From Bosea sp. PAMC 26642 (GTDB taxonomy: Bacteria; Pseudomonadota; Alphaproteobacteria; Rhizobiales; Beijerinckiaceae): 64,000 bases of DNA. Numbering within the stretch: the stretch's first letter is position 1; every line of letters starts with the position of its first letter. Position numbers and translations under genes: made by a program. The DNA lies in contig NZ_CP014301.1 in assembly GCF_001562255.1 (NCBI RefSeq), positions 4,061,501-4,125,500 on the forward strand. Reading direction: 5' to 3'. The notes below the pieces were generated by a model. That model was not told the origin of the DNA. It saw only the letters and a program-made list of their open reading frames with translations, and made no database searches. Positions 1 through 64,000 of this stretch are shown here, piece by piece.

Positions 1-189
1 CTTGCCGCAGCCGGTCGGCCCGATCATCAGGATGTTCTTCGGCGAGACCTCCTCGCGCAGCGGCCCTTCGAGCTGCTGCCGGCGCCAGCGGTTGCGCAGC
101 GCGATGGCGACAGCGCGCTTGGCGTCGTTCTGGCCGACGATGAAGCGGTCGAGTTCGGAGACGATCTCGCGGGGAGAGAAGGAAGTCAT
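1..189 (-). CDS. hslU: ATP-dependent protease ATPase subunit HslU (N-terminal part only)
   Basis: HslU is the AAA+ unfoldase that feeds proteins into the HslV peptidase in the cytoplasm. Only the first 63 codons are present; the gene continues beyond base 1. The visible product starts [20 protein letters not shown] and reaches the Walker A motif GPTGCGK at the very edge of the window, which is the normal HslU N-terminus and spacing. It follows hslV on the same strand after 22 bases, so the two are an operon. The ATG at 187-189 (reverse strand) is the only sensible start. Identification is secure for the family; the rest of the protein cannot be judged. Confidence 0.95.
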
Positions 190-211
190 TGGAATGTCCG
201 TATTGGCCGTG

Positions 212-781
<570 letters not shown>

Positions 782-912
782 CAGATCGGGTTCCGGCGTT
801 TCGTGTCTGGCGTCAGATGTAGGTGTTTTGCGGCGCGAGACAATCGGCCGGGTGGCGTGAGCATGAATGCGCTGCTAAAGCACGCGCCAGCAGGCTCCGG
901 AAGGGTTTTCCA

Positions 913-1500
913 ATGCGTTCTGGCGAAGTGAAGCGCCGTACCAACGAGACCGACATCGCGGTGACGCTGGTGCTCGACGGCACCGGCAAGGCCGAGATTT
1001 CGACCGGCGTCGGGTTCTTCGACCATATGCTGGACCTCTTCGCCCGCCATTCGCTGATCGACACCACGGTCACGGTCAAGGGCGACACCCATATCGACGA
1101 CCATCACTCGGTCGAGGATGCCGGCATCGCGCTTGGCGAGGCGTTGAAGCAGGCGCTCGGCGACAAGAAGGGCATTCGCCGCTATGCCGACGTGCAGCTG
1201 CCGATGGACGAGACGCTGACGCGTGTCGCCGTCGACGTCTCCGGCCGGCCCTTCCTCGTCTTCCGCACGCAGTTCAAGGCCGAGAAGATTGGCAGCTTCG
1301 ATACCGAACTGGTGCGCGAATTCTTCCAGGCCTTCGCGATGAATGCCGGCATCACGCTGCATGTCGAGACGCTCTACGGCGACAATGCCCACCATGTCGC
1401 CGAGAGCTGCTTCAAGGGCCTGGCGCGGGCGCTGCGCGTCGCGCTCGAGGTCGATCCGCGCGAGGGCGGCCGCGTGCCCTCGACCAAGGGCGCGCTCTGA
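913..1500 (+). CDS. hisB: Imidazoleglycerol-phosphate dehydratase
   Basis: HisB dehydrates imidazole glycerol phosphate to imidazole acetol phosphate in histidine synthesis. The 195-residue product has the family's repeated metal-binding signatures: [13 protein letters not shown] near residue 36, [10 protein letters not shown] near 62, and the second-half counterpart [16 protein letters not shown]. The length equals the monofunctional dehydratase, with no phosphatase domain. The frame is open to 823, but the ATG at 913 has a good ribosome-binding site (GGAAGGG about 8 bases upstream) and gives the standard N-terminus. It heads the his operon and is divergent from hslV. Confidence 0.97.
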
Positions 1501-1512
1501 GGACATCAGGCC

Positions 1513-1998
1513 ATGGCATTCTACACGGTGATGATCCCGCCGCCGGGCTCCGGCGGCCAGCGCGAGGAAATCGAGCAGGCGAGGCTTCTGCCGGAGACGT
1601 TCAGCTGGGGCGCCTTCCTCTTCAGCGGGCTCTGGCTGCTCGGCAAGCGGCTTTGGCTCGTGACCCTGATCTTCGCTATGCTCTGGGGCGCGCTGTTCTA
1701 TGCGCAGCGCAGTCTGGGTCTCGCCGGCGGCGCGCTGGTGCTGGCGCATTGGATGATCTGTCTGTTCCTCGGCTTCGAGGGCCAGAACCTGATCGCGCGA
1801 AAGCTCGCCCGCCAGGGCTGGCGGCTGGCCGATGTCGTCGAGGCGCGCGACCTGGCCGAAGCCGAGCGGCGCTATTTCGAGCGTGCTCTGGCCGGCGAAG
1901 CCGCCCCGCCCCGCCTGCCGGCCGCGGCTCCCGCGCGTCCGCAGATCGCGGGCTCCGTCCCGGTCATCGGCCTCTTTCCGGAGGCACAAGGGCGATGA
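1513..1998 (+). CDS. DUF2628 membrane protein in the his operon
   Basis: A 161-residue protein with the DUF2628 pattern: a short N-terminal part ([11 protein letters not shown], then [15 protein letters not shown]), two or three hydrophobic segments between about residues 30 and 92, then a soluble tail rich in Ala and Pro. DUF2628 genes commonly sit between hisB and hisH in Rhizobiales, but their function is not known to me. It starts 12 bases after hisB, and its stop overlaps the hisH start (ATGA at 1995-1998), so it is translationally coupled to hisH. A role connected to histidine synthesis cannot be inferred from the sequence alone. Confidence 0.85.
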
Positions 1999-2651
1999 GC
2001 CAGTCCGTCGTCATCATCGACTACGGCTCGGGCAATCTCCACTCCGCCGCAAAAGCCTTCGAGCGGGCGGCAAGCGAGGCGGGCATCGCCGCGACGATCC
2101 GCGTCACCAGCGCCGCGGCCGAGGTTCGCGCCGCCGACCGGATCGTGCTGCCCGGCGTCGGCGCCTTCGCCGATTGCCGGCGTGGTCTCGATGCCGTTCC
2201 CGGCATGGTCGAGACGCTCGAGGAGGTCGTGCGCGAAAAGCAGCGGCCGTTCCTCGGCATCTGCGTCGGGATGCAGCTTCTCGCCTCGCGCGGCCTCGAA
2301 TACGAGACCAGCAAGGGCCTCGGCTGGATTCCCGGGGACGTCACGCTGATCGTGCCCGACGATGCCGCTCTCAAGATTCCGCATATGGGCTGGAATGTCC
2401 TGCACAAACAGTTCGAGCACGCTCTGCTCGACGGTATCGAAACCGGGCCCCAGGGCCTGCACGCCTATTTCGTCCATTCCTATGCGCTGATGGCGCAGCG
2501 TCCCGAGGAGGTGATCGCGCTGACCGACCATGGCGGCCCGGTCACCGCGATGGTCGCGCGCGACAACATTGCCGGTACGCAGTTCCACCCGGAGAAGAGC
2601 CAGAAGCTCGGCCTCAAGTTGATCGCCAACTTTTTGAGCTGGACGCCGTGA
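1995..2651 (+). CDS. hisH: Imidazole glycerol phosphate synthase, glutamine amidotransferase subunit
   Basis: HisH hydrolyses glutamine and passes ammonia to HisF to make IGP and AICAR. The 218-residue product begins [18 protein letters not shown] and has the class I amidotransferase triad: the nucleophile Cys in [12 protein letters not shown], and His and Glu in [10 protein letters not shown] near the C-terminus. The start is the ATG overlapping the DUF2628 stop. Its own stop overlaps the GTG start of hisA (2648-2651), so expression of hisH and hisA is coupled. Its partner hisF lies about 2.2 kb away, after two unrelated genes. Confidence 0.97.
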
Positions 2652-3382
2652 TTCTGTTTCCCGCGATCGATCTCAAACACGGCCAATGCGTCCGCCTCAA
2701 GCAGGGCGACATGGACCAGGCCACGGTCTTCAACGACGACCCGGCCGCGCAAGGAGCAGCCTTCGAATCCCAAGGCTTCCAATGGCTGCATGTCGTCGAT
2801 CTCGACGGCGCCTTTGCCGGCAAGCCGATGAATGCGTCAGCCGTCGAAGCGATCCTGGCCCGCGTCGCCTTCCCGGTGCAGCTCGGCGGCGGCATCCGCG
2901 ACATGAAGACCGTCGAGGGTTGGCTGTCGAAGGGCATTGCCCGCGTCATCATCGGCACGGCCGCCGTGCGCGACCCCGCCTTCGTCCGCGAGGCGGCAAA
3001 GGCCTTTCCCGGAAAAGTCGCGGTCGGCATCGATGCGCGCGACGGCTTTGTCGCGGTCGAGGGCTGGGCCGAGACCTCGGCGCTTGCCGCCGACGATCTG
3101 GGACGCCGCTTCGAGGATGCCGGCGTCGCCGCGATCGTCTACACCGACATCGCTCGCGACGGGATGCTGCAGGGCATCAACTGGGACGGCACGATCGCGC
3201 TGGCGAACGCGCTGACGATCCCGGTCATCGCCTCGGGAGGATTGGCCTCGATGGCCGATATCGAGCGGCTCTGCGCGCCCGATGCCGCGATCCTGGAAGG
3301 CGCGATCACCGGCCGCGCGCTTTATGACGGACGCATTGAGCCGAAGGCGGCGTTGGAGTGGCTGGCGCAGGCCGGGCGCTGA
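2648..3382 (+). CDS. hisA: 1-(5-phosphoribosyl)-5-[(5-phosphoribosylamino)methylideneamino]imidazole-4-carboxamide isomerase
   Basis: HisA isomerises ProFAR to PRFAR in histidine synthesis. The 244-residue (beta/alpha)8 protein begins [16 protein letters not shown] with the N-terminal catalytic Asp. It shows VQLGGGIRD in the first half and [14 protein letters not shown] with the second Asp, then [11 protein letters not shown], the phosphate-binding loops. The start is a GTG at 2648 that overlaps the hisH stop; the reading frame extends upstream, but only this start gives the family N-terminus. It is the last his gene before the interruption of the operon at 3.4-4.7 kb. Confidence 0.96.
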
Positions 3383-3413
3383 CGTTTTGGTGCGTACGTG
3401 CTACCGTCGATGA

Positions 3414-3875
3414 ATGGCGAACTCGCAGACCTTGAAAAAGCCGCTGCAAACCGAACCTGGGTACGAACAGGACTTCTATTTCTGGGCGTTTCGTCAGGCT
3501 GCCCTGTTGCGAGAGGGGCGGCTAACGGAACTCGACATCGCCAATGTGGCCGAGGAGCTGGAAACCTTGGGGCGGGCCGAATTCAATTCGCTCGTCAGTG
3601 TGCTGCGCGTGCTGACGATGCATATGCTGAAATGGGACTACCAGCCCGAAAAGAGCAGCAGAAGCTGGATACTAACGATTACGAACCAGCGTCTCGACTT
3701 AACGGATGTGCTGGCCGAGAATCCCGGCTTGAAGCCGCGTTTCGGTGAGGCGCTCGAACGTGCCTATAAGCGCGCCCACCTCGACGCCGCGAACGAGACG
3801 GGGCTCGACATGAAGCAATTCCCTGTCGAATGCCCTTATGATCTCGCTGCGATCACCGAGCGCGACTTTGGCTGA
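3414..3875 (+). CDS. DUF29 family protein
   Basis: A 153-residue soluble protein with the DUF29 signature: YEQDFYFWAFRQAALLREGR near residue 17, then DIANVAEELETLGRAE, and later MLKWDYQPEKSSRSW. DUF29 proteins are found in cyanobacteria and alphaproteobacteria, often near mobile or accessory DNA, and have no assigned function. It lies 31 bases after hisA on the same strand and is convergent with the PheC-like gene, only 22 bases apart. Its AT-richer codons (for example ATACTAACGATTACG) differ from the flanking his genes, hinting that it was acquired separately. Confidence 0.8.
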   Translation: MANSQTLKKPLQTEPGYEQDFYFWAFRQAALLREGRLTELDIANVAEELETLGRAEFNSLVSVLRVLTMHMLKWDYQPEKSSRSWILTITNQRLDLTDVLAENPGLKPRFGEALERAYKRAHLDAANETGLDMKQFPVECPYDLAAITERDFG

Positions 3876-3897
3876 TCGCCGCGCTCGGCAGGTCTTC

Positions 3898-4704
3898 TCA
3901 CTTCACGAATTGCCCATAAATCCCCGCGAACTCGCCGCTCGCCTTGGCCAGGTGCAGCCACTGGTCGACGAAGGCCTTGAAGGTCGCGTCGCCGCGCGGC
4001 AGCATGTAGCCCATCTCGCCATATTGCAGCGGCTCGTCCGGGTTGACGGCGCAGAGACCGGGCTTGGCCTTCTCCTGCACCTTGGTCTCGATCGATTCCG
4101 ATATCATCAGATCGGCGCGGCCGGCCAGAATCTCGTCGAAGATCGTGACGTTGTCGGGATAGACGCGGATGTCGGCCTTCTTGAAGTTCGCCCGCACGAA
4201 GCGCTCGTTGGTTCCGCCCGGGTTGACCACCACCCGCGTCTCCGGCTTGTCGATGTCGGCGATGGTCTGGAACTTCGCCTTGTCGGCGCAGCGCACGATC
4301 GGGGCCTTGCCGTTGACCAGATAGGGCGAAGAGAAGAACACCTTCTTCTGGCGGTCGAGCGTCACCGAGATGCCGCCCATCGCGACGTCGCATTTGCCCG
4401 ATCCCATGTCGGTCAGGAGATCGGACCATTTCGTGCCGACGAATTTGGCCTCGACGCCGATCGCCTTGGCCAGCGATTTCGCCAGCTCGATGTCGATGCC
4501 CTCGTAAGCGCCGTCCTTGGCCAGGGTGAAGGGCTTGTAGTCCCCCGTCGTGCAGATCTGCAGGACGCCACGGCTCTGGATCGCGTCGAGCTGGGTCGAC
4601 GGCGCCTGCGCGAAGGCGGCGTGGCCGAGCCCCGAGAGTACGAGGGCGCCGCCGGCGCGCAGCAGCGCTGCCTTGAACTTCAAGAGAGTGGGCAGGATCG
4701 GCAT
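3898..4704 (-). CDS. Periplasmic cyclohexadienyl dehydratase-like / solute-binding protein (PheC-like)
   Basis: A 268-residue exported protein of the family 3 solute-binding fold. It has a signal peptide (hydrophobic core about residues 10-30, ending FAQ), then LDAIQSRGVLQICTTGDYKP, YEGIDIELAKSLA, GGISVTLDRQKKVFFS, VVVNPGGTNERFVRANFKKA, YPDNVTIFDEILAGRADLM and a C-terminal FVDQWLHLA. These match the periplasmic cyclohexadienyl dehydratase PheC of Pseudomonas more closely than ordinary amino-acid binding proteins, including NPGGTNE and a Glu in SESIETK where PheC has its proposed catalytic acid. The likely reaction is prephenate or arogenate to phenylpyruvate or phenylalanine. No permease or ATPase is adjacent, which fits an enzyme. 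The frame stays open far upstream across hisF, but the ATG at 4704 gives the signal peptide. Confidence 0.75.
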   Translation of the reverse strand: MPILPTLLKFKAALLRAGGALVLSGLGHAAFAQAPSTQLDAIQSRGVLQICTTGDYKPFTLAKDGAYEGIDIELAKSLAKAIGVEAKFVGTKWSDLLTDMGSGKCDVAMGGISVTLDRQKKVFFSSPYLVNGKAPIVRCADKAKFQTIADIDKPETRVVVNPGGTNERFVRANFKKADIRVYPDNVTIFDEILAGRADLMISESIETKVQEKAKPGLCAVNPDEPLQYGEMGYMLPRGDATFKAFVDQWLHLAKASGEFAGIYGQFVK

Positions 4705-4860
4705 GATGTCCTCAAGGCATTCGAGACGATGTAGCGCTAAGCAAAGCAGGGATTGCGCCCGCCGACAATGCACCCCTTGCGCCGGGCATTTCGATTCAGC
4801 GCGGCAATGGTCTAAGAGAGGCCACGGCCGTCCCGCCAGCCTGCCACGATCGACCCGCGC

Positions 4861-5625
4861 ATGACCCTGAAAACCCGCATCATCCCCTGCCTCGACGTCA
4901 AGGACGGCCGCGTCGTCAAGGGCGTGAAATTTCTTGATCTCGTCGATGCCGGCGATCCTGTCGCAGCTGCAAAAGCTTATGATGCGGCCGGCGCCGACGA
5001 ACTCTGCTTCCTCGACATCACGGCGAGCCATGAGGATCGCGGCATCCTGTTCGACGTCGTCACCCGCACGGCCGAGGCCTGTTTCATGCCGCTCACCGTC
5101 GGCGGAGGCGTACGCAAGGTCGAGGATATCCGTGCGCTGCTGCTGGCGGGCGCCGACAAGGTCTCGATCAACACCGCCGCCGTGACCAATCGCGGCTTTG
5201 TCAGGGATGCGGCTGAGAAATTCGGCAGCCAATGCGTCGTGGTTGCCATCGATGCCAAGCAGGTTTCGCCCGGACGCTGGGAAATCTTCACCCATGGCGG
5301 CCGCAACCCGACGGGGCTGGAGGCCGTGGCCTTCGCCCGCGAGGTGGTTTCGCTGGGCGCGGGCGAACTGCTGGTCACCTCGATGGACCGCGACGGCACC
5401 AAGGTTGGCTATGATCTCGGCCTGACCTGCACCATTGCCGATGCGGTTCCCGTCCCGGTCATCGCCTCGGGCGGCGTCGGCGATCTCGACGATCTCGTCG
5501 CGGGCGTCCGCGAGGGCCATGCCAGCGCCGTGCTGGCAGCCTCGATCTTCCATTTCGGCACCTACACCATCCCGCAGGCCAAGGCGCATATGGCGGCTGC
5601 GGGATTGGCGATGCGGCTGGATTGA
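4861..5625 (+). CDS. hisF: Imidazole glycerol phosphate synthase cyclase subunit
   Basis: HisF is the cyclase half of IGP synthase and works with HisH. The 254-residue (beta/alpha)8 barrel begins [24 protein letters not shown] with the catalytic Asp of CLDV, has [13 protein letters not shown] in the middle, and [15 protein letters not shown] with the second catalytic Asp, then VIASGGVGD. The start is the ATG at 4861; no strong ribosome-binding site is visible. It lies 156 bases from the start of the opposing PheC-like gene, so hisF-hisE must have its own promoter in 4705-4860. Confidence 0.97.
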
Positions 5626-5628
5626 GCG

Positions 5629-5949
5629 ATGACCGCCTTCACCCTCTCCGACCTCGAAGCCCGCATCGCCGAGCGCGCAAAAGCCTCTCCTGACGAATCC
5701 TGGACGGCAAAGCTCCTTGCCGCCGGCCCCGAGCGCGCGGCGAAAAAGCTCGGCGAGGAGGCGGTCGAGACCGTCATCGCCGCAGTGAACGGCGATCGCG
5801 AGGAACTGATCGCCGAGAGCGCCGATCTGCTCTATCATCTGTTAGTCGTGCTCAAGGCCCGCGATGTTGCATTGCAGGACGTCTTGAGCCAGCTTGAGGC
5901 CCGTACTGCGCGCTCCGGGCTGGCGGAGAAGGCCGCGCGGCCCCGTTGA
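5629..5949 (+). CDS. hisE: Phosphoribosyl-ATP pyrophosphatase
   Basis: HisE removes pyrophosphate from PR-ATP, the second step of histidine synthesis. The 106-residue all-alpha product has the MazG-like motif [18 protein letters not shown] and the acidic [16 protein letters not shown], which bind the metal-nucleotide. It is a stand-alone HisE with no HisI domain. It starts 3 bases after the hisF stop (TGAGCGATG), indicating co-translation. Confidence 0.96.
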
Positions 5950-6003
5950 GAAGCCGAGGCTAGTCCTGCGTTGAACCTCGAAGCCTGGAATGCGGGTCAC
6001 GCC

Positions 6004-6978
6004 ATGGACCAGCGTCTGATCCCCGCACCGGCCGATCCCGATCTGGGATCGCCCTACCGAACTTTCTCGCGCGACGAGTGGGCGCATCTGCGCGCCGACA
6101 CGCCGCTCACCTTGTCGGTCGACGACCTGACCAAGCTGCAATCGATCAACGACCCGATTTCGCTCGACGAGATCGTCGCGATCTACCTGCCGCTGTCGCG
6201 CCTGCTCTCGCTCTATGTCGCCGCCACCCAAGGGCTGTTCAAGGCGACGCAGCGCTTCCTGATGGCCGAGGCCGAGGTCAAGGTGCCCTACATCATCGGC
6301 GTCGCCGGCTCGGTCGCCGTCGGCAAGTCGACCACGGCGCGTGTGCTCAAGGCGTTGCTCTCGCGCTGGCCCAACACGCCCAAGGTCGAGCTCGTCACCA
6401 CCGACGGTTTCCTGCTGCCCAACGCCGAGCTGGAACGGCGCGGCCTGATGCAGCGCAAGGGCTTTCCGGAGAGCTATGACGGCTCGGCGATCCTGCGCTT
6501 CCTGTCGGATGTGAAGGCCGGCCGGAAGGCAGTCTCGGCGCCGGTCTATTCGCATCTGGTCTATGACGTGGTGCCGGGCGGCGAGGTCACGGTCGAACGG
6601 CCCGACATCCTGATCCTGGAAGGCCTCAACGTCTTGCAGCCCAGCCGGATGCCCAGGGACGGCACGGTCATTCCCTTCGTCTCCGACTATTTCGACTTCT
6701 CGGTCTATCTTGACGCCGACGAGAACGATCTTCACCGCTGGTACGTCAATCGCTTCATGACGCTGCGCCAGACCGCCTTCCGCGATCCCCGCTCCTTCTT
6801 TCGCAAATATGCCGAGATCGGCGAGGACGAGGCGCTCTCGATCGCGCAGCAGCTCTGGACCGGAATCAACCTGCCCAATCTGCAGGAAAACATCCTGCCG
6901 ACCCGCCAGCGCGCCAGCCTGATCCTGACCAAGGGCGCCAGCCATCGCATCCAGCAGGTCGCGCTGCGGCGGCTTTGA
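6004..6978 (+). CDS. coaA: Pantothenate kinase type I
   Basis: CoaA phosphorylates pantothenate, the first committed step to coenzyme A. The 324-residue product has the P-loop [20 protein letters not shown] near residue 99, [16 protein letters not shown] after it, and GFPESYD and ILEGLNVLQ, all typical of the bacterial type I enzyme. I chose the ATG at 6004 (MDQRLIPAP); a TTG at 5971 would add 11 residues with no support. It is downstream of hisE by 54 bases, the usual order in Rhizobiales. Its stop overlaps the start of the next gene (TGATG). Confidence 0.95.
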
Positions 6979-7424
6979 TGGAATCGTTCGTCTCGCTCGC
7001 CGGCATGGCGGGCGCGGCCTTCGTCGCGGCCACGCTCCTGCCGGCGCAATCCGAGGCGGTCTTCGTCGGCCTTCTGGCGGCGAAGACGGTCGATCCGTTC
7101 ATGCTCTTCCTCGTCGCGAGCATCGCCAACACCGCGGGCTCGGTCGTCAACTGGTGGCTTGGCCGGCTGATCGCGGATGGCGGCATCGAGCGCCTCCCGG
7201 TTCGACTGCGGCCGGATCCCGCCAAGCTTGAAAAAGCGCAAATCTGGTTTGCGCGTTTTGGCTGGCCCTCGCTGCTCTTCGCCTGGCTGCCGATCGGGGG
7301 CGACCCGCTGACGCTCATCGCCGGCACGCTGGGCTATCCGCTCGGCCGCTTCGTTCTGCTCGTGTTCATCGGCAAGGCGGCACGTTATGCCGTGCTCTGG
7401 GTCGGCTGGACCGCCTTGTTTTGA
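6978..7424 (+). CDS. YqaA family (SNARE-associated/DedA-like) membrane protein
   Basis: A 148-residue integral membrane protein with about four hydrophobic segments. Typical YqaA features are LPAQSEAVFVGLLA near residue 22, ASIANTAGSVVNWWLGR near 50, and WPSLLFAWLPIGGDPLTLIAGTLGYP. The family is related to DedA transporters and flippases, but its substrate is unknown. Translation is coupled to coaA by the overlapping stop and start. The gene ends 73 bases before ridA. Confidence 0.85.
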   Translation: MESFVSLAGMAGAAFVAATLLPAQSEAVFVGLLAAKTVDPFMLFLVASIANTAGSVVNWWLGRLIADGGIERLPVRLRPDPAKLEKAQIWFARFGWPSLLFAWLPIGGDPLTLIAGTLGYPLGRFVLLVFIGKAARYAVLWVGWTALF

Positions 7425-7497
7425 CGATCGTCCTTAACGTTTGCGAAAGCCCACGGCTCGGGCTACCAGCAAGCCTCCATTTCAGGAGACAGAAGTC

Positions 7498-7848
7498 ATG
7501 AGCATCAAGCGCATCGCGGTCGGTCCACGCATGGCCAAGGCCGTCGTCCACGGCGACACCGTCTATCTCGCCGGGCAGGTCGCGGGCGAGGCCGCCGGCA
7601 AGAGCGTCGCCGAGCAGACCGCCGACATCCTCGGCATCATCGACGGGCTGCTCGCCGAGGCCGGCACCGACAAGACCAAGCTGCTGATGGTCAACATCTG
7701 GCTGTCCGACATCTCGACCTTCGCCGAGATGAACGGCGTCTGGGACAAATGGGTCGTTGCTGGCGAGACGCCGGCTCGCGCCACGGTCGAAGCCAAGCTC
7801 GCCGCGCCGCAGTTCACGGTTGAGATCGCGGTGATCGCCGCTAGGTGA
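7498..7848 (+). CDS. RidA family protein
   Basis: A 116-residue protein of the RidA/YjgF/UK114 family, which deaminates reactive enamine/imine intermediates of amino-acid metabolism. Visible features are VVHGDTVYLAGQVAGE, VAEQTADILGIIDGLLAEAG, KLLMVNIWLSDISTFAEMN and a C-terminal PARATVEAKLAAPQFTVEI with the conserved Arg of the active site. The ATG at 7498 follows a good Shine-Dalgarno (TCAGGAGACAG). It belongs to the shorter RidA subgroup in which WVV and PARA replace the archetypal ending, so the deaminase activity is likely but not certain. Confidence 0.88.
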   Translation: MSIKRIAVGPRMAKAVVHGDTVYLAGQVAGEAAGKSVAEQTADILGIIDGLLAEAGTDKTKLLMVNIWLSDISTFAEMNGVWDKWVVAGETPARATVEAKLAAPQFTVEIAVIAAR

Positions 7849-7945
7849 TTCCAGATCGACCCCGGTAACGCCGGCATTTGCGCCGGGCCGGAAAACGATC
7901 GGGATCGGCCGCCAGCGAGCGGCCCCGGGCAGGGGAGGCGGCATC

Positions 7946-9337
7946 GTGACGACGCAGGATGACATGTCCGCCCTGCTCACGCGCATCGCGGACCGTCACG
8001 ACGTGCCGCTCGCGGTGCTGCTGGCCATCGTATCTGGCTTCGTGAAAAGCGGGGCCAAGCTGGATATGACGACGCTCGAGCACCGCCTGACACGCAAGGC
8101 GCATGATGTCCTGGCGCTGCGCGAACGTCTGCGCCAGACCACGACCGACGCCGTCGTCGCCGGCAAGCGAGCCCCGGCGGCCGCCGCACTCGAGGCCGGA
8201 CAGTTTCCCGATGTCGATCGCGCTCTGGCTCAGCTGGAATTGCAGTTTTTCGGCGGCATGACCGATCTTGCGGCGATGCCGCCGGATCGGCGTATCGCAG
8301 CCGGCGAAACCCGCGCCGATCGCGGCGCCACGACCATGCTCGACTTCAATCCGCAGGCCTATCGCGAGGCGGGCCAGCGCTATGGCGAGGCGGCGGCGAT
8401 CATAGGCGCGGCCGATATCGCCCGCAGCCGCGCACTGGCCCTGATCCAGGGCGATGCGCTCGCCCGGATCGGAGAGGATTTCGCCGACCGGACCGGCTTC
8501 GAGGAGGCGATCGCGCATTACCGGAACCTGCTCGCGGGGCTCGACAATTTCGACGATACCGTCGCCTGGGCCGCCGTGCAGGAGCGGCTGGGTCTCGCGC
8601 TGACCGGCCTCTCCGCCCTGACCGGAGACGGTTCTTTGCTCGACGAGGCCTTATCCTGCTATCTCGCCGCGCTCGAAGATCTCAGGCGCGAACGGGCGCC
8701 GGCGCTCTGGCGCGCCCTGAAGATTCGCTTCGGCCAATTGGCGGTCACTCTGGGCGAATCGCGCCACGACGATGGCCTGCTCGAGGAAGCTGTCTCGGCC
8801 TTCGCCACCGTCCTCGCCGCGTGGGAGCCCGATGGCGACGAGGCGCGCTGGCTCCAGGCCGAGTACACGATCTCACGCGCCCGCGCCGCGCTCGGCGGGC
8901 GCCGGAACGACCTCGCCTTGCTCGAACGCGCCTTCAATGGCTTCAATCGGGTCGCCGGCTCGGTCGATCGCGCCCGGGAACCGCTGCGCTGGGCGGAGCT
9001 GCAGGACCAGATGGGCGGCGTGCTCCTGGCGATGGGCGAGCGCTACAGCGAGCCCGTGGTGCTGGAGGAGGCGATCGCCGCCTTCGGTTCGGCGCTCGAG
9101 GAGCGTCGCCGCGAGACGAACCCGCAGCTCTGGGCGACGAGTTCGGCCAATCAGGGGCTGGCCTCGATGAAGCTCGCCGCGCGCCAGAAGGACCCGACGC
9201 TGGCCCAGCAGGCCCTGATGCAGATCGCCGCTGCCGTCGCGGCGATGCGAGAGGCCGGCCATGCCGCCATTGCTGCCGAACTGCAGAAAAAGCTGGTCGT
9301 TGCCGGGGGGCTGGCCGAGGCGATGGGCAAGGCCTGA
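7946..9337 (+). CDS. TPR-like helical-repeat protein of unknown function
   Basis: A 463-residue cytoplasmic protein with no signal peptide or membrane segment. From about residue 190 to 430 it contains at least four degenerate repeats of about 50 residues: a helix LLDEALSCYLAALEDL, then LWRALKIRFGQLAVTLGES, repeated as LLEEAVSAFATVLAAW, LLERAFNGFNRVAGSV and VLEEAIAAFGSALEER, each followed by a W-A-x-x-Q-like helix. This matches the long TPR-type repeats common in alphaproteobacteria. The N-terminal 150 residues carry no recognised motif. The GTG at 7946 has a strong GGGGAGG site 7 bases upstream. A protein-interaction scaffold is the reasonable inference; no specific role can be named. Confidence 0.72.
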   Translation: MTTQDDMSALLTRIADRHDVPLAVLLAIVSGFVKSGAKLDMTTLEHRLTRKAHDVLALRERLRQTTTDAVVAGKRAPAAAALEAGQFPDVDRALAQLELQFFGGMTDLAAMPPDRRIAAGETRADRGATTMLDFNPQAYREAGQRYGEAAAIIGAADIARSRALALIQGDALARIGEDFADRTGFEEAIAHYRNLLAGLDNFDDTVAWAAVQERLGLALTGLSALTGDGSLLDEALSCYLAALEDLRRERAPALWRALKIRFGQLAVTLGESRHDDGLLEEAVSAFATVLAAWEPDGDEARWLQAEYTISRARAALGGRRNDLALLERAFNGFNRVAGSVDRAREPLRWAELQDQMGGVLLAMGERYSEPVVLEEAIAAFGSALEERRRETNPQLWATSSANQGLASMKLAARQKDPTLAQQALMQIAAAVAAMREAGHAAIAAELQKKLVVAGGLAEAMGKA

Positions 9338-9407
9338 GCGGCGTGTGCATCATTTCACGCAGGCGCCGAACGAATCGCCGCGTCGCCGTATTTCGAAAGG
9401 AATGACG

Positions 9408-10301
9408 ATGTCGGATTTGCAGGACCGCCACAGCATCGCTGCGGCCGGATTGGCGGCGACGATCAGCTCCGAGGGCGCCGAACTGGTCAGCCTCAAGAGT
9501 GCCGATGGGACGGAATGGCTCTGGCAGGCCGGCCCGCAATGGCCGCGCCACGCCCCCGTGCTGTTTCCGATCGTCGGGCGTCTCGCCGACGACACGCTTC
9601 GGCACCAGGGCCGCGACCATCGCCTGACCCAGCATGGGTTCGCCCGCGACAGCCGCTTCGGCTGGGTAGCGCGCGGCGAAAGCTCCGCCCATCTGCGCCT
9701 GAGCGACAGTGCCGCGACGCGCGCGCTCTACCCCTTCGCCTTCACGCTCGACCTGATCTACGCCGCGGCCGGCAACACGCTCTCCGTGACGGCCGTGATC
9801 GCCAATCCCGGCGATCAAATGCTGCCCTGCAGCCTCGGCGCCCACCCAGCCTTCAACTGGCCGCTCGTCCCGGGACTGCCGCAGGAGAGCCATGCCGTCG
9901 AGTTCTCGGATGCCGAGACCGGCACTGCGTCGACCCTGACGCAAGGGTTGCTCGACGGAACGACGAGGCTGCCGCTCGAAGGCCGAGCCCTGCCGCTCTC
10001 GCCTGCTTTATTCGAGGCCGATGCGCTGATCCTCAGCGGCGTCGCCAGCCGCTCGATCCGCTATATGGCGCATGGTCCCGACGGGCAGACATTGCGCGCT
10101 CTGACGGTCGCATGGGAGGGCTATCGCGATCTCGGCCTCTGGTCGAAGCCGGGCGGAGCGCCCTTCCTCTGCATCGAGCCCTGGTACGGCACCGCAAGCC
10201 CGCTCGGCTGGCAGGGCGAATTCGCCGACAAGCCCGGCCTGATGCACATCGCGCCGGGCGAGACCCGCACGCTGGTCTGGAGCGTGACGCTGGAGAGCTA
10301 A
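9408..10301 (+). CDS. Aldose 1-epimerase family protein (LacX-like)
   Basis: A 297-residue protein of the galactose-mutarotase fold, which interconverts alpha and beta anomers of sugars. Diagnostic segments are ISSEGAELVSLKSADGTEWLW, PVLFPIVGRL, LTQHGFARDSRFGW with the catalytic-type His, LGAHPAFNWP with the second His, and a C-terminal FLCIEPWYG with the Glu. The HGFAR form places it with LacX-like members rather than GalM. Start choice: ATG at 9408 lies 7 bases after GAAAGG; an in-frame ATG at 9402 is too close. It precedes the sugar-acid locus but is separated from it by a repeat and a terminator. Confidence 0.85.
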   Translation: MSDLQDRHSIAAAGLAATISSEGAELVSLKSADGTEWLWQAGPQWPRHAPVLFPIVGRLADDTLRHQGRDHRLTQHGFARDSRFGWVARGESSAHLRLSDSAATRALYPFAFTLDLIYAAAGNTLSVTAVIANPGDQMLPCSLGAHPAFNWPLVPGLPQESHAVEFSDAETGTASTLTQGLLDGTTRLPLEGRALPLSPALFEADALILSGVASRSIRYMAHGPDGQTLRALTVAWEGYRDLGLWSKPGGAPFLCIEPWYGTASPLGWQGEFADKPGLMHIAPGETRTLVWSVTLES

Positions 10302-10339
10302 GACAAAGGCGCCTGAATCCGACCGGCACGACCCGTCAC

Positions 10340-10415
10340 CGTCATTGCGAGCGCAGCGAAGCAATCCAGCGTCTCGCGCAACCCTCTGGATTGCTTCGCT
10401 GCGCTCGCAATGACG
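10340..10415. repeat. Dispersed palindromic repeat, family A, copy 1
   Basis: Two 30-base perfect inverted arms start CGTCATTGCGAGCGCAGCGA and end at the mirrored CGCAATGACG, around a 16-base loop. Five more copies occur at 36331, 54661, 56630, 58443 and 61854. It sits in the gap between two convergent genes. Confidence 0.9.
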
Positions 10416-10481
10416 ACAACTCGAAATCGAGGGCCGTTGGTGTAGTCGATACTGCGGAGCCTCTCGGTCGTAGAACGCAAA

Positions 10482-10505
10482 GGCGGCGCGGTTTCCCGCG
10501 CCGCC
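10482..10505 (-). terminator. Probable intrinsic terminator of the first binding-protein gene
   Basis: A perfect 10-base-pair GC-rich stem (GGCGGCGCGG / CCGCGCCGCC) with a 4-base loop lies 20 bases past the stop of the minus-strand gene at 10526. On that strand it is followed only by TTTGCG, so the U-tract is weak. Confidence 0.55.
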
Positions 10506-10525
10506 ATTCATTCTAGATCGGGGTC

Positions 10526-11740
10526 TTACTTGCGCTTGGTGCCGACTTCCTCGTCCCAGCGCCGGAAGGCCGCAACCATCTTGTCGGGCGTCAGCGGCGT
10601 CTCGATCGGGTTGTTGGCGATCAGGTCGGCATATTCGGGCCGGCCATACTCGGCGATCGCCTTCTGGCTGCTTTCGGGCGCCATCGAGAGCGGGACGTCC
10701 TTCACCGCCGGGCCCGGATAGAAATAGCCCTCGTCATAGGTGAAGGCCTGCTGCTCGGGCGTCATGGTGTGGCTGATCAGGTCGAGGATCACAGCCAGCT
10801 TTTCCGGCGCGACGCCCTTGGGCACGAACATGTATTGCGCGTCGGAAACCCAGTGGAAGCCCTTCAGCGTCTGGATCTTGGCCTCCTTCGGCACGATGCC
10901 GAGCGCGCGCGGGTTGATGTCCCAGCCCGTGGTCGAGACGATCATGTCGCGCGAGCCGTCGCCGAGCTCCTTCATCGTCGCGCCCGTGCCGGTCGGGTAA
11001 TACTCGATGTTCTGGCCGAGCTCCTTGAGATAGGCCCAGGTCTTGTCCCAGCCGCCCATCGGGTCCTTGGGATCCTTGTCGCCGAGGATGTAGGGCAAGC
11101 CCATGATGAAGGTGCGTCCGGGTCCGGAGTTCGCCGGGCGGGCATAGAGGAAGCGGTTGGGGTTCTGCTTCGTCCAGGCCAGCAGTTCGTCGGTCGTGGT
11201 CGGCGGCTTGGCCACCTTGGCCGGCATGTATTCGAGCAGCGGGCCGGAGGGATAATAAACCACGCACATGCCCTGGCCTGAGCCGAGATTGTGCATGTCG
11301 AGCGCCGCCTTGAGCAGGATCTTGCTCGGATCGGGCAGCGATGCGGCATGGGCCGGGAACAGCGGCTCCCAGAGGTTCTGCTCGATGCCGGCCGAGAGCG
11401 CGTCGAGCCCGCCGATGACGAGGTCGATATCGACGCGCTTGGCCTCCTGCATCGCCTTGATCTTGCCCGGCAGTTCGGGGGCGGGCGCCTTGGTGAAGGT
11501 CATGCGCGAGACCAGATTCTTCTTGGCGTCGCGGTAGTTCTCGAGCGGCTTCTGCAACAACGCCAGCGCCCCGCCGACATCGATGATGCTGAGCGCGACG
11601 GGCGATTTCGGCAGGGCCAGGCCCTGCGCGGCGGCGCTACCCGCCTTCATCACGGGAAGGACCGCGAGCGCAGCGACGCCGCCCTCAACGAATTGACGGC
11701 GCGAGGTGCCGGATCTGGTCTTCGAGAATTCCTCAGACAT
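10526..11740 (-). CDS. ABC transporter solute-binding protein (family 1), first paralogue
   Basis: A 404-residue exported binding protein. The N-terminus has a twin-arginine-like motif (TSRRQFVEGG) and a hydrophobic stretch ending at SAAAQG. The mature part begins PVALSIIDVGGALALLQKP and contains KRVDIDLVIGGLDALSAGI, VYYPSGPLLEYMP, ARPANSGPGRTFIMGLPYI and DMIVSTTGWDINPRALGIVP. It is clearly a paralogue of the binding protein at 15117-16310; both share the segments VDIDLV, SGPGxTF and GWDINPRALGIVPKEA. It stands apart from the transporter operon, divergent from the AGE-family gene. The ligand is unknown; context suggests a uronic acid or derived sugar. Confidence 0.88.
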   Translation of the reverse strand: MSEEFSKTRSGTSRRQFVEGGVAALAVLPVMKAGSAAAQGLALPKSPVALSIIDVGGALALLQKPLENYRDAKKNLVSRMTFTKAPAPELPGKIKAMQEAKRVDIDLVIGGLDALSAGIEQNLWEPLFPAHAASLPDPSKILLKAALDMHNLGSGQGMCVVYYPSGPLLEYMPAKVAKPPTTTDELLAWTKQNPNRFLYARPANSGPGRTFIMGLPYILGDKDPKDPMGGWDKTWAYLKELGQNIEYYPTGTGATMKELGDGSRDMIVSTTGWDINPRALGIVPKEAKIQTLKGFHWVSDAQYMFVPKGVAPEKLAVILDLISHTMTPEQQAFTYDEGYFYPGPAVKDVPLSMAPESSQKAIAEYGRPEYADLIANNPIETPLTPDKMVAAFRRWDEEVGTKRK

Positions 11741-11776
11741 GGTGTTCTCCCTTTTCGTTCACTGCTGGGGTGCGGT

Positions 11777-11789
11777 CAGGTATGACCTG
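11777..11789. promoter_or_regulatory. Candidate operator between binding-protein and isomerase genes
   Basis: CAGGTATGACCTG has 5-base perfect arms around ATG and a GT-N3-AC core like the sites of FadR-subfamily GntR regulators. It lies in the 111-base divergent promoter region, 37 bases from the binding-protein start. The GntR gene of this locus is 7.7 kb away. Binding is inferred, not shown. Confidence 0.4.
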
Positions 11790-11851
11790 CCGTCGATGGC
11801 CGCCGCTCCTGATCGAGCGGCGGAATGGGATCGGGCGCAAGGAGCGCGGGA

Positions 11852-12997
11852 ATGGATGGATATGGAGCCGACGCGATCGAGGCCTGGCTGACCGGTACGT
11901 TGCTGCCGGGCTGGCTGGCGCGCATTCACGACCCGGCGCAACCGGGTTTTCCCGATCTGGTCGAGGCCGACGGCATGGTCGTCCGAAGCGAGATGCGCAG
12001 CACGCTGGTGACGGCGCGGCTCTCCTACGTGTTCAGCCACGCCCATCTTCTGGGGGTCCCTGGCGCGCTGGAGGCCGCACGCCACGGCATGGATTTCCTC
12101 TGGACGCGCTGTCGCCGCCCCGATGGGCGTTTCAGCCACCGTTGCACGCCCGAAGGCGAGCCCGTTGACGCAAAGTCCGATTTCTACGACCTCGCCTTCG
12201 TCCTGTTCGCGCTCGGCTGGCATGCCCGCGCCAGCGCCGAGCCGGTCTGGCTCGATCGCGCCGAGGAGGTGATGAGCTTCATCGAGACGGATCTCGCCCA
12301 TCCGGCAGGCGGTTTCGCCGAGGATACGCTCGGCGCGCTTCCGCGTCGGCAGAACCCGCATATGCACCTGCTCGAAGCCTGCCACGCTCTGGCGCAGTCG
12401 TCCGGCGACGGGCGCTGGCTCGATCGCGCCGAGGCGCTTGTCCAGTTGATGCAGGCCTATATGCTCGATCACCGCACCGGCTCTCTCGGCGAGTTCTTCG
12501 ACGAGGATTGGCGACTGGCCGCCGGCCTGCCGGGACAGGTTCGCGAGCCGGGACACCATTACGAATGGACCTGGCTGCTGCATCACCACGACGGGCTGAC
12601 CGGCACGACGCGGGCGCGCGACGCGGCGCGGACGCTCTACGCCTTCGCCGGGCGCCATCATTGCGAAGGCACGGTGCATCCGGTCGTCAACGAGATCGGC
12701 CCCGACGGCGCTATCATCGACGGCGCTGCGCTGCTCTGGCCGCAGACCGAATATCTCAAGGCGCTTGTGGCCCGCATCGAATTCGAGGGGGACGCGGAAG
12801 CCGCGTCGCGGCTCGACCCGCATCTCGCGCTGATGTTCGAGCGCTTCGTCGATCGCAAGACCGGGCTCTGGACCAACCGCATCGACGCCGCAGGCGAGTC
12901 GGTCGTCGCGCAGGTGCCGGTGCGCGTGCTCTACCATCTGCTGCTGGCGCTGGCGGAGGTGGTGCGGGTCAAGCGGCTGATCGCGGCCAAGACCTGA
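11852..12997 (+). CDS. AGE family sugar epimerase/isomerase
   Basis: A 381-residue (alpha/alpha)6-barrel protein of the N-acylglucosamine 2-epimerase / YihS / mannose isomerase family. Signature stretches are RSEMRSTLVTARLSYVFSHA near residue 55, DAKSDFYDLAFVLFALGWHA near 115, RQNPHMHLLEACHAL, GHHYEWTWLLHHHDG and WPQTEYLKALVARIEF, which contain the conserved Arg, His and Glu of the active site. Members interconvert aldoses and ketoses or epimerise at C2. With mannonate dehydratase and two dehydrogenases nearby, a sugar or sugar-acid isomerisation is likely. The ATG at 11852 follows AAGGAG by 8 bases. Confidence 0.85.
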   Translation: MDGYGADAIEAWLTGTLLPGWLARIHDPAQPGFPDLVEADGMVVRSEMRSTLVTARLSYVFSHAHLLGVPGALEAARHGMDFLWTRCRRPDGRFSHRCTPEGEPVDAKSDFYDLAFVLFALGWHARASAEPVWLDRAEEVMSFIETDLAHPAGGFAEDTLGALPRRQNPHMHLLEACHALAQSSGDGRWLDRAEALVQLMQAYMLDHRTGSLGEFFDEDWRLAAGLPGQVREPGHHYEWTWLLHHHDGLTGTTRARDAARTLYAFAGRHHCEGTVHPVVNEIGPDGAIIDGAALLWPQTEYLKALVARIEFEGDAEAASRLDPHLALMFERFVDRKTGLWTNRIDAAGESVVAQVPVRVLYHLLLALAEVVRVKRLIAAKT

Positions 12998-13046
12998 ATG
13001 CCGCCTTTCGATCCGCTCGACGCTGCAGGCCCAGCTTGCCATTGCG

Positions 13047-14075
13047 TCAGCCTTCCGCTTTCGGCGAAGCCGGCCAGCCGGCGGCCTTCAGGATCGCATC
13101 GACCAGATGCTGCGAGGCCAGCGCTTCCTCGCCGGTGACGACGGGATCGCGGCCTTCGACGATGGCGTCGAGGAAATCGCCGATCACGGCGCGGTGGGCG
13201 TCATGGGGGAAATCCATGATGTTGGCGCCGCTGCCGGTCGATCCCTCGGCCTCGACCACCTCCCAGCGCCCGTCGAGGAAGGCGAGTTCGAGACGCCCGC
13301 CGACCAGGGCGGCAAATCCCCTGCTGCCGGTGATCTCGATGCGCTCGGGATGGCCGGGATAGGCCGCGGTCGTGGTGACCAGCGTTGCAGGCGCGCCATT
13401 GCCGGTCTCCAGCAGGGCCGAGACGTAGTCCTCGGTCTCCATGCGATGCAGCCCCGTGGTGCGCGCCTGCGCCGCGACCACCTTCGAGACGCCGACCAGC
13501 GAGCGAAACAGGTCGAGCGAATGGATCGCCTGCGTCAGCAGCACCCCGCCGCCGTCGCGCTTGAGCGTGCCGCGGCCGGGCTCGTCGTAATAGGCCTGCG
13601 GCCGCCACCACGGCACGTGCAGGAACGCGGCTTCGATGCTACCGAGTTCGCCGTCGTCGAGCGCGGTTTTCAGTCTCAGGCTGGCGGGCCGGAAGCGGTG
13701 CTGCAGCACGACGGCGAGGATCTTTCCGCTCGCGCGTCCGGCCGCCACCAGTTCCGCACCCCGCGCGCTTGTCAGCTCCAGCGGCTTCTCGACCAGCACG
13801 TGCTTGCCGGCTTGGAGACAGCGCCGCGACACATCGAGATGGCTCGAGGGCGGCGTCAGCACGATCGCGGCCTCGATGGTCGGGTCGGCCAGCACCGCGT
13901 CGAGATCGGTCGTGGTCGGGAAAGGAAACTCGCGGCCGAAGGCGGCGGCACGCTCGGGCGAACGGCTGACGGCGAAACGCACCTCGGCGCGGTCCTTCAA
14001 GTCGAGCAGGCTCTTCGAGTGCGGCAGCGAGGCCGGCCCGAGCCCGATGATGGCGATCCCGATCCTGCGCGTCAT
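13047..14075 (-). CDS. Gfo/Idh/MocA family oxidoreductase (A)
   Basis: A 342-residue NAD(P)-dependent sugar oxidoreductase. The N-terminal Rossmann part begins RRIGIAIIGLGPASLPH, the family hallmark is HVLVEKPLELT near residue 95, and the C-terminal part has GGGVLLTQAIHSLDLFRSL, where the conserved His and Asp help bind sugar. Its start overlaps the stop of the next dehydrogenase by 4 bases, so the two are coupled. It is the last gene of the leftward transporter operon and converges with the AGE gene at a gap of 49 bases. It could oxidise or reduce the imported sugar; the substrate is not evident. Confidence 0.9.
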   Translation of the reverse strand: MTRRIGIAIIGLGPASLPHSKSLLDLKDRAEVRFAVSRSPERAAAFGREFPFPTTTDLDAVLADPTIEAAIVLTPPSSHLDVSRRCLQAGKHVLVEKPLELTSARGAELVAAGRASGKILAVVLQHRFRPASLRLKTALDDGELGSIEAAFLHVPWWRPQAYYDEPGRGTLKRDGGGVLLTQAIHSLDLFRSLVGVSKVVAAQARTTGLHRMETEDYVSALLETGNGAPATLVTTTAAYPGHPERIEITGSRGFAALVGGRLELAFLDGRWEVVEAEGSTGSGANIMDFPHDAHRAVIGDFLDAIVEGRDPVVTGEEALASQHLVDAILKAAGWPASPKAEG

Positions 14076-15100
14076 GCCTGTGGACTCCCGAGAGATTTTT
14101 GCGGCACCCAGGCCGCGCGCGCCTGCGCCTCCAGCGCCAGACGGCAGACGGCAAAGACATGGGACTGGCGCATCGCGCTCTCGCCGCGCGAGCCGATGTC
14201 GGCGACGAGGTTGCGGAAATAGGTCAACGGCTCTGTCGAGGCGTCGATATGGCGCGTGCCGTGGCGGTCGACGAGAAAGACGTGGTCGGTGCCCGGCCGC
14301 CCGGCGATATCGACATATTTGCGCAGCTCGATCGTGCCTTTGGTGCCCAGGATCGTCAGGCGGCCGTCACCCCATGTCGGCAGCCCGTCGGCGGTGAACC
14401 AGTCAACACGGATATAGCCGCCGGCCCGGTCGCTGCGCAGCAGGACCTCGCCGAAATCCTCGAAATCGGGCAGGTCGTTGTCGGCGAAGTGACCGACCGC
14501 CGAAGTGACGATCTGCGCCTCGGTCGAACCGGTGAAATGCAGGAACTGGTCGATCTGGTGCGAGGCGATGTCGGTCAGGATGCCGCCATAGGTCGCCTTG
14601 TCGAAGAACCAGTCCGGCCGGATGGCGCGGTTGAACCGGTGCGGGCCGAGTCCCACGGTCTGGATCACGCGGCCGATCGTGCCGTCCGCGATCAGCTTGC
14701 CGGCGATGAGGGTGGCGGGGACGGTGAAGCGTTCCGAAAAGCAGATCGAGAAGATCCGGCCGGTTTCCGCGACCGCGGCCTCGACCGCAGCAAGCTGGTC
14801 GAAACTCGTCACGCCCGGCTTGTCGACCATAACGTCCTTGCCGGCCTGCATCGCCGCGATCGCGATCCCGGCGCGGTCGCAAGGGACGGCTGCGCAGACG
14901 ATCAGGTCGATCGTGGGATCGTCGAGCAGCGCTTCGCGCTCGCGCGCCACGAGCGCCGGAAAGCGCTCGCGGAAGCCTGCGAGCACGCGCTCGTCGCTGG
15001 TTGTCGGATCGAAGCCGGCGCAGTCGGCGCCGGCTTCGATGAGACCGCCCACCATGTGGAAGATGTGGCGGTGGTCCAGCCCTATGGCTGCGAAGCGCAT
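14072..15100 (-). CDS. Gfo/Idh/MocA family oxidoreductase (B)
   Basis: A second 342-residue member of the family, only distantly similar to its neighbour. It begins MRFAAIGLDHRHIFHMVGGL, an atypical Rossmann start in which the usual GxGxxG is replaced by GLDHRH, as in some subfamilies. It keeps the DVMVDKPGVTSF motif (DKP instead of EKP) and YGGILTDIASHQIDQFLHF with the sugar-binding His/Asp region. It lies 16 bases downstream of the second binding-protein gene. The pair of dehydrogenases suggests an oxidation-reduction two-step on the imported sugar, as in other sugar-epimerising operons; this is inference. Confidence 0.87.
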   Translation of the reverse strand: MRFAAIGLDHRHIFHMVGGLIEAGADCAGFDPTTSDERVLAGFRERFPALVAREREALLDDPTIDLIVCAAVPCDRAGIAIAAMQAGKDVMVDKPGVTSFDQLAAVEAAVAETGRIFSICFSERFTVPATLIAGKLIADGTIGRVIQTVGLGPHRFNRAIRPDWFFDKATYGGILTDIASHQIDQFLHFTGSTEAQIVTSAVGHFADNDLPDFEDFGEVLLRSDRAGGYIRVDWFTADGLPTWGDGRLTILGTKGTIELRKYVDIAGRPGTDHVFLVDRHGTRHIDASTEPLTYFRNLVADIGSRGESAMRQSHVFAVCRLALEAQARAAWVPQKSLGSPQA

Positions 15101-15116
15101 GCTGCTCCGGCTCCTT

Positions 15117-16310
15117 CTACTTCGGCGCCCCGTGTCCGACGCCGATCTCCTGGTCCCAGCGGCGGAAGGCTGCGACGAGACGTTCCGGTGTCAGCGGCGG
15201 GCGGGTCGGGGTCTTGGCGATCAGGTCGTCATACATCGGCCGGCCGTACTCCTTGAGCACGTCGCGGCTCTCCTGCGGCGCCATGGCGAGGGTCACGCCC
15301 TTGATCGCCGGGCCTGGGTAGAAATAGCCCTTGTCATAGGTCGCGGCCTGCGCCTCGGGCTTGAGCATGTGGGACATCAGCGCCAGCAGCGCCGGCATCT
15401 TGGCCACGTCCGTACCCTTGGGCACGCACATGAACTGCGTGTCGGGGATCCAGTGCGTGTTGGCGAGCACGAAGACCTCGGCCTCCTTCGGCACGATGCC
15501 GAGCGCGCGGGGATTGATGTCCCAGCCGAAGGTCGAGACGATGACGTCGCGCGTGCCCTCGCCGAGCTCCTTCATCGTCGGCGTGGTGCCGCCCGGATAG
15601 TAGTCGATCCCGGTACCGAGTTCCTTGAGATAGGCCCAGCTCTTGTTCCAGCCGTTCATCGGGTCGGAGGGGTCGGAATCGTTCAGGATGTAGGGAAGGC
15701 CCTGCAGGAAGGTCCAGCCGGGGCCGGAATTGACCGGGCGCGCATAGGTGAAGCGCTTAGGGTTCTGCTTGACGTAAGCCAGGAACTCCTCGGCCGTCTT
15801 GGGCACCGTCTTGAGGCGATCGGGCGCGTATTCGAACAGCGGGCCCGACGGCGAATAGACCACGGCCACGCCTTCGTTCTGGCCGAAGTTCTTCTGCATC
15901 ATCAGCGCCTGCTCGTGATAGACCTCCTCGGCCTTGGGCAGCTGCGACGTGTAGCTCTTCCAGACATCGACCCAGAGCCCCTGCTGGACGCCATCCGACA
16001 TCGCGCCGGGCCCCGTCAGCACGAGGTCGATATCGACGCGGTTGGCCTGCTGCTGCGCCTTCAGCTTCGCCGGCAGCTCCGGCGAGGGCGCGCGCGAAAA
16101 GTTCAGCCGTGAGATCAGCTTCGGATTGTCCTTGGCGAATTTTTCGATCGAGGCTTGCGTCAGCTGCAGATTGCCGGCGACGTCGATGATGTTCAGCGCC
16201 ACCGGCGCAGGCGTGGTCTGGGCGCGCGCGCCGGTCGCATGCAGCGCGGCGAGCCCCGCCACGCCGCCGACGATGTGTCGGCGGGTCGGATGAGATGTCG
16301 TATCGGCCAT
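15117..16310 (-). CDS. ABC transporter solute-binding protein (family 1), second paralogue
   Basis: A 397-residue exported binding protein of the same type as 10526-11740. The signal region TSHPTRRHIVGGVAGLAALH ends near GARAQ. The mature part starts PVALNIIDVAGNLQLTQAS and contains NRVDIDLVLTGPGAMSDGVQ, VYSPSGPLFEYAPDR, ARPVNSGPGWTFLQGLPYIL and DVIVSTFGWDINPRALGIVP. Unlike its paralogue it sits inside the transporter operon, 105 bases after the permease gene and 16 bases before dehydrogenase B. It is the most likely cognate receptor of the permeases encoded next to it. Confidence 0.9.
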   Translation of the reverse strand: MADTTSHPTRRHIVGGVAGLAALHATGARAQTTPAPVALNIIDVAGNLQLTQASIEKFAKDNPKLISRLNFSRAPSPELPAKLKAQQQANRVDIDLVLTGPGAMSDGVQQGLWVDVWKSYTSQLPKAEEVYHEQALMMQKNFGQNEGVAVVYSPSGPLFEYAPDRLKTVPKTAEEFLAYVKQNPKRFTYARPVNSGPGWTFLQGLPYILNDSDPSDPMNGWNKSWAYLKELGTGIDYYPGGTTPTMKELGEGTRDVIVSTFGWDINPRALGIVPKEAEVFVLANTHWIPDTQFMCVPKGTDVAKMPALLALMSHMLKPEAQAATYDKGYFYPGPAIKGVTLAMAPQESRDVLKEYGRPMYDDLIAKTPTRPPLTPERLVAAFRRWDQEIGVGHGAPK

Positions 16311-16415
16311 TGTCTTCTCCCTGGGTTGGACCCTCTTTCCGCCGCCCGTGAACGGGTGGCGCCGGGGCCTCGATGATGTCGCGGCCGGCTTTCCGCCGGC
16401 CGTAGTCCTATGTCG

Positions 16416-17249
16416 TCAGCGCCGCCCTCCGCCGCCGACGATCTGCGTCGGGTTGACGAAGCGCAGGGCGATCACGAGCCAGATCAGCGTCGTCGCCATG
16501 TAGATCACCGCCATCGCGTCGATGCTCTGCACCGCCCGCACGCCGGCCGCGAAGACGGCGTAGTAGAGCGCCACCACCAGCGTCTGGCTCGTCGGCCCGG
16601 CGGTGAGGAAGGTCAGCTCGAACATCGCGATGGTACGAACCAGCACGAGCAGCAGGGCTGCGAGGATGCCGGGCATCAGCAGCGGCAGCAGCACATGGAT
16701 GAAGAGCTTGAAGGTGTTGGCGCCGAAGACGCGCGCCGCCTGCTCGATCTTGGTGTCGATCTGCTCGATGAAGGGGATCATCACCAGGATGACGAAGGGC
16801 ACCGTCGGCACGAGATTGGCGAGCACGACGCCCGACATCTGCCCGGCGAGGCCGAGCCTGTAGAGCACCGTCGCCAGCGGGATGCCGAAGGTGATTGGCG
16901 GCACCAGAAGCGGCAGCAGGAAGAGCAGCATCACGAGCTTCTTGCCGGGGAACTCGCGCCGCGCCAGCGCATAGGCCGCCGGCACGCCGATCAGGCCCGA
17001 CAGGGCCACCACCAGGAACACGATCTGGAAGGTGACGCTGAGCACGTCCGAGAGCTGGAACTCCGACCACGCGGCCGTGTACCAGCGTGTCGTCCAGCCG
17101 GCCGGGAACCAGGTCCCGAGCCAGCGCGTCGCGAAGGAGCTCGTGATCACCGTCGCGATCATCGCGAGCAGGTTGAGCAGGAAGAAGCCGATGAGCGCCC
17201 AGTTGGCGGCGGCCCAAAGCTTCGTCGAAAGGCGGGTATCGGCGACCAT
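16416..17249 (-). CDS. ABC transporter permease, second subunit
   Basis: A 277-residue inner-membrane protein with six predicted hydrophobic segments. It has the EAA-loop EQAARVFGANTFKLFIHVLL followed by PLLMPG, the coupling helix to the ATPase. It begins MVADTRLSTKLWAAANWALI. The frame is open much further upstream through the other permease, but the ATG at 17249 gives the right length and lies 5 bases from the previous stop. It forms a heteromeric channel with the product of 17255-18145. Confidence 0.9.
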   Translation of the reverse strand: MVADTRLSTKLWAAANWALIGFFLLNLLAMIATVITSSFATRWLGTWFPAGWTTRWYTAAWSEFQLSDVLSVTFQIVFLVVALSGLIGVPAAYALARREFPGKKLVMLLFLLPLLVPPITFGIPLATVLYRLGLAGQMSGVVLANLVPTVPFVILVMIPFIEQIDTKIEQAARVFGANTFKLFIHVLLPLLMPGILAALLLVLVRTIAMFELTFLTAGPTSQTLVVALYYAVFAAGVRAVQSIDAMAVIYMATTLIWLVIALRFVNPTQIVGGGGRR

Positions 17250-17254
17250 CGGCT

Positions 17255-18145
17255 TCAACCCTTCCCGCCGCCGGCCGGCCCGCGATAGAGCAGCCCGCGC
17301 AAACTCAGGACCAGTACGACGATGCTGAGCTGGACCATGCCCATGATCATCGCCACCGCCGAGGCCATCGAGTAGTCGTATTCCTCGAACGCCGCTTGAT
17401 AGGCCGCGATCGAGATCACCCGCGTCGGACCCGCCGGCGCGCCCAGCAGCACCGCCGAGGGGAAGACCGAGAAGGCCTGCACGAAGCTGAGGCAGAAGGT
17501 GATCGCCAGGCCCGGCAGCAGTAGCGGAAACAGGATGGTCTTGAACCGTTCCCACGGCCCTGCGCCCAACGTCGCAGCCGCCTTCTCCAGCGCCGGATCG
17601 ATGCCCGAGAGATAGGACAGCGTCAGCAGGAAGGTGAAGGGGAAGCCGGTGATCACCAACGAGAGCATCACGCCCCAGTAATTGTGCAGGAGCTTGATCG
17701 GCGTCGAGATCAGCCCGAGCGTCATCAGGGTGCGGTTGAACCAGCCCTGCGGGCCGAGATAGGCCAACAGCCCCTGCGCCACGAGCACGGTGCCCAGCGT
17801 GATCGGGATCACCAGCAGCGTCGTCAGCAGGCGCTGGTGTTGCAGCAGCCTGACGCGGAAGGCGATCGGCACCGCGAAGACCAGCGTCAGCAGCGTGACA
17901 GGCAATGCCAGCCAGAGCGTGGTGGCGATCGTTCCGTACAGGAAGGAATCCGAGAAGAAGCGCGTGTAGTTCGACAGCGCGCCGCCGGCCTTCGGATTGA
18001 ACGACAGCACCAGCCCGTACAGGAACGGGTAGATGAACAGCAGCAGCAGGAAGATCACGGCGGGCACGACGAGCAGCGTCAGCCCGTCCAGACCGCGTGC
18101 CGCGAGCCTCTGCTTCAGCGGGATATCGTCGAAGGCTGCGCTCAT
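17255..18145 (-). CDS. ABC transporter permease, first subunit
   Basis: A 296-residue inner-membrane permease of the spermidine/iron/2-aminoethylphosphonate-like class. It starts MSAAFDDIPLKQRLAARG, has a first membrane helix at about residues 22-48 (VVPAVIFLLLLFIYPFLYGL), and carries the EAA loop EKAAATLGAGPWERFKTILF followed by PLLLPG. It overlaps the ATPase gene by 4 bases upstream and precedes the second permease by 5 bases. Confidence 0.9.
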   Translation of the reverse strand: MSAAFDDIPLKQRLAARGLDGLTLLVVPAVIFLLLLFIYPFLYGLVLSFNPKAGGALSNYTRFFSDSFLYGTIATTLWLALPVTLLTLVFAVPIAFRVRLLQHQRLLTTLLVIPITLGTVLVAQGLLAYLGPQGWFNRTLMTLGLISTPIKLLHNYWGVMLSLVITGFPFTFLLTLSYLSGIDPALEKAAATLGAGPWERFKTILFPLLLPGLAITFCLSFVQAFSVFPSAVLLGAPAGPTRVISIAAYQAAFEEYDYSMASAVAMIMGMVQLSIVVLVLSLRGLLYRGPAGGGKG

Positions 18146-19218
18146 GCTGCGGCTCCCGCGAAGACGAGGACGCGATCGGGCGAGGCGCCAAGCGTCACGA
18201 TCGCGCCCGGATCGAGCTTGTCATGGGCAAGGAAGGACAGATCGGTGCCGTCATCCATCCGGGCGAAGCCGACGAATTCGCGGCCCCGGAACTCGGTCGA
18301 GATCACCGTCGCCTTGAGCCCAGGCTCGCCGGCGGCGACGGGGTGCAGGTCTTCCGGCCGGATCGCGACATGGCCCGCGCCGCCCGGCGTCAGTGTGCCG
18401 CGGGCGCGCCCGCTGACCGTTGCCGAACTGGCCGTCACCTGCGCCATGCCGCCTTCCGCCGAGGCGATGCGGCCGGCCACGACATTGCGGAAGCCCATGA
18501 ACTCGGCGACGTCGAGCAGATCGGGCCGCGAGAACAAATCTTCGGGCGTGCCGACCTGACGGACCTCGCCGTCGCGCAGCACGACGATGCGATCGGCCAG
18601 CGAGAGGGCCTCTTCCTGGTCGTGCGTCACATAGATCGTGGTCGCGCCGAGCGTGTTGTGGATGCGTCGGATTTCGGCGCGCATTTCGAGGCGGAGTTTC
18701 GCGTCGAGGTTTGACAGCGGCTCGTCCATCAGCACCAGCGGCGGCTCGACGACGATGGCCCGCGCGATCGCGACGCGCTGCTGCTGGCCGCCGGAGAGCT
18801 GGCCCGGCAGCTTGTCGACCTGGCTCTGCAGCCGGACCAGCGCCACCGCCTCGTCGACACGCTTGTCGATTTCCGCCTTGGGCAGTCCGCGCATCTTCAG
18901 CCCGAAGCCGATGTTCCGCCGCACGCTCATATGCGGGAACAGCGCGTAGTTCTGGAACACCATGCCGAAGCCGCGCTCTTCGGGTCGCAGCGGGTCGATG
19001 CGCTTCTCGTCGAGCCAGATGCCGCCGCCGGTCGCCGGCAGCAGGCCCGCGATCAGGTTCAGCGTCGTCGACTTGCCGCAGCCGGAGGGGCCGAGCAAAG
19101 CGATGAACTCGCCCTTCCTGATCGTTAGCGAGACATCCTTCAGCGCGTTGTGCGTGCCGAAGTCGCGGCTGAGGCGGTCGAGCTTGAGCTCGCGGAAATT
19201 GGCGGCGTGTATCGTCAT
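18142..19218 (-). CDS. ABC transporter ATP-binding protein
   Basis: A 358-residue ATPase of the carbohydrate/polyamine importer type. Motifs are Walker A GPSGCGKST near residue 43, Q-loop MVFQNYALFPHMSVRRNI, signature [14 protein letters not shown], Walker B LVLMDEPLSNLD, and the H-loop in YVTHDQEEA. It also has a C-terminal TOBE-like domain from about 240. The ATG at 19218 is the first start giving the normal N-terminus; the open frame further upstream has no support. It is the first gene of the leftward operon ATPase-permease-permease-binding protein-two dehydrogenases, divergent from gntR. Confidence 0.92.
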   Translation of the reverse strand: MTIHAANFRELKLDRLSRDFGTHNALKDVSLTIRKGEFIALLGPSGCGKSTTLNLIAGLLPATGGGIWLDEKRIDPLRPEERGFGMVFQNYALFPHMSVRRNIGFGLKMRGLPKAEIDKRVDEAVALVRLQSQVDKLPGQLSGGQQQRVAIARAIVVEPPLVLMDEPLSNLDAKLRLEMRAEIRRIHNTLGATTIYVTHDQEEALSLADRIVVLRDGEVRQVGTPEDLFSRPDLLDVAEFMGFRNVVAGRIASAEGGMAQVTASSATVSGRARGTLTPGGAGHVAIRPEDLHPVAAGEPGLKATVISTEFRGREFVGFARMDDGTDLSFLAHDKLDPGAIVTLGASPDRVLVFAGAAA

Positions 19219-19426
19219 GAAAGCCACAAGGTTGAGGGCAGGCGCAAGCCGCCCGCGTTGAACTGAGGGGAGGCGTCGCGCATGGCTGTCGCCGCGAGCG
19301 GCCGGGCGCCTGCATCTGTCCTGTTCGGGATCATCGTCACGTCCTCCCGGTCTGCCGTTTCGTCGGGAACCCGCGCCGGACATCGAGCCCGGCCACATTC
19401 CCTGGCGCCTTGCCGTCCACGGACGG

Positions 19427-19465
19427 TTGACGCTCTGATCGCGGCATTGGTATGGTAGTATACTA
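19427..19465 (+). promoter_or_regulatory. Promoter and self-operator of the GntR gene
   Basis: TTGACG at 19427-19432 and TATGGT at 19451-19456 are separated by 18 bases. A perfect palindrome, TAGTATACTA (19456-19465), starts on the last base of the -10 box. It matches the TnGT-Nx-ACnA form recognised by FadR-type GntR proteins, so autorepression is likely. Confidence 0.6.
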
Positions 19466-19480
19466 ATCAGCGAGAACGCA

Positions 19481-20176
19481 ATGACCTTCTCCGCGGTTCG
19501 CCAGGGCACCGACCAGATTCACCGTGCCTTGCGCGTCGATATCCTCAGTGCCGCGCTGCTGCCCGGCGCGGCCATGTCGGAGGCGCGCATGGCCCTGCAG
19601 TTCGGCGTCAGCCGAACGCCGGTGCGCGAAGCTTTCAAGCGGCTGGTCGAGGAGGGCTTCCTCGTCGTCGTCCCGCAGGTCGGCACCTTCGTTGCGCCGA
19701 TCGATCTCGCCGCCGTCTATGACAGCCAGTTCGTTCGTGAGACGCTGGAATGCCGCACTGTCGTGCTTGCAGCCCAGAACATCGACGCGGAAGGCAGGAT
19801 CCGGCTGGACGATCTCGTGGCCCGGCAAGCGGCGGCGATGCAGGCCGGTGATCGCACAACCTTCTTTCGGCTCGACGAGGCGTTCCATGCGCAACTGCTG
19901 CAACTCGCTGGGCATCCGTCGGTCTGGAGCATGATCGAATCGGTCAAGGCGCAGCTCGACCGCGTCCGCTGCCTCTCGCTCGAGACGCCGTCCTGGTCGG
20001 ACATGATCCTGAGCGAGCATCGCACGATCGCGGCCTGCGTCGGTCGCGGCGACGCAAACGGGGCGGAGGCCGCGATGCGCGCGCATCTGCGTACCGTCTT
20101 CGACGCGATCCAGAAGATCGCTCAGGCCCATGTCGACGCCTTCGACAAGTCCCGGCTCGTCGCTGGCGGCCACTGA
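19481..20176 (+). CDS. GntR family regulator with FCD domain
   Basis: A 231-residue regulator. Residues 10-70 form the winged helix (QIHRALRVDILSAALLPGAA, then LQFGVSRTPVREAFKRLVEE). The C-terminal FCD domain has the metal and ligand residues in TTFFRLDEAFHAQLLQLAGH, LSEHRTIAACVGRG and AMRAHLRTVF. FCD regulators sense organic acids and sugar acids. It lies 49 bases upstream of mannonate dehydratase and is divergent from the ABC operon, so it most likely controls both. The ATG at 19481 fits the family N-terminus. Confidence 0.9.
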   Translation: MTFSAVRQGTDQIHRALRVDILSAALLPGAAMSEARMALQFGVSRTPVREAFKRLVEEGFLVVVPQVGTFVAPIDLAAVYDSQFVRETLECRTVVLAAQNIDAEGRIRLDDLVARQAAAMQAGDRTTFFRLDEAFHAQLLQLAGHPSVWSMIESVKAQLDRVRCLSLETPSWSDMILSEHRTIAACVGRGDANGAEAAMRAHLRTVFDAIQKIAQAHVDAFDKSRLVAGGH

Positions 20177-20224
20177 ACCGAAAACGCCGGCGCACGCTTC
20201 AACCGCGCCGCAGGGAGAGAGACG

Positions 20225-21424
20225 ATGGAAGAAACCTGGCGCTGGTTTGGGCCCAAGGACGCCGTGCAACTGCCGCAGATCCGGCAGACGGGCGCGCGCG
20301 GCATCGTCACCTCGCTGCACGACATCCCCTATGGTGAGGTCTGGAGCATTGCCGCGATCGAGGAACGCAAGGCGATCATCGCCGCGGACGCCTCGCTAGG
20401 GCTCGAATGGCGCGTGGTGGAGAGCCTGCCGATCCATGAACGGATCAAGCTGAATGAGGGCGACCAGACGGCGCTCTTCGACAATTACCGAACCTCGATG
20501 CGCAATCTCGCCGCCTGCGGCGTGAAGACGATCTGCTACAATTTCATGCCGGTGCTCGACTGGACGCGCACGACGCTGGCCCATCCCCTGCCCGGCGGGG
20601 GCACGGCGCTGCGCTTCGACATCGTCGAATTCGCCGCCTTCGACTGCTACATGCTGGAACGGCCGGGCGCGGAGGCCGAGTTTTCCGAAGAGACGCTGGT
20701 CGCGGCCCGCAACTGGGCGAAGGCGGCGTCGGAATCCGACAAGGCCAAGCTGCTCGCCAACATCATGGCCGGCCTTCCGGGCGCCTATGACCGTTACGAC
20801 ATTCCCGGCTTGCGGCGTATGCTCGACCGCTATCGCGGCGTCACGCGCGAAATCTTGCGCGAGAACCTCGCCCGCTTCCTCCGCGAGATCATCCCGCTCG
20901 CCGACGAACTTGGTATGCGCTTCGCCATCCACCCCGACGACCCGCCACGCTCGCTGATGGGCCTGCCTCGCATCGTTTCGGGCGAAGACGACATCGCTTT
21001 CGTGCTCGGCGCCATCGACAGCGTCGCCAACGGGCTGACGCTCTGCTCGGGCTCGTTGGGCGCCGGGCCGAAGAACGACGTGCCCGGCATCGCAAGGCGC
21101 TTCGCCCACCGCATCCATTTCGCTCATCTGCGCAATGTCGCCAAGGACCCGAACGGCTCCTTCATGGAGGCCGACCATCTCGACGGCGACACCGACATGG
21201 TCGCGCTCGTCTCGGTTCTGCTGGAAGAGCAGGAACGCCGTCGGCTCTCGGGCGCCGCGAACTGGCGCATCCCGATGCGCCCGGATCATGGCCATGAACT
21301 GCTCGACGACATCGGCAAGCCGACCCATCCCGGCTATCCGGTCATCGGCCGTCTCAAGGGGCTGGCCGAACTGCGCGGCGTGATGCGCGCCGTCTCCGCC
21401 GCCAAGGGCTGGCCGCTGTCCTGA
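20225..21424 (+). CDS. uxuA: Mannonate dehydratase
   Basis: UxuA converts D-mannonate to 2-keto-3-deoxygluconate in glucuronate breakdown. The 399-residue protein begins MEETWRWFGPKDAVQLPQIR, has TICYNFMPVLDWTRT in the middle, and carries the expected metal ligands: His in RFAIHPDDPPRSL, Cys in LTLCSGSLGAG, His in IHFAHLRNV and Asp in MRPDHGHEL. The length is normal. A GGAGAGAGACG site precedes the ATG. No KDG kinase or aldolase is in the window, so the pathway must finish elsewhere. Its position fixes the general theme of the 10.5-21.4 kb locus as hexuronate or aldonate use. Confidence 0.95.
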   Translation: MEETWRWFGPKDAVQLPQIRQTGARGIVTSLHDIPYGEVWSIAAIEERKAIIAADASLGLEWRVVESLPIHERIKLNEGDQTALFDNYRTSMRNLAACGVKTICYNFMPVLDWTRTTLAHPLPGGGTALRFDIVEFAAFDCYMLERPGAEAEFSEETLVAARNWAKAASESDKAKLLANIMAGLPGAYDRYDIPGLRRMLDRYRGVTREILRENLARFLREIIPLADELGMRFAIHPDDPPRSLMGLPRIVSGEDDIAFVLGAIDSVANGLTLCSGSLGAGPKNDVPGIARRFAHRIHFAHLRNVAKDPNGSFMEADHLDGDTDMVALVSVLLEEQERRRLSGAANWRIPMRPDHGHELLDDIGKPTHPGYPVIGRLKGLAELRGVMRAVSAAKGWPLS

Positions 21425-21445
21425 CAAACCCGGTCGGGGCAGCCG

Positions 21446-22618
21446 TTAGACCGTCGAGCCGGTCTTTCGCCGCCCCGCCAGCCGCTCCAGCGCACCGTCC
21501 AGCGTCGCGTCATGTTTGGCGAAGCAGAAGCGCACCACGGTCCTGACCGCGCCCTCAGCATAGAAGGCGCTGACCGGGATCGCCGCGACGCCGTTTTCCA
21601 TCACCAGGCGCTGGCAGAAATCGACGTCGTCGCTTTCGCCAAGCGCGGCAATATCGACATTCAGAAAATAGGTGCCGACGCTCGGCAGCACGCTGTAGCC
21701 GAGACCTGTCAGCCCATCGGCGAAGCGGTCGCGCGAGCGCTGGAAATCGGCCCGCATCCCCTCGAAGTAGCTGTCGTCTTTCCCGAGCCCGTAGGCCACG
21801 GCGGCCTGCAGGTTCGGTGGCGTCGTGAAGGTGATGTACTGGTGCGCCTTGGCCAGGACCTTCATCAGGTTCGGCGCGGCCATCACCAGCCCGACTTTCC
21901 AGCCGGTCAGCGAAAAGATCTTGCCGGCCGACGAAATCTTGACCGTGCGCTCGCGCATCCCCGGCCGGCTCAGCATCGGCACATGGCGGCGGCCGTCGAA
22001 GACGACGTGCTCCCAGACCTCGTCGCAGATCGCGACGGCGTCATGCTTCACGCAGAACGAGGCGAGCAGGTCGAGATCGGCGTCGCTGAAGATCGTCGCG
22101 GTCGGGTTCAGCGGGTTGTTGAACAGAACGACCTTCGTGTTCGGCGAGAATGCTTTTGCCAGTGCCGCCTCGCTCAGCCCGAAATGCGGCGGCGTCAGCG
22201 TCACGAATTTCGGTATACCGCCGGCCCGGCGCACCAGCGGCACATAGGCGTCGTACATCGGCTCGAACAGCACGACCTCGTCGCCCGGCGCAATCAGCGC
22301 CATCAGCGCGCCGGCGATCGCCTCGGTCGCGCCCGAGGTCACCATGATCTCGCTGTCGGGATCGAGATCGAGCCCCTGCCAGTGCTGGTAATGCACGGCC
22401 GTCGCCTGGCGCAGCTCGGGCAGGCCCATCATCGGCGGATACTGGTTCCAGCCGTTGATCACCGCATCGGCCGCCTTGCGCCGGACATCTTCCGGGCCCG
22501 GATCGTCGGGAAAGCCCTGTCCGAGATTGATCGCTTCGGTTTCACGCGCGAGACGCGACATCACCTCGAAGACGCTCGTCTGAAGGGAAGAGAAGATCGG
22601 GTTCATCGGCAGGGACAT
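21446..22618 (-). CDS. Pyridoxal-phosphate aminotransferase, class I/II
   Basis: A 390-residue aminotransferase. It has EAINLGQGFPDDPGPEDVRR near residue 28, NGWNQYPPMMGLPELRQA, TSGATEAIAGALMALIAPGD, NNPLNPTATIFSDADL, AICDEVWEHVVFDG and the PLP lysine in KISSAGKIFSLTGWKVG. This is the subgroup of kynurenine/glutamine or methionine aminotransferases (YbdL, KAT-like). The ATG at 22618 (MSLPMNPIFSS) was chosen; 22606 and 22651 are also in frame. It is convergent with uxuA and divergent from cobQ. Substrate specificity cannot be read from the sequence. Confidence 0.87.
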   Translation of the reverse strand: MSLPMNPIFSSLQTSVFEVMSRLARETEAINLGQGFPDDPGPEDVRRKAADAVINGWNQYPPMMGLPELRQATAVHYQHWQGLDLDPDSEIMVTSGATEAIAGALMALIAPGDEVVLFEPMYDAYVPLVRRAGGIPKFVTLTPPHFGLSEAALAKAFSPNTKVVLFNNPLNPTATIFSDADLDLLASFCVKHDAVAICDEVWEHVVFDGRRHVPMLSRPGMRERTVKISSAGKIFSLTGWKVGLVMAAPNLMKVLAKAHQYITFTTPPNLQAAVAYGLGKDDSYFEGMRADFQRSRDRFADGLTGLGYSVLPSVGTYFLNVDIAALGESDDVDFCQRLVMENGVAAIPVSAFYAEGAVRTVVRFCFAKHDATLDGALERLAGRRKTGSTV

Positions 22619-22715
22619 GGCTCGGGTTGCGATCGGCCGCCGCTCTATCACGCGAGGCCTTCAAACGCATCCCGGACTTCAGGAACACTCCAGATCGAAT
22701 ATGAAATGATGATTG

Positions 22716-22744
22716 TTGACATTCGTCATAGGTCAGGATCTAGT
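22716..22744 (+). promoter_or_regulatory. Candidate cobQ promoter with TetR-type half-site
   Basis: TTGACA (22716-22721), a 17-base spacer and TCTAGT (22739-22744). The spacer contains TTCGTCATA, which is also present in the palindrome before the tetR gene at 24418. No cobalamin riboswitch is visible between here and cobQ. Confidence 0.45.
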
Positions 22745-22875
22745 GCTTTTGCCGGTTCGCGACGGCTCCTGCGGCGGCTTCGCCCCTTTGACGCTGCGGG
22801 ACGTCGTCGTGAACCGGTGACCCTTTGGGCGCCGCTGTTGCCCGCTTTGCGGACGCGCCCTAAAGCAGGCGCTGC

Positions 22876-24360
22876 ATGGCCCGCGCCCCCACCCCCGCTT
22901 TGATGATCCTCGGAACCGGCTCGAATGTCGGGAAATCGCTCATCGTCGCGGGGCTGTGCCGGCTCTTCGCCGATCGCGGGCTGAAGGTCAGGCCCTTCAA
23001 GCCTCAGAACATGTCCAACAACGCGGCCGCGACGCCGGGCGGCGAGATCGGCCGCGCCCAGGCGCTGCAGGCCCGCGCGGCCCGTATCACGCCCCATGTC
23101 GACATGAACCCGGTGCTGCTGAAGCCCGAAAGCGAGACCGGCAGCCAGATCGTGCTGCAGGGCCGCGTCGCCGGCCATCTCGCCTCGGGCGATTTCGCCC
23201 GGCGCGGCGATTTCCTGCCGAAGGTTCTTGAAAGTTTCGCAAGGCTCGGCGAGGGCGCCGACCTCGTCATCGTCGAGGGGGCGGGCTCGCCGGCCGAGAC
23301 CAATCTGCGCGCCCGCGACATCGCCAATCTCGGCTTTGCCCGCGCCGCCGGCGTGCCCGCCGTGCTGATCGGCGACATCGACCGCGGCGGCGTCATCGCG
23401 AGCCTGGTCGGCACCCATGCCGTGCTCGATGCGGACGACCGCGCCATGATCCGGGCTTTCGCGATCAACCGCTTCCGGGGCGACGTCACGCTGTTTGCGC
23501 CCGGCGTCGAGGCCATTGCCCGGGCGACCGGCTGGCCCTGTCTCGGCGTCGTGCCCTGGTTCGCAGCGGCGAACCGTCTTCCCGCCGAGGACGGCCTCGA
23601 TCTCACGGCTGCGCGGAAACCCGGTGCCCCGCTGAAGATCGCCGTCCCGGTCATGCCCGGCATCGCCAATTTCGACGATCTCGACCCGCTTAAGCTCGAG
23701 GCCTCGGTCGATCTCGTCATGGTCCGGCGCGGACAGTCTCTGCCCGGCGACGCCGGCCTCGTCATCCTGCCGGGTTCGAAGACGACGATGCGCGATCTCG
23801 CGGTGCTGCGCGACGAGGGCTGGGATATCGACCTGGCCGCCCACCGCCGCCGGGGCGGGCATGTCCTTGGTCTCTGCGGCGGCTACCAGATGCTTGGCCG
23901 CGTCGTGCGCGATCCGCTCGGGCTTGAGGGGCCGGCGGGCGAGGTCGCCGGACTGGGCCTGCTCGATGTCGAGACCACGCTCGATCGCGACAAGACGGTC
24001 CGTGAGGTCGATGTCGCCCATGCCGCCAGCGCGACGACCGGCCGCGCCTACGAGATCCATCTCGGCCATACCGACGGCCCCGACACGGTCCGGGCGCCGT
24101 TTCGGGTCGACCAGCGGGCGGAAGGCGCCGCGAGCCGCGATGGCCATGTTCTTGGCAGCTATCTGCATGGTATTTTCACGTCGAACGCCATCCGGTCCGC
24201 TTATCTGGCCCAATTCGCCGGCACCTCGGGCTCGATGCCGAACTACGAAAGCGATATCGAGGCGACGCTGGACGCGTTGGCCGCGCATCTGGCACGGCAT
24301 CTCGACATCGAGGCGCTGCTCGCTCTCGCGCGGGAACAGCGCCGGCAGCCCATGCGTTAG
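22876..24360 (+). CDS. cobQ: Cobyric acid synthase
   Basis: CobQ amidates four carboxylates of adenosylcobyrinic diamide in vitamin B12 synthesis. The 494-residue product has the nucleotide-binding [20 protein letters not shown] at the N-terminus, then [10 protein letters not shown] and ARAQ-type helices. The C-terminal class I amidotransferase domain has the nucleophile Cys in [13 protein letters not shown] and His in [10 protein letters not shown]. No other cobalamin gene is adjacent. The ATG at 22876 is followed by the normal N-terminus. It may be under the TetR-type regulator downstream. Confidence 0.96.
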
Positions 24361-24409
24361 GCTAACGGAACGACAAGTTTCGACCCTAAAACCTATATCC
24401 TGCATGATG

Positions 24410-24438
24410 TTGACGAGTGACGAAATTCGTCATACGGA
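24410..24438 (+). promoter_or_regulatory. tetR promoter with perfect palindromic operator
   Basis: TTGACG (24410-24415) is followed by the 15-base palindrome TGACGAAATTCGTCA at 24418-24432 (7-base arms around a central A), ending where a -10 (TACGGA) would lie. A repressor bound here would block RNA polymerase, so autoregulation by the next gene is likely. Confidence 0.6.
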
Positions 24439-24483
24439 TCGCTTCCAAGCTTCAGTCGTCGCCAAACCGAACGGGCACCCGCG

Positions 24484-25095
24484 TTGAGCCATCCAGAGCG
24501 CGACACGAGGCAAAGCATCGTCGACACGGCCGAACGGTTCTTCAAGGACATCGGCTACCAGAAGACGACGGTCGCAGACATCGCCAAATCCCTGCGCATG
24601 AGCCCCGCCAACGTCTACCGTTTCTTCGACTCCAAGAAGTCGATCAACGAGGCGGTGCTGGCGCGCTACAAGGGCGAAGTCGAGCAGGCCCTGGCGGCGA
24701 TCGCCGCCGAACCACGCTCCGCCGCGAGCCGGCTGCGCGACATGCTGATCGCCTCCTATCGCATCAACGAGGCGCGCTACGGCGCCCAGCAGCGTATGCA
24801 CGAGATGGTCTGTGCCGCGATGGAGGAGAGCTGGGACGCGATCCTCGGCCATATCGAGCGCTTCGACGCACTTCTGCGTGGTGTGGTCGCGGACGGTGTC
24901 GTGAGTGGGGAGTTCCCCGGCATCGACCCGGTCACGGCGACCCGGTGCGTGCGCATGGCGATGATCCGCTTTCACCACCCCCTGCTGATGGCGCAGTGCG
25001 AGCAGATTCCCGGCCCCACGGCCGAGGAGATGGTCGATTTCATTCTGGCCGGCCTGCGGGGGCAGGCCGCATCAGGCTTGACCGCGGCGCGTTGA
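24484..25095 (+). CDS. TetR family transcriptional regulator
   Basis: A 203-residue regulator. The N-terminal helix-turn-helix is RQSIVDTAERFFKDIGYQKT, then TVADIAKSLRMSPANVYRFF and KKSINEAVL. The C-terminal ligand domain has a MHEMVCAAMEESWD helix and a TetR_C-like end. An in-frame stop at 24418 and the absence of ATG or GTG before the HTH force a TTG start at 24484. The perfect palindrome just upstream is probably its own operator. The ligand is unknown. Confidence 0.88.
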   Translation: MSHPERDTRQSIVDTAERFFKDIGYQKTTVADIAKSLRMSPANVYRFFDSKKSINEAVLARYKGEVEQALAAIAAEPRSAASRLRDMLIASYRINEARYGAQQRMHEMVCAAMEESWDAILGHIERFDALLRGVVADGVVSGEFPGIDPVTATRCVRMAMIRFHHPLLMAQCEQIPGPTAEEMVDFILAGLRGQAASGLTAAR

Positions 25096-25129
25096 CAAGC
25101 CGCCACGGGAGCGGGATACCCCGCCTGCA

Positions 25130-27094
25130 ATGGCCAGATTCACCAAGCAGAACGGCAAGAAGTTCGCCGTCATCGTGCATGACCTCTTGGTCACGGCGCT
25201 GGCGATCTGGCTCGTCTTCGTCATCCGGTTCGAGGGCTTCCAGCTCCAGGAGCGGCTGCGTATTCTGCCGAGCTTTCTGCCGCTGTTCGTCGTCTACGCC
25301 GGCTGCGTCTACTGGCTCTTCTCGCTCTACCGCTCGAAATGGCGCTTCGCCTCGCTGCCGGATCTGTCGAACATCGTCCGTTCCGTCAGCATCCTGACGC
25401 TGACGCTGCTGGTGATCGACTACGTCATCGTCGCGCCGACGCTCTACGGCAACTACTTCTTCGGCAAGATCACGGTGGCGCTCTACTGGCTCGTGCAGAC
25501 CGCGCTGCTGGGCGGGCCGCGCCTGGCCTATCGCTACTTCAAATACTCTCGTTCCAAGCATCACGCGGTTCGCGATGCGGCGCTGCCGGCCCTGATTCTC
25601 GGCCGAGGCGTCGAGGTCGAGATGGCGATCCGCGCCATGGAGACCGGCACGACGCGCAAGCTGCGTCCGGCCGGCATCCTGACCCCCCGCATCGACGATC
25701 TCGGCCAGTCGATCCGTGGCGTGCCGGTGCTCGGCCTGCTGCACGAGATCGAGACGATCGTGCTCGACGCCGCCGAGCGGGGCGAGCCGTTCCGCCGCAT
25801 CGTCGCGACCGCGAGTGCGCTGCAGCCCGAGGCCGAGCCCGACAAATGGCTGGCGCGCACCCGCAAGCTCGCTCTGCCGATCTCGCGCATCGACACGCTC
25901 GGCGAAGGCGCGCGCGACACCGAACTTGCGCCGCTGGAGATCGAGGACTTGCTGGTCCGGCCATCCGTCAGGATCGACCGTGAGCGGCTGGGTGCGTTTC
26001 TGAAGGGCAAGCGCGTCATCGTCACCGGCGGCGGCGGCTCGATCGGCTCCGAAATCTGCCTGCGCTGCGCCGCCTTCGGAGCGGCCGAACTGCTGGTGGT
26101 CGAGAGCTCAGAACCCGCCCTCTTTCAGATCACCGAACTGCTCTCGATCCACGATCACGGCATGGCGGTCTCGGGCGCGCTGGCCGATGTGCGGGATCGC
26201 GCCCGCATCACGCCCCTCTTCACCGCCTTCGCGCCCGACATCGTCATCCATGCCGCTGCGCTGAAGCACGTTCCCTATCTGGAAGCTGACTGGAGCGAGG
26301 GCATCAAGACCAACGTCTTCGGCTCGGTCAACGTCACCGATGCGGCGATCGCCGCCGGCGCCAAGATCTTCGTGCTGATCTCGACCGACAAGGCGATCGA
26401 GCCCGTCTCGATGCTGGGCGCGACCAAGCGCTTCGCCGAGATGTACGCGCAGTCGCGCGACGCCGAATTCGTCGCCGCGACCGCCGGCATGCGGCTCGTG
26501 GCGGTGCGCTTCGGCAACGTGCTCGGCTCGGTCGGCTCGGTCGTGCCGAAATTCAAGGCGCAGATCGAGCGCGGTGGGCCGATCACCGTCACCGACCCGG
26601 AGATGATCCGCTATTTCATGACCATCCGCGAGGCCTGCGACCTCGTGCTGACCGCTGCCTCCCACGCCCGCGACGACGGTCCCGAGGCCGAGCGGGCGGC
26701 CGTCTACGTCCTCAAGATGGGCCAGCCGGTCAGGATCATGGATCTGGCGGAGCGCATGATCCGGCTCGCCGGTTTCGAGCCCGGCCTCGACATCGAGATC
26801 GCGATCACCGGCGTCCGCCCTGGCGAGCGGCTGAACGAGATCCTGTTCGCCCATGACGAACCCATGGCCGAGACCGGGCTCGACGGCGTCATGGCGGCAA
26901 AACCCGTCTTCGCCGGCCGCGCCAGGATGCAGGCCTGGCTCGCGCAGCTCGACGGCGCCGTGAAGGCGGACCGGCGCGAGGCGGCGGAAGCCGTGCTCGA
27001 CGAGGCGATTCCCGATTTCAGCCGGCGCCAGCCGGCGCGGCCATCCGCGCCAGAGCCGCTTTCGTCGCGACCGGCGGTCGCCAGCCGGCCCTGA
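25130..27094 (+). CDS. Membrane-bound nucleotide-sugar 4,6-dehydratase (PglF/CapD/WbpM-like)
   Basis: A 654-residue polysaccharide-synthesis enzyme. Residues 1-130 contain about four membrane helices (LLVTALAIWLVFVIRF and others). A CoA-binding-like middle domain follows, then the catalytic SDR domain from about residue 295 with the NAD motif VIVTGGGGSIGSEICLR, DIVIHAAALKHVPYLE, FVLISTDKAIEPVSMLGATK and RFGNVLGSVGSVVPKFKAQI. Such enzymes convert UDP-GlcNAc to a 4-keto-6-deoxy sugar. The C-terminal tail (about 30 residues, RRQPARPSAP...) overlaps the convergent epimerase gene by 77 bases. It probably acts with the genes at 27.0-29.0 kb in surface polysaccharide synthesis. Confidence 0.9.
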   Translation: MARFTKQNGKKFAVIVHDLLVTALAIWLVFVIRFEGFQLQERLRILPSFLPLFVVYAGCVYWLFSLYRSKWRFASLPDLSNIVRSVSILTLTLLVIDYVIVAPTLYGNYFFGKITVALYWLVQTALLGGPRLAYRYFKYSRSKHHAVRDAALPALILGRGVEVEMAIRAMETGTTRKLRPAGILTPRIDDLGQSIRGVPVLGLLHEIETIVLDAAERGEPFRRIVATASALQPEAEPDKWLARTRKLALPISRIDTLGEGARDTELAPLEIEDLLVRPSVRIDRERLGAFLKGKRVIVTGGGGSIGSEICLRCAAFGAAELLVVESSEPALFQITELLSIHDHGMAVSGALADVRDRARITPLFTAFAPDIVIHAAALKHVPYLEADWSEGIKTNVFGSVNVTDAAIAAGAKIFVLISTDKAIEPVSMLGATKRFAEMYAQSRDAEFVAATAGMRLVAVRFGNVLGSVGSVVPKFKAQIERGGPITVTDPEMIRYFMTIREACDLVLTAASHARDDGPEAERAAVYVLKMGQPVRIMDLAERMIRLAGFEPGLDIEIAITGVRPGERLNEILFAHDEPMAETGLDGVMAAKPVFAGRARMQAWLAQLDGAVKADRREAAEAVLDEAIPDFSRRQPARPSAPEPLSSRPAVASRP

Positions 27095-27947
27095 GCAGAG
27101 CATCGGGCCGCGCCACCAGCCCGCCGCTGAGCTTTGAGAAGGCTTCGTCCTTCCTGGCCAAGCGTGCCAGCATTCGCAGCCAGTTTGCCGGCACCGGGAT
27201 CAGCCCCGGTCCGCGCCCCGCGCCCGCCCGCATCGCCGCGATCATCTCGGCGACGCTGATCGTCTCCGCATCCGCGACGATATAGGCAGCTCGCGCCGGA
27301 CAGGCCGGAGTCAGCGCGAAGACGACGGCCTCGGCCAGATTCTCGACCGCCAGCAGCGAGCGCGGCGCGGCGAGCCCGCCCAGCGGCAGGGGCAGGGGCA
27401 GCCGTGCCAGCCGCAGCAGCGCCGCCATATTGGCCTTTACGCCCGGCCCATAAACCAGCACCGGCCGCAGGCTCACCCAGTCGAGATCGTGCGCCGCCAG
27501 TCCTTGCTCCGCCGCGAGCTTGGAGCGGCCATAGGCATCGTCGGGCGCGGGCGTCGCCGTCTCGTCGAGCGGAGCGCCGTCGAAGGCCCCCGTCAGGGCC
27601 TTGATCGAGGACAGGTTGACGAAGCGGTGAACGCCGGCGGTCCGGGCGGCATCGGCGAGTTCCAGCGTGGCGTCCGTATTGATGCGTCGGTACAAATCCT
27701 CATTGAGCCCCGGCCCGGCATGGGCGAGCCCCGCCATGTGGACGACGTGATCAACACCGTCGAGGGCCGCCGACCAGTCGATAGGCCGCGCGAGATCGCC
27801 CGTCGCCACCGTCTCGACGCCGTCCTGCACCGGCGCCGCCCGCCGTTGTGCCACGCGCAAACGATAGCCCTCGGCAAGGAGACGGGACACGACATGGGGG
27901 CCGATGAAGCCGCTCGCCCCGGTCACGAGGATACGGGCCTCATCCAC
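27018..27947 (-). CDS. NAD-dependent sugar epimerase/dehydratase
   Basis: A 309-residue extended SDR. It has ILVTGASGFIGPHVVSRLLA at the N-terminus, VDHVVHMAGLAH, FVNLSSIKALTGAF, and the catalytic YGRSK near residue 144. The length and YxxxK place it with NDP-sugar epimerases and dehydratases such as UDP-glucose 4-epimerase. It has a GTG start overlapping the end of the upstream glycosyltransferase by 8 bases. Its 3' end overlaps the convergent PglF-like gene by 77 bases. Confidence 0.88.
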   Translation of the reverse strand: MDEARILVTGASGFIGPHVVSRLLAEGYRLRVAQRRAAPVQDGVETVATGDLARPIDWSAALDGVDHVVHMAGLAHAGPGLNEDLYRRINTDATLELADAARTAGVHRFVNLSSIKALTGAFDGAPLDETATPAPDDAYGRSKLAAEQGLAAHDLDWVSLRPVLVYGPGVKANMAALLRLARLPLPLPLGGLAAPRSLLAVENLAEAVVFALTPACPARAAYIVADAETISVAEMIAAMRAGAGRGPGLIPVPANWLRMLARLARKDEAFSKLSGGLVARPDALLRAGWRPPVATKAALARMAAPAGAG

Positions 27948-28959
27948 GATGCGGACGCTTTCGCGAGAAGCGGCGCAGCAGAAGCGCGGTCAGGAGCAGG
28001 GCCGCCAGCAGGCACGCTGCCTGTACCCAGACCAGATTCCAGACGATGCTCGCCGCCGCGAGCCCGACCAGCAGGATGTTCAGGCCGGCGACCGGCCCGA
28101 CGATTTCGCCGACGCTGAATCCGTTCGTGGTCGCCTGCTGGTAGAAATGGCTGCGATGCGCTTCCCAGACGCGTTCCCGCCGCGCCAGCCGGCGCAGCAG
28201 CGTCAGCGTGGCGTCCGTGACATGATAGAGCGGCAGGATAAGCGCCGCCGCGAGTGCATCCGTTCCCGCCAGCCGATAGAGCAGAAAGGCGGCGAGCAGC
28301 CCGAGCGGCAGCGAGCCGACATCGCCGAGAAAGAGCCGCGCCACCGGCCGGTTGAACGGAGCAAAGCCGATCAGCCCGCCGCATAGCGCTGCCGCAAGCC
28401 AGCCGCTCGCCGGGTCAAGGAGGCCGAGCGCGCCCGCCAGCGCCAGCGCCCCGCTCAGCGGCACAAGCCCTGCGACGGTGATCCAGTCGATCCCATCCAT
28501 GAAATTGACGAGGTTGACGAACCAGACCCCGGCGAGCAGCGCCAGCATCCGTTCCAGCCAGAGCGGCATCGTCTCGGGAAACAGCCGCAGCCCGGGCGCC
28601 GCATAGGCCAGTACCAGCCAGACGCAGGCCCCTTGCAGCATGAGCCTGAGGGAAGCTGGAAGCGGCCTGATATCGTCGAAGGCGCCGACCGCCGCCAGCA
28701 GAACGGACGCCGCCATCACCACGAACAGCCCTTCGCGCGCCGGCACGGGAGCGAACAGGACGGCCAGCCCCAATGCCAGGAAGGCACCGGCAAGCACGGC
28801 GATCCCACCCCCCTGAGGCGTCGGCTCGCGATGGCTGGAGCGCGCATTGGGCCGCGCCAGGGCGTAGCGCACGAGCAGCGGGCGCAGCAAGACGCACAGC
28901 AGCGCGGCGCTGCCGGCGGCAATGAGCGCGATCAGAAGGGGGGCAAGAAAGGCGTCCAA
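27940..28959 (-). CDS. Glycosyltransferase family 4 (WecA/MraY-like)
   Basis: A polytopic enzyme that transfers a sugar-1-phosphate from a UDP-sugar to undecaprenyl phosphate, starting O-antigen or capsule repeat units. About ten membrane segments are visible, with the family motifs RPNARSSHREPTPQGGGIAV, AVGAFDDIRPL (metal-binding DD), NLVNFMDGIDWI, RLFLGDVGSLPLG and EAHRSHFYQQ. The start is uncertain. I use TTG at 28959 (LDAFLAPLLIALI) because codons between it and the ATG at 29034 look non-coding; 29034 or 29115 are possible. It is followed by the epimerase at an 8-base overlap. Confidence 0.85.
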   Translation of the reverse strand: MDAFLAPLLIALIAAGSAALLCVLLRPLLVRYALARPNARSSHREPTPQGGGIAVLAGAFLALGLAVLFAPVPAREGLFVVMAASVLLAAVGAFDDIRPLPASLRLMLQGACVWLVLAYAAPGLRLFPETMPLWLERMLALLAGVWFVNLVNFMDGIDWITVAGLVPLSGALALAGALGLLDPASGWLAAALCGGLIGFAPFNRPVARLFLGDVGSLPLGLLAAFLLYRLAGTDALAAALILPLYHVTDATLTLLRRLARRERVWEAHRSHFYQQATTNGFSVGEIVGPVAGLNILLVGLAAASIVWNLVWVQAACLLAALLLTALLLRRFSRKRPHRG

Positions 28960-29062
28960 GGCGGCGGCACCATAATCGAGCCGGCGCAAATGCCTAGTGG
29001 GCACATCGAGGCGCAATTCTGCCGGGCTTGCCATGCCGGGCACAAAGAGTGAACATGTCGCG

Positions 29063-29524
29063 ATGCCCAGCGCCGATTCCCTGCTCAATCCGCCGCCGAC
29101 GCGGCCCGACATCACCCGCGCCGTCTGCCGCGGCGCCGGCCGGCATCTGCGCCAGCGCGGCTATGCCGTGGTCAAGGAGATGACCTTCGCCAATGGCCGT
29201 CGCGGCGACATCGTGGCGCTGTCCCCGGCGGGCGAATTGCTGGTCGTCGAGGTCAAGTCCGGCATCGAGGACTACCGTGTCGATGGCAAATGGCCCGATT
29301 ACCGCGACTATTGCGACGGCTTCCTGTTCGCGGTCGCACCGGAGTTTCCGCGCGAGGTTCTGCCCGGCGATGTCGGCCTGATCGTCGCCGATGCCTATGG
29401 CGGCGAGATGCTGCGCGAGCCGCCCCGGCATCCGCTCAGCCCCGCGAGACGCAAGGCGCTGACGATCGCCTTTGCAAAACTCGCAGCCGGCCGGCTCGCC
29501 TTGCTGGACGATCCGGACATCTGA
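29063..29524 (+). CDS. mmcB: MmcB family DNA repair protein
   Basis: A 153-residue protein of the MmcB family (alphaproteobacterial, induced by DNA damage in Caulobacter), with a restriction-endonuclease-like core. The active-site-type residues are in RRGDIVALSPAGELLVVEVK near residue 50 (Asp, Glu-x-Lys), followed by SGIEDYRVDGKWPDYRDYCD. This resembles a PD-(D/E)xK nuclease. I chose the ATG at 29063; ATG 29033 and GTG 28997 are also in frame and would crowd the divergent glycosyltransferase. It is a single gene. Confidence 0.85.
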   Translation: MPSADSLLNPPPTRPDITRAVCRGAGRHLRQRGYAVVKEMTFANGRRGDIVALSPAGELLVVEVKSGIEDYRVDGKWPDYRDYCDGFLFAVAPEFPREVLPGDVGLIVADAYGGEMLREPPRHPLSPARRKALTIAFAKLAAGRLALLDDPDI

Positions 29525-29665
29525 CGCGTCCGCGTCCGGACGCTCCTTGCCGGCGCGCGCGAGCTTATCCCCGGAGCCACTCGCCGTCCCGCTTTTTCCA
29601 GCTCCGCCTGACCAAGTGGCGGCTGGGGTGCCAGCCGTCGTTCGGCAAGGCGAGAGACAAAACCG

Positions 29666-30427
29666 CTATTTCAGCGCCGCGATGATCATCAGGAAGATCA
29701 GCACCAGCACGATCTGCTTCAGGCTCCAGTTCAGCCGGCCGACTGCCTCCGCGACGGTTTCCTCCGGATCTTCGGGCGCGGGCGGTGCGATGGGGGCGGG
29801 GGCCGGCGGGGCGGCGCTCCACTCGATGCGCTCGACGAGTCCGCGGGCCGGGGCGGTGCCGCGCTCGTCGTCGCGGCCGAGTTTCCAGGCGACGGCGCGG
29901 CTGGCAGGCGCGTCGCGCTCGGCCGCGTCGAGCCAGAGGCTCGTGGTGGCCGACACGGTGAGCCGCCCGGCCCGCCCGGCATGGAGGTCCCGCGTCAGGA
30001 CGGCGAAGACCTCCGGCGGCAGCCAGAGCGTGGCGTGAAAATCCGGTTCCTGTCCGCCATGGGCCAGCACCAGCAGAATGCGCCCCGCCGCGCCGCCCTC
30101 GGGCAGCGGGCGGATGGCAAGCGGCAGTTCGCCGGCCGTATCGAGCAGCCCGTCGCGGCCGAGCGTGTCCAGCGGCAGGCGGGCATGGGCTGCGATGCGG
30201 CTGTCGTTGCTGAGCGCGCCGTCGCGCAGGGAAAAGCCTGCGCGCGCTTCGAGCCCGGTCGCCTCCAGCACGAAGCGGCGGCCCGGCGCCTGGACGAGGC
30301 CGCCGGCTTCGCCGGGACCGGCGTCCTTCGCCATGTCCTTGGCGGCAGCGCGCTGGAGGAAGGACGGTGTCGCTGAGGCAGGTGTCGTCGAGGCAGGTGT
30401 TGTCGAGGCAGGTGTCATGGAGCCCAT
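29666..30427 (-). CDS. Tail-anchored protein of unknown function with N-terminal PASTT repeats
   Basis: A roughly 253-residue protein I do not recognise. From the ATG at 30427 it begins MGSMTPASTTPASTTPASAT, a five-residue repeat encoded by a 15-base tandem repeat (30379-30418). A soluble part without known motifs follows, then a Pro-rich linker (SAAPPAPAPIAPPAPEDP) and a single C-terminal hydrophobic segment, LKQIVLVLIFLMIIAALK. With no signal peptide, a cytoplasmic domain anchored to the membrane by its tail is the simplest reading. An ATG at 30505 would extend it by 26 residues but leaves only 55 bases to the divergent GST gene. Confidence 0.6.
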   Translation of the reverse strand: MGSMTPASTTPASTTPASATPSFLQRAAAKDMAKDAGPGEAGGLVQAPGRRFVLEATGLEARAGFSLRDGALSNDSRIAAHARLPLDTLGRDGLLDTAGELPLAIRPLPEGGAAGRILLVLAHGGQEPDFHATLWLPPEVFAVLTRDLHAGRAGRLTVSATTSLWLDAAERDAPASRAVAWKLGRDDERGTAPARGLVERIEWSAAPPAPAPIAPPAPEDPEETVAEAVGRLNWSLKQIVLVLIFLMIIAALK

Positions 30428-30560
30428 CAAGCCGATTTTCGCGCCGAACGATAGCAGGTCGGTCCCGTCGCGCCAGTTTTGCCGATCCTGACATGGTCGC
30501 GCCATCTCCCGCAGCTATGGTCGCCGCCATTGGGAAACGTCGCAGAAGGAGAGACGAACG

Positions 30561-31193
30561 ATGTCCGACGAACTCGTGCTCTACACCAACCCGATGTCGC
30601 GCGGCCGGATCGCCCGCTGGATGCTGGAGGAAGTCGGTCAGCCCTATCGCGCCGAGGTCCTCGGTTTCGGCCCGGCAATGAAGGGCGACTACCAACGGCT
30701 GAACCCGATGGGCAAGGTGCCGACGCTGCAGCATGGCGACGTCGTCGTCACTGAATGCGCGGCGATCTGCGCCTACCTTGCCGATGCCTTTCCCGAGGCG
30801 GGGCTTGCGCCGCCGCCGACCAGCCGGCTGCGCGGGCCCTACTACCGCTGGATGTTCTTCGCCGCCGGTCCGGTCGAGGCCGCCGTGACGAACCGAGCGC
30901 TTGGCGTCGAGGTCTCCGACGAGAAGAGCCGCATGGTCGGCTACGGCAATTTCGCCGCCGTGATGGATACGCTCGAACTTGCGGTGACGCAGGGCGAGTA
31001 TCTGCTCGGCGACAGCTTCAGCGCGGCCGATGTCTATCTCGGCTCACAGGTGATGTGGGGGCTGAAGTTCGGCTCGATGGAGAAGCGCCCGGCCTTCGAG
31101 GCCTATGCCAGGCGTCTCGGCGCTCGACCGGCGGCGCAGAAGGCCGACGCGATCGACGATGCGCTGATCGCCGAGATGAAGCAGGCGGGGTAG
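30561..31193 (+). CDS. Glutathione S-transferase family protein
   Basis: A 210-residue cytoplasmic protein with the thioredoxin-like N-terminal domain LVLYTNPMSRGRIARWMLEE and the glutathione-binding GKVPTLQHGDVVVTECAAIC, followed by an all-alpha C-terminal domain with LLGDSFSAADVYLGSQVMW (N-capping box). The AAGGAG site lies 9 bases before the ATG. GSTs of this type detoxify electrophiles; the substrate is unknown. It is followed by a family B repeat. Confidence 0.92.
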   Translation: MSDELVLYTNPMSRGRIARWMLEEVGQPYRAEVLGFGPAMKGDYQRLNPMGKVPTLQHGDVVVTECAAICAYLADAFPEAGLAPPPTSRLRGPYYRWMFFAAGPVEAAVTNRALGVEVSDEKSRMVGYGNFAAVMDTLELAVTQGEYLLGDSFSAADVYLGSQVMWGLKFGSMEKRPAFEAYARRLGARPAAQKADAIDDALIAEMKQAG

Positions 31194-31222
31194 CATCGCG
31201 CGCTGCCGCTCGCTCCCCACCA

Positions 31223-31331
31223 CCGTCATTCCGGGCGGAGCGAAGCGGAGACCCGGAATCCATCATGGAGCGCCGTCGTGCATGACGAGGATTCCGGATC
31301 GGCGCGGCTTCGCCGCTGGTCCGGAATGACG
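31223..31331. repeat. Dispersed palindromic repeat, family B, copy 1
   Basis: This copy starts CCGTCATTCCGGGCGGAGCG and ends with the mirrored CCGGAATGACGG, with nested palindromes inside. Related copies are at 34030, 39984 and 44178. It fills most of the 312-base gap 31194-31505; the rest holds a 7-base-pair hairpin (31413-31432, GCCCGGC/GCCGGGC) without a clear T-run and the promoter region of the efflux gene. Confidence 0.85.
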
Positions 31332-31505
31332 GGCGTGAGGGTGCAGCGCTGACTTCGGCGAACTGCCCGCGCATCCCGCTTGACGCATGACGTACCGCAG
31401 CGAGACTGGGTTGCCCGGCGTTTTTGCCGGGCCTAAACATCGGGCATCATGGGAACCGTCCTTTCGAAAGCCGCCATTGCGCGACCGGCGCCCGCACAGG
31501 CCGAC

Positions 31506-32744
31506 ATGACCGACACCAGAAATCCCGCCTTGCCGCGACACGGCATGAGCTTCCATGCCTTCGTCACGATGATGGCGGCATTGATGGCAACGAATGCACT
31601 CGCCATCGACGCGATGCTGCCGGCGCTGCCCGAGATTGGCCAGACGCTCGGCATCGCCGAGCCCAACGACCGGCAATGGATCATCACCGCCTATCTGCTC
31701 GGCTTCGGCGTCTCGCAGATCGTCTACGGCACGCTGTCGGATCGTTTCGGCCGGCGGCCGGTGCTGCTGTTCGGGCTTGCCGTCTATGTGGCGGCCAGCA
31801 TCGCGGCGTCGTTGTCGAGTTCCTTCGAGGCGATGATGCTGGCGCGCGTGCTGCAGGGCGTCGGCGCGGCGGCGACGCGCGTGCTCGCCGTCTCGATCGT
31901 GCGCGACTGCTATTCCGGCCGTGACATGGCGCGCGTCATGTCGCTGGCCATGATCGTGTTCCTCGCCGTGCCGATCCTCGCGCCCTCGATCGGCCAGGCG
32001 ATCCTCTGGGTCGCGCCCTGGCGCTGGATCTTCGGCGTGCTGACCATCTTCGGCGCCTCGGTGATGCTCTGGGCTGCGCTGAAACTGCCCGAGACGCTGC
32101 GCGAGGAGGATCGCAAGCCGATCGCGTTCGACAGCGTGTTTGCCGCCTTCCGCACCACGCTGACGACGCGCATCGCGGTCGGCTACATGCTGGCCATGGC
32201 CTTCGTTCTCGGCGGGCTGTTCGGCTTCATCAACTCGGCCCAGCAGGTTTTCGTCGATGTCTTCGCGGCGCCGGAGCTCTTCACCATCATCTTCGCGCTG
32301 ATCGCCGGCTTCATGGCCATGGCGTCATTGCTGAATTCGCGGATCGTCGGCCGGCTCGGCATGCGGCGCGTCTCGCACGCGGCGCTGCTGGGCTACATCG
32401 CGCTGACGGGAACCCACGCGCTGGTCGCGCTGGCCGGCCACGAGACGCTGTGGAGCTTTGCCGCCTTCCAGGGCGGCGCGATGTTCTGTTTCGGATTGAT
32501 GGCGCCGAATTTCGGCGCGCTGGCGATGGACCCGCTCGGCCATGTCGCGGGCACGGCCTCCTCGGTGCAGGGCTTCGTCACCACGGTGGGCGGGGCGCTG
32601 CTGGGGTTCTATATCGGCCAGCATTTCGACGGCACGGTCGTGCCGCTGACGCTCGGCTTCTCGCTATGCGGGCTGGTTGCGCTGGCGATCGTGCTGGTGG
32701 CCGAGAAGGGCCGGCTGTTCCGGCCCGCGCCGGGCCGGAGCTGA
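31506..32744 (+). CDS. Multidrug efflux MFS transporter, Bcr/CflA family
   Basis: A 412-residue inner-membrane antiporter with twelve hydrophobic segments. It begins MTDTRNPALPRHGMSFHAFV and shows ALAIDAMLPALPEIGQTLGI, the drug-antiporter signature around GTLSDRFGRRPVLLFGL (loop 2-3), LQGVGAAATRVLAVSIVRD and a C-terminal GFYIGQHFDGT. These match Bcr/CflA (bicyclomycin/chloramphenicol) exporters. An ATG at 31449 would add 19 residues; homologues of the family usually start near 31506. It is a single gene. Confidence 0.9.
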   Translation: MTDTRNPALPRHGMSFHAFVTMMAALMATNALAIDAMLPALPEIGQTLGIAEPNDRQWIITAYLLGFGVSQIVYGTLSDRFGRRPVLLFGLAVYVAASIAASLSSSFEAMMLARVLQGVGAAATRVLAVSIVRDCYSGRDMARVMSLAMIVFLAVPILAPSIGQAILWVAPWRWIFGVLTIFGASVMLWAALKLPETLREEDRKPIAFDSVFAAFRTTLTTRIAVGYMLAMAFVLGGLFGFINSAQQVFVDVFAAPELFTIIFALIAGFMAMASLLNSRIVGRLGMRRVSHAALLGYIALTGTHALVALAGHETLWSFAAFQGGAMFCFGLMAPNFGALAMDPLGHVAGTASSVQGFVTTVGGALLGFYIGQHFDGTVVPLTLGFSLCGLVALAIVLVAEKGRLFRPAPGRS

Positions 32745-32898
32745 TGCAAGCATCTTGAGACGAAGGTATTAGTCGTTTCGACCGCCGCCTCTTGGCGACG
32801 GGGATGCCGGGAATCGTCTTCAGTCCGAATAGATCGATAGAGATTCGCATTGGCTCGGGAAGCGTCGCCGCCGATCGGCCTCCCGTTGGGGGATTGTC

Positions 32899-33108
32899 TC
32901 ACGCGGTCTTGAGGTTGACTGCCGAGGACTTGCCGGTCTTGCGGTCGGCCTCGAGATCGTAGCTGATCTTCTGACCTTCGTTCAGGCCGCGCATGCCAGA
33001 GCGCTCGACTGCGCTGATATGCACGAAGACATCGCTGCCGCCCTGGTCAGGCGTGATGAATCCGTAGCCCTTGGTTTCATTGAACCATTTCACGGTACCC
33101 GTGCTCAC
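32899..33108 (-). CDS. Cold-shock protein, CspA family
   Basis: A 69-residue OB-fold protein that binds single-stranded RNA/DNA. The RNP motifs are KGYGFITPD and VFVHISAVE, preceded by GTVKWFNET. The length is typical of CspA-type proteins. It is followed on the plus strand by the FAH gene and lies alone. The 219-base region upstream (33109-33327) is long enough for a structured 5' leader, as is usual for csp genes, but I cannot define one. Confidence 0.96.
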   Translation of the reverse strand: MSTGTVKWFNETKGYGFITPDQGGSDVFVHISAVERSGMRGLNEGQKISYDLEADRKTGKSSAVNLKTA

Positions 33109-33327
33109 GTGCTGTTCCTTTTGGTCTCTGTACAGGCAAGCTCATGCCGGCCCGGAGACACTGTAGGGGGCAATCCGCCACCGTTGCAATGATGCGGCGC
33201 AAAACGAAGTCTTCGGGCGCAAGCGGGCGATGCCGGCAATGCAGCCCCGACCCTGACGCAAGGGCCTTGCCCCGGCCGCGCGGCTCCCGCATGAACGGCG
33301 CAGAACACTTGCCAGGGAGCCCAAGCC

Positions 33328-34014
33328 ATGACGCAATATGTAATCGATCCGCCGGCCGTGTCGGCGGTCCCGGTCGCCGGGGGCGGGCTCTTCCCGGTCA
33401 GGCGCGTCTTCTGCGTCGGCCGGAACTATGCCGAGCACACCCGCGAGATGGGCGGCGATCCCGACCGCGAGGAGCCGTTCTTCTTCATGAAACCGGCCGA
33501 CGCCCTGCTGATCAACGGCGCCGACATGCCCTATCCCACCAAGACCAAGGACCTCCACCACGAGATGGAGCTGGTCGTGGCGATCGGCACCGGCGGCAAG
33601 GACATCTCCGAGGCCGAGGCGCTGTCGCATGTCTACGGCTATGCCGCCGGCCTCGACATGACCCGCCGCGACCTGCAGGGCGCCGCCAAGAAGAGCGGCA
33701 AGCCCTGGGACATGGCCAAGGGCTTCGACCTCTCGGGACCGATCGGCGAGATCTCTCCCGCCAGCCATATCGGCCATCCCAGCGCCGGCAAGATCGAACT
33801 CGTGGTCAACAGCGTGCCGCGCCAAAGCTCGGACCTGTCCAAGCAGATCTGGAACGTGCCCGAGACGATCTCCTATCTCTCCGGCCTGGTCGAACTCGCG
33901 CCCGGCGACCTGATTTTCACCGGTACGCCCGAGGGCGTCGCGGCCGTGGTCAGCGGCGACGTGCTGGAAGGCGAGATCGCCGGCGTCGGCACGGTGCGCA
34001 CCAGAATCGTCTAG
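33328..34014 (+). CDS. Fumarylacetoacetate hydrolase (FAH) family protein
   Basis: A 228-residue enzyme of the FAH superfamily, which cleaves C-C bonds in keto acids. Conserved parts are VRRVFCVGRNYAEHTREMGG, KTKDLHHEMELVVAIGTGGK with two metal-binding acidic residues, YGYAAGLDMTRRDLQ with the Asp, KPWDMAKGFDLSGPIG and DLIFTGTPEGVAAV. The form with RRDLQ and GFD is that of fumarylpyruvate/acylpyruvate hydrolases. The AGGGAG site lies 8 bases before the ATG. Confidence 0.92.
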   Translation: MTQYVIDPPAVSAVPVAGGGLFPVRRVFCVGRNYAEHTREMGGDPDREEPFFFMKPADALLINGADMPYPTKTKDLHHEMELVVAIGTGGKDISEAEALSHVYGYAAGLDMTRRDLQGAAKKSGKPWDMAKGFDLSGPIGEISPASHIGHPSAGKIELVVNSVPRQSSDLSKQIWNVPETISYLSGLVELAPGDLIFTGTPEGVAAVVSGDVLEGEIAGVGTVRTRIV

Positions 34015-34029
34015 CCTCGCGAACCTCCG

Positions 34030-34132
34030 CGTCATCCCGGACAAGCCGCGTAAGCGGCGCCGATCCGGGATCCATGCCTGACCCGTTCCGGAATGGATCC
34101 CGGATCTCCGCTTCGCTGCGTCCGGGATGACG
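34030..34132. repeat. Dispersed palindromic repeat, family B, copy 2
   Basis: CGTCATCCCGGACAAGCCGC at one end and CGTCCGGGATGACG at the other, with the inner pair GGGATCCATG / ATGGATCCCGG. It lies between the FAH gene and the DapA-family gene. Confidence 0.85.
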
Positions 34133-34186
34133 GCGCGGGGGTGACCACGCTAAAATCCGATCAAAGCATTAGCCGAAAGCACGACC

Positions 34187-35116
34187 ATGACCCTGACCCC
34201 CGACGCCGCCGGCGTCTTCCCGATCGCACCGACGCCGTTCAACCCCGACGGCACGGTCGACTGGACCTCGACCGACAAGCTCTTCGCCTTCTATGACGGC
34301 ATCGGCTCGAACGGCACGACCGTGCTCGGCATCATGGGCGAGGCGCCCAAGCTCGAGCCGGAGGAATCGATCGGCATCGTCAAGGCGGCCGTGAAGAACA
34401 TGCCGGGCAAGCCGGTCATCGTCGGCGTCTCGGCCCCGGGCTTTGCCGCCATGCGCTCGCTGGCGCGCCAGTCGATGGATCTGGGCGCTGCGGCCGTGAT
34501 GATCGCGCCGCCGCCGAGCTTGCGCACCGACGACCAGATCACCGGCTATTATGCCCAGGCCGTCGAGGCGATCGGGACCGACATCCCCTTCGTCATCCAG
34601 GATTACCCGCTGACGCTCTCGGTGGTGATGACGCCGGCGGTGATCCGCAAAATCGTCACCGACAATCCCTCCTGCGTGATGCTGAAGCACGAGGACTGGC
34701 CGGGGCTCGAGAAGATTTCGACGCTGCGGAAATTCCAGGCCGATGGTTCCTTGCGTCCGATCTCGATCCTGACCGGAAATGGCGGCCTGTTCCTCGATTT
34801 CGAGATGGAGCGCGGCGCCGATGGCGCGATGACCGGCTATGCCTTCCCCGAACTGCTGATTGACGTCGTCACGCTGCAGAAGGCCGGCAAGCGCGACGCG
34901 GCGCATGACATCTTCGACACCCATCTGCCGCTGCTGCGCTATGAGCAGCAGCAGGGCGTCGGGTTGGCCGTGCGCAAATACACGATGATGAAGCGCGGCA
35001 TCCTCGGCAGCGACGCCCAGCGCAAGCCGGGACCGGGCCTCAGCGCCGCCGCGAAGACGGAGGTGGATTACCTGCTGGCCCGCGTTGCCAAGGGCGATCC
35101 GCGCGCCAAGGTGTGA
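34187..35116 (+). CDS. DapA family (dihydrodipicolinate synthase-like) aldolase
   Basis: A 309-residue class I aldolase/lyase. It begins AGVFPIAPTPFNPDGTVDW, has LGIMGEAPKLEPEESIGIVK (in place of the usual GTTGE), the catalytic Tyr in PFVIQDYPLTLS and the Schiff-base Lys in CVMLKHEDWPGLEK. A residue pattern IMGEAPKL differs from lysine-biosynthetic DapA, so it is probably a catabolic member (for example KDG, hydroxyproline or other keto-acid aldolase/dehydratase). It lies downstream of the FAH gene but is separated by a repeat. Confidence 0.88.
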   Translation: MTLTPDAAGVFPIAPTPFNPDGTVDWTSTDKLFAFYDGIGSNGTTVLGIMGEAPKLEPEESIGIVKAAVKNMPGKPVIVGVSAPGFAAMRSLARQSMDLGAAAVMIAPPPSLRTDDQITGYYAQAVEAIGTDIPFVIQDYPLTLSVVMTPAVIRKIVTDNPSCVMLKHEDWPGLEKISTLRKFQADGSLRPISILTGNGGLFLDFEMERGADGAMTGYAFPELLIDVVTLQKAGKRDAAHDIFDTHLPLLRYEQQQGVGLAVRKYTMMKRGILGSDAQRKPGPGLSAAAKTEVDYLLARVAKGDPRAKV

Positions 35117-35130
35117 GGCCGACGCGCGCT

Positions 35131-35284
35131 TCCCTTCCCCCCTTGCGGGGGAAGGTGGCAGCGCGAAGCGCTGACGGATGAGGGGTCGCGCGACGCTGGC
35201 TGCGTTGATGTATCCTCAGCGATTGACGGCAGTGCGACCCCTCATCCGCCCCTCCGGGCACCTTCTCCCGCAAGGGGAGAAGGG
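35131..35284. repeat. Dispersed palindromic repeat, family C, copy 1
   Basis: Inverted arms CCCTTCCCCCCTTGCGGGGG ... CCGCAAGGGGAGAAGGG, with inner arms GCGCTGACGGATGAGGGGTC and its partial mirror CCCTCATCCG. A second copy is at 51496. It fills the gap between convergent genes. Confidence 0.85.
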
Positions 35285-35298
35285 AGAAACCGGCGGCC

Positions 35299-35781
35299 TC
35301 AATGAGTGGCATGCACCCCGTCGCCGCCCTTGGCGCCGATGCCCTCGACCTTGAACTCGACCTCGACCGGGCCGGCCTTCTCGAAGGTCAGCACGCCCTT
35401 CAGGCGCTCGTCCTGCTTCAGCGGCTGCTGCAGATCCATGAACATGATGTGGAAGCCGCCGGGTTTGAGCTCGACCTTGCCGCCGGCGGGAATGACGAGG
35501 CCGGCATCGAGCGGGCGCATCGTCATGATGCCGTCGGTCGTCGCCATCTCATGGACCTCGATCCGGCCCGAGAAGGCGGCCGAGATCGAGACGAGGCGGT
35601 CGGGCTCCGTTCCGGTGTTCTCGATCGAGAGATAGCCGCCGCCGACCTTGGCGCCCGCCGGCGTGGCCCGCGACCAGGGGTGGCCGATCTTCAGGGAGCC
35701 GGCCTTGTAGTCATGGGCGAAGGAGGCGGCGCTGGTCAGCGTCAGCGCGACGGCGACGATATAATGGAGGGGCTTGTTCAT
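35299..35781 (-). CDS. Periplasmic copper chaperone PCu(A)C
   Basis: A 160-residue exported protein of the PCu(A)C family, which delivers Cu(I) to cytochrome oxidase. The signal peptide is MNKPLHYIVAVALTLTSAAS with FAH at the end. The mature part has the copper ligands in the H-x-M pattern: IEVHEMATTDG, then MTMRPLD, and GGFHIMFMDLQQPLKQ. The ATG at 35781 gives the signal peptide; the frame is open upstream but that region belongs to the DUF2946 gene in another frame. It follows the DUF2946 gene by 115 bases on the same strand, with a stem-loop in between. Confidence 0.92.
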   Translation of the reverse strand: MNKPLHYIVAVALTLTSAASFAHDYKAGSLKIGHPWSRATPAGAKVGGGYLSIENTGTEPDRLVSISAAFSGRIEVHEMATTDGIMTMRPLDAGLVIPAGGKVELKPGGFHIMFMDLQQPLKQDERLKGVLTFEKAGPVEVEFKVEGIGAKGGDGVHATH

Positions 35782-35867
35782 GGAGGGTATCCTGAAACGG
35801 GGATGAAGCGGCCGCGCCTCGGCGGGCCGTGGATGGACCCCAAGCGCCGCACAGAGGTGCGCCAGAG

Positions 35868-35896
35868 GCCCCGAGGAAGGCAGAAAACGTCGGGGC
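35868..35896 (-). promoter_or_regulatory. Hairpin directly after the DUF2946 stop codon
   Basis: GCCCCGA / TCGGGGC forms a perfect 7-base-pair stem with a 15-base loop, beginning at the base after the TGA (35897-35899 reverse strand). It has no U-tract, so it is not an ordinary terminator. Its place matches the stem-loop between cutF and the following gene in the Rhodobacter copper operon. Confidence 0.6.
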
Positions 35897-36274
35897 TCAG
35901 GCGAGCGGCGGCCCGCGCGGTCGCGGCAGGCCGAAGGTGACGCCGATCGACGGCGGCGCAGGCGCGATCGGCGCAAGCGACAGGGCCGAGGCGAACCTGT
36001 GCAAGGCCGGCGCCACCGGGACAGGCGGGATGGCGACCACCGGATTGACCGGGCAGCCCTTGCAGTGCTGCGTGTCGCCAGCGGGCGCCGGCCTGTCGTC
36101 GCCCGGCGCCGTGGCGCCCGAGCAGAGAACCATACCGTCCAAACCGGGCGGCATCGCCAAAGCCGGCGCGGGCAGCAGGCCGGCGGCGAGCACCGCCAGT
36201 GCATAGACCGCCCCCAGCCAGGCTCCGAGGATGGAGCGGCGCAGATCTGCGAGGCAAGGGGCGAAAGCCGGCAT
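35897..36274 (-). CDS. DUF2946 family protein, possible CutF-like copper sensor
   Basis: A 125-residue exported or membrane-anchored small protein. It begins MPAFAPCLADLRRSILGAWL with a hydrophobic segment to about residue 43, then DGMVLCSGATAPGDDRPAPA, QHCKGCPVNP and a proline-rich end (PAPPSIGVTFGLPRPRGPPL, then a final Ala). In Rhodobacter capsulatus the small DUF2946 protein CutF has Cys residues and a C-terminal Pro-rich motif and controls translation of downstream copper genes. The same architecture and a downstream PCu(A)C gene are seen here. The start could also be 36316; further upstream the frame crosses a repeat. Confidence 0.75.
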   Translation of the reverse strand: MPAFAPCLADLRRSILGAWLGAVYALAVLAAGLLPAPALAMPPGLDGMVLCSGATAPGDDRPAPAGDTQHCKGCPVNPVVAIPPVPVAPALHRFASALSLAPIAPAPPSIGVTFGLPRPRGPPLA

Positions 36275-36330
36275 GAGCGCGACATGCCTCCGGGCCGGCC
36301 CGGCGTCAAGCCGCATGCTGTCGCAGCGCG

Positions 36331-36412
36331 CCGTCATTGCGAGCGCAGCGAAGCAATCCAGAGCCGCGTGCTCTACGCCTCCTGGATTGCTTCGCTGCGC
36401 TCGCAATGACGG
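36331..36412. repeat. Dispersed palindromic repeat, family A, copy 2
   Basis: CCGTCATTGCGAGCGCAGCG through the mirrored TCGCAATGACGG. It separates the copper unit (minus strand) from the methionine unit (plus strand). The 394-base gap 36275-36668 holds this repeat, then a promoter and the SAM-II riboswitch. Confidence 0.9.
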
Positions 36413-36520
36413 CAGGTCGAAGTCAAGGGCCGCTGGTATCAGGGGAAGATTTTGCTCCCACATCGCCGGCCACAGGAGAGTTCACGCGTCGCGAGCCGTT
36501 TCTTTAAAAGAACGATTGGA

Positions 36521-36549
36521 TTGACAAAGCGGATGGATCGTCCCATCTT
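36521..36549 (+). promoter_or_regulatory. Promoter of the methionine-uptake operon
   Basis: TTGACA (36521-36526), a 17-base spacer and CATCTT (36544-36549). The -35 is perfect and the -10 is weak. It lies 27 bases upstream of the SAM-II aptamer. Confidence 0.5.
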
Positions 36550-36575
36550 GAGGTCGTCATCGGGCTTGCCGGATG

Positions 36576-36630
36576 GCCGCGGGGATTTGAGCGAGCAGCT
36601 TGCACCGCGTCACCAAACGCTAAAGCGCCA
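36576..36630 (+). ncRNA. SAM-II riboswitch
   Basis: A SAM-II (SAM-alpha) aptamer, which senses S-adenosylmethionine in alphaproteobacteria. The P1 stem CGCGG (36578-36582) pairs with CCGCG (36605-36609), GGATTTGAG follows P1, CTTGCA precedes the second strand, and the pseudoknot tail is CACCAAACGCTAAAGCG. These are the conserved elements in the right order and spacing. It lies 39 bases before a leader peptide and about 620 bases before metN, as expected for methionine uptake repressed by SAM. Confidence 0.88.
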
Positions 36631-36668
36631 CGACGCGGTCGTGGGCTCCGGTTTTAAGGAGAATGCAC

Positions 36669-36728
36669 ATGACCATCCGCCCCGTTCGCCGAAACGAACA
36701 CCTTGCCATGGATTGCTGTCGACGCTGA
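36669..36728 (+). CDS. Leader peptide with Cys-Cys-Arg-Arg end
   Basis: A 19-codon open frame with a perfect AAGGAG site 7 bases upstream encodes MTIRPVRRNEHLAMDCCRR and stops at TGA. The arrangement (RR-x-x-HL...CC-RR at the end) resembles sulfur-responsive leader peptides that stall at cysteine codons (TGC TGT here). It is followed 8 bases after the stop by a stable hairpin. An ATG at 36663 is in frame but too close to the Shine-Dalgarno. Existence as a translated peptide is likely; its sensing role is inference. Confidence 0.65.
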   Translation: MTIRPVRRNEHLAMDCCRR

Positions 36729-36736
36729 TCCCGTGC

Positions 36737-36757
36737 CGGTCGGCGCAACGCCGGCCG
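36737..36757 (+). promoter_or_regulatory. Hairpin after the leader peptide
   Basis: CGGTCGGCG / CGCCGGCCG pair over nine positions (one G-U) around a CAA loop. It has no T-run, so it would affect translation or act in a Rho-type mechanism rather than as an intrinsic terminator. Confidence 0.5.
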
Positions 36758-36811
36758 CCCCCGCTCCATCAGATGTCCATCAGAGGCCGCCCCGGCGGCA
36801 GAGGCAGAGCC

Positions 36812-37054
36812 ATGACCCTTGTCCAATCGACTCCCCAGCAGACCGTCCCGAGCCAGCAGGCCTATGTCATCGAGATCGGCGAGACCCAGGCCGGGCTCGT
36901 CAACCGCCGCGCCGACGAGCGCTATTTCACCTTCATCGCCGCTTCCGCCGCGTTCCACGCGCTGGAGGGCCACCGCTTCGCCACGCCAAGCGCAGCCGAA
37001 CTCGCCGTGCGCCAACTGGCCGGCCCGCGTCGCGGCGCGCGGCTGGCAGCCTGA
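36812..37054 (+). CDS. Small protein of unknown function in the met operon (80 aa)
   Basis: An 80-residue soluble protein I do not recognise. It begins MTLVQSTPQQTVPSQQAYVI and contains EIGETQAGLVNRRADERYFT and FIAASAAFHALEGHRF; it lacks a signal peptide, membrane helix or Cys. A GAGG-type site precedes the ATG. It lies between the SAM-II leader and metN, 12 bases before another small gene. High GC at third positions supports it as coding. Function may relate to sulfur or methionine regulation, but only by position. Confidence 0.65.
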   Translation: MTLVQSTPQQTVPSQQAYVIEIGETQAGLVNRRADERYFTFIAASAAFHALEGHRFATPSAAELAVRQLAGPRRGARLAA

Positions 37055-37066
37055 CGGGCGCCGGTG

Positions 37067-37246
37067 ATGAGTATCGTGGTCGATCTCTGGCGGCAGTTCA
37101 CGGCGTGGTTCGCCGAGGCCGTCCCGGCCGTGGCCGGGCCCGTGCCGGCTTCCGGCGAACCCGACGAGGCACGCCGGCAATCGACCCGCGACGTGACGCT
37201 GGAACAGCTGGGCATCGACCACTGGTCGTCCCACACGCTATTCTGA
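37067..37246 (+). CDS. Small protein of unknown function in the met operon (59 aa)
   Basis: A 59-residue protein beginning MSIVVDLWRQFTAWFAEAVP and ending TLEQLGIDHWSSHTLF. It has an amphipathic N-terminal helix and no recognised motif. It begins 12 bases after the previous small gene and ends 4 bases before metN, so it is almost certainly co-translated with them. A GTG at 37064 is an alternative start. Confidence 0.6.
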   Translation: MSIVVDLWRQFTAWFAEAVPAVAGPVPASGEPDEARRQSTRDVTLEQLGIDHWSSHTLF

Positions 37247-37250
37247 GGGC

Positions 37251-38375
37251 ATGATGAACGCACCCGTAAAGCCCGGCGTCTTCGACACCGGCATCGAACT
37301 CCCTTTGGCCAAGTTGTCGTCGGACGCGCCGCCGATCATCCGCTTCGAGCAGGTCGGCAAGACCTATGCCGGCCGCAGCGGGCAGGACGGCGTCTCCGCG
37401 CTCGCCGGCATCGACCTCGACGTGCCCCAAGGCGCGATCGTCGGCGTGATCGGCCGCTCCGGCGCCGGCAAATCGACGCTGATCCGGCTCGTCAACGGGC
37501 TGGAGCGCGCCACCGCCGGCCGCATCCTGATCGAAGGCGAGGACGTCACCGGGCTGACCGAGGCCGGCTGGCGCGCCCGCCGGCGCCAGACGGGGATGAT
37601 CTTCCAGCATTTCAACCTGCTCTCCTCGCGCACGGTCTTCGACAATGTCGCGCTGCCGCTGGAGATCGCGGGCGTGGACAAGGCGCAGATCGAGGCGCGG
37701 GTCGCCAAGCTGCTCGACCTCGTCGGGCTCGCCGACAAGCGCGAGCGCTATCCCGCCGAACTGTCGGGCGGGCAGAAGCAGCGCGTCGGCATCGCCCGGG
37801 CGCTCGCCACCGAGCCGACCGTGCTGCTCTGCGACGAGGCGACCTCGGCGCTCGATCCCGAGACGACGCAGTCGATCCTGGCGCTGCTGCGGCAGGTGAA
37901 CCGGGATCTCGGCATCACCATCCTGCTGATCACCCACGAGATTCCGGTGATCAAGGAGATCTGCGACCGCGTCGCCGTGATCGAGGGCGGGCGGATCGTC
38001 GAGGAGGGCGAGACCTTCGAGGTGTTCACGCGCCCGAAGCATCCGACCACCGCCCGCTTCGTCGAGGCCGTGACCGGCGTCGAGGTGCCGGCCTATCTCG
38101 CAGGGCAGATCCGGCAGGAGGCCCGCGCGGGCGACCAGGCCGTGCTGCGCATCACCTTCACGGGCGAGAATTCGACCGCCCCGGTGATCAGCCGGCTGAG
38201 CTCGACCATCGGGATCGACGTCAACATTCTGGCGGGGCGCATCGACGCCATCGCCGGTCGCCCCTTCGGCAGCCTGCTCGTCTCGGTGCCGTCGGAACAA
38301 CCAAAACTCGCCGCCGTGCTCGGTGCCCTGAAGAGCCTCGCACTCAAGGCGGAGGTCGTCGGCCATGTCTCCTGA
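37251..38375 (+). CDS. metN: Methionine ABC transporter ATP-binding protein
   Basis: MetN powers D/L-methionine import. The 374-residue product has Walker A GRSGAGKSTLIRLVNGLERA, Q-loop MIFQHFNLLSSRTVFDNVAL (the MetN-typical form), signature LSGGQKQRVGIARAL, Walker B VLLCDEATSALDPETT, and a C-terminal NIL/ACT-like domain from about residue 290 (RITFTGENSTAPVISRL) that senses methionine. It overlaps metI by 11 bases. The operon lies under a SAM-II riboswitch, which supports methionine rather than another substrate. Confidence 0.95.
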   Translation: MMNAPVKPGVFDTGIELPLAKLSSDAPPIIRFEQVGKTYAGRSGQDGVSALAGIDLDVPQGAIVGVIGRSGAGKSTLIRLVNGLERATAGRILIEGEDVTGLTEAGWRARRRQTGMIFQHFNLLSSRTVFDNVALPLEIAGVDKAQIEARVAKLLDLVGLADKRERYPAELSGGQKQRVGIARALATEPTVLLCDEATSALDPETTQSILALLRQVNRDLGITILLITHEIPVIKEICDRVAVIEGGRIVEEGETFEVFTRPKHPTTARFVEAVTGVEVPAYLAGQIRQEARAGDQAVLRITFTGENSTAPVISRLSSTIGIDVNILAGRIDAIAGRPFGSLLVSVPSEQPKLAAVLGALKSLALKAEVVGHVS

Positions 38376-39030
38376 AATCATCCGCCTGATCGCGCAGGCC
38401 ACCGGCGACACGCTGCTGATGGTGGCGGTGGCCGCGGGGCTGGGCAGCGTGCTCGGCCTGCCGCTCGGCGTCTTCCTCGCCACCAGCAAGCGCGGCGAGC
38501 TGTTTGCGTCGCCGGCTCTCAACGCCGTGCTCGGCACGCTGGTCAACGCGACGCGCTCGACGCCCTTCATCATCCTCGTCGTCGCAATCATCCCCTTCAC
38601 CCGGCTGATCGCCGGCACCTCGATCGGCACCAATGCGGCAATCGTGCCGCTGACGGTCGCCTCCACCCCGTTCATCGCCCGCCTGATCGAAGGGGCGATC
38701 CGCGAGGTCGACCAGGGGCTGGTGGAGGCGGCGCGCGCGATGGGGGCAAGCCCGCTCCAGATCGTGCGCAAGGTGCTGGTGCCCGAGGCGCTGCCGGCGA
38801 TCGTGCTGGGCCTGACACTGGCCATCGTCAGCCTGCTCGGTTTCTCGGCCATGGTCGGCGCGGTCGGCGGCGGGGGGCTGGGCGATCTCGGCATCCGCTA
38901 CGGCTACCAGCGCTTCATGCCCGATGTGATGGCCGCCGTCGTCGCCGTGCTGATCGTCCTCGTCCAGACCGTCCAGAGCGTCGGCGACCGCTTGGCGCGC
39001 CGCCTCAACAAGCGGCTGCGCCACGCCTGA
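38365..39030 (+). CDS. metI: Methionine ABC transporter permease
   Basis: MetI forms the dimeric inner-membrane channel. The 221-residue product has five membrane segments and MetI features: VNATRSTPFIILVVAIIPFT, GTNAAIVPLTVASTPFIARL, and the EAA loop EVDQGLVEAARAMGASPLQI followed by VRKVLVPEALPAIV, then YQRFMPDVM. It is translationally coupled to metN and followed 50 bases later by metQ. Confidence 0.95.
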   Translation: MSPEIIRLIAQATGDTLLMVAVAAGLGSVLGLPLGVFLATSKRGELFASPALNAVLGTLVNATRSTPFIILVVAIIPFTRLIAGTSIGTNAAIVPLTVASTPFIARLIEGAIREVDQGLVEAARAMGASPLQIVRKVLVPEALPAIVLGLTLAIVSLLGFSAMVGAVGGGGLGDLGIRYGYQRFMPDVMAAVVAVLIVLVQTVQSVGDRLARRLNKRLRHA

Positions 39031-39080
39031 GAGACCCCCTCATTCCACCTCCCGATATCTCAACCGAAGGATACGACCCG

Positions 39081-39881
39081 ATGACCACCCTCACCCGCCG
39101 CGCGGCGCTTGCCGCCACCGCCGTATTCGCCCTGAGCCTGGCCGTCCCCGCTCTCGCCCAAACCACGCAGGTCGTTCGCATCGGCGCCTCGCCCGGCCCC
39201 CATGCCGAGATCCTGGAGAAGCTGAAGCCGATCGTCGCCAAGCAGGGCATCGACCTCAAGATCGTCGAGTTCTCGGACTATGTCGTGCCCAATCAGGCGC
39301 TCGACGCCGGCGAGCTGGAGGCCAATTCCTTCCAGAACCAGCCCTATCTCGACAACCAGATCAAGGATCGCGGCTACAAGCTGGTCGGCGTCGGCTACAC
39401 CGTGAACTTCCCGCTTGGCATCTATTCGGCCAAGTACAAGAGTTGGGCCGAGGTGCCCGACGGCGCATCGGTCGCGATCCAGAACGACCCGACCAATGGC
39501 GGGCGTTCGCTCCTGCTGCTGCAGGACAAGGGCATCATCAAGCTCAAGGACGGCGTCGGCTTCAAGCCCACCCCAGCCGACATCGTCTCGAACCCCAAGA
39601 AGCTGAAGATCATCGAGATCGAGGCGGCCCAGACCCCGCGTTCGCTGCAGGACGTGGCGGCGGCCGCGATCAACACAAACTACGCCGTCGACGCCAAGAT
39701 CGAGCCGACCTCGGCGATCCTGCGCGAGGACCCCAAGGGGCCCTATGTCAACCTGATCGCGGTGCGCGCCGCCGACAAGGACAAGCCCTGGGTGAAGACG
39801 CTGGTCGAGGCCTATCACTCGCCCGAGATCAAGGCTTTCGTGGCCGAGCGCTTCAAGGGCTCGGTGCTCGCGAGCTGGTAA
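39081..39881 (+). CDS. metQ: Methionine ABC transporter substrate-binding protein
   Basis: MetQ captures methionine in the periplasm. The 266-residue NlpA-family product has a signal peptide (MTTLTRRAALAATAVFALSL ending ALAQ; no lipobox Cys is seen, so it is likely soluble) followed by VVRIGASPGPHAEILEKLKP, IVEFSDYVVPNQALDAGELE, ANSFQNQPYLDNQIKDRGYK and the ligand-binding QNDPTNGGRSLLLLQ. A GAAGGATACGACCCG site precedes the ATG. It is the last gene of the operon, followed by a terminator. Confidence 0.95.
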   Translation: MTTLTRRAALAATAVFALSLAVPALAQTTQVVRIGASPGPHAEILEKLKPIVAKQGIDLKIVEFSDYVVPNQALDAGELEANSFQNQPYLDNQIKDRGYKLVGVGYTVNFPLGIYSAKYKSWAEVPDGASVAIQNDPTNGGRSLLLLQDKGIIKLKDGVGFKPTPADIVSNPKKLKIIEIEAAQTPRSLQDVAAAAINTNYAVDAKIEPTSAILREDPKGPYVNLIAVRAADKDKPWVKTLVEAYHSPEIKAFVAERFKGSVLASW

Positions 39882-39935
39882 ACCTCTTTCTCCCTGACCT
39901 TCCTCCCCACCTGACCGCGAGGCGGCCGGGCGACT

Positions 39936-39966
39936 GCCCCGGATGCGCAAGCCTCCGGGGCTTTTT
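39936..39966 (+). terminator. Intrinsic terminator of the met operon
   Basis: GCCCCGG / CCGGGGC form a 7-base-pair stem with a 12-base loop, followed by TTTTT at 39962-39966, 55 bases after the metQ stop. Confidence 0.8.
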
Positions 39967-39983
39967 GCCGGCATCGAACAACG

Positions 39984-40035
39984 CCGTCATTCCGGGCGCA
40001 GCGGATCGGCGCCGCTCCGCTTGTCCGGAATGACG
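39984..40035. repeat. Dispersed palindromic repeat, family B, copy 3 (short)
   Basis: CCGTCATTCCGGGCGCAGCG at one end and GTCCGGAATGACGG at the other, with only about 20 bases between. A shortened copy without the inner arms of copies 1, 2 and 4. It lies between metQ's terminator and a convergent gene. Confidence 0.8.
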
Positions 40036-40058
40036 GCGAAAGATGCTGGTACCGGTTA

Positions 40059-42260
40059 TCAAGGGGCGATCTTTCCCAGCGCCAGGAACTGCGTCTCTCC
40101 GGATGAATCGTCGACGCCGTCATTGTCGGTGACGACGAAGAGATCGCCGGCTTTGTCGACAGTCATGCCCTCGACCTTGTCGAGGCCATAGCCGCCGAGC
40201 TTCATCAGATCGGGGGTCAGGTCCCGCAGCAGCGTCTTCTCGACGGTCGGGATCGTCGCGGAGCCGAGCGGCGCCGGCGTCAGGCCCTTGACCGAGAAGG
40301 TCGCGAGCGTCTTCACCGCCTTGGCCCCGAAGAGGTTGTCGCGCTCGATCACGGCGAAGCTGTCATTGCCGAGAGAGGTCAGCTCCGACAGGCCCATCCA
40401 GGCACCGGCCGCAGGCGCGGTCAGCGGGTAGTGCAGGGCGCCCCAGCTCTTCGTCGCAGGCTTGTAGGCAAGGATCTTGGCTTTCCCCTTCGGGTCGTCC
40501 TTCCACTCGCGCTGGACCGCCAGCCAGACCGTCTCCTCAGCGCCCGATCCGGTGACCGCGACGCCCTCGAAGCCGAAACGGCTGGCCTGCCTGGCCAGCT
40601 CTTCGGGAAGAAGAATCTCCTCCTCGACCTCGCCCTTGGCCGAGACCCGCAGCAGGATGTTCTGCGTCGGCTTGTCCTTGATTTCGGGATTGCCCTCGGA
40701 GGCCAGCCAGAAGCCGCCGCCCGGACGGTTGGCAAGCGCTTCGATGTCGTAGGCGGCGGGCTTGCCGTCCTTGGTCAGCGTGGTTTCGCCGACGATCCGG
40801 GCCGGCTTCTGTGTGGCGTCGATCTCCAGGATGCGCGAGGGCGTATAGGCGCTGTCGGTGACGGCATGCAGCCGGCCGGCGAGCGTCGCATGCGCGGCAA
40901 GGCCCGATAGGGCGCCCCAGCCGATCGGCGCGCCATCGACGTCGATGGAGGCGATTGTCGGATAGGCGGCCGGAGCCTCGCTGCGCTGATAGATCGTCAC
41001 GACCGAGCGAGCCCCGCCCTTCTCGCCGACATCGGCTTCGGAGGCGGAGACGAAGAGGTTGCGCTGTGGAATGGCGAGCAGCCCTTCCGGCGCAATGCCA
41101 CCGGGCAGCGCCTGCAGATAGCGTGGCGCCTTGCCCGGACCCTCGTCCTTGTAGACCAGCACCAGCGAGGCCCGCTCCAGCCCGAGGAAGATCAGCTTGT
41201 CGTTGCCATAGGTGCCGACCTCGATGCCTTCGGGCTCGCTGCCCTTGGCGGCCGAGCGGCGCTCGGGATAATGGCCGAGCTGGATCGCCAGGCGATCGAC
41301 GGTCGCGCCGGAATCGAATTCCACCGTGCCGTCCTTGCGGAAGATCGTGAAGCCGCGCGAGCCGCCCTTCCAGTCGCCTTCATTGGCGGTGACGAAACGG
41401 TCGTTGTCGAGCCAGCGCACGGCGTCGGGCTCGCGCGCCACGGCCTTGAGCTCCTCGACCGGCTTGATCAGACCGTCGCGGGTCTTGTCGATGCCCTTCA
41501 GATCGACCGCGCCGGCCGGGAAATGCGCCACCAGCTTGCCCGTCTTCGTGTCGATGAGGGCGAGGTGGTTGTTCTCCTGCAGGGTCACGACGGCGAGACC
41601 GTCCTGGTTGACGTCGACGAATTCCGGCTCCGGATCGGTGGGCTCGACGGCCGCGATGCCGGTCATATCGACGATCTGGCGCGAGGCGCAGTCGATGGCG
41701 CCGTCCTTGATGCCGATCAGCGTCACATTGCCGGCCGGCAGCTGGGGCAGGGCGCCCTTGTTCAGCTTCTCGTCACGCTCGTTCTCGATCGCGATGACGA
41801 TCTTGGTCTTGTCCTTGGTGAGCGTAACGGAGTCCGGCTGGCCGCCGAGATCGCAGGTCGCGACGACCTGCTTCGTCTTCAGGTCAACGGTCGCGAGATG
41901 GCCGGCCGGCTCCTTGTAGTTGTCGCCGGAGGTGACGACTGCCACGAAGGCCTTGTCACCGAGGATGGTGACGGAGGTGGACTCGCCGCCGAGCGGCACG
42001 AAGCCGGCGGGCTTCGGGGCTTGGGCGGTGGTGAGGTCGATGAGACCCAGCGCCTTCTGCTCGCCATCGGTGTAGGCGAGCAGGGTGCCGTCCTCGTTCG
42101 CGGCGATGATTTCCGCGACGGTCTTCTTGGACGCATCCCTATCGGCCGGCAGGTTCGATGGCACCGAGAAGGTCGCGATGCGGTTGAACATCGGCTCGGC
42201 CAAAGCGGTGCCGCCGAGCAGCAGGGATGCAAGGGCGGCGAGAACGAAGGGGTTGCGCAT
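40059..42260 (-). CDS. Exported esterase-like activity of phytase family protein
   Basis: A 733-residue exported protein. The signal peptide MRNPFVLAALASLLLGGTAL ends near AEP. The first half looks like a beta-propeller with repeated segments (AYTDGEQKALGLIDLTTAQA, VATVDLKTKQVVATCDLGGQ, VVTLQENNHLALIDTKTGKL). The second half, from about residue 430, matches the esterase-like phytase domain (GWGALSGLAAHATLAGRLHA, ASEGNPEIKDKPTQ, RFGFEGVAVTGSG, ending KVEGMTVDKAGDLFVVTDND). Such proteins are predicted phosphoesterases, often calcium-dependent. The frame is open upstream to 42374, but only 42260 gives a signal peptide. Confidence 0.85.
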   Translation of the reverse strand: MRNPFVLAALASLLLGGTALAEPMFNRIATFSVPSNLPADRDASKKTVAEIIAANEDGTLLAYTDGEQKALGLIDLTTAQAPKPAGFVPLGGESTSVTILGDKAFVAVVTSGDNYKEPAGHLATVDLKTKQVVATCDLGGQPDSVTLTKDKTKIVIAIENERDEKLNKGALPQLPAGNVTLIGIKDGAIDCASRQIVDMTGIAAVEPTDPEPEFVDVNQDGLAVVTLQENNHLALIDTKTGKLVAHFPAGAVDLKGIDKTRDGLIKPVEELKAVAREPDAVRWLDNDRFVTANEGDWKGGSRGFTIFRKDGTVEFDSGATVDRLAIQLGHYPERRSAAKGSEPEGIEVGTYGNDKLIFLGLERASLVLVYKDEGPGKAPRYLQALPGGIAPEGLLAIPQRNLFVSASEADVGEKGGARSVVTIYQRSEAPAAYPTIASIDVDGAPIGWGALSGLAAHATLAGRLHAVTDSAYTPSRILEIDATQKPARIVGETTLTKDGKPAAYDIEALANRPGGGFWLASEGNPEIKDKPTQNILLRVSAKGEVEEEILLPEELARQASRFGFEGVAVTGSGAEETVWLAVQREWKDDPKGKAKILAYKPATKSWGALHYPLTAPAAGAWMGLSELTSLGNDSFAVIERDNLFGAKAVKTLATFSVKGLTPAPLGSATIPTVEKTLLRDLTPDLMKLGGYGLDKVEGMTVDKAGDLFVVTDNDGVDDSSGETQFLALGKIAP

Positions 42261-42418
42261 GGAACGATCCTGTCCGGCTGGAGCGTGAAACTGGCAGGCT
42301 GATCGGCTAGTGAGCGCAGGCGACGATTTCGTGACGGTTTGCCGGCCGGGTAACGCAAAAGCCGGCCATCCCAAGCAGCGGACGGCACGGCTCTAGAGAC
42401 TGCGATCACGGTCTGCGA

Positions 42419-42838
42419 TCAGAGGCCGGCGGTCGCCACGCCACCGCCGGGAACCGAGCGCTTCAGGCCGATCACCTCAAGTTCGGTGATCACCGCCACC
42501 GCGCCAGCCTGGGCCAGGACGAAGCCGATGCCAAGTCCCGTCGGCGAAAACCATCCAGCCACCAGGATCGCGATGCTGTCGGCGATCCAGAGCAGGTTGA
42601 TGCCGATCACGGCGAAGACGGCGAGCCTCGGCAGGCTTCCACGGCTGGCGAACCAGGCAAGCGCCGCGGCGCAAGGCAGCAGGACGAGCCCCGCGCCGCG
42701 CAGGAACCCTTCGGGAAAGCCGAACGGGCCGGCAAGCGGGCCGGCAGCGAGCGCAAGCAACAGGCCGGTGGCGGCGCAGGCGGCAGCATCGAGGGCGAGA
42801 GCGTTCCGCAGGAAGCGCGAGGACTGGATCATGGACAT
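42419..42838 (-). CDS. Small integral membrane protein of unknown function
   Basis: A 139-residue protein with four hydrophobic segments: LDAAACAATGLLLALAAGPL, GAGLVLLPCAAALAWFAS, RLAVFAVIGINLLWIADSIA and FVLAQAGAVAVITELEVIGL. Small four-helix membrane proteins of this sort occur widely in Hyphomicrobiales without assigned function. I chose ATG 42838 (MSMIQSSRFLRNALAL), which follows an intergenic gap; a longer frame to 42973 overlaps the divergent regulator. It is divergent from the HTH regulator, a likely controller. Confidence 0.72.
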   Translation of the reverse strand: MSMIQSSRFLRNALALDAAACAATGLLLALAAGPLAGPFGFPEGFLRGAGLVLLPCAAALAWFASRGSLPRLAVFAVIGINLLWIADSIAILVAGWFSPTGLGIGFVLAQAGAVAVITELEVIGLKRSVPGGGVATAGL

Positions 42839-42971
42839 GGTCGGTCTCCATTGGCTGGGAGGCTTGAGGCGCCTCGGGGTCGATGGAGGGCATGCTGACG
42901 GGATCGGGCTGGCGGGTCGATTAAGCGGGAGGTAATTGGAACGGACCCAATCGACGGCTAGGTTTGTGCTC

Positions 42972-43796
42972 ATGAACAGGCATCATCAGCCCAGCGTCGG
43001 CCACCTCATCCGCGACTGGCGGCAGCTGCGCCGCCTCAGCCAGCTCGACCTCGCGCTCGAAGCCGAGATCTCGCAGAAGCATCTTTCCTTCGTCGAGAGC
43101 GGCCGCTCGCAGCCGAGCCGCGACATGGTTCTGCTGCTGGCCGAGCATCTCGGCGTGCCGTTGCGCGAGCGCAACGCGCTCCTGCTCGCGGCGGGCTACG
43201 CGCCGGTCTATCTGGAGCGCTCGCTGGAGGACCCCGGCCTACAGGCCGCGAAATCGGCCATCGACCTCGTCCTGAAGGGCCATGAGCCTTATCCGGCGCT
43301 CGCAGTCGATCGGCACTGGATCCTGCTCGCGGCCAATGCCGCTGTCGCGCCACTGCTGAGTCTCGTCGCCGATCCCAACCTGCTGCGCCCGCCCGTGAAT
43401 GTGCTGAGGCTGTCGCTGCATCCGGGCGGCCTGGCCCCGGCGATCGTCAATCTGGAGGAATGGCGCTCGCACCTTCTGGCGCGCCTGCGCCAGCAGGTCA
43501 GGGCGACGGCCGATCCGGTGCTGGCGGAGCTTTTGACCGAGCTTCTGTCCTACGACGCGCCGAGCCCGTCCCTGCGGAGGGGGCAGGCACCGGCCGTCGA
43601 AGCCGAGCCGGCCATCGTGGTGCCGCTGCGCCTGCGCGTGGGCGAGGCGACCCTGTCCTTCATCTTGACGACGACGGTCTTCGGCACGCCGGTCGACATC
43701 ACCCTGTCGGAGCTGGCGCTGGAGACTTTCTTTCCGGCCGATGCGGCAACCGCGCAGGCGTTGCACGCCATGGCTGCGGCCTCTCATGAGCCTTGA
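42972..43796 (+). CDS. XRE-type helix-turn-helix regulator with MmyB-like ligand domain
   Basis: A 274-residue regulator. The N-terminal HTH is VGHLIRDWRQLRRLSQLDLA, then EISQKHLSFVESGRSQPSRD. The rest has the MmyB-like PAS-type domain pattern (GHEPYPALAVDRHWILLAAN, NLLRPPVNVLRLSLHPGGLA) with fatty-acid-like binding, and a second part TLSFILTTTVFGTPVDITLS. The ATG at 42972 was preferred to a TTG at 42936. It is divergent from the small membrane protein gene across 133 bases, so it probably regulates that gene. Confidence 0.85.
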   Translation: MNRHHQPSVGHLIRDWRQLRRLSQLDLALEAEISQKHLSFVESGRSQPSRDMVLLLAEHLGVPLRERNALLLAAGYAPVYLERSLEDPGLQAAKSAIDLVLKGHEPYPALAVDRHWILLAANAAVAPLLSLVADPNLLRPPVNVLRLSLHPGGLAPAIVNLEEWRSHLLARLRQQVRATADPVLAELLTELLSYDAPSPSLRRGQAPAVEAEPAIVVPLRLRVGEATLSFILTTTVFGTPVDITLSELALETFFPADAATAQALHAMAAASHEP

Positions 43797-43825
43797 GACC
43801 ACACGGGGCAGGACGAAATTTATTT

Positions 43826-43850
43826 GGAACCTTCCGTCCGGCCGCTGGTT
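43826..43850 (+). promoter_or_regulatory. EcfG-type general stress promoter of csbD
   Basis: GGAAC at 43826-43830 is followed after 17 bases by GTT (43848-43850), the alphaproteobacterial EcfG consensus (GGAAC-N16/17-cGTT). It lies 55 bases before the CsbD start, a stress gene, which supports the call. Confidence 0.6.
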
Positions 43851-43904
43851 TCTTCGTCGCAAGCCGCACAGGGCGGCACGAAATTCAGCATAAGGATCAA
43901 GACG

Positions 43905-44096
43905 ATGGGTAGCACCATGGACAAGGTCAAGGGCATGGCCAACGAGGCCACCGGCAACGTCAAGCAGGCCGCCGGCAAGGCGCTCGACAAGCCTGAGCTC
44001 GAGGCAGAGGGTTTTGCTCAGGAGCGCAAGGGCGAAGCCCAGCAGGCTCTCGGCAAGGGCAAGGATGCCGTCAAGAAAGTGGTCGATAAGGCCTGA
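43905..44096 (+). CDS. CsbD family stress protein
   Basis: A 63-residue hydrophilic protein of the CsbD family, induced by general stress in many bacteria and with no fixed biochemical role. It begins MGSTMDKVKGMANEATGNVK, with the repeated amphipathic helices QAAGKALDKPELEAEGFAQE and RKGEAQQALGKGKDAVKKVV. The ATG at 43905 lies 8 bases after AAGGATC. It has an EcfG-type promoter upstream and a strong terminator after it, so it is a single-gene unit. Confidence 0.9.
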   Translation: MGSTMDKVKGMANEATGNVKQAAGKALDKPELEAEGFAQERKGEAQQALGKGKDAVKKVVDKA

Positions 44097-44118
44097 TCAC
44101 GATCAGAGCCTGACCAAG

Positions 44119-44148
44119 ACGGGCTGCCGCGAGGTGGCCCGTTTTTTT
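44119..44148 (+). terminator. Intrinsic terminator of csbD
   Basis: ACGGGC / GCCCGT pair around GCCGCGAGGTG-type loop bases, followed by a run of seven T residues (44142-44148), 22 bases after the csbD stop. Confidence 0.88.
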
Positions 44149-44177
44149 ATGCGTTCAAGCCGATTTTCAATCCGCGA

Positions 44178-44292
44178 TGTCATCCCGGGCGCAGCGTAGC
44201 GGAGACCCGGGATCCATTCCTGAACCTTGATCGGAGACGTTCAGGCATGGATCCCGGATCGGCGCCGCTGACGCGGTTTGTCGGGGATGACG
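44178..44292. repeat. Dispersed palindromic repeat, family B, copy 4
   Basis: TGTCATCCCGGGCGCAGCGT at one end and TCGGGGATGACG at the other, with inner arms GGGATCCATTCCTGAAC and its mirror GGCATGGATCCCGG. It sits between convergent csbD and dnaJ. Confidence 0.85.
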
Positions 44293-44321
44293 TCGAGGAT
44301 TGTTCGGGTGCCGGGAAGGGC

Positions 44322-45449
44322 TCAGGCCGCTCCGCCCAAGCTGCCGAGGAACTCCTTTACCCGGCCAAAGAAGCCGGCGGCCTCGGGGTGGGTCGCGCCC
44401 GAACTTTCGCGCTCGAACTCCAGCAGCAATTCGCGCTGGCGTGCGGTGAGTTTCTGCGGGGTCTCGATCAGGACCTGGATGTAGAGATCGCCGGCCTCGC
44501 GCGAGCGCAGGACGCTCATGCCCTTGCCCTTGAGCCGGAACTGCTTGCCGGTCTGCGTGCCTTCCGGGATCTTTACACGGGCCTGCTCGCCGGTCAGCGT
44601 CGGCACCTCGATCTCGCCGCCGAGCGCAGCCGAAGTCAGGCCGAGCGGGACGCGGCAGAACAGATCGGCGCCGTCGCGCTGGAAGATCGCGTGCGGCTTG
44701 ATCGAGAGAAAAATGTAGAGGTCGCCCGCGGGTCCGCCGCGCAGGCCCGCCTCGCCCTCTCCTGCGAGCCTGATGCGGGTGCCGTCCTCGACGCCGGCGG
44801 GGATGTTGACCGAGAGCGTGCGCTCGCGCGTGACGCGGCCGGCGCCCTGGCAGTTCTTGCAAGGGTCGTCGATGATCTCGCCGCGTCCCGTGCAGGTCGG
44901 GCAGGTGCGCTCGACCGAGAAGAAGCCCTGGTTGGCACGCACCCGGCCATGGCCGCCGCAGGTCGGGCATTGCCGCGATTTCGAGCCCGGTTTGGCGCCG
45001 GTCCCCGAGCAGACCTCGCAGGCGATAGACGTCGGCACGTGAATCGAGGCGTTCTTGCCGGCATAGGCGTCCTCGAGGCCGATCTCGAGGTTGTAGCGCA
45101 GATCGGCGCCGCGCTCACGGCCATTGGCCCCGCGCGCCCCGCCGCGGCGGGCATCGCCGAAGAACGAGTCGAAGATGTCCGACATGAAGTCGGAGAATTC
45201 CGGCCCCTGCTGGCCGCCGCCATTCTCGAAGGCCTGATGGCCGTAGCGGTCATAGGCCGCGCGCTTCTGCTCGTCCGACAGCACCTGATAGGCCTCGTTC
45301 AACTCCTTGAACTTGGCCTCTGCCTCCTTGTCGCCGGGGTGGCGGTCGGGGTGGCATTGCATCGCGAGCTTGCGGAAGGCGCTCTTGAGTTCAGCCTCGC
45401 CGGCGGTCTTCGAGACGCTCAGGATTTCGTAGTAGTCGCGCTTGGACAT
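44322..45449 (-). CDS. dnaJ: Molecular chaperone DnaJ
   Basis: DnaJ (Hsp40) delivers unfolded proteins to DnaK and stimulates its ATPase. The 375-residue product has the J domain [20 protein letters not shown] with the HPD motif in CHPDRHPGD near residue 33, a Gly/Phe-rich linker ([10 protein letters not shown]), and four CxxCxGxG zinc motifs ([32 protein letters not shown]). The C-terminal substrate domains follow, with [21 protein letters not shown] start at 45449, one codon after an alternative ATG. It is downstream of dnaK by 153 bases. Confidence 0.97.
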
Positions 45450-45548
45450 CAAACAGCCGCCCCTTCGCTCCCTTGCACGTCAGGCCGGGACTCAACCCGG
45501 TACCTCCCGCAGGACAGCGACTTTGTCTTCACGAGGCCATCCCCGAAT

Positions 45549-45577
45549 GACATGGCCGGGTCAAGCCCGGCCATGTC
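45549..45577. repeat. Long perfect hairpin between dnaK and dnaJ
   Basis: GACATGGCCGGG / CCCGGCCATGTC form a perfect 12-base-pair stem around a 5-base loop. It resembles the short GGCCGGG...CCCGGCC repeats found in many rhizobial genomes. No T-run follows, so it may stabilise or attenuate the dnaK-dnaJ transcript rather than end it. Confidence 0.7.
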
Positions 45578-45602
45578 GTCGTGATGGTGAGAACGAGCGC
45601 GC

Positions 45603-47522
<1,920 letters not shown>

Positions 47523-47670
47523 GGAGGGGATCCCTTTCGAGTGAGCAGATCGCCGGCCCGCGACGCCTGGACGTCACCTTCCGGCCCATGGACCGGGCCA
47601 CCCCCGCCTGCTGCGGCGAGCGAAACCGGCATTCCACGTCGAGCGGTGGTGAAACCGCCTCTTGGCGGCG

Positions 47671-47701
47671 TATATAGGGAGGGTGTTCCATCGCTTGCAA
47701 G
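47671..47701 (-). promoter_or_regulatory. Sigma-32-like promoter of dnaK
   Basis: On the minus strand CTTGCAA (47701-47695), a 15-base spacer and CCCTATATA (47679-47671), matching the RpoH consensus CTTGAAA-N13/15-CCCATAT. A 5-base-pair hairpin (CCGCC/GGCGG around AAGA) follows directly in the 5' leader. Confidence 0.65.
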
Positions 47702-47803
47702 ACACGCGAGCCGATTAAGAATCGCAGCCCTGCCGCGTGGCGGGACCGGGTCGGCCGATCATTCCGGGGGCGGTGTGGCGAATGTGCTCTTGCGCGCAAG
47801 GCC

Positions 47804-48751
47804 ATGACATTTCATGCAAGAGCCCTGTTCCGGTTGCCTCATGGTCTCCACGTGACACGATCGACGCCCCCCGCTCTCAGGCTCGCCGCTCCGCTCCTGG
47901 CCGTTCTGGCCATGGCCGGCAGCGCCATGCGCGCCGATGCCCAGCCGCTGCAGCTGCCCGGCGCCCAGCCCTTCAACTCCAGCGGGGCCCAGAGCGCCGC
48001 GCCCCCGGGTGCAGCCCCGGCCGCGCCGCGACAGGCCAAGATGCCTGCGATCAAGGTGGTGGGCGAGGAGGCGATCATCGGCCGCCCGCTCCGGCGCAAT
48101 GGCGGCTTCGGAGAGGCCGTGTTCGAGAAGACCGCGGCCGGTTATGGCCTCAAGCTCAATGCCGAGGGGTTCCAGGCGGCCGATCTCGTCGAGCCCTGCG
48201 CCATCTCCTTCGGCGAGACGCCGCTGCCGGTGACGCCGCAGGGCCGGCCGGCCGGCGTACCGCGCTACAAGCTCGAGGCCCCGATCTGCCCGATCGTCTT
48301 CGATGTGCTGGACGGCGCGATCCTCGTCGTCGAGCCGGTTCAGCCTTGCGTGGTCGAGGCGGCCGCCTGCCGGATCGATCCGCGCGGCCTGTGGGGGCCG
48401 GACGCCCGCACTTTAACGTCGCGCGCAAAGGAGATCGAGTCGGCGCGCGTCACCGCCGAGAAGGCGGTGCGCGAGGGCTATCGCGTCCTGACCGCGCGCG
48501 CCGATGCGGTCGAGCAGCGGGCGATCGCCCGCGAGCAGGCCAGCTTCTCGGCCGAGCGCGAACAGACCTGCCGCGATTTCCAGCGCGAGGGCACGCTCGG
48601 CTTTTGCGGCGCGCGCCTGACAGAGGCCAAGGCCGCCTCGATCAGGGCCCGGCTCGGCGGCAGCAATCCGCCGCCGAAAGCTGCGGCCAAGCCGAAGCCG
48701 AGACCGCGCCCGACGGCCCCGCCGCCGCTGCAACTGGCGCCGACGCAATAG
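47804..48751 (+). CDS. Exported protein of unknown function
   Basis: A 315-residue protein with a signal-peptide-like segment (LAAPLLAVLAMAGSAMRADA ending near residue 46) after a basic N-terminus. It has no known domain. Its central part, KVVGEEAIIGRPLRRNGGFG and VLDGAILVVEPVQPCVVEAA, could be a small beta domain. A long charged helix (SRAKEIESARVTAEKAVREG, and continuing to about residue 270) and a Pro-rich tail (KPKPRPRPTAPPPLQLAPT) follow. Four Cys residues may form disulphides. It is divergent from dnaK. A periplasmic structural role is possible, no more. Confidence 0.68.
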   Translation: MTFHARALFRLPHGLHVTRSTPPALRLAAPLLAVLAMAGSAMRADAQPLQLPGAQPFNSSGAQSAAPPGAAPAAPRQAKMPAIKVVGEEAIIGRPLRRNGGFGEAVFEKTAAGYGLKLNAEGFQAADLVEPCAISFGETPLPVTPQGRPAGVPRYKLEAPICPIVFDVLDGAILVVEPVQPCVVEAAACRIDPRGLWGPDARTLTSRAKEIESARVTAEKAVREGYRVLTARADAVEQRAIAREQASFSAEREQTCRDFQREGTLGFCGARLTEAKAASIRARLGGSNPPPKAAAKPKPRPRPTAPPPLQLAPTQ

Positions 48752-48763
48752 CGCCGCAACCGG

Positions 48764-49519
48764 TCAGGACCGCCCGCCATCGACGGAGAGCACCTGCCCG
48801 GAAATCCAGCCGGCCTGCTCGCTCAGGAAGAACAGGGTCGCCGCCGCGATATCGGCGGCCGAACCGAGCCGGCGGGTATGGATGCCCTCCACCAGGCGCT
48901 TCTGGCCCTCCGCGCCATACGCCTCCCATTGCCTCTCGGTTGCCGGATTAGAGCGGACGAAGCCGGGCGCGACCGAATTCACGGTGATGCCATGAGGGCC
49001 GAGCTCCCAGGACAACTGCCTGGTCAGCCCAACCAGCGCGTGCTTGGCGCTGGCATAGGCCTGGATGCCGGTCAGGCTGGGTCTCAGCCCCGCCCCCGAC
49101 GAGATGGTGACGATGCGGCCGTAAGCAGCCTGCTTCATCACCGGCGCCGCTGCCTGCGCCAGGAAAAAGGCCGCATCGACATTGGCGGCGAAGATGACGC
49201 GCCAGTCGGCCTCGGAAATCTCCGCGATGGGCCGGCCGACCTGGCCGCGCACGCCGCCGGCGGCATGGACGAGCAGGTCGAGCCGGCCCCTCTCCGAGAC
49301 GATGTCGGTGACCAGGGTCTGCGCCGCCTCGGGCGAGCCGAGATCGACGGCATGGGCCGTGGCCCCGATCGCCTTGGCCGTCGCGGTCACGCCTTGATCG
49401 TCTATATCGGCGAGATGGACGTTGGCTCCGGCCTCGACCAAGGCGGTCGCGATGGCCCTGCCGATGCCCTGGGCCGCGCCGGTGACGAGGGCTACGCGGT
49501 CGTCGAAACGGATCTGCAT
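48764..49519 (-). CDS. SDR family oxidoreductase
   Basis: A 251-residue classical short-chain dehydrogenase. It has the coenzyme motif ALVTGAAQGIGRAIATALVE, DLLVHAAGGVRGQ (the NAG-type motif as HAAGG), the catalytic Ser in GRIVTISSGAGL, YASAKHALVGLTR with Tyr and Lys, and a C-terminal GQVLSVDGG. The acidic residue in HLADIDDQG points to NAD(H) use. It is the last gene of the leftward cluster, overlapping the upstream ketopantoate-reductase-like gene by 28 bases. Substrate unknown. Confidence 0.9.
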   Translation of the reverse strand: MQIRFDDRVALVTGAAQGIGRAIATALVEAGANVHLADIDDQGVTATAKAIGATAHAVDLGSPEAAQTLVTDIVSERGRLDLLVHAAGGVRGQVGRPIAEISEADWRVIFAANVDAAFFLAQAAAPVMKQAAYGRIVTISSGAGLRPSLTGIQAYASAKHALVGLTRQLSWELGPHGITVNSVAPGFVRSNPATERQWEAYGAEGQKRLVEGIHTRRLGSAADIAAATLFFLSEQAGWISGQVLSVDGGRS

Positions 49520-50532
49520 CGGTCGAGCAGCACTTTCAGGGTTGAAAGGGAGAGCGGGCGCCTGCCGTCCTCGATGTCGTGGATGAGGGAAACGAGGGTT
49601 TCCAGCGCGGGCGTCGCGACACCAGCCTCGCGTCCGAGCGTCGCGATGATGCCGATCTGCGGATCGACCTCGGTCCTGCGCTTGCGCACGACGAGGTCGC
49701 GCCAGATACCGGAATGGGTTTTCGCGGTCTTCGAGGTGTAGTCTGCGAGCCAGGCGATGGTGGCGATCTGCGGCGCTTCGGGCGCGCCGGGCGCGAAGAC
49801 CATCGGATCGAATTCGCCGAAGCCGAGGCTTTTCACGCCGCGCGCGGCGGCGACCGCGCCGACCTCGCGGCCGAGCGCGAGCCAGACCGGCAGACGCTGC
49901 GGATCGGCGAAGTTGGCGGACATGGAGTCGTCGGTCAGCGCCGTCCCGAAGAGCATCGCGCCATAGGCGAGCTTGCCCCAGAGATAGCCCCAGATGTTGT
50001 CGGTCAGGATCGAATCGGCATCGAAGAGCGTCAGAAGCTCGAACATCTCCCGGACGCGTGGGGTCGTCGCGCCGTCCAGTTCCCCGACGACGACGGCGCC
50101 GCGATTGCCGTAGAGGATGTCGCCGGGGCCGTGCCAGTCGGCGCCGAAATTGACGAAGCAGCCCATGGTGCGGGCCGCGCCGACATGTTCGGCGATGGTC
50201 AGTTCGTTGAGGCCGTTCTGGGCGGAGAGGACGAAGCCGTCATCGGCGAGATGAGGCTTCAGAGCGCTAAGCGCGGCTTCCGTGGCGCCGGCCTTCACCG
50301 CCAGCACGATGTGCTTGTAGGTGCCGGTCAGTTCGGCAGGCGTTACAGCCGGCACGATTTGGCGGAATTCCTCGATCGGGCCGCTTATTGCGAGCCCAAC
50401 GGTGCGGCAGGCCTCGACATGCTCGGGCACGATATCGACGAGCAGGACGGGGATGCCGGCGCGTGCCCAGTAAGCGCCGAGCGTACCGCCGATGGCGCCG
50501 GCACCCCAGATCAGGATGGGTTCGGGGGTCAC
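49492..50532 (-). CDS. 2-dehydropantoate 2-reductase family protein
   Basis: A 346-residue NAD(P)-dependent reductase of the ApbA/PanE family. It has the dinucleotide motif ILIWGAGAIGGTLGAYWARA, KHIVLAVKAGATEAALSALK, LSAQNGLNELTIAEHVGAAR with the conserved NGL, and a C-terminal helical domain with WGKLAYGAM (the catalytic Lys). Members reduce ketopantoate or other 2-keto acids. The operon context with hydrolases suggests a catabolic keto-acid reductase rather than pantothenate synthesis. Overlaps: 4 bases with the upstream gene and 28 bases with the downstream SDR. Confidence 0.85.
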   Translation of the reverse strand: MTPEPILIWGAGAIGGTLGAYWARAGIPVLLVDIVPEHVEACRTVGLAISGPIEEFRQIVPAVTPAELTGTYKHIVLAVKAGATEAALSALKPHLADDGFVLSAQNGLNELTIAEHVGAARTMGCFVNFGADWHGPGDILYGNRGAVVVGELDGATTPRVREMFELLTLFDADSILTDNIWGYLWGKLAYGAMLFGTALTDDSMSANFADPQRLPVWLALGREVGAVAAARGVKSLGFGEFDPMVFAPGAPEAPQIATIAWLADYTSKTAKTHSGIWRDLVVRKRRTEVDPQIGIIATLGREAGVATPALETLVSLIHDIEDGRRPLSLSTLKVLLDRCRSVSTTA

Positions 50533-51476
50533 GCCTGCCCCGCCACTTCGACGTCGGCATGGGTCGCGACATAGGCGAGGCCGTCCGGCGAGACCCAGCC
50601 GCGGTACATGCCTTCCGAGTTGTAGGGCGCGACGATGCCGCCGTCGGCGCCGACGGCGACGAGGCCCGCGCCGATCCCGTGCTGCGTCAATTCGGCGAGC
50701 ACCGTGTCGGTCGCGTCCTTCAGGTTCAAGCCCTTATAGGTGATCAGCGACGCGATCTCGTGGCCGACGCAGTAGCGCATGAAGTATTCGCCCTTGCCGG
50801 TACCCGAGACGGCGCAGCGGCCGTCGCGGGCATAGGTGCCGGCCCCGATGATCGGGGAATCGCCGACGCGGCCGGCTGGTTTGTTGGTGTAGCCGCCGGT
50901 CGAGGTCGCGGCGGCGAGATGCCCCTTCGCATCGCAGGCCACTGCGCCGACCGTGCCGTGCTTCTCGGCCTCGCTGGCGTCGGATGCGGTGCCGACCAGC
51001 TCCCGGATTTTCATCGAGGACAGGTTCTTGCGGCGGCGGTCGGTCGAAAAATACTCGTTCTCGACCATGTCGAGCCCTTCGTGATCGGCGAAGACGTCGC
51101 CGGCCGCGCCGGCCAGCAGCAGCGGGTCGCCGCGCAGCATCAGCGACTTGGCGGCGCTGATGGGGTTCCTGATGCGCTTGACGCCGGCGAGCGCGCCTGC
51201 CGCCAGCGTCGCGCCGTCCATGATCGAGGCGTCGAGTTCATGCTCGCCCTCGGTGTTGAAGGCCGAGCCGTGGCCGGCGTTGAAATGGGCTGAATCCTCC
51301 ATGACGCGCACGGCCGCCTCGACGGCATCGACCGCCGGGCCGCCCTTGGTCAGGATCGCCCAGCCGGCGCGCAGGGATTTGGCGAGATCGGCCTTCGCCT
51401 CGGCCCATTCGGTATCGGTCATCTCGGCCTTGGGCAGCGTGCCGCAGCCGCCATGGATGGCGAGGGCGATTGGCAT
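50529..51476 (-). CDS. Isoaspartyl peptidase/L-asparaginase (Ntn-hydrolase)
   Basis: A 315-residue plant-type (EcAIII-like) asparaginase, made as a precursor that cleaves itself before the catalytic Thr. It has IHGGCGTLPK at the N-terminus, FNAGHGSAFNTEGEHELDAS, KSLMLRG, the cleavage site and nucleophile in EAEKHGTVGAVACD (Thr about residue 178), GRVGDSPIIGAGTY and VSGTGKGEYFMRYC. It hydrolyses beta-aspartyl dipeptides and asparagine. The ATG at 51476 is the sensible start; the frame is open upstream into a repeat. It is part of the leftward arm of the 48.8-59.5 kb locus. Confidence 0.92.
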   Translation of the reverse strand: MPIALAIHGGCGTLPKAEMTDTEWAEAKADLAKSLRAGWAILTKGGPAVDAVEAAVRVMEDSAHFNAGHGSAFNTEGEHELDASIMDGATLAAGALAGVKRIRNPISAAKSLMLRGDPLLLAGAAGDVFADHEGLDMVENEYFSTDRRRKNLSSMKIRELVGTASDASEAEKHGTVGAVACDAKGHLAAATSTGGYTNKPAGRVGDSPIIGAGTYARDGRCAVSGTGKGEYFMRYCVGHEIASLITYKGLNLKDATDTVLAELTQHGIGAGLVAVGADGGIVAPYNSEGMYRGWVSPDGLAYVATHADVEVAGQA

Positions 51477-51495
51477 GGGAAACCTCGACGGGGAA

Positions 51496-51626
51496 TCCTT
51501 CTCCCCTCGGGGGAGAAGGTGGCAGCGCGCAGCGCTGACGGATGAGGGAAGGACGGATGAGGTCGGTACGAGACTTCCCTCATCCGTCTGCTTCGCAGAC
51601 ACCTTCTCCCCCGAGGGGAGAAGGAT
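51496..51626. repeat. Dispersed palindromic repeat, family C, copy 2
   Basis: ATCCTTCTCCCCTCGGGGGA ... mirrored CCCCCGAGGGGAGAAGGAT, with inner arms GACGGATGAGGGAAG / CTTCCCTCATCCGTC. It lies between the binding-protein and asparaginase genes, inside the leftward operon. Copy 1 is at 35131. Confidence 0.88.
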
Positions 51627-51632
51627 TTCAGG

Positions 51633-53225
51633 TCACTTCTTCGCGGGCTTGATGTCCATCGCCAGCGTGTCCTCGTCGACGCGCGGGGCGATCGTGACCT
51701 TGTCCTTCTGCATCGCCCAGGCCGAGCCGACGGCGACGATCGGCAGGCGCGGCCGGTCCGTGGCGACGATGGCGTTGGCGTCGGAGAGGAGCTTGTTGCG
51801 CTTCGCCTCGTCCATCTCGATGCCGGCGTCCTCGATCAGCTTGTCGAGCGTCTCGTTCTTGTAGCCGAGAACGTTAAAGGGCCCGAGCTTCTTCGCCGGA
51901 TCGTTCGAATGCACCACCGAGGAGAGCGTGTAGTTCGCCTCGCCCGTCAGCGTGCCCCAGCCCGACATGGCGAGTGAGAATTCGGCGCGGGTGCGGGCCG
52001 GGAAGAAGACGGCGCCAGGCTGCGCGTTGGCGTTCACCTCGATGCCGATGCGGGCCAGCATCTGGGCGATGGAGGTGCCGACCTGGCGGTCGCCCGGCAG
52101 GCGGTCGTTGGTGAAGGAGAACGTCACCTTGAAGCCGTTGGGATAGCCGGCCTCTTCCATCAGCTTCTTGGCCTTGGCGAGATCCGGCTTCAGCGGCGGC
52201 AGCGAGGTGTTGAAGCCGGCGATGCTGGAGGTGACGAGCTGGTTGACCGCAGCGCCGAGGCCTTCCATCGCGATCTCGACCAGTGCCGGCCGGTCGATAG
52301 CAAGGTCGATCGCCTCGCGCACCTTCGGGTCCTGCAGCGGATTCTTGGCCAGGGCCGAGCCGTCCTTGGCGCTGATCTGCGGGGACTTGTCCCGCATGTC
52401 GAGCTCCATGTTGAAGACGTAGACCGTGTCGATGGTCGAGACCGAGAGCTTGGGATCGCGCTTCAGCGTCGCGACGTCCGAGGACGGCGCCCGCACGATG
52501 ATGTCGACCTGGCCGGCCTTGAGCTGGGCGACGCGGGCGGCGTCGTTGGGCAGTTCCTTGCGGATGACGCGGGCCCAGGGCTCCTTGGGACCCCAGTAGC
52601 CGTCGAAGCGATCGATGATCATCTGGTCCTTGGGCGTCCAGGACACGAATTTGTAGGGCCCGGTGCCGAGGGCGGCCTTGCCCGAATTGAAGGCCTCGTT
52701 GGCGTTGTCCTTGGTCAGGCCGGCGGCGGCCTTGGCCGAGACGATGAACAGGCGGATGAAATCGTTGGGGAGATTGGGCGCCGGGCCGTCGGTGACGATG
52801 TGGACGGTGAGCGGATCGACGATCTTCACCTCCTTGACGCGGCGGACATAGATAGTGGTCGGGTTGGGGCCGGCGACGACCGGGATGCGCTCGATCGAGA
52901 ACTTGACGTCCTCGGCGGTAAAATCGGAGCCGTCATGGAATTTCACGCCGGGACGCAGCTTGAACTCCCACACGGTCGGCTCGATCGCCTTCCAGCTCGT
53001 CGCCAGCCGCGGCTCGATCTGGAGCTTGTCGCCCGACCAGGTCAGCGTGTCGAAGACATGCTTGAGCGCTTCGGCATGGGTGCCGGTCGCGGTGAAGTGC
53101 GGGTCGATGGAATCCGGCCCGGCCCGCACGCCGATGGTCAGGTTCTGTGCCAGTGCGGCGCCTGACACCGAGGCGCCGAGCAGGGCGGCGAAGGCAGCGA
53201 GACGGAAGCCGCTTGCGATGGTCAT
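51633..53225 (-). CDS. ABC transporter substrate-binding protein, family 5 (peptide/nickel type)
   Basis: A 530-residue exported binding protein. The signal peptide FRLAAFAALLGASVSGAALA is followed by NLTIGVRAGPDSIDPHFTAT, KHVFDTLTWSGDKLQIEPRL, ATSWKAIEPTVWEFKLRPGV and KFHDGSDFTAEDVKFSIERI, the classic DppA/OppA N-terminal motifs. Its start overlaps the MarR stop by 4 bases. The matching permeases and ATPase are encoded on the other arm of the locus (54.8-58.4 kb), which lacks its own binding protein, so this is very likely their receptor. Ligand unknown; dipeptide-like or cyclic amide. Confidence 0.9.
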   Translation of the reverse strand: MTIASGFRLAAFAALLGASVSGAALAQNLTIGVRAGPDSIDPHFTATGTHAEALKHVFDTLTWSGDKLQIEPRLATSWKAIEPTVWEFKLRPGVKFHDGSDFTAEDVKFSIERIPVVAGPNPTTIYVRRVKEVKIVDPLTVHIVTDGPAPNLPNDFIRLFIVSAKAAAGLTKDNANEAFNSGKAALGTGPYKFVSWTPKDQMIIDRFDGYWGPKEPWARVIRKELPNDAARVAQLKAGQVDIIVRAPSSDVATLKRDPKLSVSTIDTVYVFNMELDMRDKSPQISAKDGSALAKNPLQDPKVREAIDLAIDRPALVEIAMEGLGAAVNQLVTSSIAGFNTSLPPLKPDLAKAKKLMEEAGYPNGFKVTFSFTNDRLPGDRQVGTSIAQMLARIGIEVNANAQPGAVFFPARTRAEFSLAMSGWGTLTGEANYTLSSVVHSNDPAKKLGPFNVLGYKNETLDKLIEDAGIEMDEAKRNKLLSDANAIVATDRPRLPIVAVGSAWAMQKDKVTIAPRVDEDTLAMDIKPAKK

Positions 53226-53773
53226 GGTGATGTTCCCTCTGGTTCGAGATCGCTTGGCCAGGTCGGCGAGTCGATGACGAGCTTGTCCATCAGTTCGCAG
53301 AGCTGGCGTTGTTCGGCATCGGTCAGGCCCGACAGCATGGCGGTCTGCTGGCGGACCATCAGCGGCATGGTTTCGTCGAAAATGGCGCGGCCCGCGCTCG
53401 TCAGGCGCAGCACGTAGCTGCGCAGGTCGTCGCGGTCGGTTTCGCGCTTGAGCAGCCGGCGCTGCAGCAGCTTCTGGATGGCGCGCGACAACGTGTTCTT
53501 CGGCAAACCCGAGGAGGAAACGATATTCTTGGCCGCGACGCCCTCTTTCAGGCCGACCGCATAAAGCGCGACGAATTCCGGCCGGACCAGGCCGTAGCGC
53601 GTCTCGATCCAGCGATAGACCGGATCGTTGAAGCGAAAGGCGATAAAGTTGAGCCGGAAGGACAGCCAGCAGGGATTGTCCCAGAGCTTGGTGATGGTCA
53701 GCGGGTCAAGATCGCGCAGCGCAGCCTCGCGCTCGTGATCGACTCGCGATAGGGCTGTCGGCGCGCGGCGCAT
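53222..53773 (-). CDS. MarR family transcriptional regulator
   Basis: A 183-residue winged-helix regulator. It has an N-terminal extension, then FNDPVYRWIETRYGLVRPEF, VALYAVGLKEGVAAKNIVSS, the recognition helix GLPKNTLSRAIQKLLQRRLL and the wing KRETDRDDLRSYVLRLTSAG. It is the first gene of the leftward arm and is divergent from the creatininase gene. The perfect AGTTCCA-AA-TGGAACT palindrome 18 bases upstream of its start is probably its operator, so it likely controls both arms. Confidence 0.9.
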   Translation of the reverse strand: MRRAPTALSRVDHEREAALRDLDPLTITKLWDNPCWLSFRLNFIAFRFNDPVYRWIETRYGLVRPEFVALYAVGLKEGVAAKNIVSSSGLPKNTLSRAIQKLLQRRLLKRETDRDDLRSYVLRLTSAGRAIFDETMPLMVRQQTAMLSGLTDAEQRQLCELMDKLVIDSPTWPSDLEPEGTSP

Positions 53774-53790
53774 CGTTTGGCCCCCTTTTT

Positions 53791-53806
53791 AGTTCCAAAT
53801 GGAACT
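53791..53806. promoter_or_regulatory. Palindromic operator between the two arms of the uptake locus
   Basis: AGTTCCAAATGGAACT: 7-base arms (AGTTCCA / TGGAACT) around AA. It lies between marR and the creatininase gene and has the size typical of a MarR-dimer site. No second copy was seen in the gap. Confidence 0.7.
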
Positions 53807-53921
53807 TGACCCCGATGATGGCGGGAGTCAAGGATAACAAAGTAGAGGCCGATTTCACTATTCAAAATAGCTTGCCAGCGCGCATAGCAGGTGGCTTCCG
53901 CTCTACAGCAAGGATCAGGCC

Positions 53922-54623
53922 GTGCGCGTCGCCGAAATGAACTGGATGCAGGTCGAGGCGCAAGCCAGGCGCGACGACCGTTGCGTGCTGCCGCTCGGCT
54001 GCGTCGAGCAGCACGCCTATCTGAGCCTGGCGACCGACGCGATCCTGGCCGAAAAGGTCGCCAATGATGCCGCCGGGCCGCTGAGCCTCCCCGTGTTCCC
54101 TGTGCTCGCCTACGGCATGACGCCCGGCTTTGCCGCCTATCCGGGAACGATCTCGCTGCGGATGAGCACCTATGTCGCGCTGCTGGAGGACATGCTCGAA
54201 GGCTTCTACCGCTCGGGCTTCCGCCGCATCGTTCTCGTCAACGGCCATGGCGGCAATGCGCCGGTGATGACATTCTGCACGGAATGGATGGGTGCGCGTC
54301 CCGATGCGAGCGTCAAGATGCACAACTGGTGGGCAGGGCCGCGCTTCCAGGTAGCAGTGAAGGCGATCGACCCGGACGCCTCGCACGCCTCATGGATGGA
54401 GAATTTCCCATGGACGCGGCTGGAGGGCGTGGCGATGCCCGATGGCGCCAAGCCGCCCTTCAACGCTGCCCTCTATCAGGCCGCGAATCCGGAAAAGAAG
54501 CGCGAGATTCTCGGCGACGGCAATTTCCTAGGCCGCTACCAGCGCCCCGACAGCGAGATGCTCAGCCTCTGGCAGGTCGGCGTCGAGGAGACGCGGGCGG
54601 TGATGGTGGAGGACTGGCCTTGA
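53922..54623 (+). CDS. Creatininase family amidohydrolase
   Basis: A 233-residue metal-dependent hydrolase of the creatininase/MftE superfamily, which opens cyclic amides or cleaves formamides. Metal ligands are in VLPLGCVEQHAYLSLATDAI (Glu, His and Asp), FPVLAYGMTPGFAAYPGTIS, VLVNGHGGNAPVMTF with the His, and a Glu near the C-terminus. The GTG at 53922 follows AGGATCAGGCC. It is the first gene of the rightward arm. The enzyme probably hydrolyses the imported compound; whether it is creatinine, N-formyl or another cyclic amide cannot be told. Confidence 0.88.
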   Translation: MRVAEMNWMQVEAQARRDDRCVLPLGCVEQHAYLSLATDAILAEKVANDAAGPLSLPVFPVLAYGMTPGFAAYPGTISLRMSTYVALLEDMLEGFYRSGFRRIVLVNGHGGNAPVMTFCTEWMGARPDASVKMHNWWAGPRFQVAVKAIDPDASHASWMENFPWTRLEGVAMPDGAKPPFNAALYQAANPEKKREILGDGNFLGRYQRPDSEMLSLWQVGVEETRAVMVEDWP

Positions 54624-54660
54624 GGGACGACCCCTCCCACTGCCCTCGCGACCGGCTCCG

Positions 54661-54740
54661 CCGTCATTGCGAGCGCAGCGAAGCAATCCAGCGTCTCGCG
54701 CTACGCCCTCCTGGATTGCTTCGCTGCGCTCGCAATGACG
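54661..54740. repeat. Dispersed palindromic repeat, family A, copy 3
   Basis: CCGTCATTGCGAGCGCAGCG to TCGCAATGACG with perfect 30-base arms. It lies between the creatininase and first permease genes of one putative operon. Confidence 0.9.
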
Positions 54741-54771
54741 ATTTACGCGCCGCCCGGCATCGGCCCACCCC

Positions 54772-55743
54772 ATGCTAGGCCATATCCTCGAACGGCTGGT
54801 CCAGGCGCTTGCCGTCATGCTGGTGATGTCGGCGCTGGTGTTCGTCGGCGTCTATGCCATCGGCAACCCGATCGACGTGCTGATCGGGCCCGATGTCAGT
54901 CAAGACATCAGGCTCGACACGATCGCGCGCTACGGGCTCGACCAGCCGCTCTACCGCCAGTACTTCACCTTCCTCGGGCGCATCCTGCACGGTGATTTCG
55001 GGCGCTCCTTCGTCTTTGGCATGCCGGTGCTCGACCTGATCCTGTCGCGGCTGCCGGCAACGCTGGAGCTGACGCTGCTGGCGGTGTGCGGGGCGGCGCT
55101 CATCGGCATCCCGGCCGGCATCTATGCCGGCTACCGGCCCGACGGTATCGCCGCAAAAATCATCATGGCGGTTTCGATCCTCGGCTTCTCGGTGCCGACA
55201 TTCTGGATCGGCCTCGTGCTGATCCTGGCCTTCGCCGTCGAACTGCAATGGCTGCCGGCAGGCGGGCGCGGCGACACGGTCGCGCTCTTCGGCGTGCAGT
55301 GGAGCTTCCTGACGCTGAACGGGCTCTCCCATCTGCTGCTGCCGGCGCTGAACCTCGCCTTTTTCAAGCTCGCCTTGATGACGCGGCTCTCGCGGGCCGG
55401 GACGCGCGAGGTGATGCTGACAGACACGGTGAAGTTCGCCCGTGCGGCGGGCTTGTCCGAATGGACCGTGCTGCGCCGGCATGTGCTGAGACTGATCGCG
55501 ATCCCGATCGTCACCGTGTTCGGCCTCGAATTCGCCTCGACTCTGGCCTTCGCCGTCGTCACCGAGACGATCTTTTCCTGGCCCGGCATCGGCAAGCTGA
55601 TCATCGATTCGATCACCTCGCTCGACCGGCCGGTGATGGTCGCCTATCTGATGCTGGTCGCCTTCGTCTTCATCACGATCAATTTCCTGGTCGACCTGAC
55701 CTATCTCGCGCTCGATCCGCGCCTGCGCAAGGCGCGCGCCTGA
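54772..55743 (+). CDS. ABC transporter permease, DppB type
   Basis: A 323-residue inner-membrane permease with six hydrophobic segments. It begins LGHILERLVQALAVMLVMSA and has the DppB features YGLDQPLYRQYFTFLGRILH (then GDFGRSF), VSILGFSVPTFWIGLVLILA, and the EAA loop FARAAGLSEWTVLRRHVLR. Its stop overlaps the next permease start (TGATG). The pair forms the channel for the family-5 binding protein of the other arm. Confidence 0.92.
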   Translation: MLGHILERLVQALAVMLVMSALVFVGVYAIGNPIDVLIGPDVSQDIRLDTIARYGLDQPLYRQYFTFLGRILHGDFGRSFVFGMPVLDLILSRLPATLELTLLAVCGAALIGIPAGIYAGYRPDGIAAKIIMAVSILGFSVPTFWIGLVLILAFAVELQWLPAGGRGDTVALFGVQWSFLTLNGLSHLLLPALNLAFFKLALMTRLSRAGTREVMLTDTVKFARAAGLSEWTVLRRHVLRLIAIPIVTVFGLEFASTLAFAVVTETIFSWPGIGKLIIDSITSLDRPVMVAYLMLVAFVFITINFLVDLTYLALDPRLRKARA

Positions 55744-56621
55744 TGAAGCCAGCCTCTCCCTTCGCCTTGTTCTGGGCCGAATTCCGCGAGAGCCGGATCG
55801 CGCTCGTCGCGCTCGTCGTCGTCGTCGCGATGATCTCGGTCGCGCTCGCGGCGCCGCTGATCGCGCCTCAGGACCCCTACGATCTCGCGGGTCTCGTGCT
55901 GATGGATGCACGCCGGCCGCCGGGCTTCGTCGGCTCGAACGGCTATACGCATCTCCTGGGCACGGACGCCCAGGGACGCGACCTGTTCTCGGCAATCCTC
56001 TACGGCCTGCGGATCTCGCTGCAGATGGGGCTGATCGCCGGCTTCGTCGCCTTCGTCATCGGCGTTTCGCTCGGACTTGGGGCGGCCTATGTCGGGGGCC
56101 GGCGCGAGGCGTTCATCATGCGGATCATCGACCTGCAGCTCGCCTTCCCGGCGATCCTGCTGGCGCTCGTGCTCTCGGCCCTGCTCGGACAGGGCAAGGC
56201 GCAGCTGATCACCGCACTGGTAGCGGCCCAATACGCCTATTTCGCCCGAACCGCCCATGGTGCAGCCGCTGCCGAACGCGGCAAGGACTATGTCGAGGCC
56301 GCGCTCTCGACGCCGCTGCCGGGATTGCGCGTGGTCTGGCGCCACATCCTGCCCAATTGCCTGCCGCCGCTGATCGTGGTGGCGACGGTGCAGGTCGCCA
56401 ACGCCATCGCGCTGGAGGCGACGCTGTCGTTCCTCGGCGTCGGGCTGCCGGTGACCGAGCCGTCGCTCGGCGCGCTGATCGCCAACGGCTTCCAGTACAT
56501 GCTGTCGGGGCGTTACTGGATCTCGATCTATCCCGGAATCGCGCTGATCGTGCTGATCGTCGCGATCAACCTCGTCGGCGACCAGATCCGCGACCAGGTC
56601 AATCCGAGGCTGAAGCGATGA
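55743..56621 (+). CDS. ABC transporter permease, DppC type
   Basis: A 292-residue permease with the DppC N-terminus (SPFALFWAEFRESRIALVAL, then VALAAPLIAPQDPY), HLLGTDAQGRDLFSAILYGL, the EAA loop AAAERGKDYVEAALSTPLPG and TLSFLGVGLPVTEPSLGALI. The reading frame is open far upstream, but the ATG at 55743 overlaps the DppB stop and gives the standard length. It is followed by a family A repeat and then the ATPase gene. Confidence 0.92.
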   Translation: MKPASPFALFWAEFRESRIALVALVVVVAMISVALAAPLIAPQDPYDLAGLVLMDARRPPGFVGSNGYTHLLGTDAQGRDLFSAILYGLRISLQMGLIAGFVAFVIGVSLGLGAAYVGGRREAFIMRIIDLQLAFPAILLALVLSALLGQGKAQLITALVAAQYAYFARTAHGAAAAERGKDYVEAALSTPLPGLRVVWRHILPNCLPPLIVVATVQVANAIALEATLSFLGVGLPVTEPSLGALIANGFQYMLSGRYWISIYPGIALIVLIVAINLVGDQIRDQVNPRLKR

Positions 56622-56629
56622 GGCCATCC

Positions 56630-56715
56630 CGTCATTGCGAGCGAAGCGAAGCAATCCAGAGGGCTCGCGCCGACCTCTGGATTGCTTCGTCGGCTACGCC
56701 TCCTCGCAATGACGG
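56630..56715. repeat. Dispersed palindromic repeat, family A, copy 4 (degenerate right arm)
   Basis: CGTCATTGCGAGCGAAGCGA through CTCGCAATGACGG. The right arm reads TTCGTCGGCTACGCCTCCTC, so the inner stem is disturbed relative to the other copies. Located between DppC-type permease and ATPase genes. Confidence 0.85.
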
Positions 56716-56730
56716 CGAGAGGGTCGGCTC

Positions 56731-58431
56731 ATGATCGCCCCCCTGCTTCAGGTCGAGAACCTAGCCACCCATTTCTTCACCCGCGCCGGCGTGGTGAAGG
56801 CGGTCGATGGCGTCTCCTTCTCGCTGGAACGGGGCGAGGTGATGGGTCTCGTCGGCGAGTCGGGCTCGGGCAAGAGCATCACCGGCTTCTCGCTGATCGG
56901 CCTGGTCGATCCGCCCGGGCGGATCGTCTCGGGCTCGGTCAAGCTGGAGGGGCGCGAACTCATCGGCCTGGCCTCGCGCGAGCTGCGCGCGATCCGCGGC
57001 AAGGCGATCTCGATGGTCTTCCAGGACCCGCTGATGACGCTGAACCCGGTCCTGACGATCGGCGAGCAGATCGACCTGGCGCTGCAGGCGCATGAGAACG
57101 TCCCGCGCGAGGCGGCGCGCGCACGTGCCATCGCCGCGCTGGAACAGGTCCGGATCGACGATGCGGCGAGCAAGATCGACTTCTATCCGCACCAGTTCTC
57201 CGGCGGCATGCGCCAGCGCGTCGCCATCGCCATCGCGCTGCTGCATCGCCCCAGGCTGATCATCTGCGACGAGCCGACGACGGCGCTCGACGTCTCGATC
57301 CAGGCCGAGATCCTCGGCGAGATGCGCGAGATCGTGGCGGAACTCGGCACTGCGCTGATCTGGATCAGCCACGACCTCGCCACCGTGTCCACGATCGCGA
57401 GCAAGGTCGCGGTCATGCGCAAGGGCGTCATCGTCGAGACCGGGCCGATGCTCGACGTGCTGACGCGGCCGACGCACGCCTATACGAGGGCATTGCTCGA
57501 CGCCTTGCCCTCACGTGGCACGCCCGGCCAGCCGCTGGGACGCAGCGACGAGGTGGACGCCGCGCCGCCGCCGCGCAAGGCCGTCGCGCCGGGATACACA
57601 CAGCCGACGCCCGGCTCGCCGCATCTCGTGCTCGACAGCCTCGAAAAGCGCTTCAGCCAGACGCCCGGCATGGTGCGGCTCTTCGCGCAGCGGATCGGCG
57701 TGGTGCAGCCACTGCCCGCGGTGCAGGCAGTCGACGGGGTCAGCCTGACGCTGCTGCGCGGCGAGGCACTGGGGCTCGTCGGCGAATCGGGCTCGGGCAA
57801 ATCGACCCTGGGGCGGATGGCGGCGGGCATCTATGCGCCAAGCGCCGGCAGCGTGCTGCTCCAGGGCGAACCGGTGATGGCGGCGGGGCCGCCGGCGCGC
57901 AAGATCACCACCCATGTGCAGACGATCTTCCAGGACCCGTTCGCCTCGCTCGATCCGCGCCAGCAGATCGGCGACAGCATTGCCGAGGGGCCGCTCGCCC
58001 ATGGGCTGGTGACGCGGGCGCAGTCGGCGGCCTATGTCGCGCAGTGGCTTGCCGCCGTGGGGCTCGATCCCGGCCTGTCCGCGCGCTACCCGCACCAGTT
58101 CTCGGGCGGCCAGCGCCAGCGCGTCGCGATCGCGCGCGCGCTCGCCATGCAGCCCGAGGTCGTGGTCTGCGACGAGCCGGTCGCCTCGCTCGACGTCTCG
58201 ATCCAGGCGCAGATCATCAACCTGCTGATGAAGCTGCAGGCGGAGCTCGGCCTGACCCTTCTGTTTATCTCCCACGACCTCGCCGTGGTGCGCCATCTCT
58301 GCGACCGGGTCGCGATCATGTATCGCGGCCGCATCGTCGAGCAGGGCAGCGCCGCCGAGATCTACGACAACCCGCAGCACGCCTACACGCAAAGGCTGCT
58401 CGCCGCCGTGCCGGTGCTGCCGGTGGCGTGA
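56731..58431 (+). CDS. Fused dual ABC ATPase (DppD-DppF type)
   Basis: A 566-residue protein with two complete ATPase domains, as in some dipeptide and glutathione importers. Domain 1: Walker [21 protein letters not shown], the signature [17 protein letters not shown] and Walker [17 protein letters not shown]. Domain 2 from about residue 295: Walker [21 protein letters not shown], signature [16 protein letters not shown] and [17 protein letters not shown]-loop His residues are in WISHDLATV and FISHDLAVV. It powers the importer formed by the two permeases and the family-5 binding protein. Confidence 0.93.
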
Positions 58432-58442
58432 GCATACCGAAA

Positions 58443-58524
58443 CGTCATTGCGAGCGAAGCGAAGCAATCCAGAGCCGCTGTGCTCGACGTCCCCCTGGAT
58501 TGCTTCGCTGCGCTCGCAATGACG
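58443..58524. repeat. Dispersed palindromic repeat, family A, copy 5
   Basis: CGTCATTGCGAGCGAAGCGA to CGCAATGACG. It lies between the ATPase gene and the deacetylase gene, the third copy inside this rightward arm. Confidence 0.9.
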
Positions 58525-58552
58525 GAGAAACGCGAGCAAGGAGACGACAGCG

Positions 58553-59452
58553 ATGACCGAATCCGAACTTCTCCCCTGGCAATGGCCGGAAGAGACCTGG
58601 CGCGCTAAGGTCGATCTCGTGCGGGCCGGTCGCAATCTGAAGCCGACAAGCTGGCCCGGCGGGGCGCGCTGCGCGGTGGCGCTGTCCTTCGACGTCGACC
58701 ACGAGACCAACGAGTTGCGCGACGGTGGCAAGTCGGTCGGGCGCCTGTCCTGGGGCCAGTACGGCAATCGCGTCGGGATGCCGCGCATTCTCGATCTGAT
58801 GAAGCGCGAGGACATCAAGGCGAGCTTTTTCGTGCCGGCGGTGACGGCACTGCTCTACCCGGACGAACAGCGCCGCGTCATCGCCGAGGGCCACGAGATC
58901 GGCCTGCATGGCTGGATCCACGAGGTCAACACCGCGGTGCCGCCTGCCAATGAGCGCGAGCTGCATCTGCGCGCGGCCGATACGCTGGAAAAGGTGACCG
59001 GCGTCAGGGCGGTCGGGATGCGAACGCCATCCTGGGATTTCTCGGAGGTCACGCTGGCGATCGAGCGCGAGCTGGGGCTCCTCTACGATACGTCGCTCTT
59101 CGCCGACGACGATCCTTATGAACTGATCGACAAGGGCGAGCCGACCGGCATGGTCGAACTGCCGGTCGAATGGATCCGGGACGACGCGGTCTATTTCAAC
59201 ATGAACCGCTTCCAGGCGCTCAGACCCTATACGGCGCCCGAAGCCGTGCTGGAGATATTCCGCCGCGAGTTCGACGGCGCCTATCGTGACGGCGGGCTGT
59301 TCCTGCTGACGATGCACCCGCATGTCATCACCTATCGCTCGCGGTTCTGGCTGCTCGAGGAGCTTGTTCGCCATGCCAAGGCGAAGGGCGATGTCTGGTT
59401 CGCCACCCATGCCGAGATCGCGGCCTATGTGAAGGCCCAGGCCGGGCTGTAG
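58553..59452 (+). CDS. Polysaccharide deacetylase / PuuE-like hydrolase
   Basis: A 299-residue NodB-fold hydrolase. The motif ALSFDVDHETNELRDGGK supplies the catalytic Asp pair, HEIGLHGWIHEVN the metal His residues, and MRTPSWDFSEVTL the Arg-Thr-Pro motif. FLLTMHPHVITYRSRF has the C-terminal His. The form with FDVDHE and HGWIHE is that of PuuE-like cofactor-free allantoinases and related imide or amide hydrolases more than of chitin deacetylases. As the last gene of the arm it is likely to act on a nitrogen-containing ring compound or its product. Confidence 0.85.
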   Translation: MTESELLPWQWPEETWRAKVDLVRAGRNLKPTSWPGGARCAVALSFDVDHETNELRDGGKSVGRLSWGQYGNRVGMPRILDLMKREDIKASFFVPAVTALLYPDEQRRVIAEGHEIGLHGWIHEVNTAVPPANERELHLRAADTLEKVTGVRAVGMRTPSWDFSEVTLAIERELGLLYDTSLFADDDPYELIDKGEPTGMVELPVEWIRDDAVYFNMNRFQALRPYTAPEAVLEIFRREFDGAYRDGGLFLLTMHPHVITYRSRFWLLEELVRHAKAKGDVWFATHAEIAAYVKAQAGL

Positions 59453-59463
59453 CAGGGTCGGAG

Positions 59464-59488
59464 GGAACACTGCCCGATTTCGGCCGTT
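59464..59488 (+). promoter_or_regulatory. EcfG-type general stress promoter of the OmpA-family gene
   Basis: GGAAC at 59464-59468, exactly 16 bases, then CGTT at 59485-59488: a perfect match to the alphaproteobacterial EcfG consensus. It is 67 bases upstream of the chosen start. Confidence 0.7.
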
Positions 59489-59554
59489 TTCGCTTCATGC
59501 CGGGTTCAGCACGCAGACGCGCTGATGCCCGTCGCTGAAACGGAAACGGATCTC

Positions 59555-61525
59555 ATGACGCGTACCAAAAGCTGGCTTCTGGTCGGCACCATCCTGCCGG
59601 CTCTTGCCCTGTCGCAAAGCGGCTTCGCCCTGCAGCCAGGCGACATTCGACTCGCGCAGGCTCCCGCACCCGCCGACGAGCCGGGCCGTGATCCACGCGA
59701 GCGGCAAAGAGGCCCCGCCGGCCAGCAGCGTCCCGACCAGCCGGCTCGCGAGCGCGCCCCCGGAGTGCCCCGTGCGCCCGATCCGCAGCGCCAGCCCGGC
59801 GCCGAGCGGCCCATGCCTCCCGCCGTGCCGAACGCCGCCCCGCCCGTCGCTCCCCGCCCGCCCGCCGGCGCAGCGCCTGCGCCGCAGCCGGAACGCACCC
59901 CGCCGATGCCGCGCCCGGCCCCGCCCGTCATGGCGCCGGGCTCGCAGGTTCCAGGTGCTCCGGCCGCGCGGCCGGTTCCCGTGCCCCCCGCCAGCGAGGT
60001 TCCGGCCGTCCGTCCGACGCCGCCGCGCCCGCCGGGAGCCGATCCGGCACAGCCGCGCCCGGCGCCGGGTATTGCTCCCGTGCCCCCCGCCGCGGCACCC
60101 GCACGTCCGATTCCGCCCGTCGCCCCGCAGGCCGCGCCCGCTGCTCCGCAAGCCGCTCCGGTTCCGCCGGTTAATCGGGCGCCGCCTGCGCCGCCCTCCG
60201 CCGCGCCGCAGGCAGCACCGGTACCGCCGGCCAACCGCGCACCCGTCGTTCCGCCTGCGCCTCAGACGGCACCGGCGCCCCAAGCTGCTCCTGCACCGCA
60301 AGTCGCTCCGGATGCGCAGCGCCAGGCTGTTCCGCCCGGATTGCGGACCGATCCCGCTCCGGGTCAGCCCCCGGCCATCCCGCCGGCGCAGCGTCCGCTT
60401 GGCGCTGAGCCCGCGATGCCGCGTCCCGCCGCGCCGATTGTCGCTCCGGACGGTCTGCGCCAAGGCGTGCCCGGCGATGCGCGCCCGCAGCCGGCTCCCG
60501 GCCAGCCGCCTGCCGTTCCGCCCGCGCCCGACCGTCAGGGCCGTCGCGGCGGCATCGGTCTGGGCGGCGCGGCCGCGATCGGTCTCGGTGCCGGCGTGCT
60601 CGGCGGCATCATGGCGACGCAAGGAGCGGACAGGCTCGACGATGTTCGCAGCCGGCGCGAGGAGCGTCGCGAGGGCGACGTCACCATCATCCGCGAGCCC
60701 GGCCGCACGATCATCCGCGACGACGACCGGGTCATCATCCGGCGCGACGAGTCGCAGCGCTTCCGCGAGCTTGGCTATGACGGCCGCACGGAACGCCGCG
60801 GCGACGAAAATCGCACGGTCTTCGAGCGTCCGGACGGCACGCGTGTTGTGACGATCACCGACGAGGAGGGTCGGCTGATCCGCCGGACCCGGCAGACGCG
60901 CGGCGGCGAGGAGTTCGTCATCATCGACAACACCCGTCGCGACCGGCCCAATGACCGCTTCTCCGACGAGATCGTCGTGCTGGAGCGTCCGCCGTTGGCC
61001 ATCCCGCGCGACCGCTACGTCGTCGATGCCGACCAGGCCGATGAGCGCCTGATCTACGAGACGATCATCGCGCCGCCGATCGCGCCGATCCCGCGTCGCT
61101 ATACGCTCGACGAGGTGCGCTATTCGCCCGATCTGAGGGCGCGGATGCGCAGCGTCGATATCGATACGGTGACCTTCGAGACCGCGTCCTGGGATATCGC
61201 GCCGGGACAGGTGCAGCGGCTTTCGGTGCTCGCGCAGTCGATCCGGCAGGCGCTGCAGGCCTCGCCCAACGAGGTCTTCCTGGTCGAGGGACACACCGAC
61301 GCGGTCGGCCCCGACATCGACAATCTGTCGCTGTCGGACCGCCGGGCCCAGTCGGTCGCGGAAATCCTGACCAAGGATTTCGGCGTGCCGCCCGAGAACC
61401 TGACGACGCAGGGCTATGGCGAGCAATACCTGAAGGTCGCGACGCAGGAGGCCGCGCGCGAGAACAGGCGCGTGACATTGCGCCGGATCACGCCGCTGCT
61501 GGCCGGCCAGAACGCGCCGCAATAG
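59555..61525 (+). CDS. OmpA family outer-membrane/periplasmic protein with Pro/Ala-rich region
   Basis: A 656-residue exported protein. After the signal peptide (MTRTKSWLLVGTILPALALS, ending near residue 28) comes a 300-residue region of Pro, Ala and Val repeats, including an imperfect tandem repeat around PQAAPVPPVNRAPPAPPSAA. A glycine-rich hydrophobic stretch follows (GGIGLGGAAAIGLGAGVLGG, about residues 330-357), then a charged Arg/Asp-rich part. The C-terminal OmpA/MotB peptidoglycan-binding domain runs from about 530 (VEGHTDAVGPDIDNLSLSDR, then RAQSVAEIL and VATQEAARENRRVTLRRI). An ATG at 59525 adds 10 residues. It probably links the outer membrane to peptidoglycan under stress. Confidence 0.85.
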   Translation: MTRTKSWLLVGTILPALALSQSGFALQPGDIRLAQAPAPADEPGRDPRERQRGPAGQQRPDQPARERAPGVPRAPDPQRQPGAERPMPPAVPNAAPPVAPRPPAGAAPAPQPERTPPMPRPAPPVMAPGSQVPGAPAARPVPVPPASEVPAVRPTPPRPPGADPAQPRPAPGIAPVPPAAAPARPIPPVAPQAAPAAPQAAPVPPVNRAPPAPPSAAPQAAPVPPANRAPVVPPAPQTAPAPQAAPAPQVAPDAQRQAVPPGLRTDPAPGQPPAIPPAQRPLGAEPAMPRPAAPIVAPDGLRQGVPGDARPQPAPGQPPAVPPAPDRQGRRGGIGLGGAAAIGLGAGVLGGIMATQGADRLDDVRSRREERREGDVTIIREPGRTIIRDDDRVIIRRDESQRFRELGYDGRTERRGDENRTVFERPDGTRVVTITDEEGRLIRRTRQTRGGEEFVIIDNTRRDRPNDRFSDEIVVLERPPLAIPRDRYVVDADQADERLIYETIIAPPIAPIPRRYTLDEVRYSPDLRARMRSVDIDTVTFETASWDIAPGQVQRLSVLAQSIRQALQASPNEVFLVEGHTDAVGPDIDNLSLSDRRAQSVAEILTKDFGVPPENLTTQGYGEQYLKVATQEAARENRRVTLRRITPLLAGQNAPQ

Positions 61526-61648
61526 TGGCTGTAAGCCCGGCGCGGCGGTCCTAGGCCGCGCCGGAGCGCATTGTCTTGCTTTCGTTCAGGCTTGGGCAAG
61601 GAATTGCGTCTAGGACGGGATCAGTTCGCAGAGTAACCGGAGGTTGTC

Positions 61649-61846
61649 ATGAGCGACGCATTGGCGATTGCGCAAAGCGCGGCCGTGACGCAGGCGACCC
61701 TGACCCAGCAGGCTCTGCAGACCGAAATGCTGCGTCAGCAGGCCGGGCAGGACCAGGCGGTGGTCGAACTGCTGCAGCAGAGCGCCGAGCAGGCGAAGGC
61801 TTTGCTGCCGGGCGGGCAGGGGCAGGCCGTGGATATTCTGGCCTGA
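61649..61846 (+). CDS. YjfB-like putative motility protein
   Basis: A 65-residue small helical protein similar to YjfB-type proteins annotated as putative motility proteins. It begins MSDALAIAQSAAVTQATLTQ, rich in Gln and Ala, and continues LQTEMLRQQAGQDQAVVELL. It starts after GGAGG at the right distance (CCGGAGGTTGTCATG). No flagellar genes are in the window. A family A repeat follows it. Role unproven. Confidence 0.78.
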   Translation: MSDALAIAQSAAVTQATLTQQALQTEMLRQQAGQDQAVVELLQQSAEQAKALLPGGQGQAVDILA

Positions 61847-61853
61847 GCGCCAC

Positions 61854-61934
61854 CCGTCATTGCGAGCGAAGCGAGGCAATCCAGACTGGCGCTTTACACC
61901 CTCCGGGATTGCTTCGCTTCGCTCGCAATGACGG
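61854..61934. repeat. Dispersed palindromic repeat, family A, copy 6
   Basis: CCGTCATTGCGAGCGAAGCG to CTCGCAATGACGG. It fills the first part of the 317-base gap 61847-62163, which also holds the TPP riboswitch and its expression platform. Confidence 0.88.
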
Positions 61935-61985
61935 CTTGATCCCTTGCCTGTTGCGCCCGCAGCTCATCCCGCATAACTTCGTTCC

Positions 61986-62076
<91 letters not shown>

Positions 62077-62127
62077 CGGCGCCGGCACCCTTGCGTCCGC
62101 ATCACAGCGACGAACCGCTTCGACGCC

Positions 62128-64000
<1,873 letters not shown>

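Follow-up and report, generated by a model that had tools for sequence, protein, structure and literature searches.

Riboswitches and leader-peptide attenuators have mostly been studied separately. SAM-II riboswitches (RF00521) upstream of metA and metZ in S. meliloti act directly on the gene or on a terminator, according to the portions of the reports available (PMC1273637, PMC9373788). Short frames with cysteine codons form a second type of sulfur-related leader. Those of mycobacteria, treated by Canestrari et al. in 2020, are reportedly leaderless, going by the title of that study. The cys leaders of actinobacteria carry Cys runs near the stop codon ahead of sulfur operons, with no conserved terminator, and the accessible part of their description makes no mention of an aptamer (PMC1262725). 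A first-pass annotation of the DNA analysed here had placed such leaders in actinobacteria, which is correct, but tandem-Cys frames also occur in Alphaproteobacteria: uORFC-8-2 of Rhodobacterales, with its Cys pair usually at positions 14-15, is found only before cysS, ends in a U run, uses UGC predominantly, and is described without mention of a riboswitch in the available text (PMC8632094). Composite arrangements have been recorded as well. A study on the Clostridium acetobutylicum ubiG operon is said to have both S-box and T-box in its title. The ubiG-mccB-mccA operon of this organism combines a SAM-sensing RNA, present as an antisense SAM riboswitch, with a T-box on one sulfur operon, no leader peptide being named in the part of the source at hand (PMC9943018), and the mgtA leader of Salmonella, in the excerpt available, unites a riboswitch and a leader peptide with amino-acid codons (mgtL), responding to Mg2+ and proline (PMC6460261).

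The leader described here lies in a window of 64,000 nucleotides from Bosea sp. PAMC 26642, and carries the two types of element consecutively (Table 1). It shares with SAM-II the core sequence, the P1 stem, the pseudoknot strand and the downstream sulfur genes, and departs from it by an inserted hairpin P3 that is absent from the Rfam consensus, by a score under the gathering threshold, and by the leader peptide that intervenes between the aptamer and the genes. Like uORFC-8-2 it is a short alphaproteobacterial frame with tandem Cys codons, but the defining features of that family, cysS downstream and a terminal U run, are replaced here by a small gene, S80, with metNIQ and by a leader in which no terminator was found, and UGU is favoured over UGC. 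The Cys codons near the stop, the lack of a conserved terminator and the association with sulfur operons are those of the actinobacterial cys leaders, unlike which it has a Shine-Dalgarno sequence and a SAM-II-type aptamer upstream. The pairing of a riboswitch with a leader peptide recalls mgtA, in other bacteria and with other signals, and the proposed dual sensing on a sulfur operon recalls C. acetobutylicum. Aptamer and Cys leader are thus each known; for the combination, called undescribed in the first-pass annotation, no report was found: none of the titles and abstracts among the matches listed dealt with a Cys leader peptide downstream of a SAM-II element, in a search with most subscription journals outside its reach.

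Table 1. Elements of the metNIQ leader and its operon in the window
Feature	Position	Strand	Basis and remarks
Possible promoter, TTGACA, 17 nt, CATCTT (weak -10)	36521..36549	+	by eye
SAM-II-type aptamer, RF00521 match	36569..36643	+	28.2 bits, E 0.0015; gathering score 36
P1 stem, CGCGG 36578-36582 / CCGCG 36605-36609	36578..36609	+	Rfam alignment and own alignment
Inserted hairpin P3, CCACGAC 36628-36634 / GTCGTGG 36638-36644	36628..36644	+	
GCUCC strand, candidate partner of GAGC 36589-36592 (P2b) or GGAG 36658-36661	36645..36649	+	
Shine-Dalgarno AAGGAG of leader frame	36656..36661	+	sequence
Leader peptide MTIRPVRRNEHLAMDCCRR, 19 codons, ends DCCRR, stop 36726-36728	36669..36728	+	
Possible long-range helix, GACGCUGAU (36721-36729) / AUCAG-A-UGUC (36768-36777)	36721..36777	+	predicted fold of window
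Hairpin A, 9 bp, CGGTCGGCG/CGCCGGCCG, begins 8 nt after leader stop, without T-run	36737..36757	+	
Hairpin B, GCCGC/GCGGC, 5' of ribosome site of next gene	36786..36799	+	predicted fold
S80, first gene, 80 aa, without known family	36812..37054	+	no Pfam/NCBIfam match
60-aa frame between S80 and metN, without significant family	37064..37246	+	
metN	37251..38375	+	TIGR02314 8e-118, 393 bits (under cut-off 500); NIL domain
metI	38365..39030	+	NF008049 above cut-off
metQ	39081..39881	+	TIGR00363 above cut-off; PF03180

A proposed SAM-II subtype ahead of a leader frame

The element annotated at first pass as a clear SAM-II aptamer stands as far as its sequence is concerned, the core GATTTG...GCTTGC...CGCTAAAG being intact and the P1 stem conserved, but its match to RF00521 stays below the Rfam gathering score, as do those of five loci of the same genus (L008-L012, 26.7-29.5 bits). 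A covariance model, R2, was built from 11 aptamers including that of the window, which scores 88.5 bits with it. At most sites, GCUAAAGCG is separated from the 3' pseudoknot strand by a hairpin CCACG(A/G)...(U/C)CGUGG. In 77 distinct sites picked for having this P3 hairpin, the first pair is C-G (69), U-G (5) or U-A (3) and the sixth A-U (52), G-C (11) or G-U (14), with changes on both sides at two of the six pairs. We propose that these aptamers represent a SAM-II subtype which, in the loci scored, falls under the Rfam cut-off. Four further Bosea copies (L177, L199, L212, L222) do without P3, and there a Cys frame starts about 9 nt past the aptamer core.

Covariation was also detected for the P2 pseudoknot, where only 2 of 2000 shuffles of 64 distinct combinations reach the observed pairing if kinship is ignored; the helix has 4-6 bp in Bosea and in a number of other lineages, and is weak in Microvirga-type and Chelatococcus-type loops. 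The strand that follows P3 can alternatively pair with the Shine-Dalgarno sequence of the leader frame, and here too its own partners are beaten or matched by 2 of 2000 shuffles, kinship again being ignored. Since pairing within P2b and pairing with the Shine-Dalgarno sequence are mutually exclusive, the arrangement suggests that SAM binding would open the ribosome site of the leader frame. The opposite direction, with SAM closing this site, may also apply, by analogy with what is proposed for S. meliloti metA in the portion of that study available (PMC9373788).

The 19-codon frame ending in DCCRR behind a Shine-Dalgarno sequence, as first annotated, was recovered in full, as was the 9-bp hairpin that follows its stop codon. 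The frame starts 25 nt past the end of the aptamer match, with its Cys codons at 36714-36716 (TGC) and 36717-36719 (TGT); of two candidate ATGs (36663 and 36669), the spacing to AAGGAG fits the second. A search of NCBIfam with this peptide and those of ten relatives returned no family. The possible promoter is absent from the output of a consensus scan, and TTGACA is also seen by eye 5' of the aptamer in relatives L008-L012. Further upstream, an imperfect inverted repeat around GTCATTGCGAGCGCAGCGAAGCAATCC is visible by eye (36336-36413). A terminator scan of positions 36300-37300 detected no intrinsic terminator, which counts against an attenuator, and hairpin A, having no T-run, was rejected for this role; a hairpin with a T-run follows the frame in a few relatives (L010, L081, L134, by eye). 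A Guanidine-III riboswitch match inside the 60-aa frame (37139-37197, 21.1 bits against a cut-off of 36) is probably due to chance.

Conservation and coding constraint of the Cys end

Comparison with relatives bears directly on the leader frame. A pattern search of named genomes gave 85 stretches, of which 80 were used and 2 lay too near the edge of their locus, leaving 78 variant aptamer sites. A short frame preceded by a Shine-Dalgarno sequence follows at 77 of these sites, with Cys among its last 12 residues at 73, and at 69 it passes a stricter motif rule, namely C followed by C or R, or a terminal RC, within those 12 residues, although sites sharing descent are not independent trials. Random anchors in the same loci (n=4680) led to any such frame in 681 cases, to Cys in the last 12 residues in 187 and to the motif in 57. 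Canonical SAM-II loci, 27 usable ones drawn from the highest scores and not a sample of all SAM-II sites, gave such a frame in 3 cases, and neither Cys in the last 12 residues nor the motif in any. Twenty-five of these 27 loci lead into a gene of 395-404 aa which we take to be metZ from its sequence. Nine named sites failed the rule (L169, L183, L193, L194, L204, L207, L218, L230, L231): the frames of six do contain Cys, and at L169, L204 and L207 inspection by eye showed no frame with Cys.

Because of shared descent, the spread over genera whose N-termini can no longer be aligned weighs more than these totals. The N-terminus drifts, but frames behind the aptamer in Bosea, Chelatococcus, Microvirga, Kaistia, Labrys and Rhodospirillales retain a Cys-Cys or Cys-Arg terminus, so that the leader peptide withstands the comparison with relatives that the first-pass annotation had named as its own refutation. 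The pattern search also matched Prosthecomicrobium, Pseudochelatococcus and Tistlia, and, within Rhodospirillales, Oceanibaculum and Oleisolibacter. In the five same-genus loci L008-L012 the aptamer and Shine-Dalgarno sequence recur, with frames ending GCCCRL, MMCCCR, MMCCCRR (two loci) and ACRCRL. The R2 model matches 192 of 397 genomes of the same family, in 23 of 43 genera (E <= 1e-3), and 70 of 385 genomes of the class, in 47 of 277 genera (E <= 1e-6). From the family matches 60 sites were hand-picked for spread, with organisms partly overlapping those of the 78-site set: 51 pass the motif rule, 54 have Cys in the last 12 residues, and 13 of the 16 genera have one or more passing sites. 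Five loci (L102, L114, L116, L123, L132) fail through a weak Shine-Dalgarno sequence and show a Cys-bearing frame by eye. Automatic choice picked wrong frames in genus g9, taken to be of Methylobacterium type, and in some others, and the frames there were read by eye. Under a rule of one frame per site at 96 sites, 84 of 86 distinct peptides contain Cys and 72 at least two, and Cys makes up 10.6% of their residues versus 3.0% in background frames (n=1538, 739 with Cys and 328 with at least two). Leader length ranges from 7 to over 30 codons.

At the level of the class, 14 of the best-scoring 29 loci besides that of the window (L248-L276) have a Cys-ended frame by eye, and at no fewer than five (L248, L249, L262, L267, L271) the aptamer leads straight into a long gene. 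This split suggests that the leader peptide is one of two outputs of the aptamer subtype. Conversely, S80-type genes at L017 and L030 lack a SAM-II motif and are preceded by frames ending RDRCRS and RDRCRPRA, perhaps Cys leaders without a riboswitch.

The Cys end is constrained at the level of coding, as expected of a Cys leader attenuator. Fifty-nine Bosea-type frames were chosen by ribosome site and length only, and in 51 of them the motif falls within the final seven residues. Between frames less than 25% diverged (88 pairs), the last five codons (1320 nt) show 31, 2 and 40 changes at positions 1, 2 and 3, and the remaining codons (4512 nt) 236, 283 and 204. A set of 53 frames chosen by the motif, which could bias such counts, agrees with the set chosen regardless of the motif (33/2/38 in the last five codons, 230/286/202 elsewhere). 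Cys codon comparisons within the 53 frames comprise 205 unchanged, 19 exchanges between TGC and TGT, 42 exchanges with Arg (29 CGC/TGC and 13 CGC/TGT) and 4 others. Arg is kept together with Cys at the frame end, and Cys supply need not be the sole signal.

This behaviour of Arg lends some weight to a different explanation, in which the CC-R-R end stalls the ribosome by itself or binds copper or zinc, the signal not being Cys-tRNA; the two residues do swap, and CruR, a copper-responsive frame with a Cys motif, offers a precedent in the part of its description available (PMC9426467). We regard this as unlikely. The Cys codons are mostly located 3-5 codons before the stop, where the residues would still be inside the exit tunnel when read, whereas the CXXC of CruR precedes its RAPP arrest motif by 45 residues, going by the same partial source (PMC9426467); moreover, frame length varies, and the genes downstream are mostly sulfur genes.

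Codon choice raises a second alternative. Cys is encoded by TGT 100 times and by TGC 60 times in the 59 Bosea-type frames, compared with 7:97 in 39 genes of the window and 5:127 in 102 genes flanking Bosea loci, and TGT serves as the final Cys codon in 98 of 114 motif-chosen frames, mostly followed by CG. The preference would fit either slow decoding or RNA pairing, and the conserved UGUCG might itself function at the RNA level, by binding a protein or by pairing, for which the region before the next gene is a predicted partner, with the frame incidental. That the last five codons are almost fixed at second positions but vary at third ones, that a Shine-Dalgarno sequence and short frame accompany 77 of the 78 aptamers, and that the ends MCCGCCCC, MCTGCR and SCRRSCCC keep Cys with different nucleotides, all speak for a peptide, and make an RNA-only role quite unlikely.

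A probable two-input attenuator and its output

We consider it likely, on the evidence of the sequence comparisons above, that the leader of metNIQ acts as a sulfur attenuator with two inputs, gated by SAM and responsive to cysteine. The conserved Cys end behind the aptamer favours this two-layer control, already put forward at first pass, as the best reading of the locus. The aptamer with P3 at the 5' end would set whether the ribosome site of the leader frame is open, and the frame would serve as cysteine sensor, its N-terminal part being a spacer. A ribosome short of Cys-tRNA would stall at UGC-UGU near the stop codon. Such a stall would change how the Cys/Arg codons pair with sequence ahead of the next gene, and would thereby raise expression of S80 and metNIQ. 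One leader would in this way probably check both SAM and cysteine before sulfur-uptake genes are switched on. Binding of SAM, ribosome stalling, the sign of the SAM response and the type of output, translational or by transcription termination, are inferences.

Several analyses bear on the last step. RNAalifold applied to three chosen Bosea sub-groups (11, 12 and 10 sequences) places the Cys/Arg codons in pairs with sequence before or at the S80 ribosome site, with covariation terms close to zero (0.46, -0.12 and 0.26), which counts against the attenuator. In the long-range pairing, a leader's own partner is better than swapped ones in 57 of 86 cases overall, with the reverse in 13 of 18 smaller clusters, and better than shuffled partners in 63 of 86; the largest cluster (58, Bosea) gives -27.8 for own and -24.8 for swapped partners. 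Simulated access to the S80 ribosome site in 47 leaders rises from 0.350 in free RNA to 0.399 with a ribosome near the start, 0.418 with one stalled at Cys and 0.427 with one at the stop. Stalled and terminating ribosomes were not told apart by the simulation, access with a stalled ribosome exceeding that of free RNA in 33 of 47 leaders and that with a ribosome at the stop in 25 of 47. An element resembling hairpin B is seen by eye at the same place in many of these leaders. That SAM-II merely controls translation of the small frame, to which the operon is translationally coupled with Cys content no signal, is very improbable: the aptamer subtype does open directly onto long genes in other lineages (the five class loci named above), but the 62-102 nt between leader stop and next gene in the 47 leaders would be long for simple coupling, and Cys enrichment would be left without explanation.

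It is tempting to extend the two-input attenuator to a hierarchical arrangement, which we hold only tentatively, at somewhat short of even chances. Here the riboswitch would gate a second sensor, SAM-dependent folding deciding whether the Cys leader is translated at all, as an RNA logic gate on the end product (SAM) and the entry metabolite (cysteine). The regulon under this control would cover the import of methionine, the use of sulfonates and the assimilation of sulfate across many Alphaproteobacteria, and the rare UGU codon would be tuned for sensitivity. Such leaders offer a natural system in which to study the integration of two signals from one pathway by a single RNA.

Sulfur genes downstream and further copies

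The first-pass annotation named metNIQ as the target; these genes do follow the leader, but the first gene is the small S80, not metN. Downstream genes at other sites were scored by tblastn with the proteins of the window, longest-frame calls being dropped as they were swamped by opposite-strand frames. Methionine-transporter genes lie within 4.5 kb of 50 of 83 sites and an S80-type gene was found at 47 of 83; neither was found at 24 of 83, partly because the locus ends. The first gene is S80 in Bosea and of MetQ type in several Microvirga and Chelatococcus loci, and among other loci an FMN reductase is found downstream at L200, a luciferase-type monooxygenase at L219, and a rhodanese with a sulfur transporter at L224. 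At many sites, then, a short frame with a Shine-Dalgarno sequence and near-stop Cys codons precedes sulfur genes, the layout that characterises a Cys leader attenuator.

In the genome of strain PAMC 26642 itself, R2 detects three more sites at E < 1e-4. One has a GTG frame ending in STRC, followed by genes for a paralogue of S80, a protein resembling SsuA and a flavin reductase, and another a GTG frame ending in SRC, followed by CysH, CysD, CysN and a sulfite reductase, the names CysD and CysN resting on domains and gene order. The SAM-II site C1:5207905, before an SsuA-like gene, is an exception: the sole frame there is of 56 aa, overlaps the next gene and has one internal Cys. The arrangement spans Bosea relatives to Rhodospirillales and recurs at three sulfur operons within a single genome. 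We propose a cysteine-sensing regulon for alphaproteobacterial sulfur acquisition.

The S80 family (positions 36812-37054 in the window; L277, downstream of C1:1090487) is small and often heads sulfur operons after such a leader. It has 187 homologues at E <= 0.001, the close ones named as Bosea, and was matched in 48 of 149 genomes of the same family. Its predicted structure (mean pLDDT 80.7) comprises three strands and two helices, and comparison with the PDB gave no significant match, the best being YkuJ (E 0.71), for which a model in complex with NusA exists in the PDB. On the minus strand of the window, positions 35302-36463 hold a gene for a copper chaperone of the PCu(A)C type (PF04314, 4e-39) and, to its 5' side, a 188-aa frame, without Pfam match at E 0.01, in which a CXXC motif (CKGC) and an end, RGPPLA, resembling the RAPP motif of CruR can be recognised by eye.
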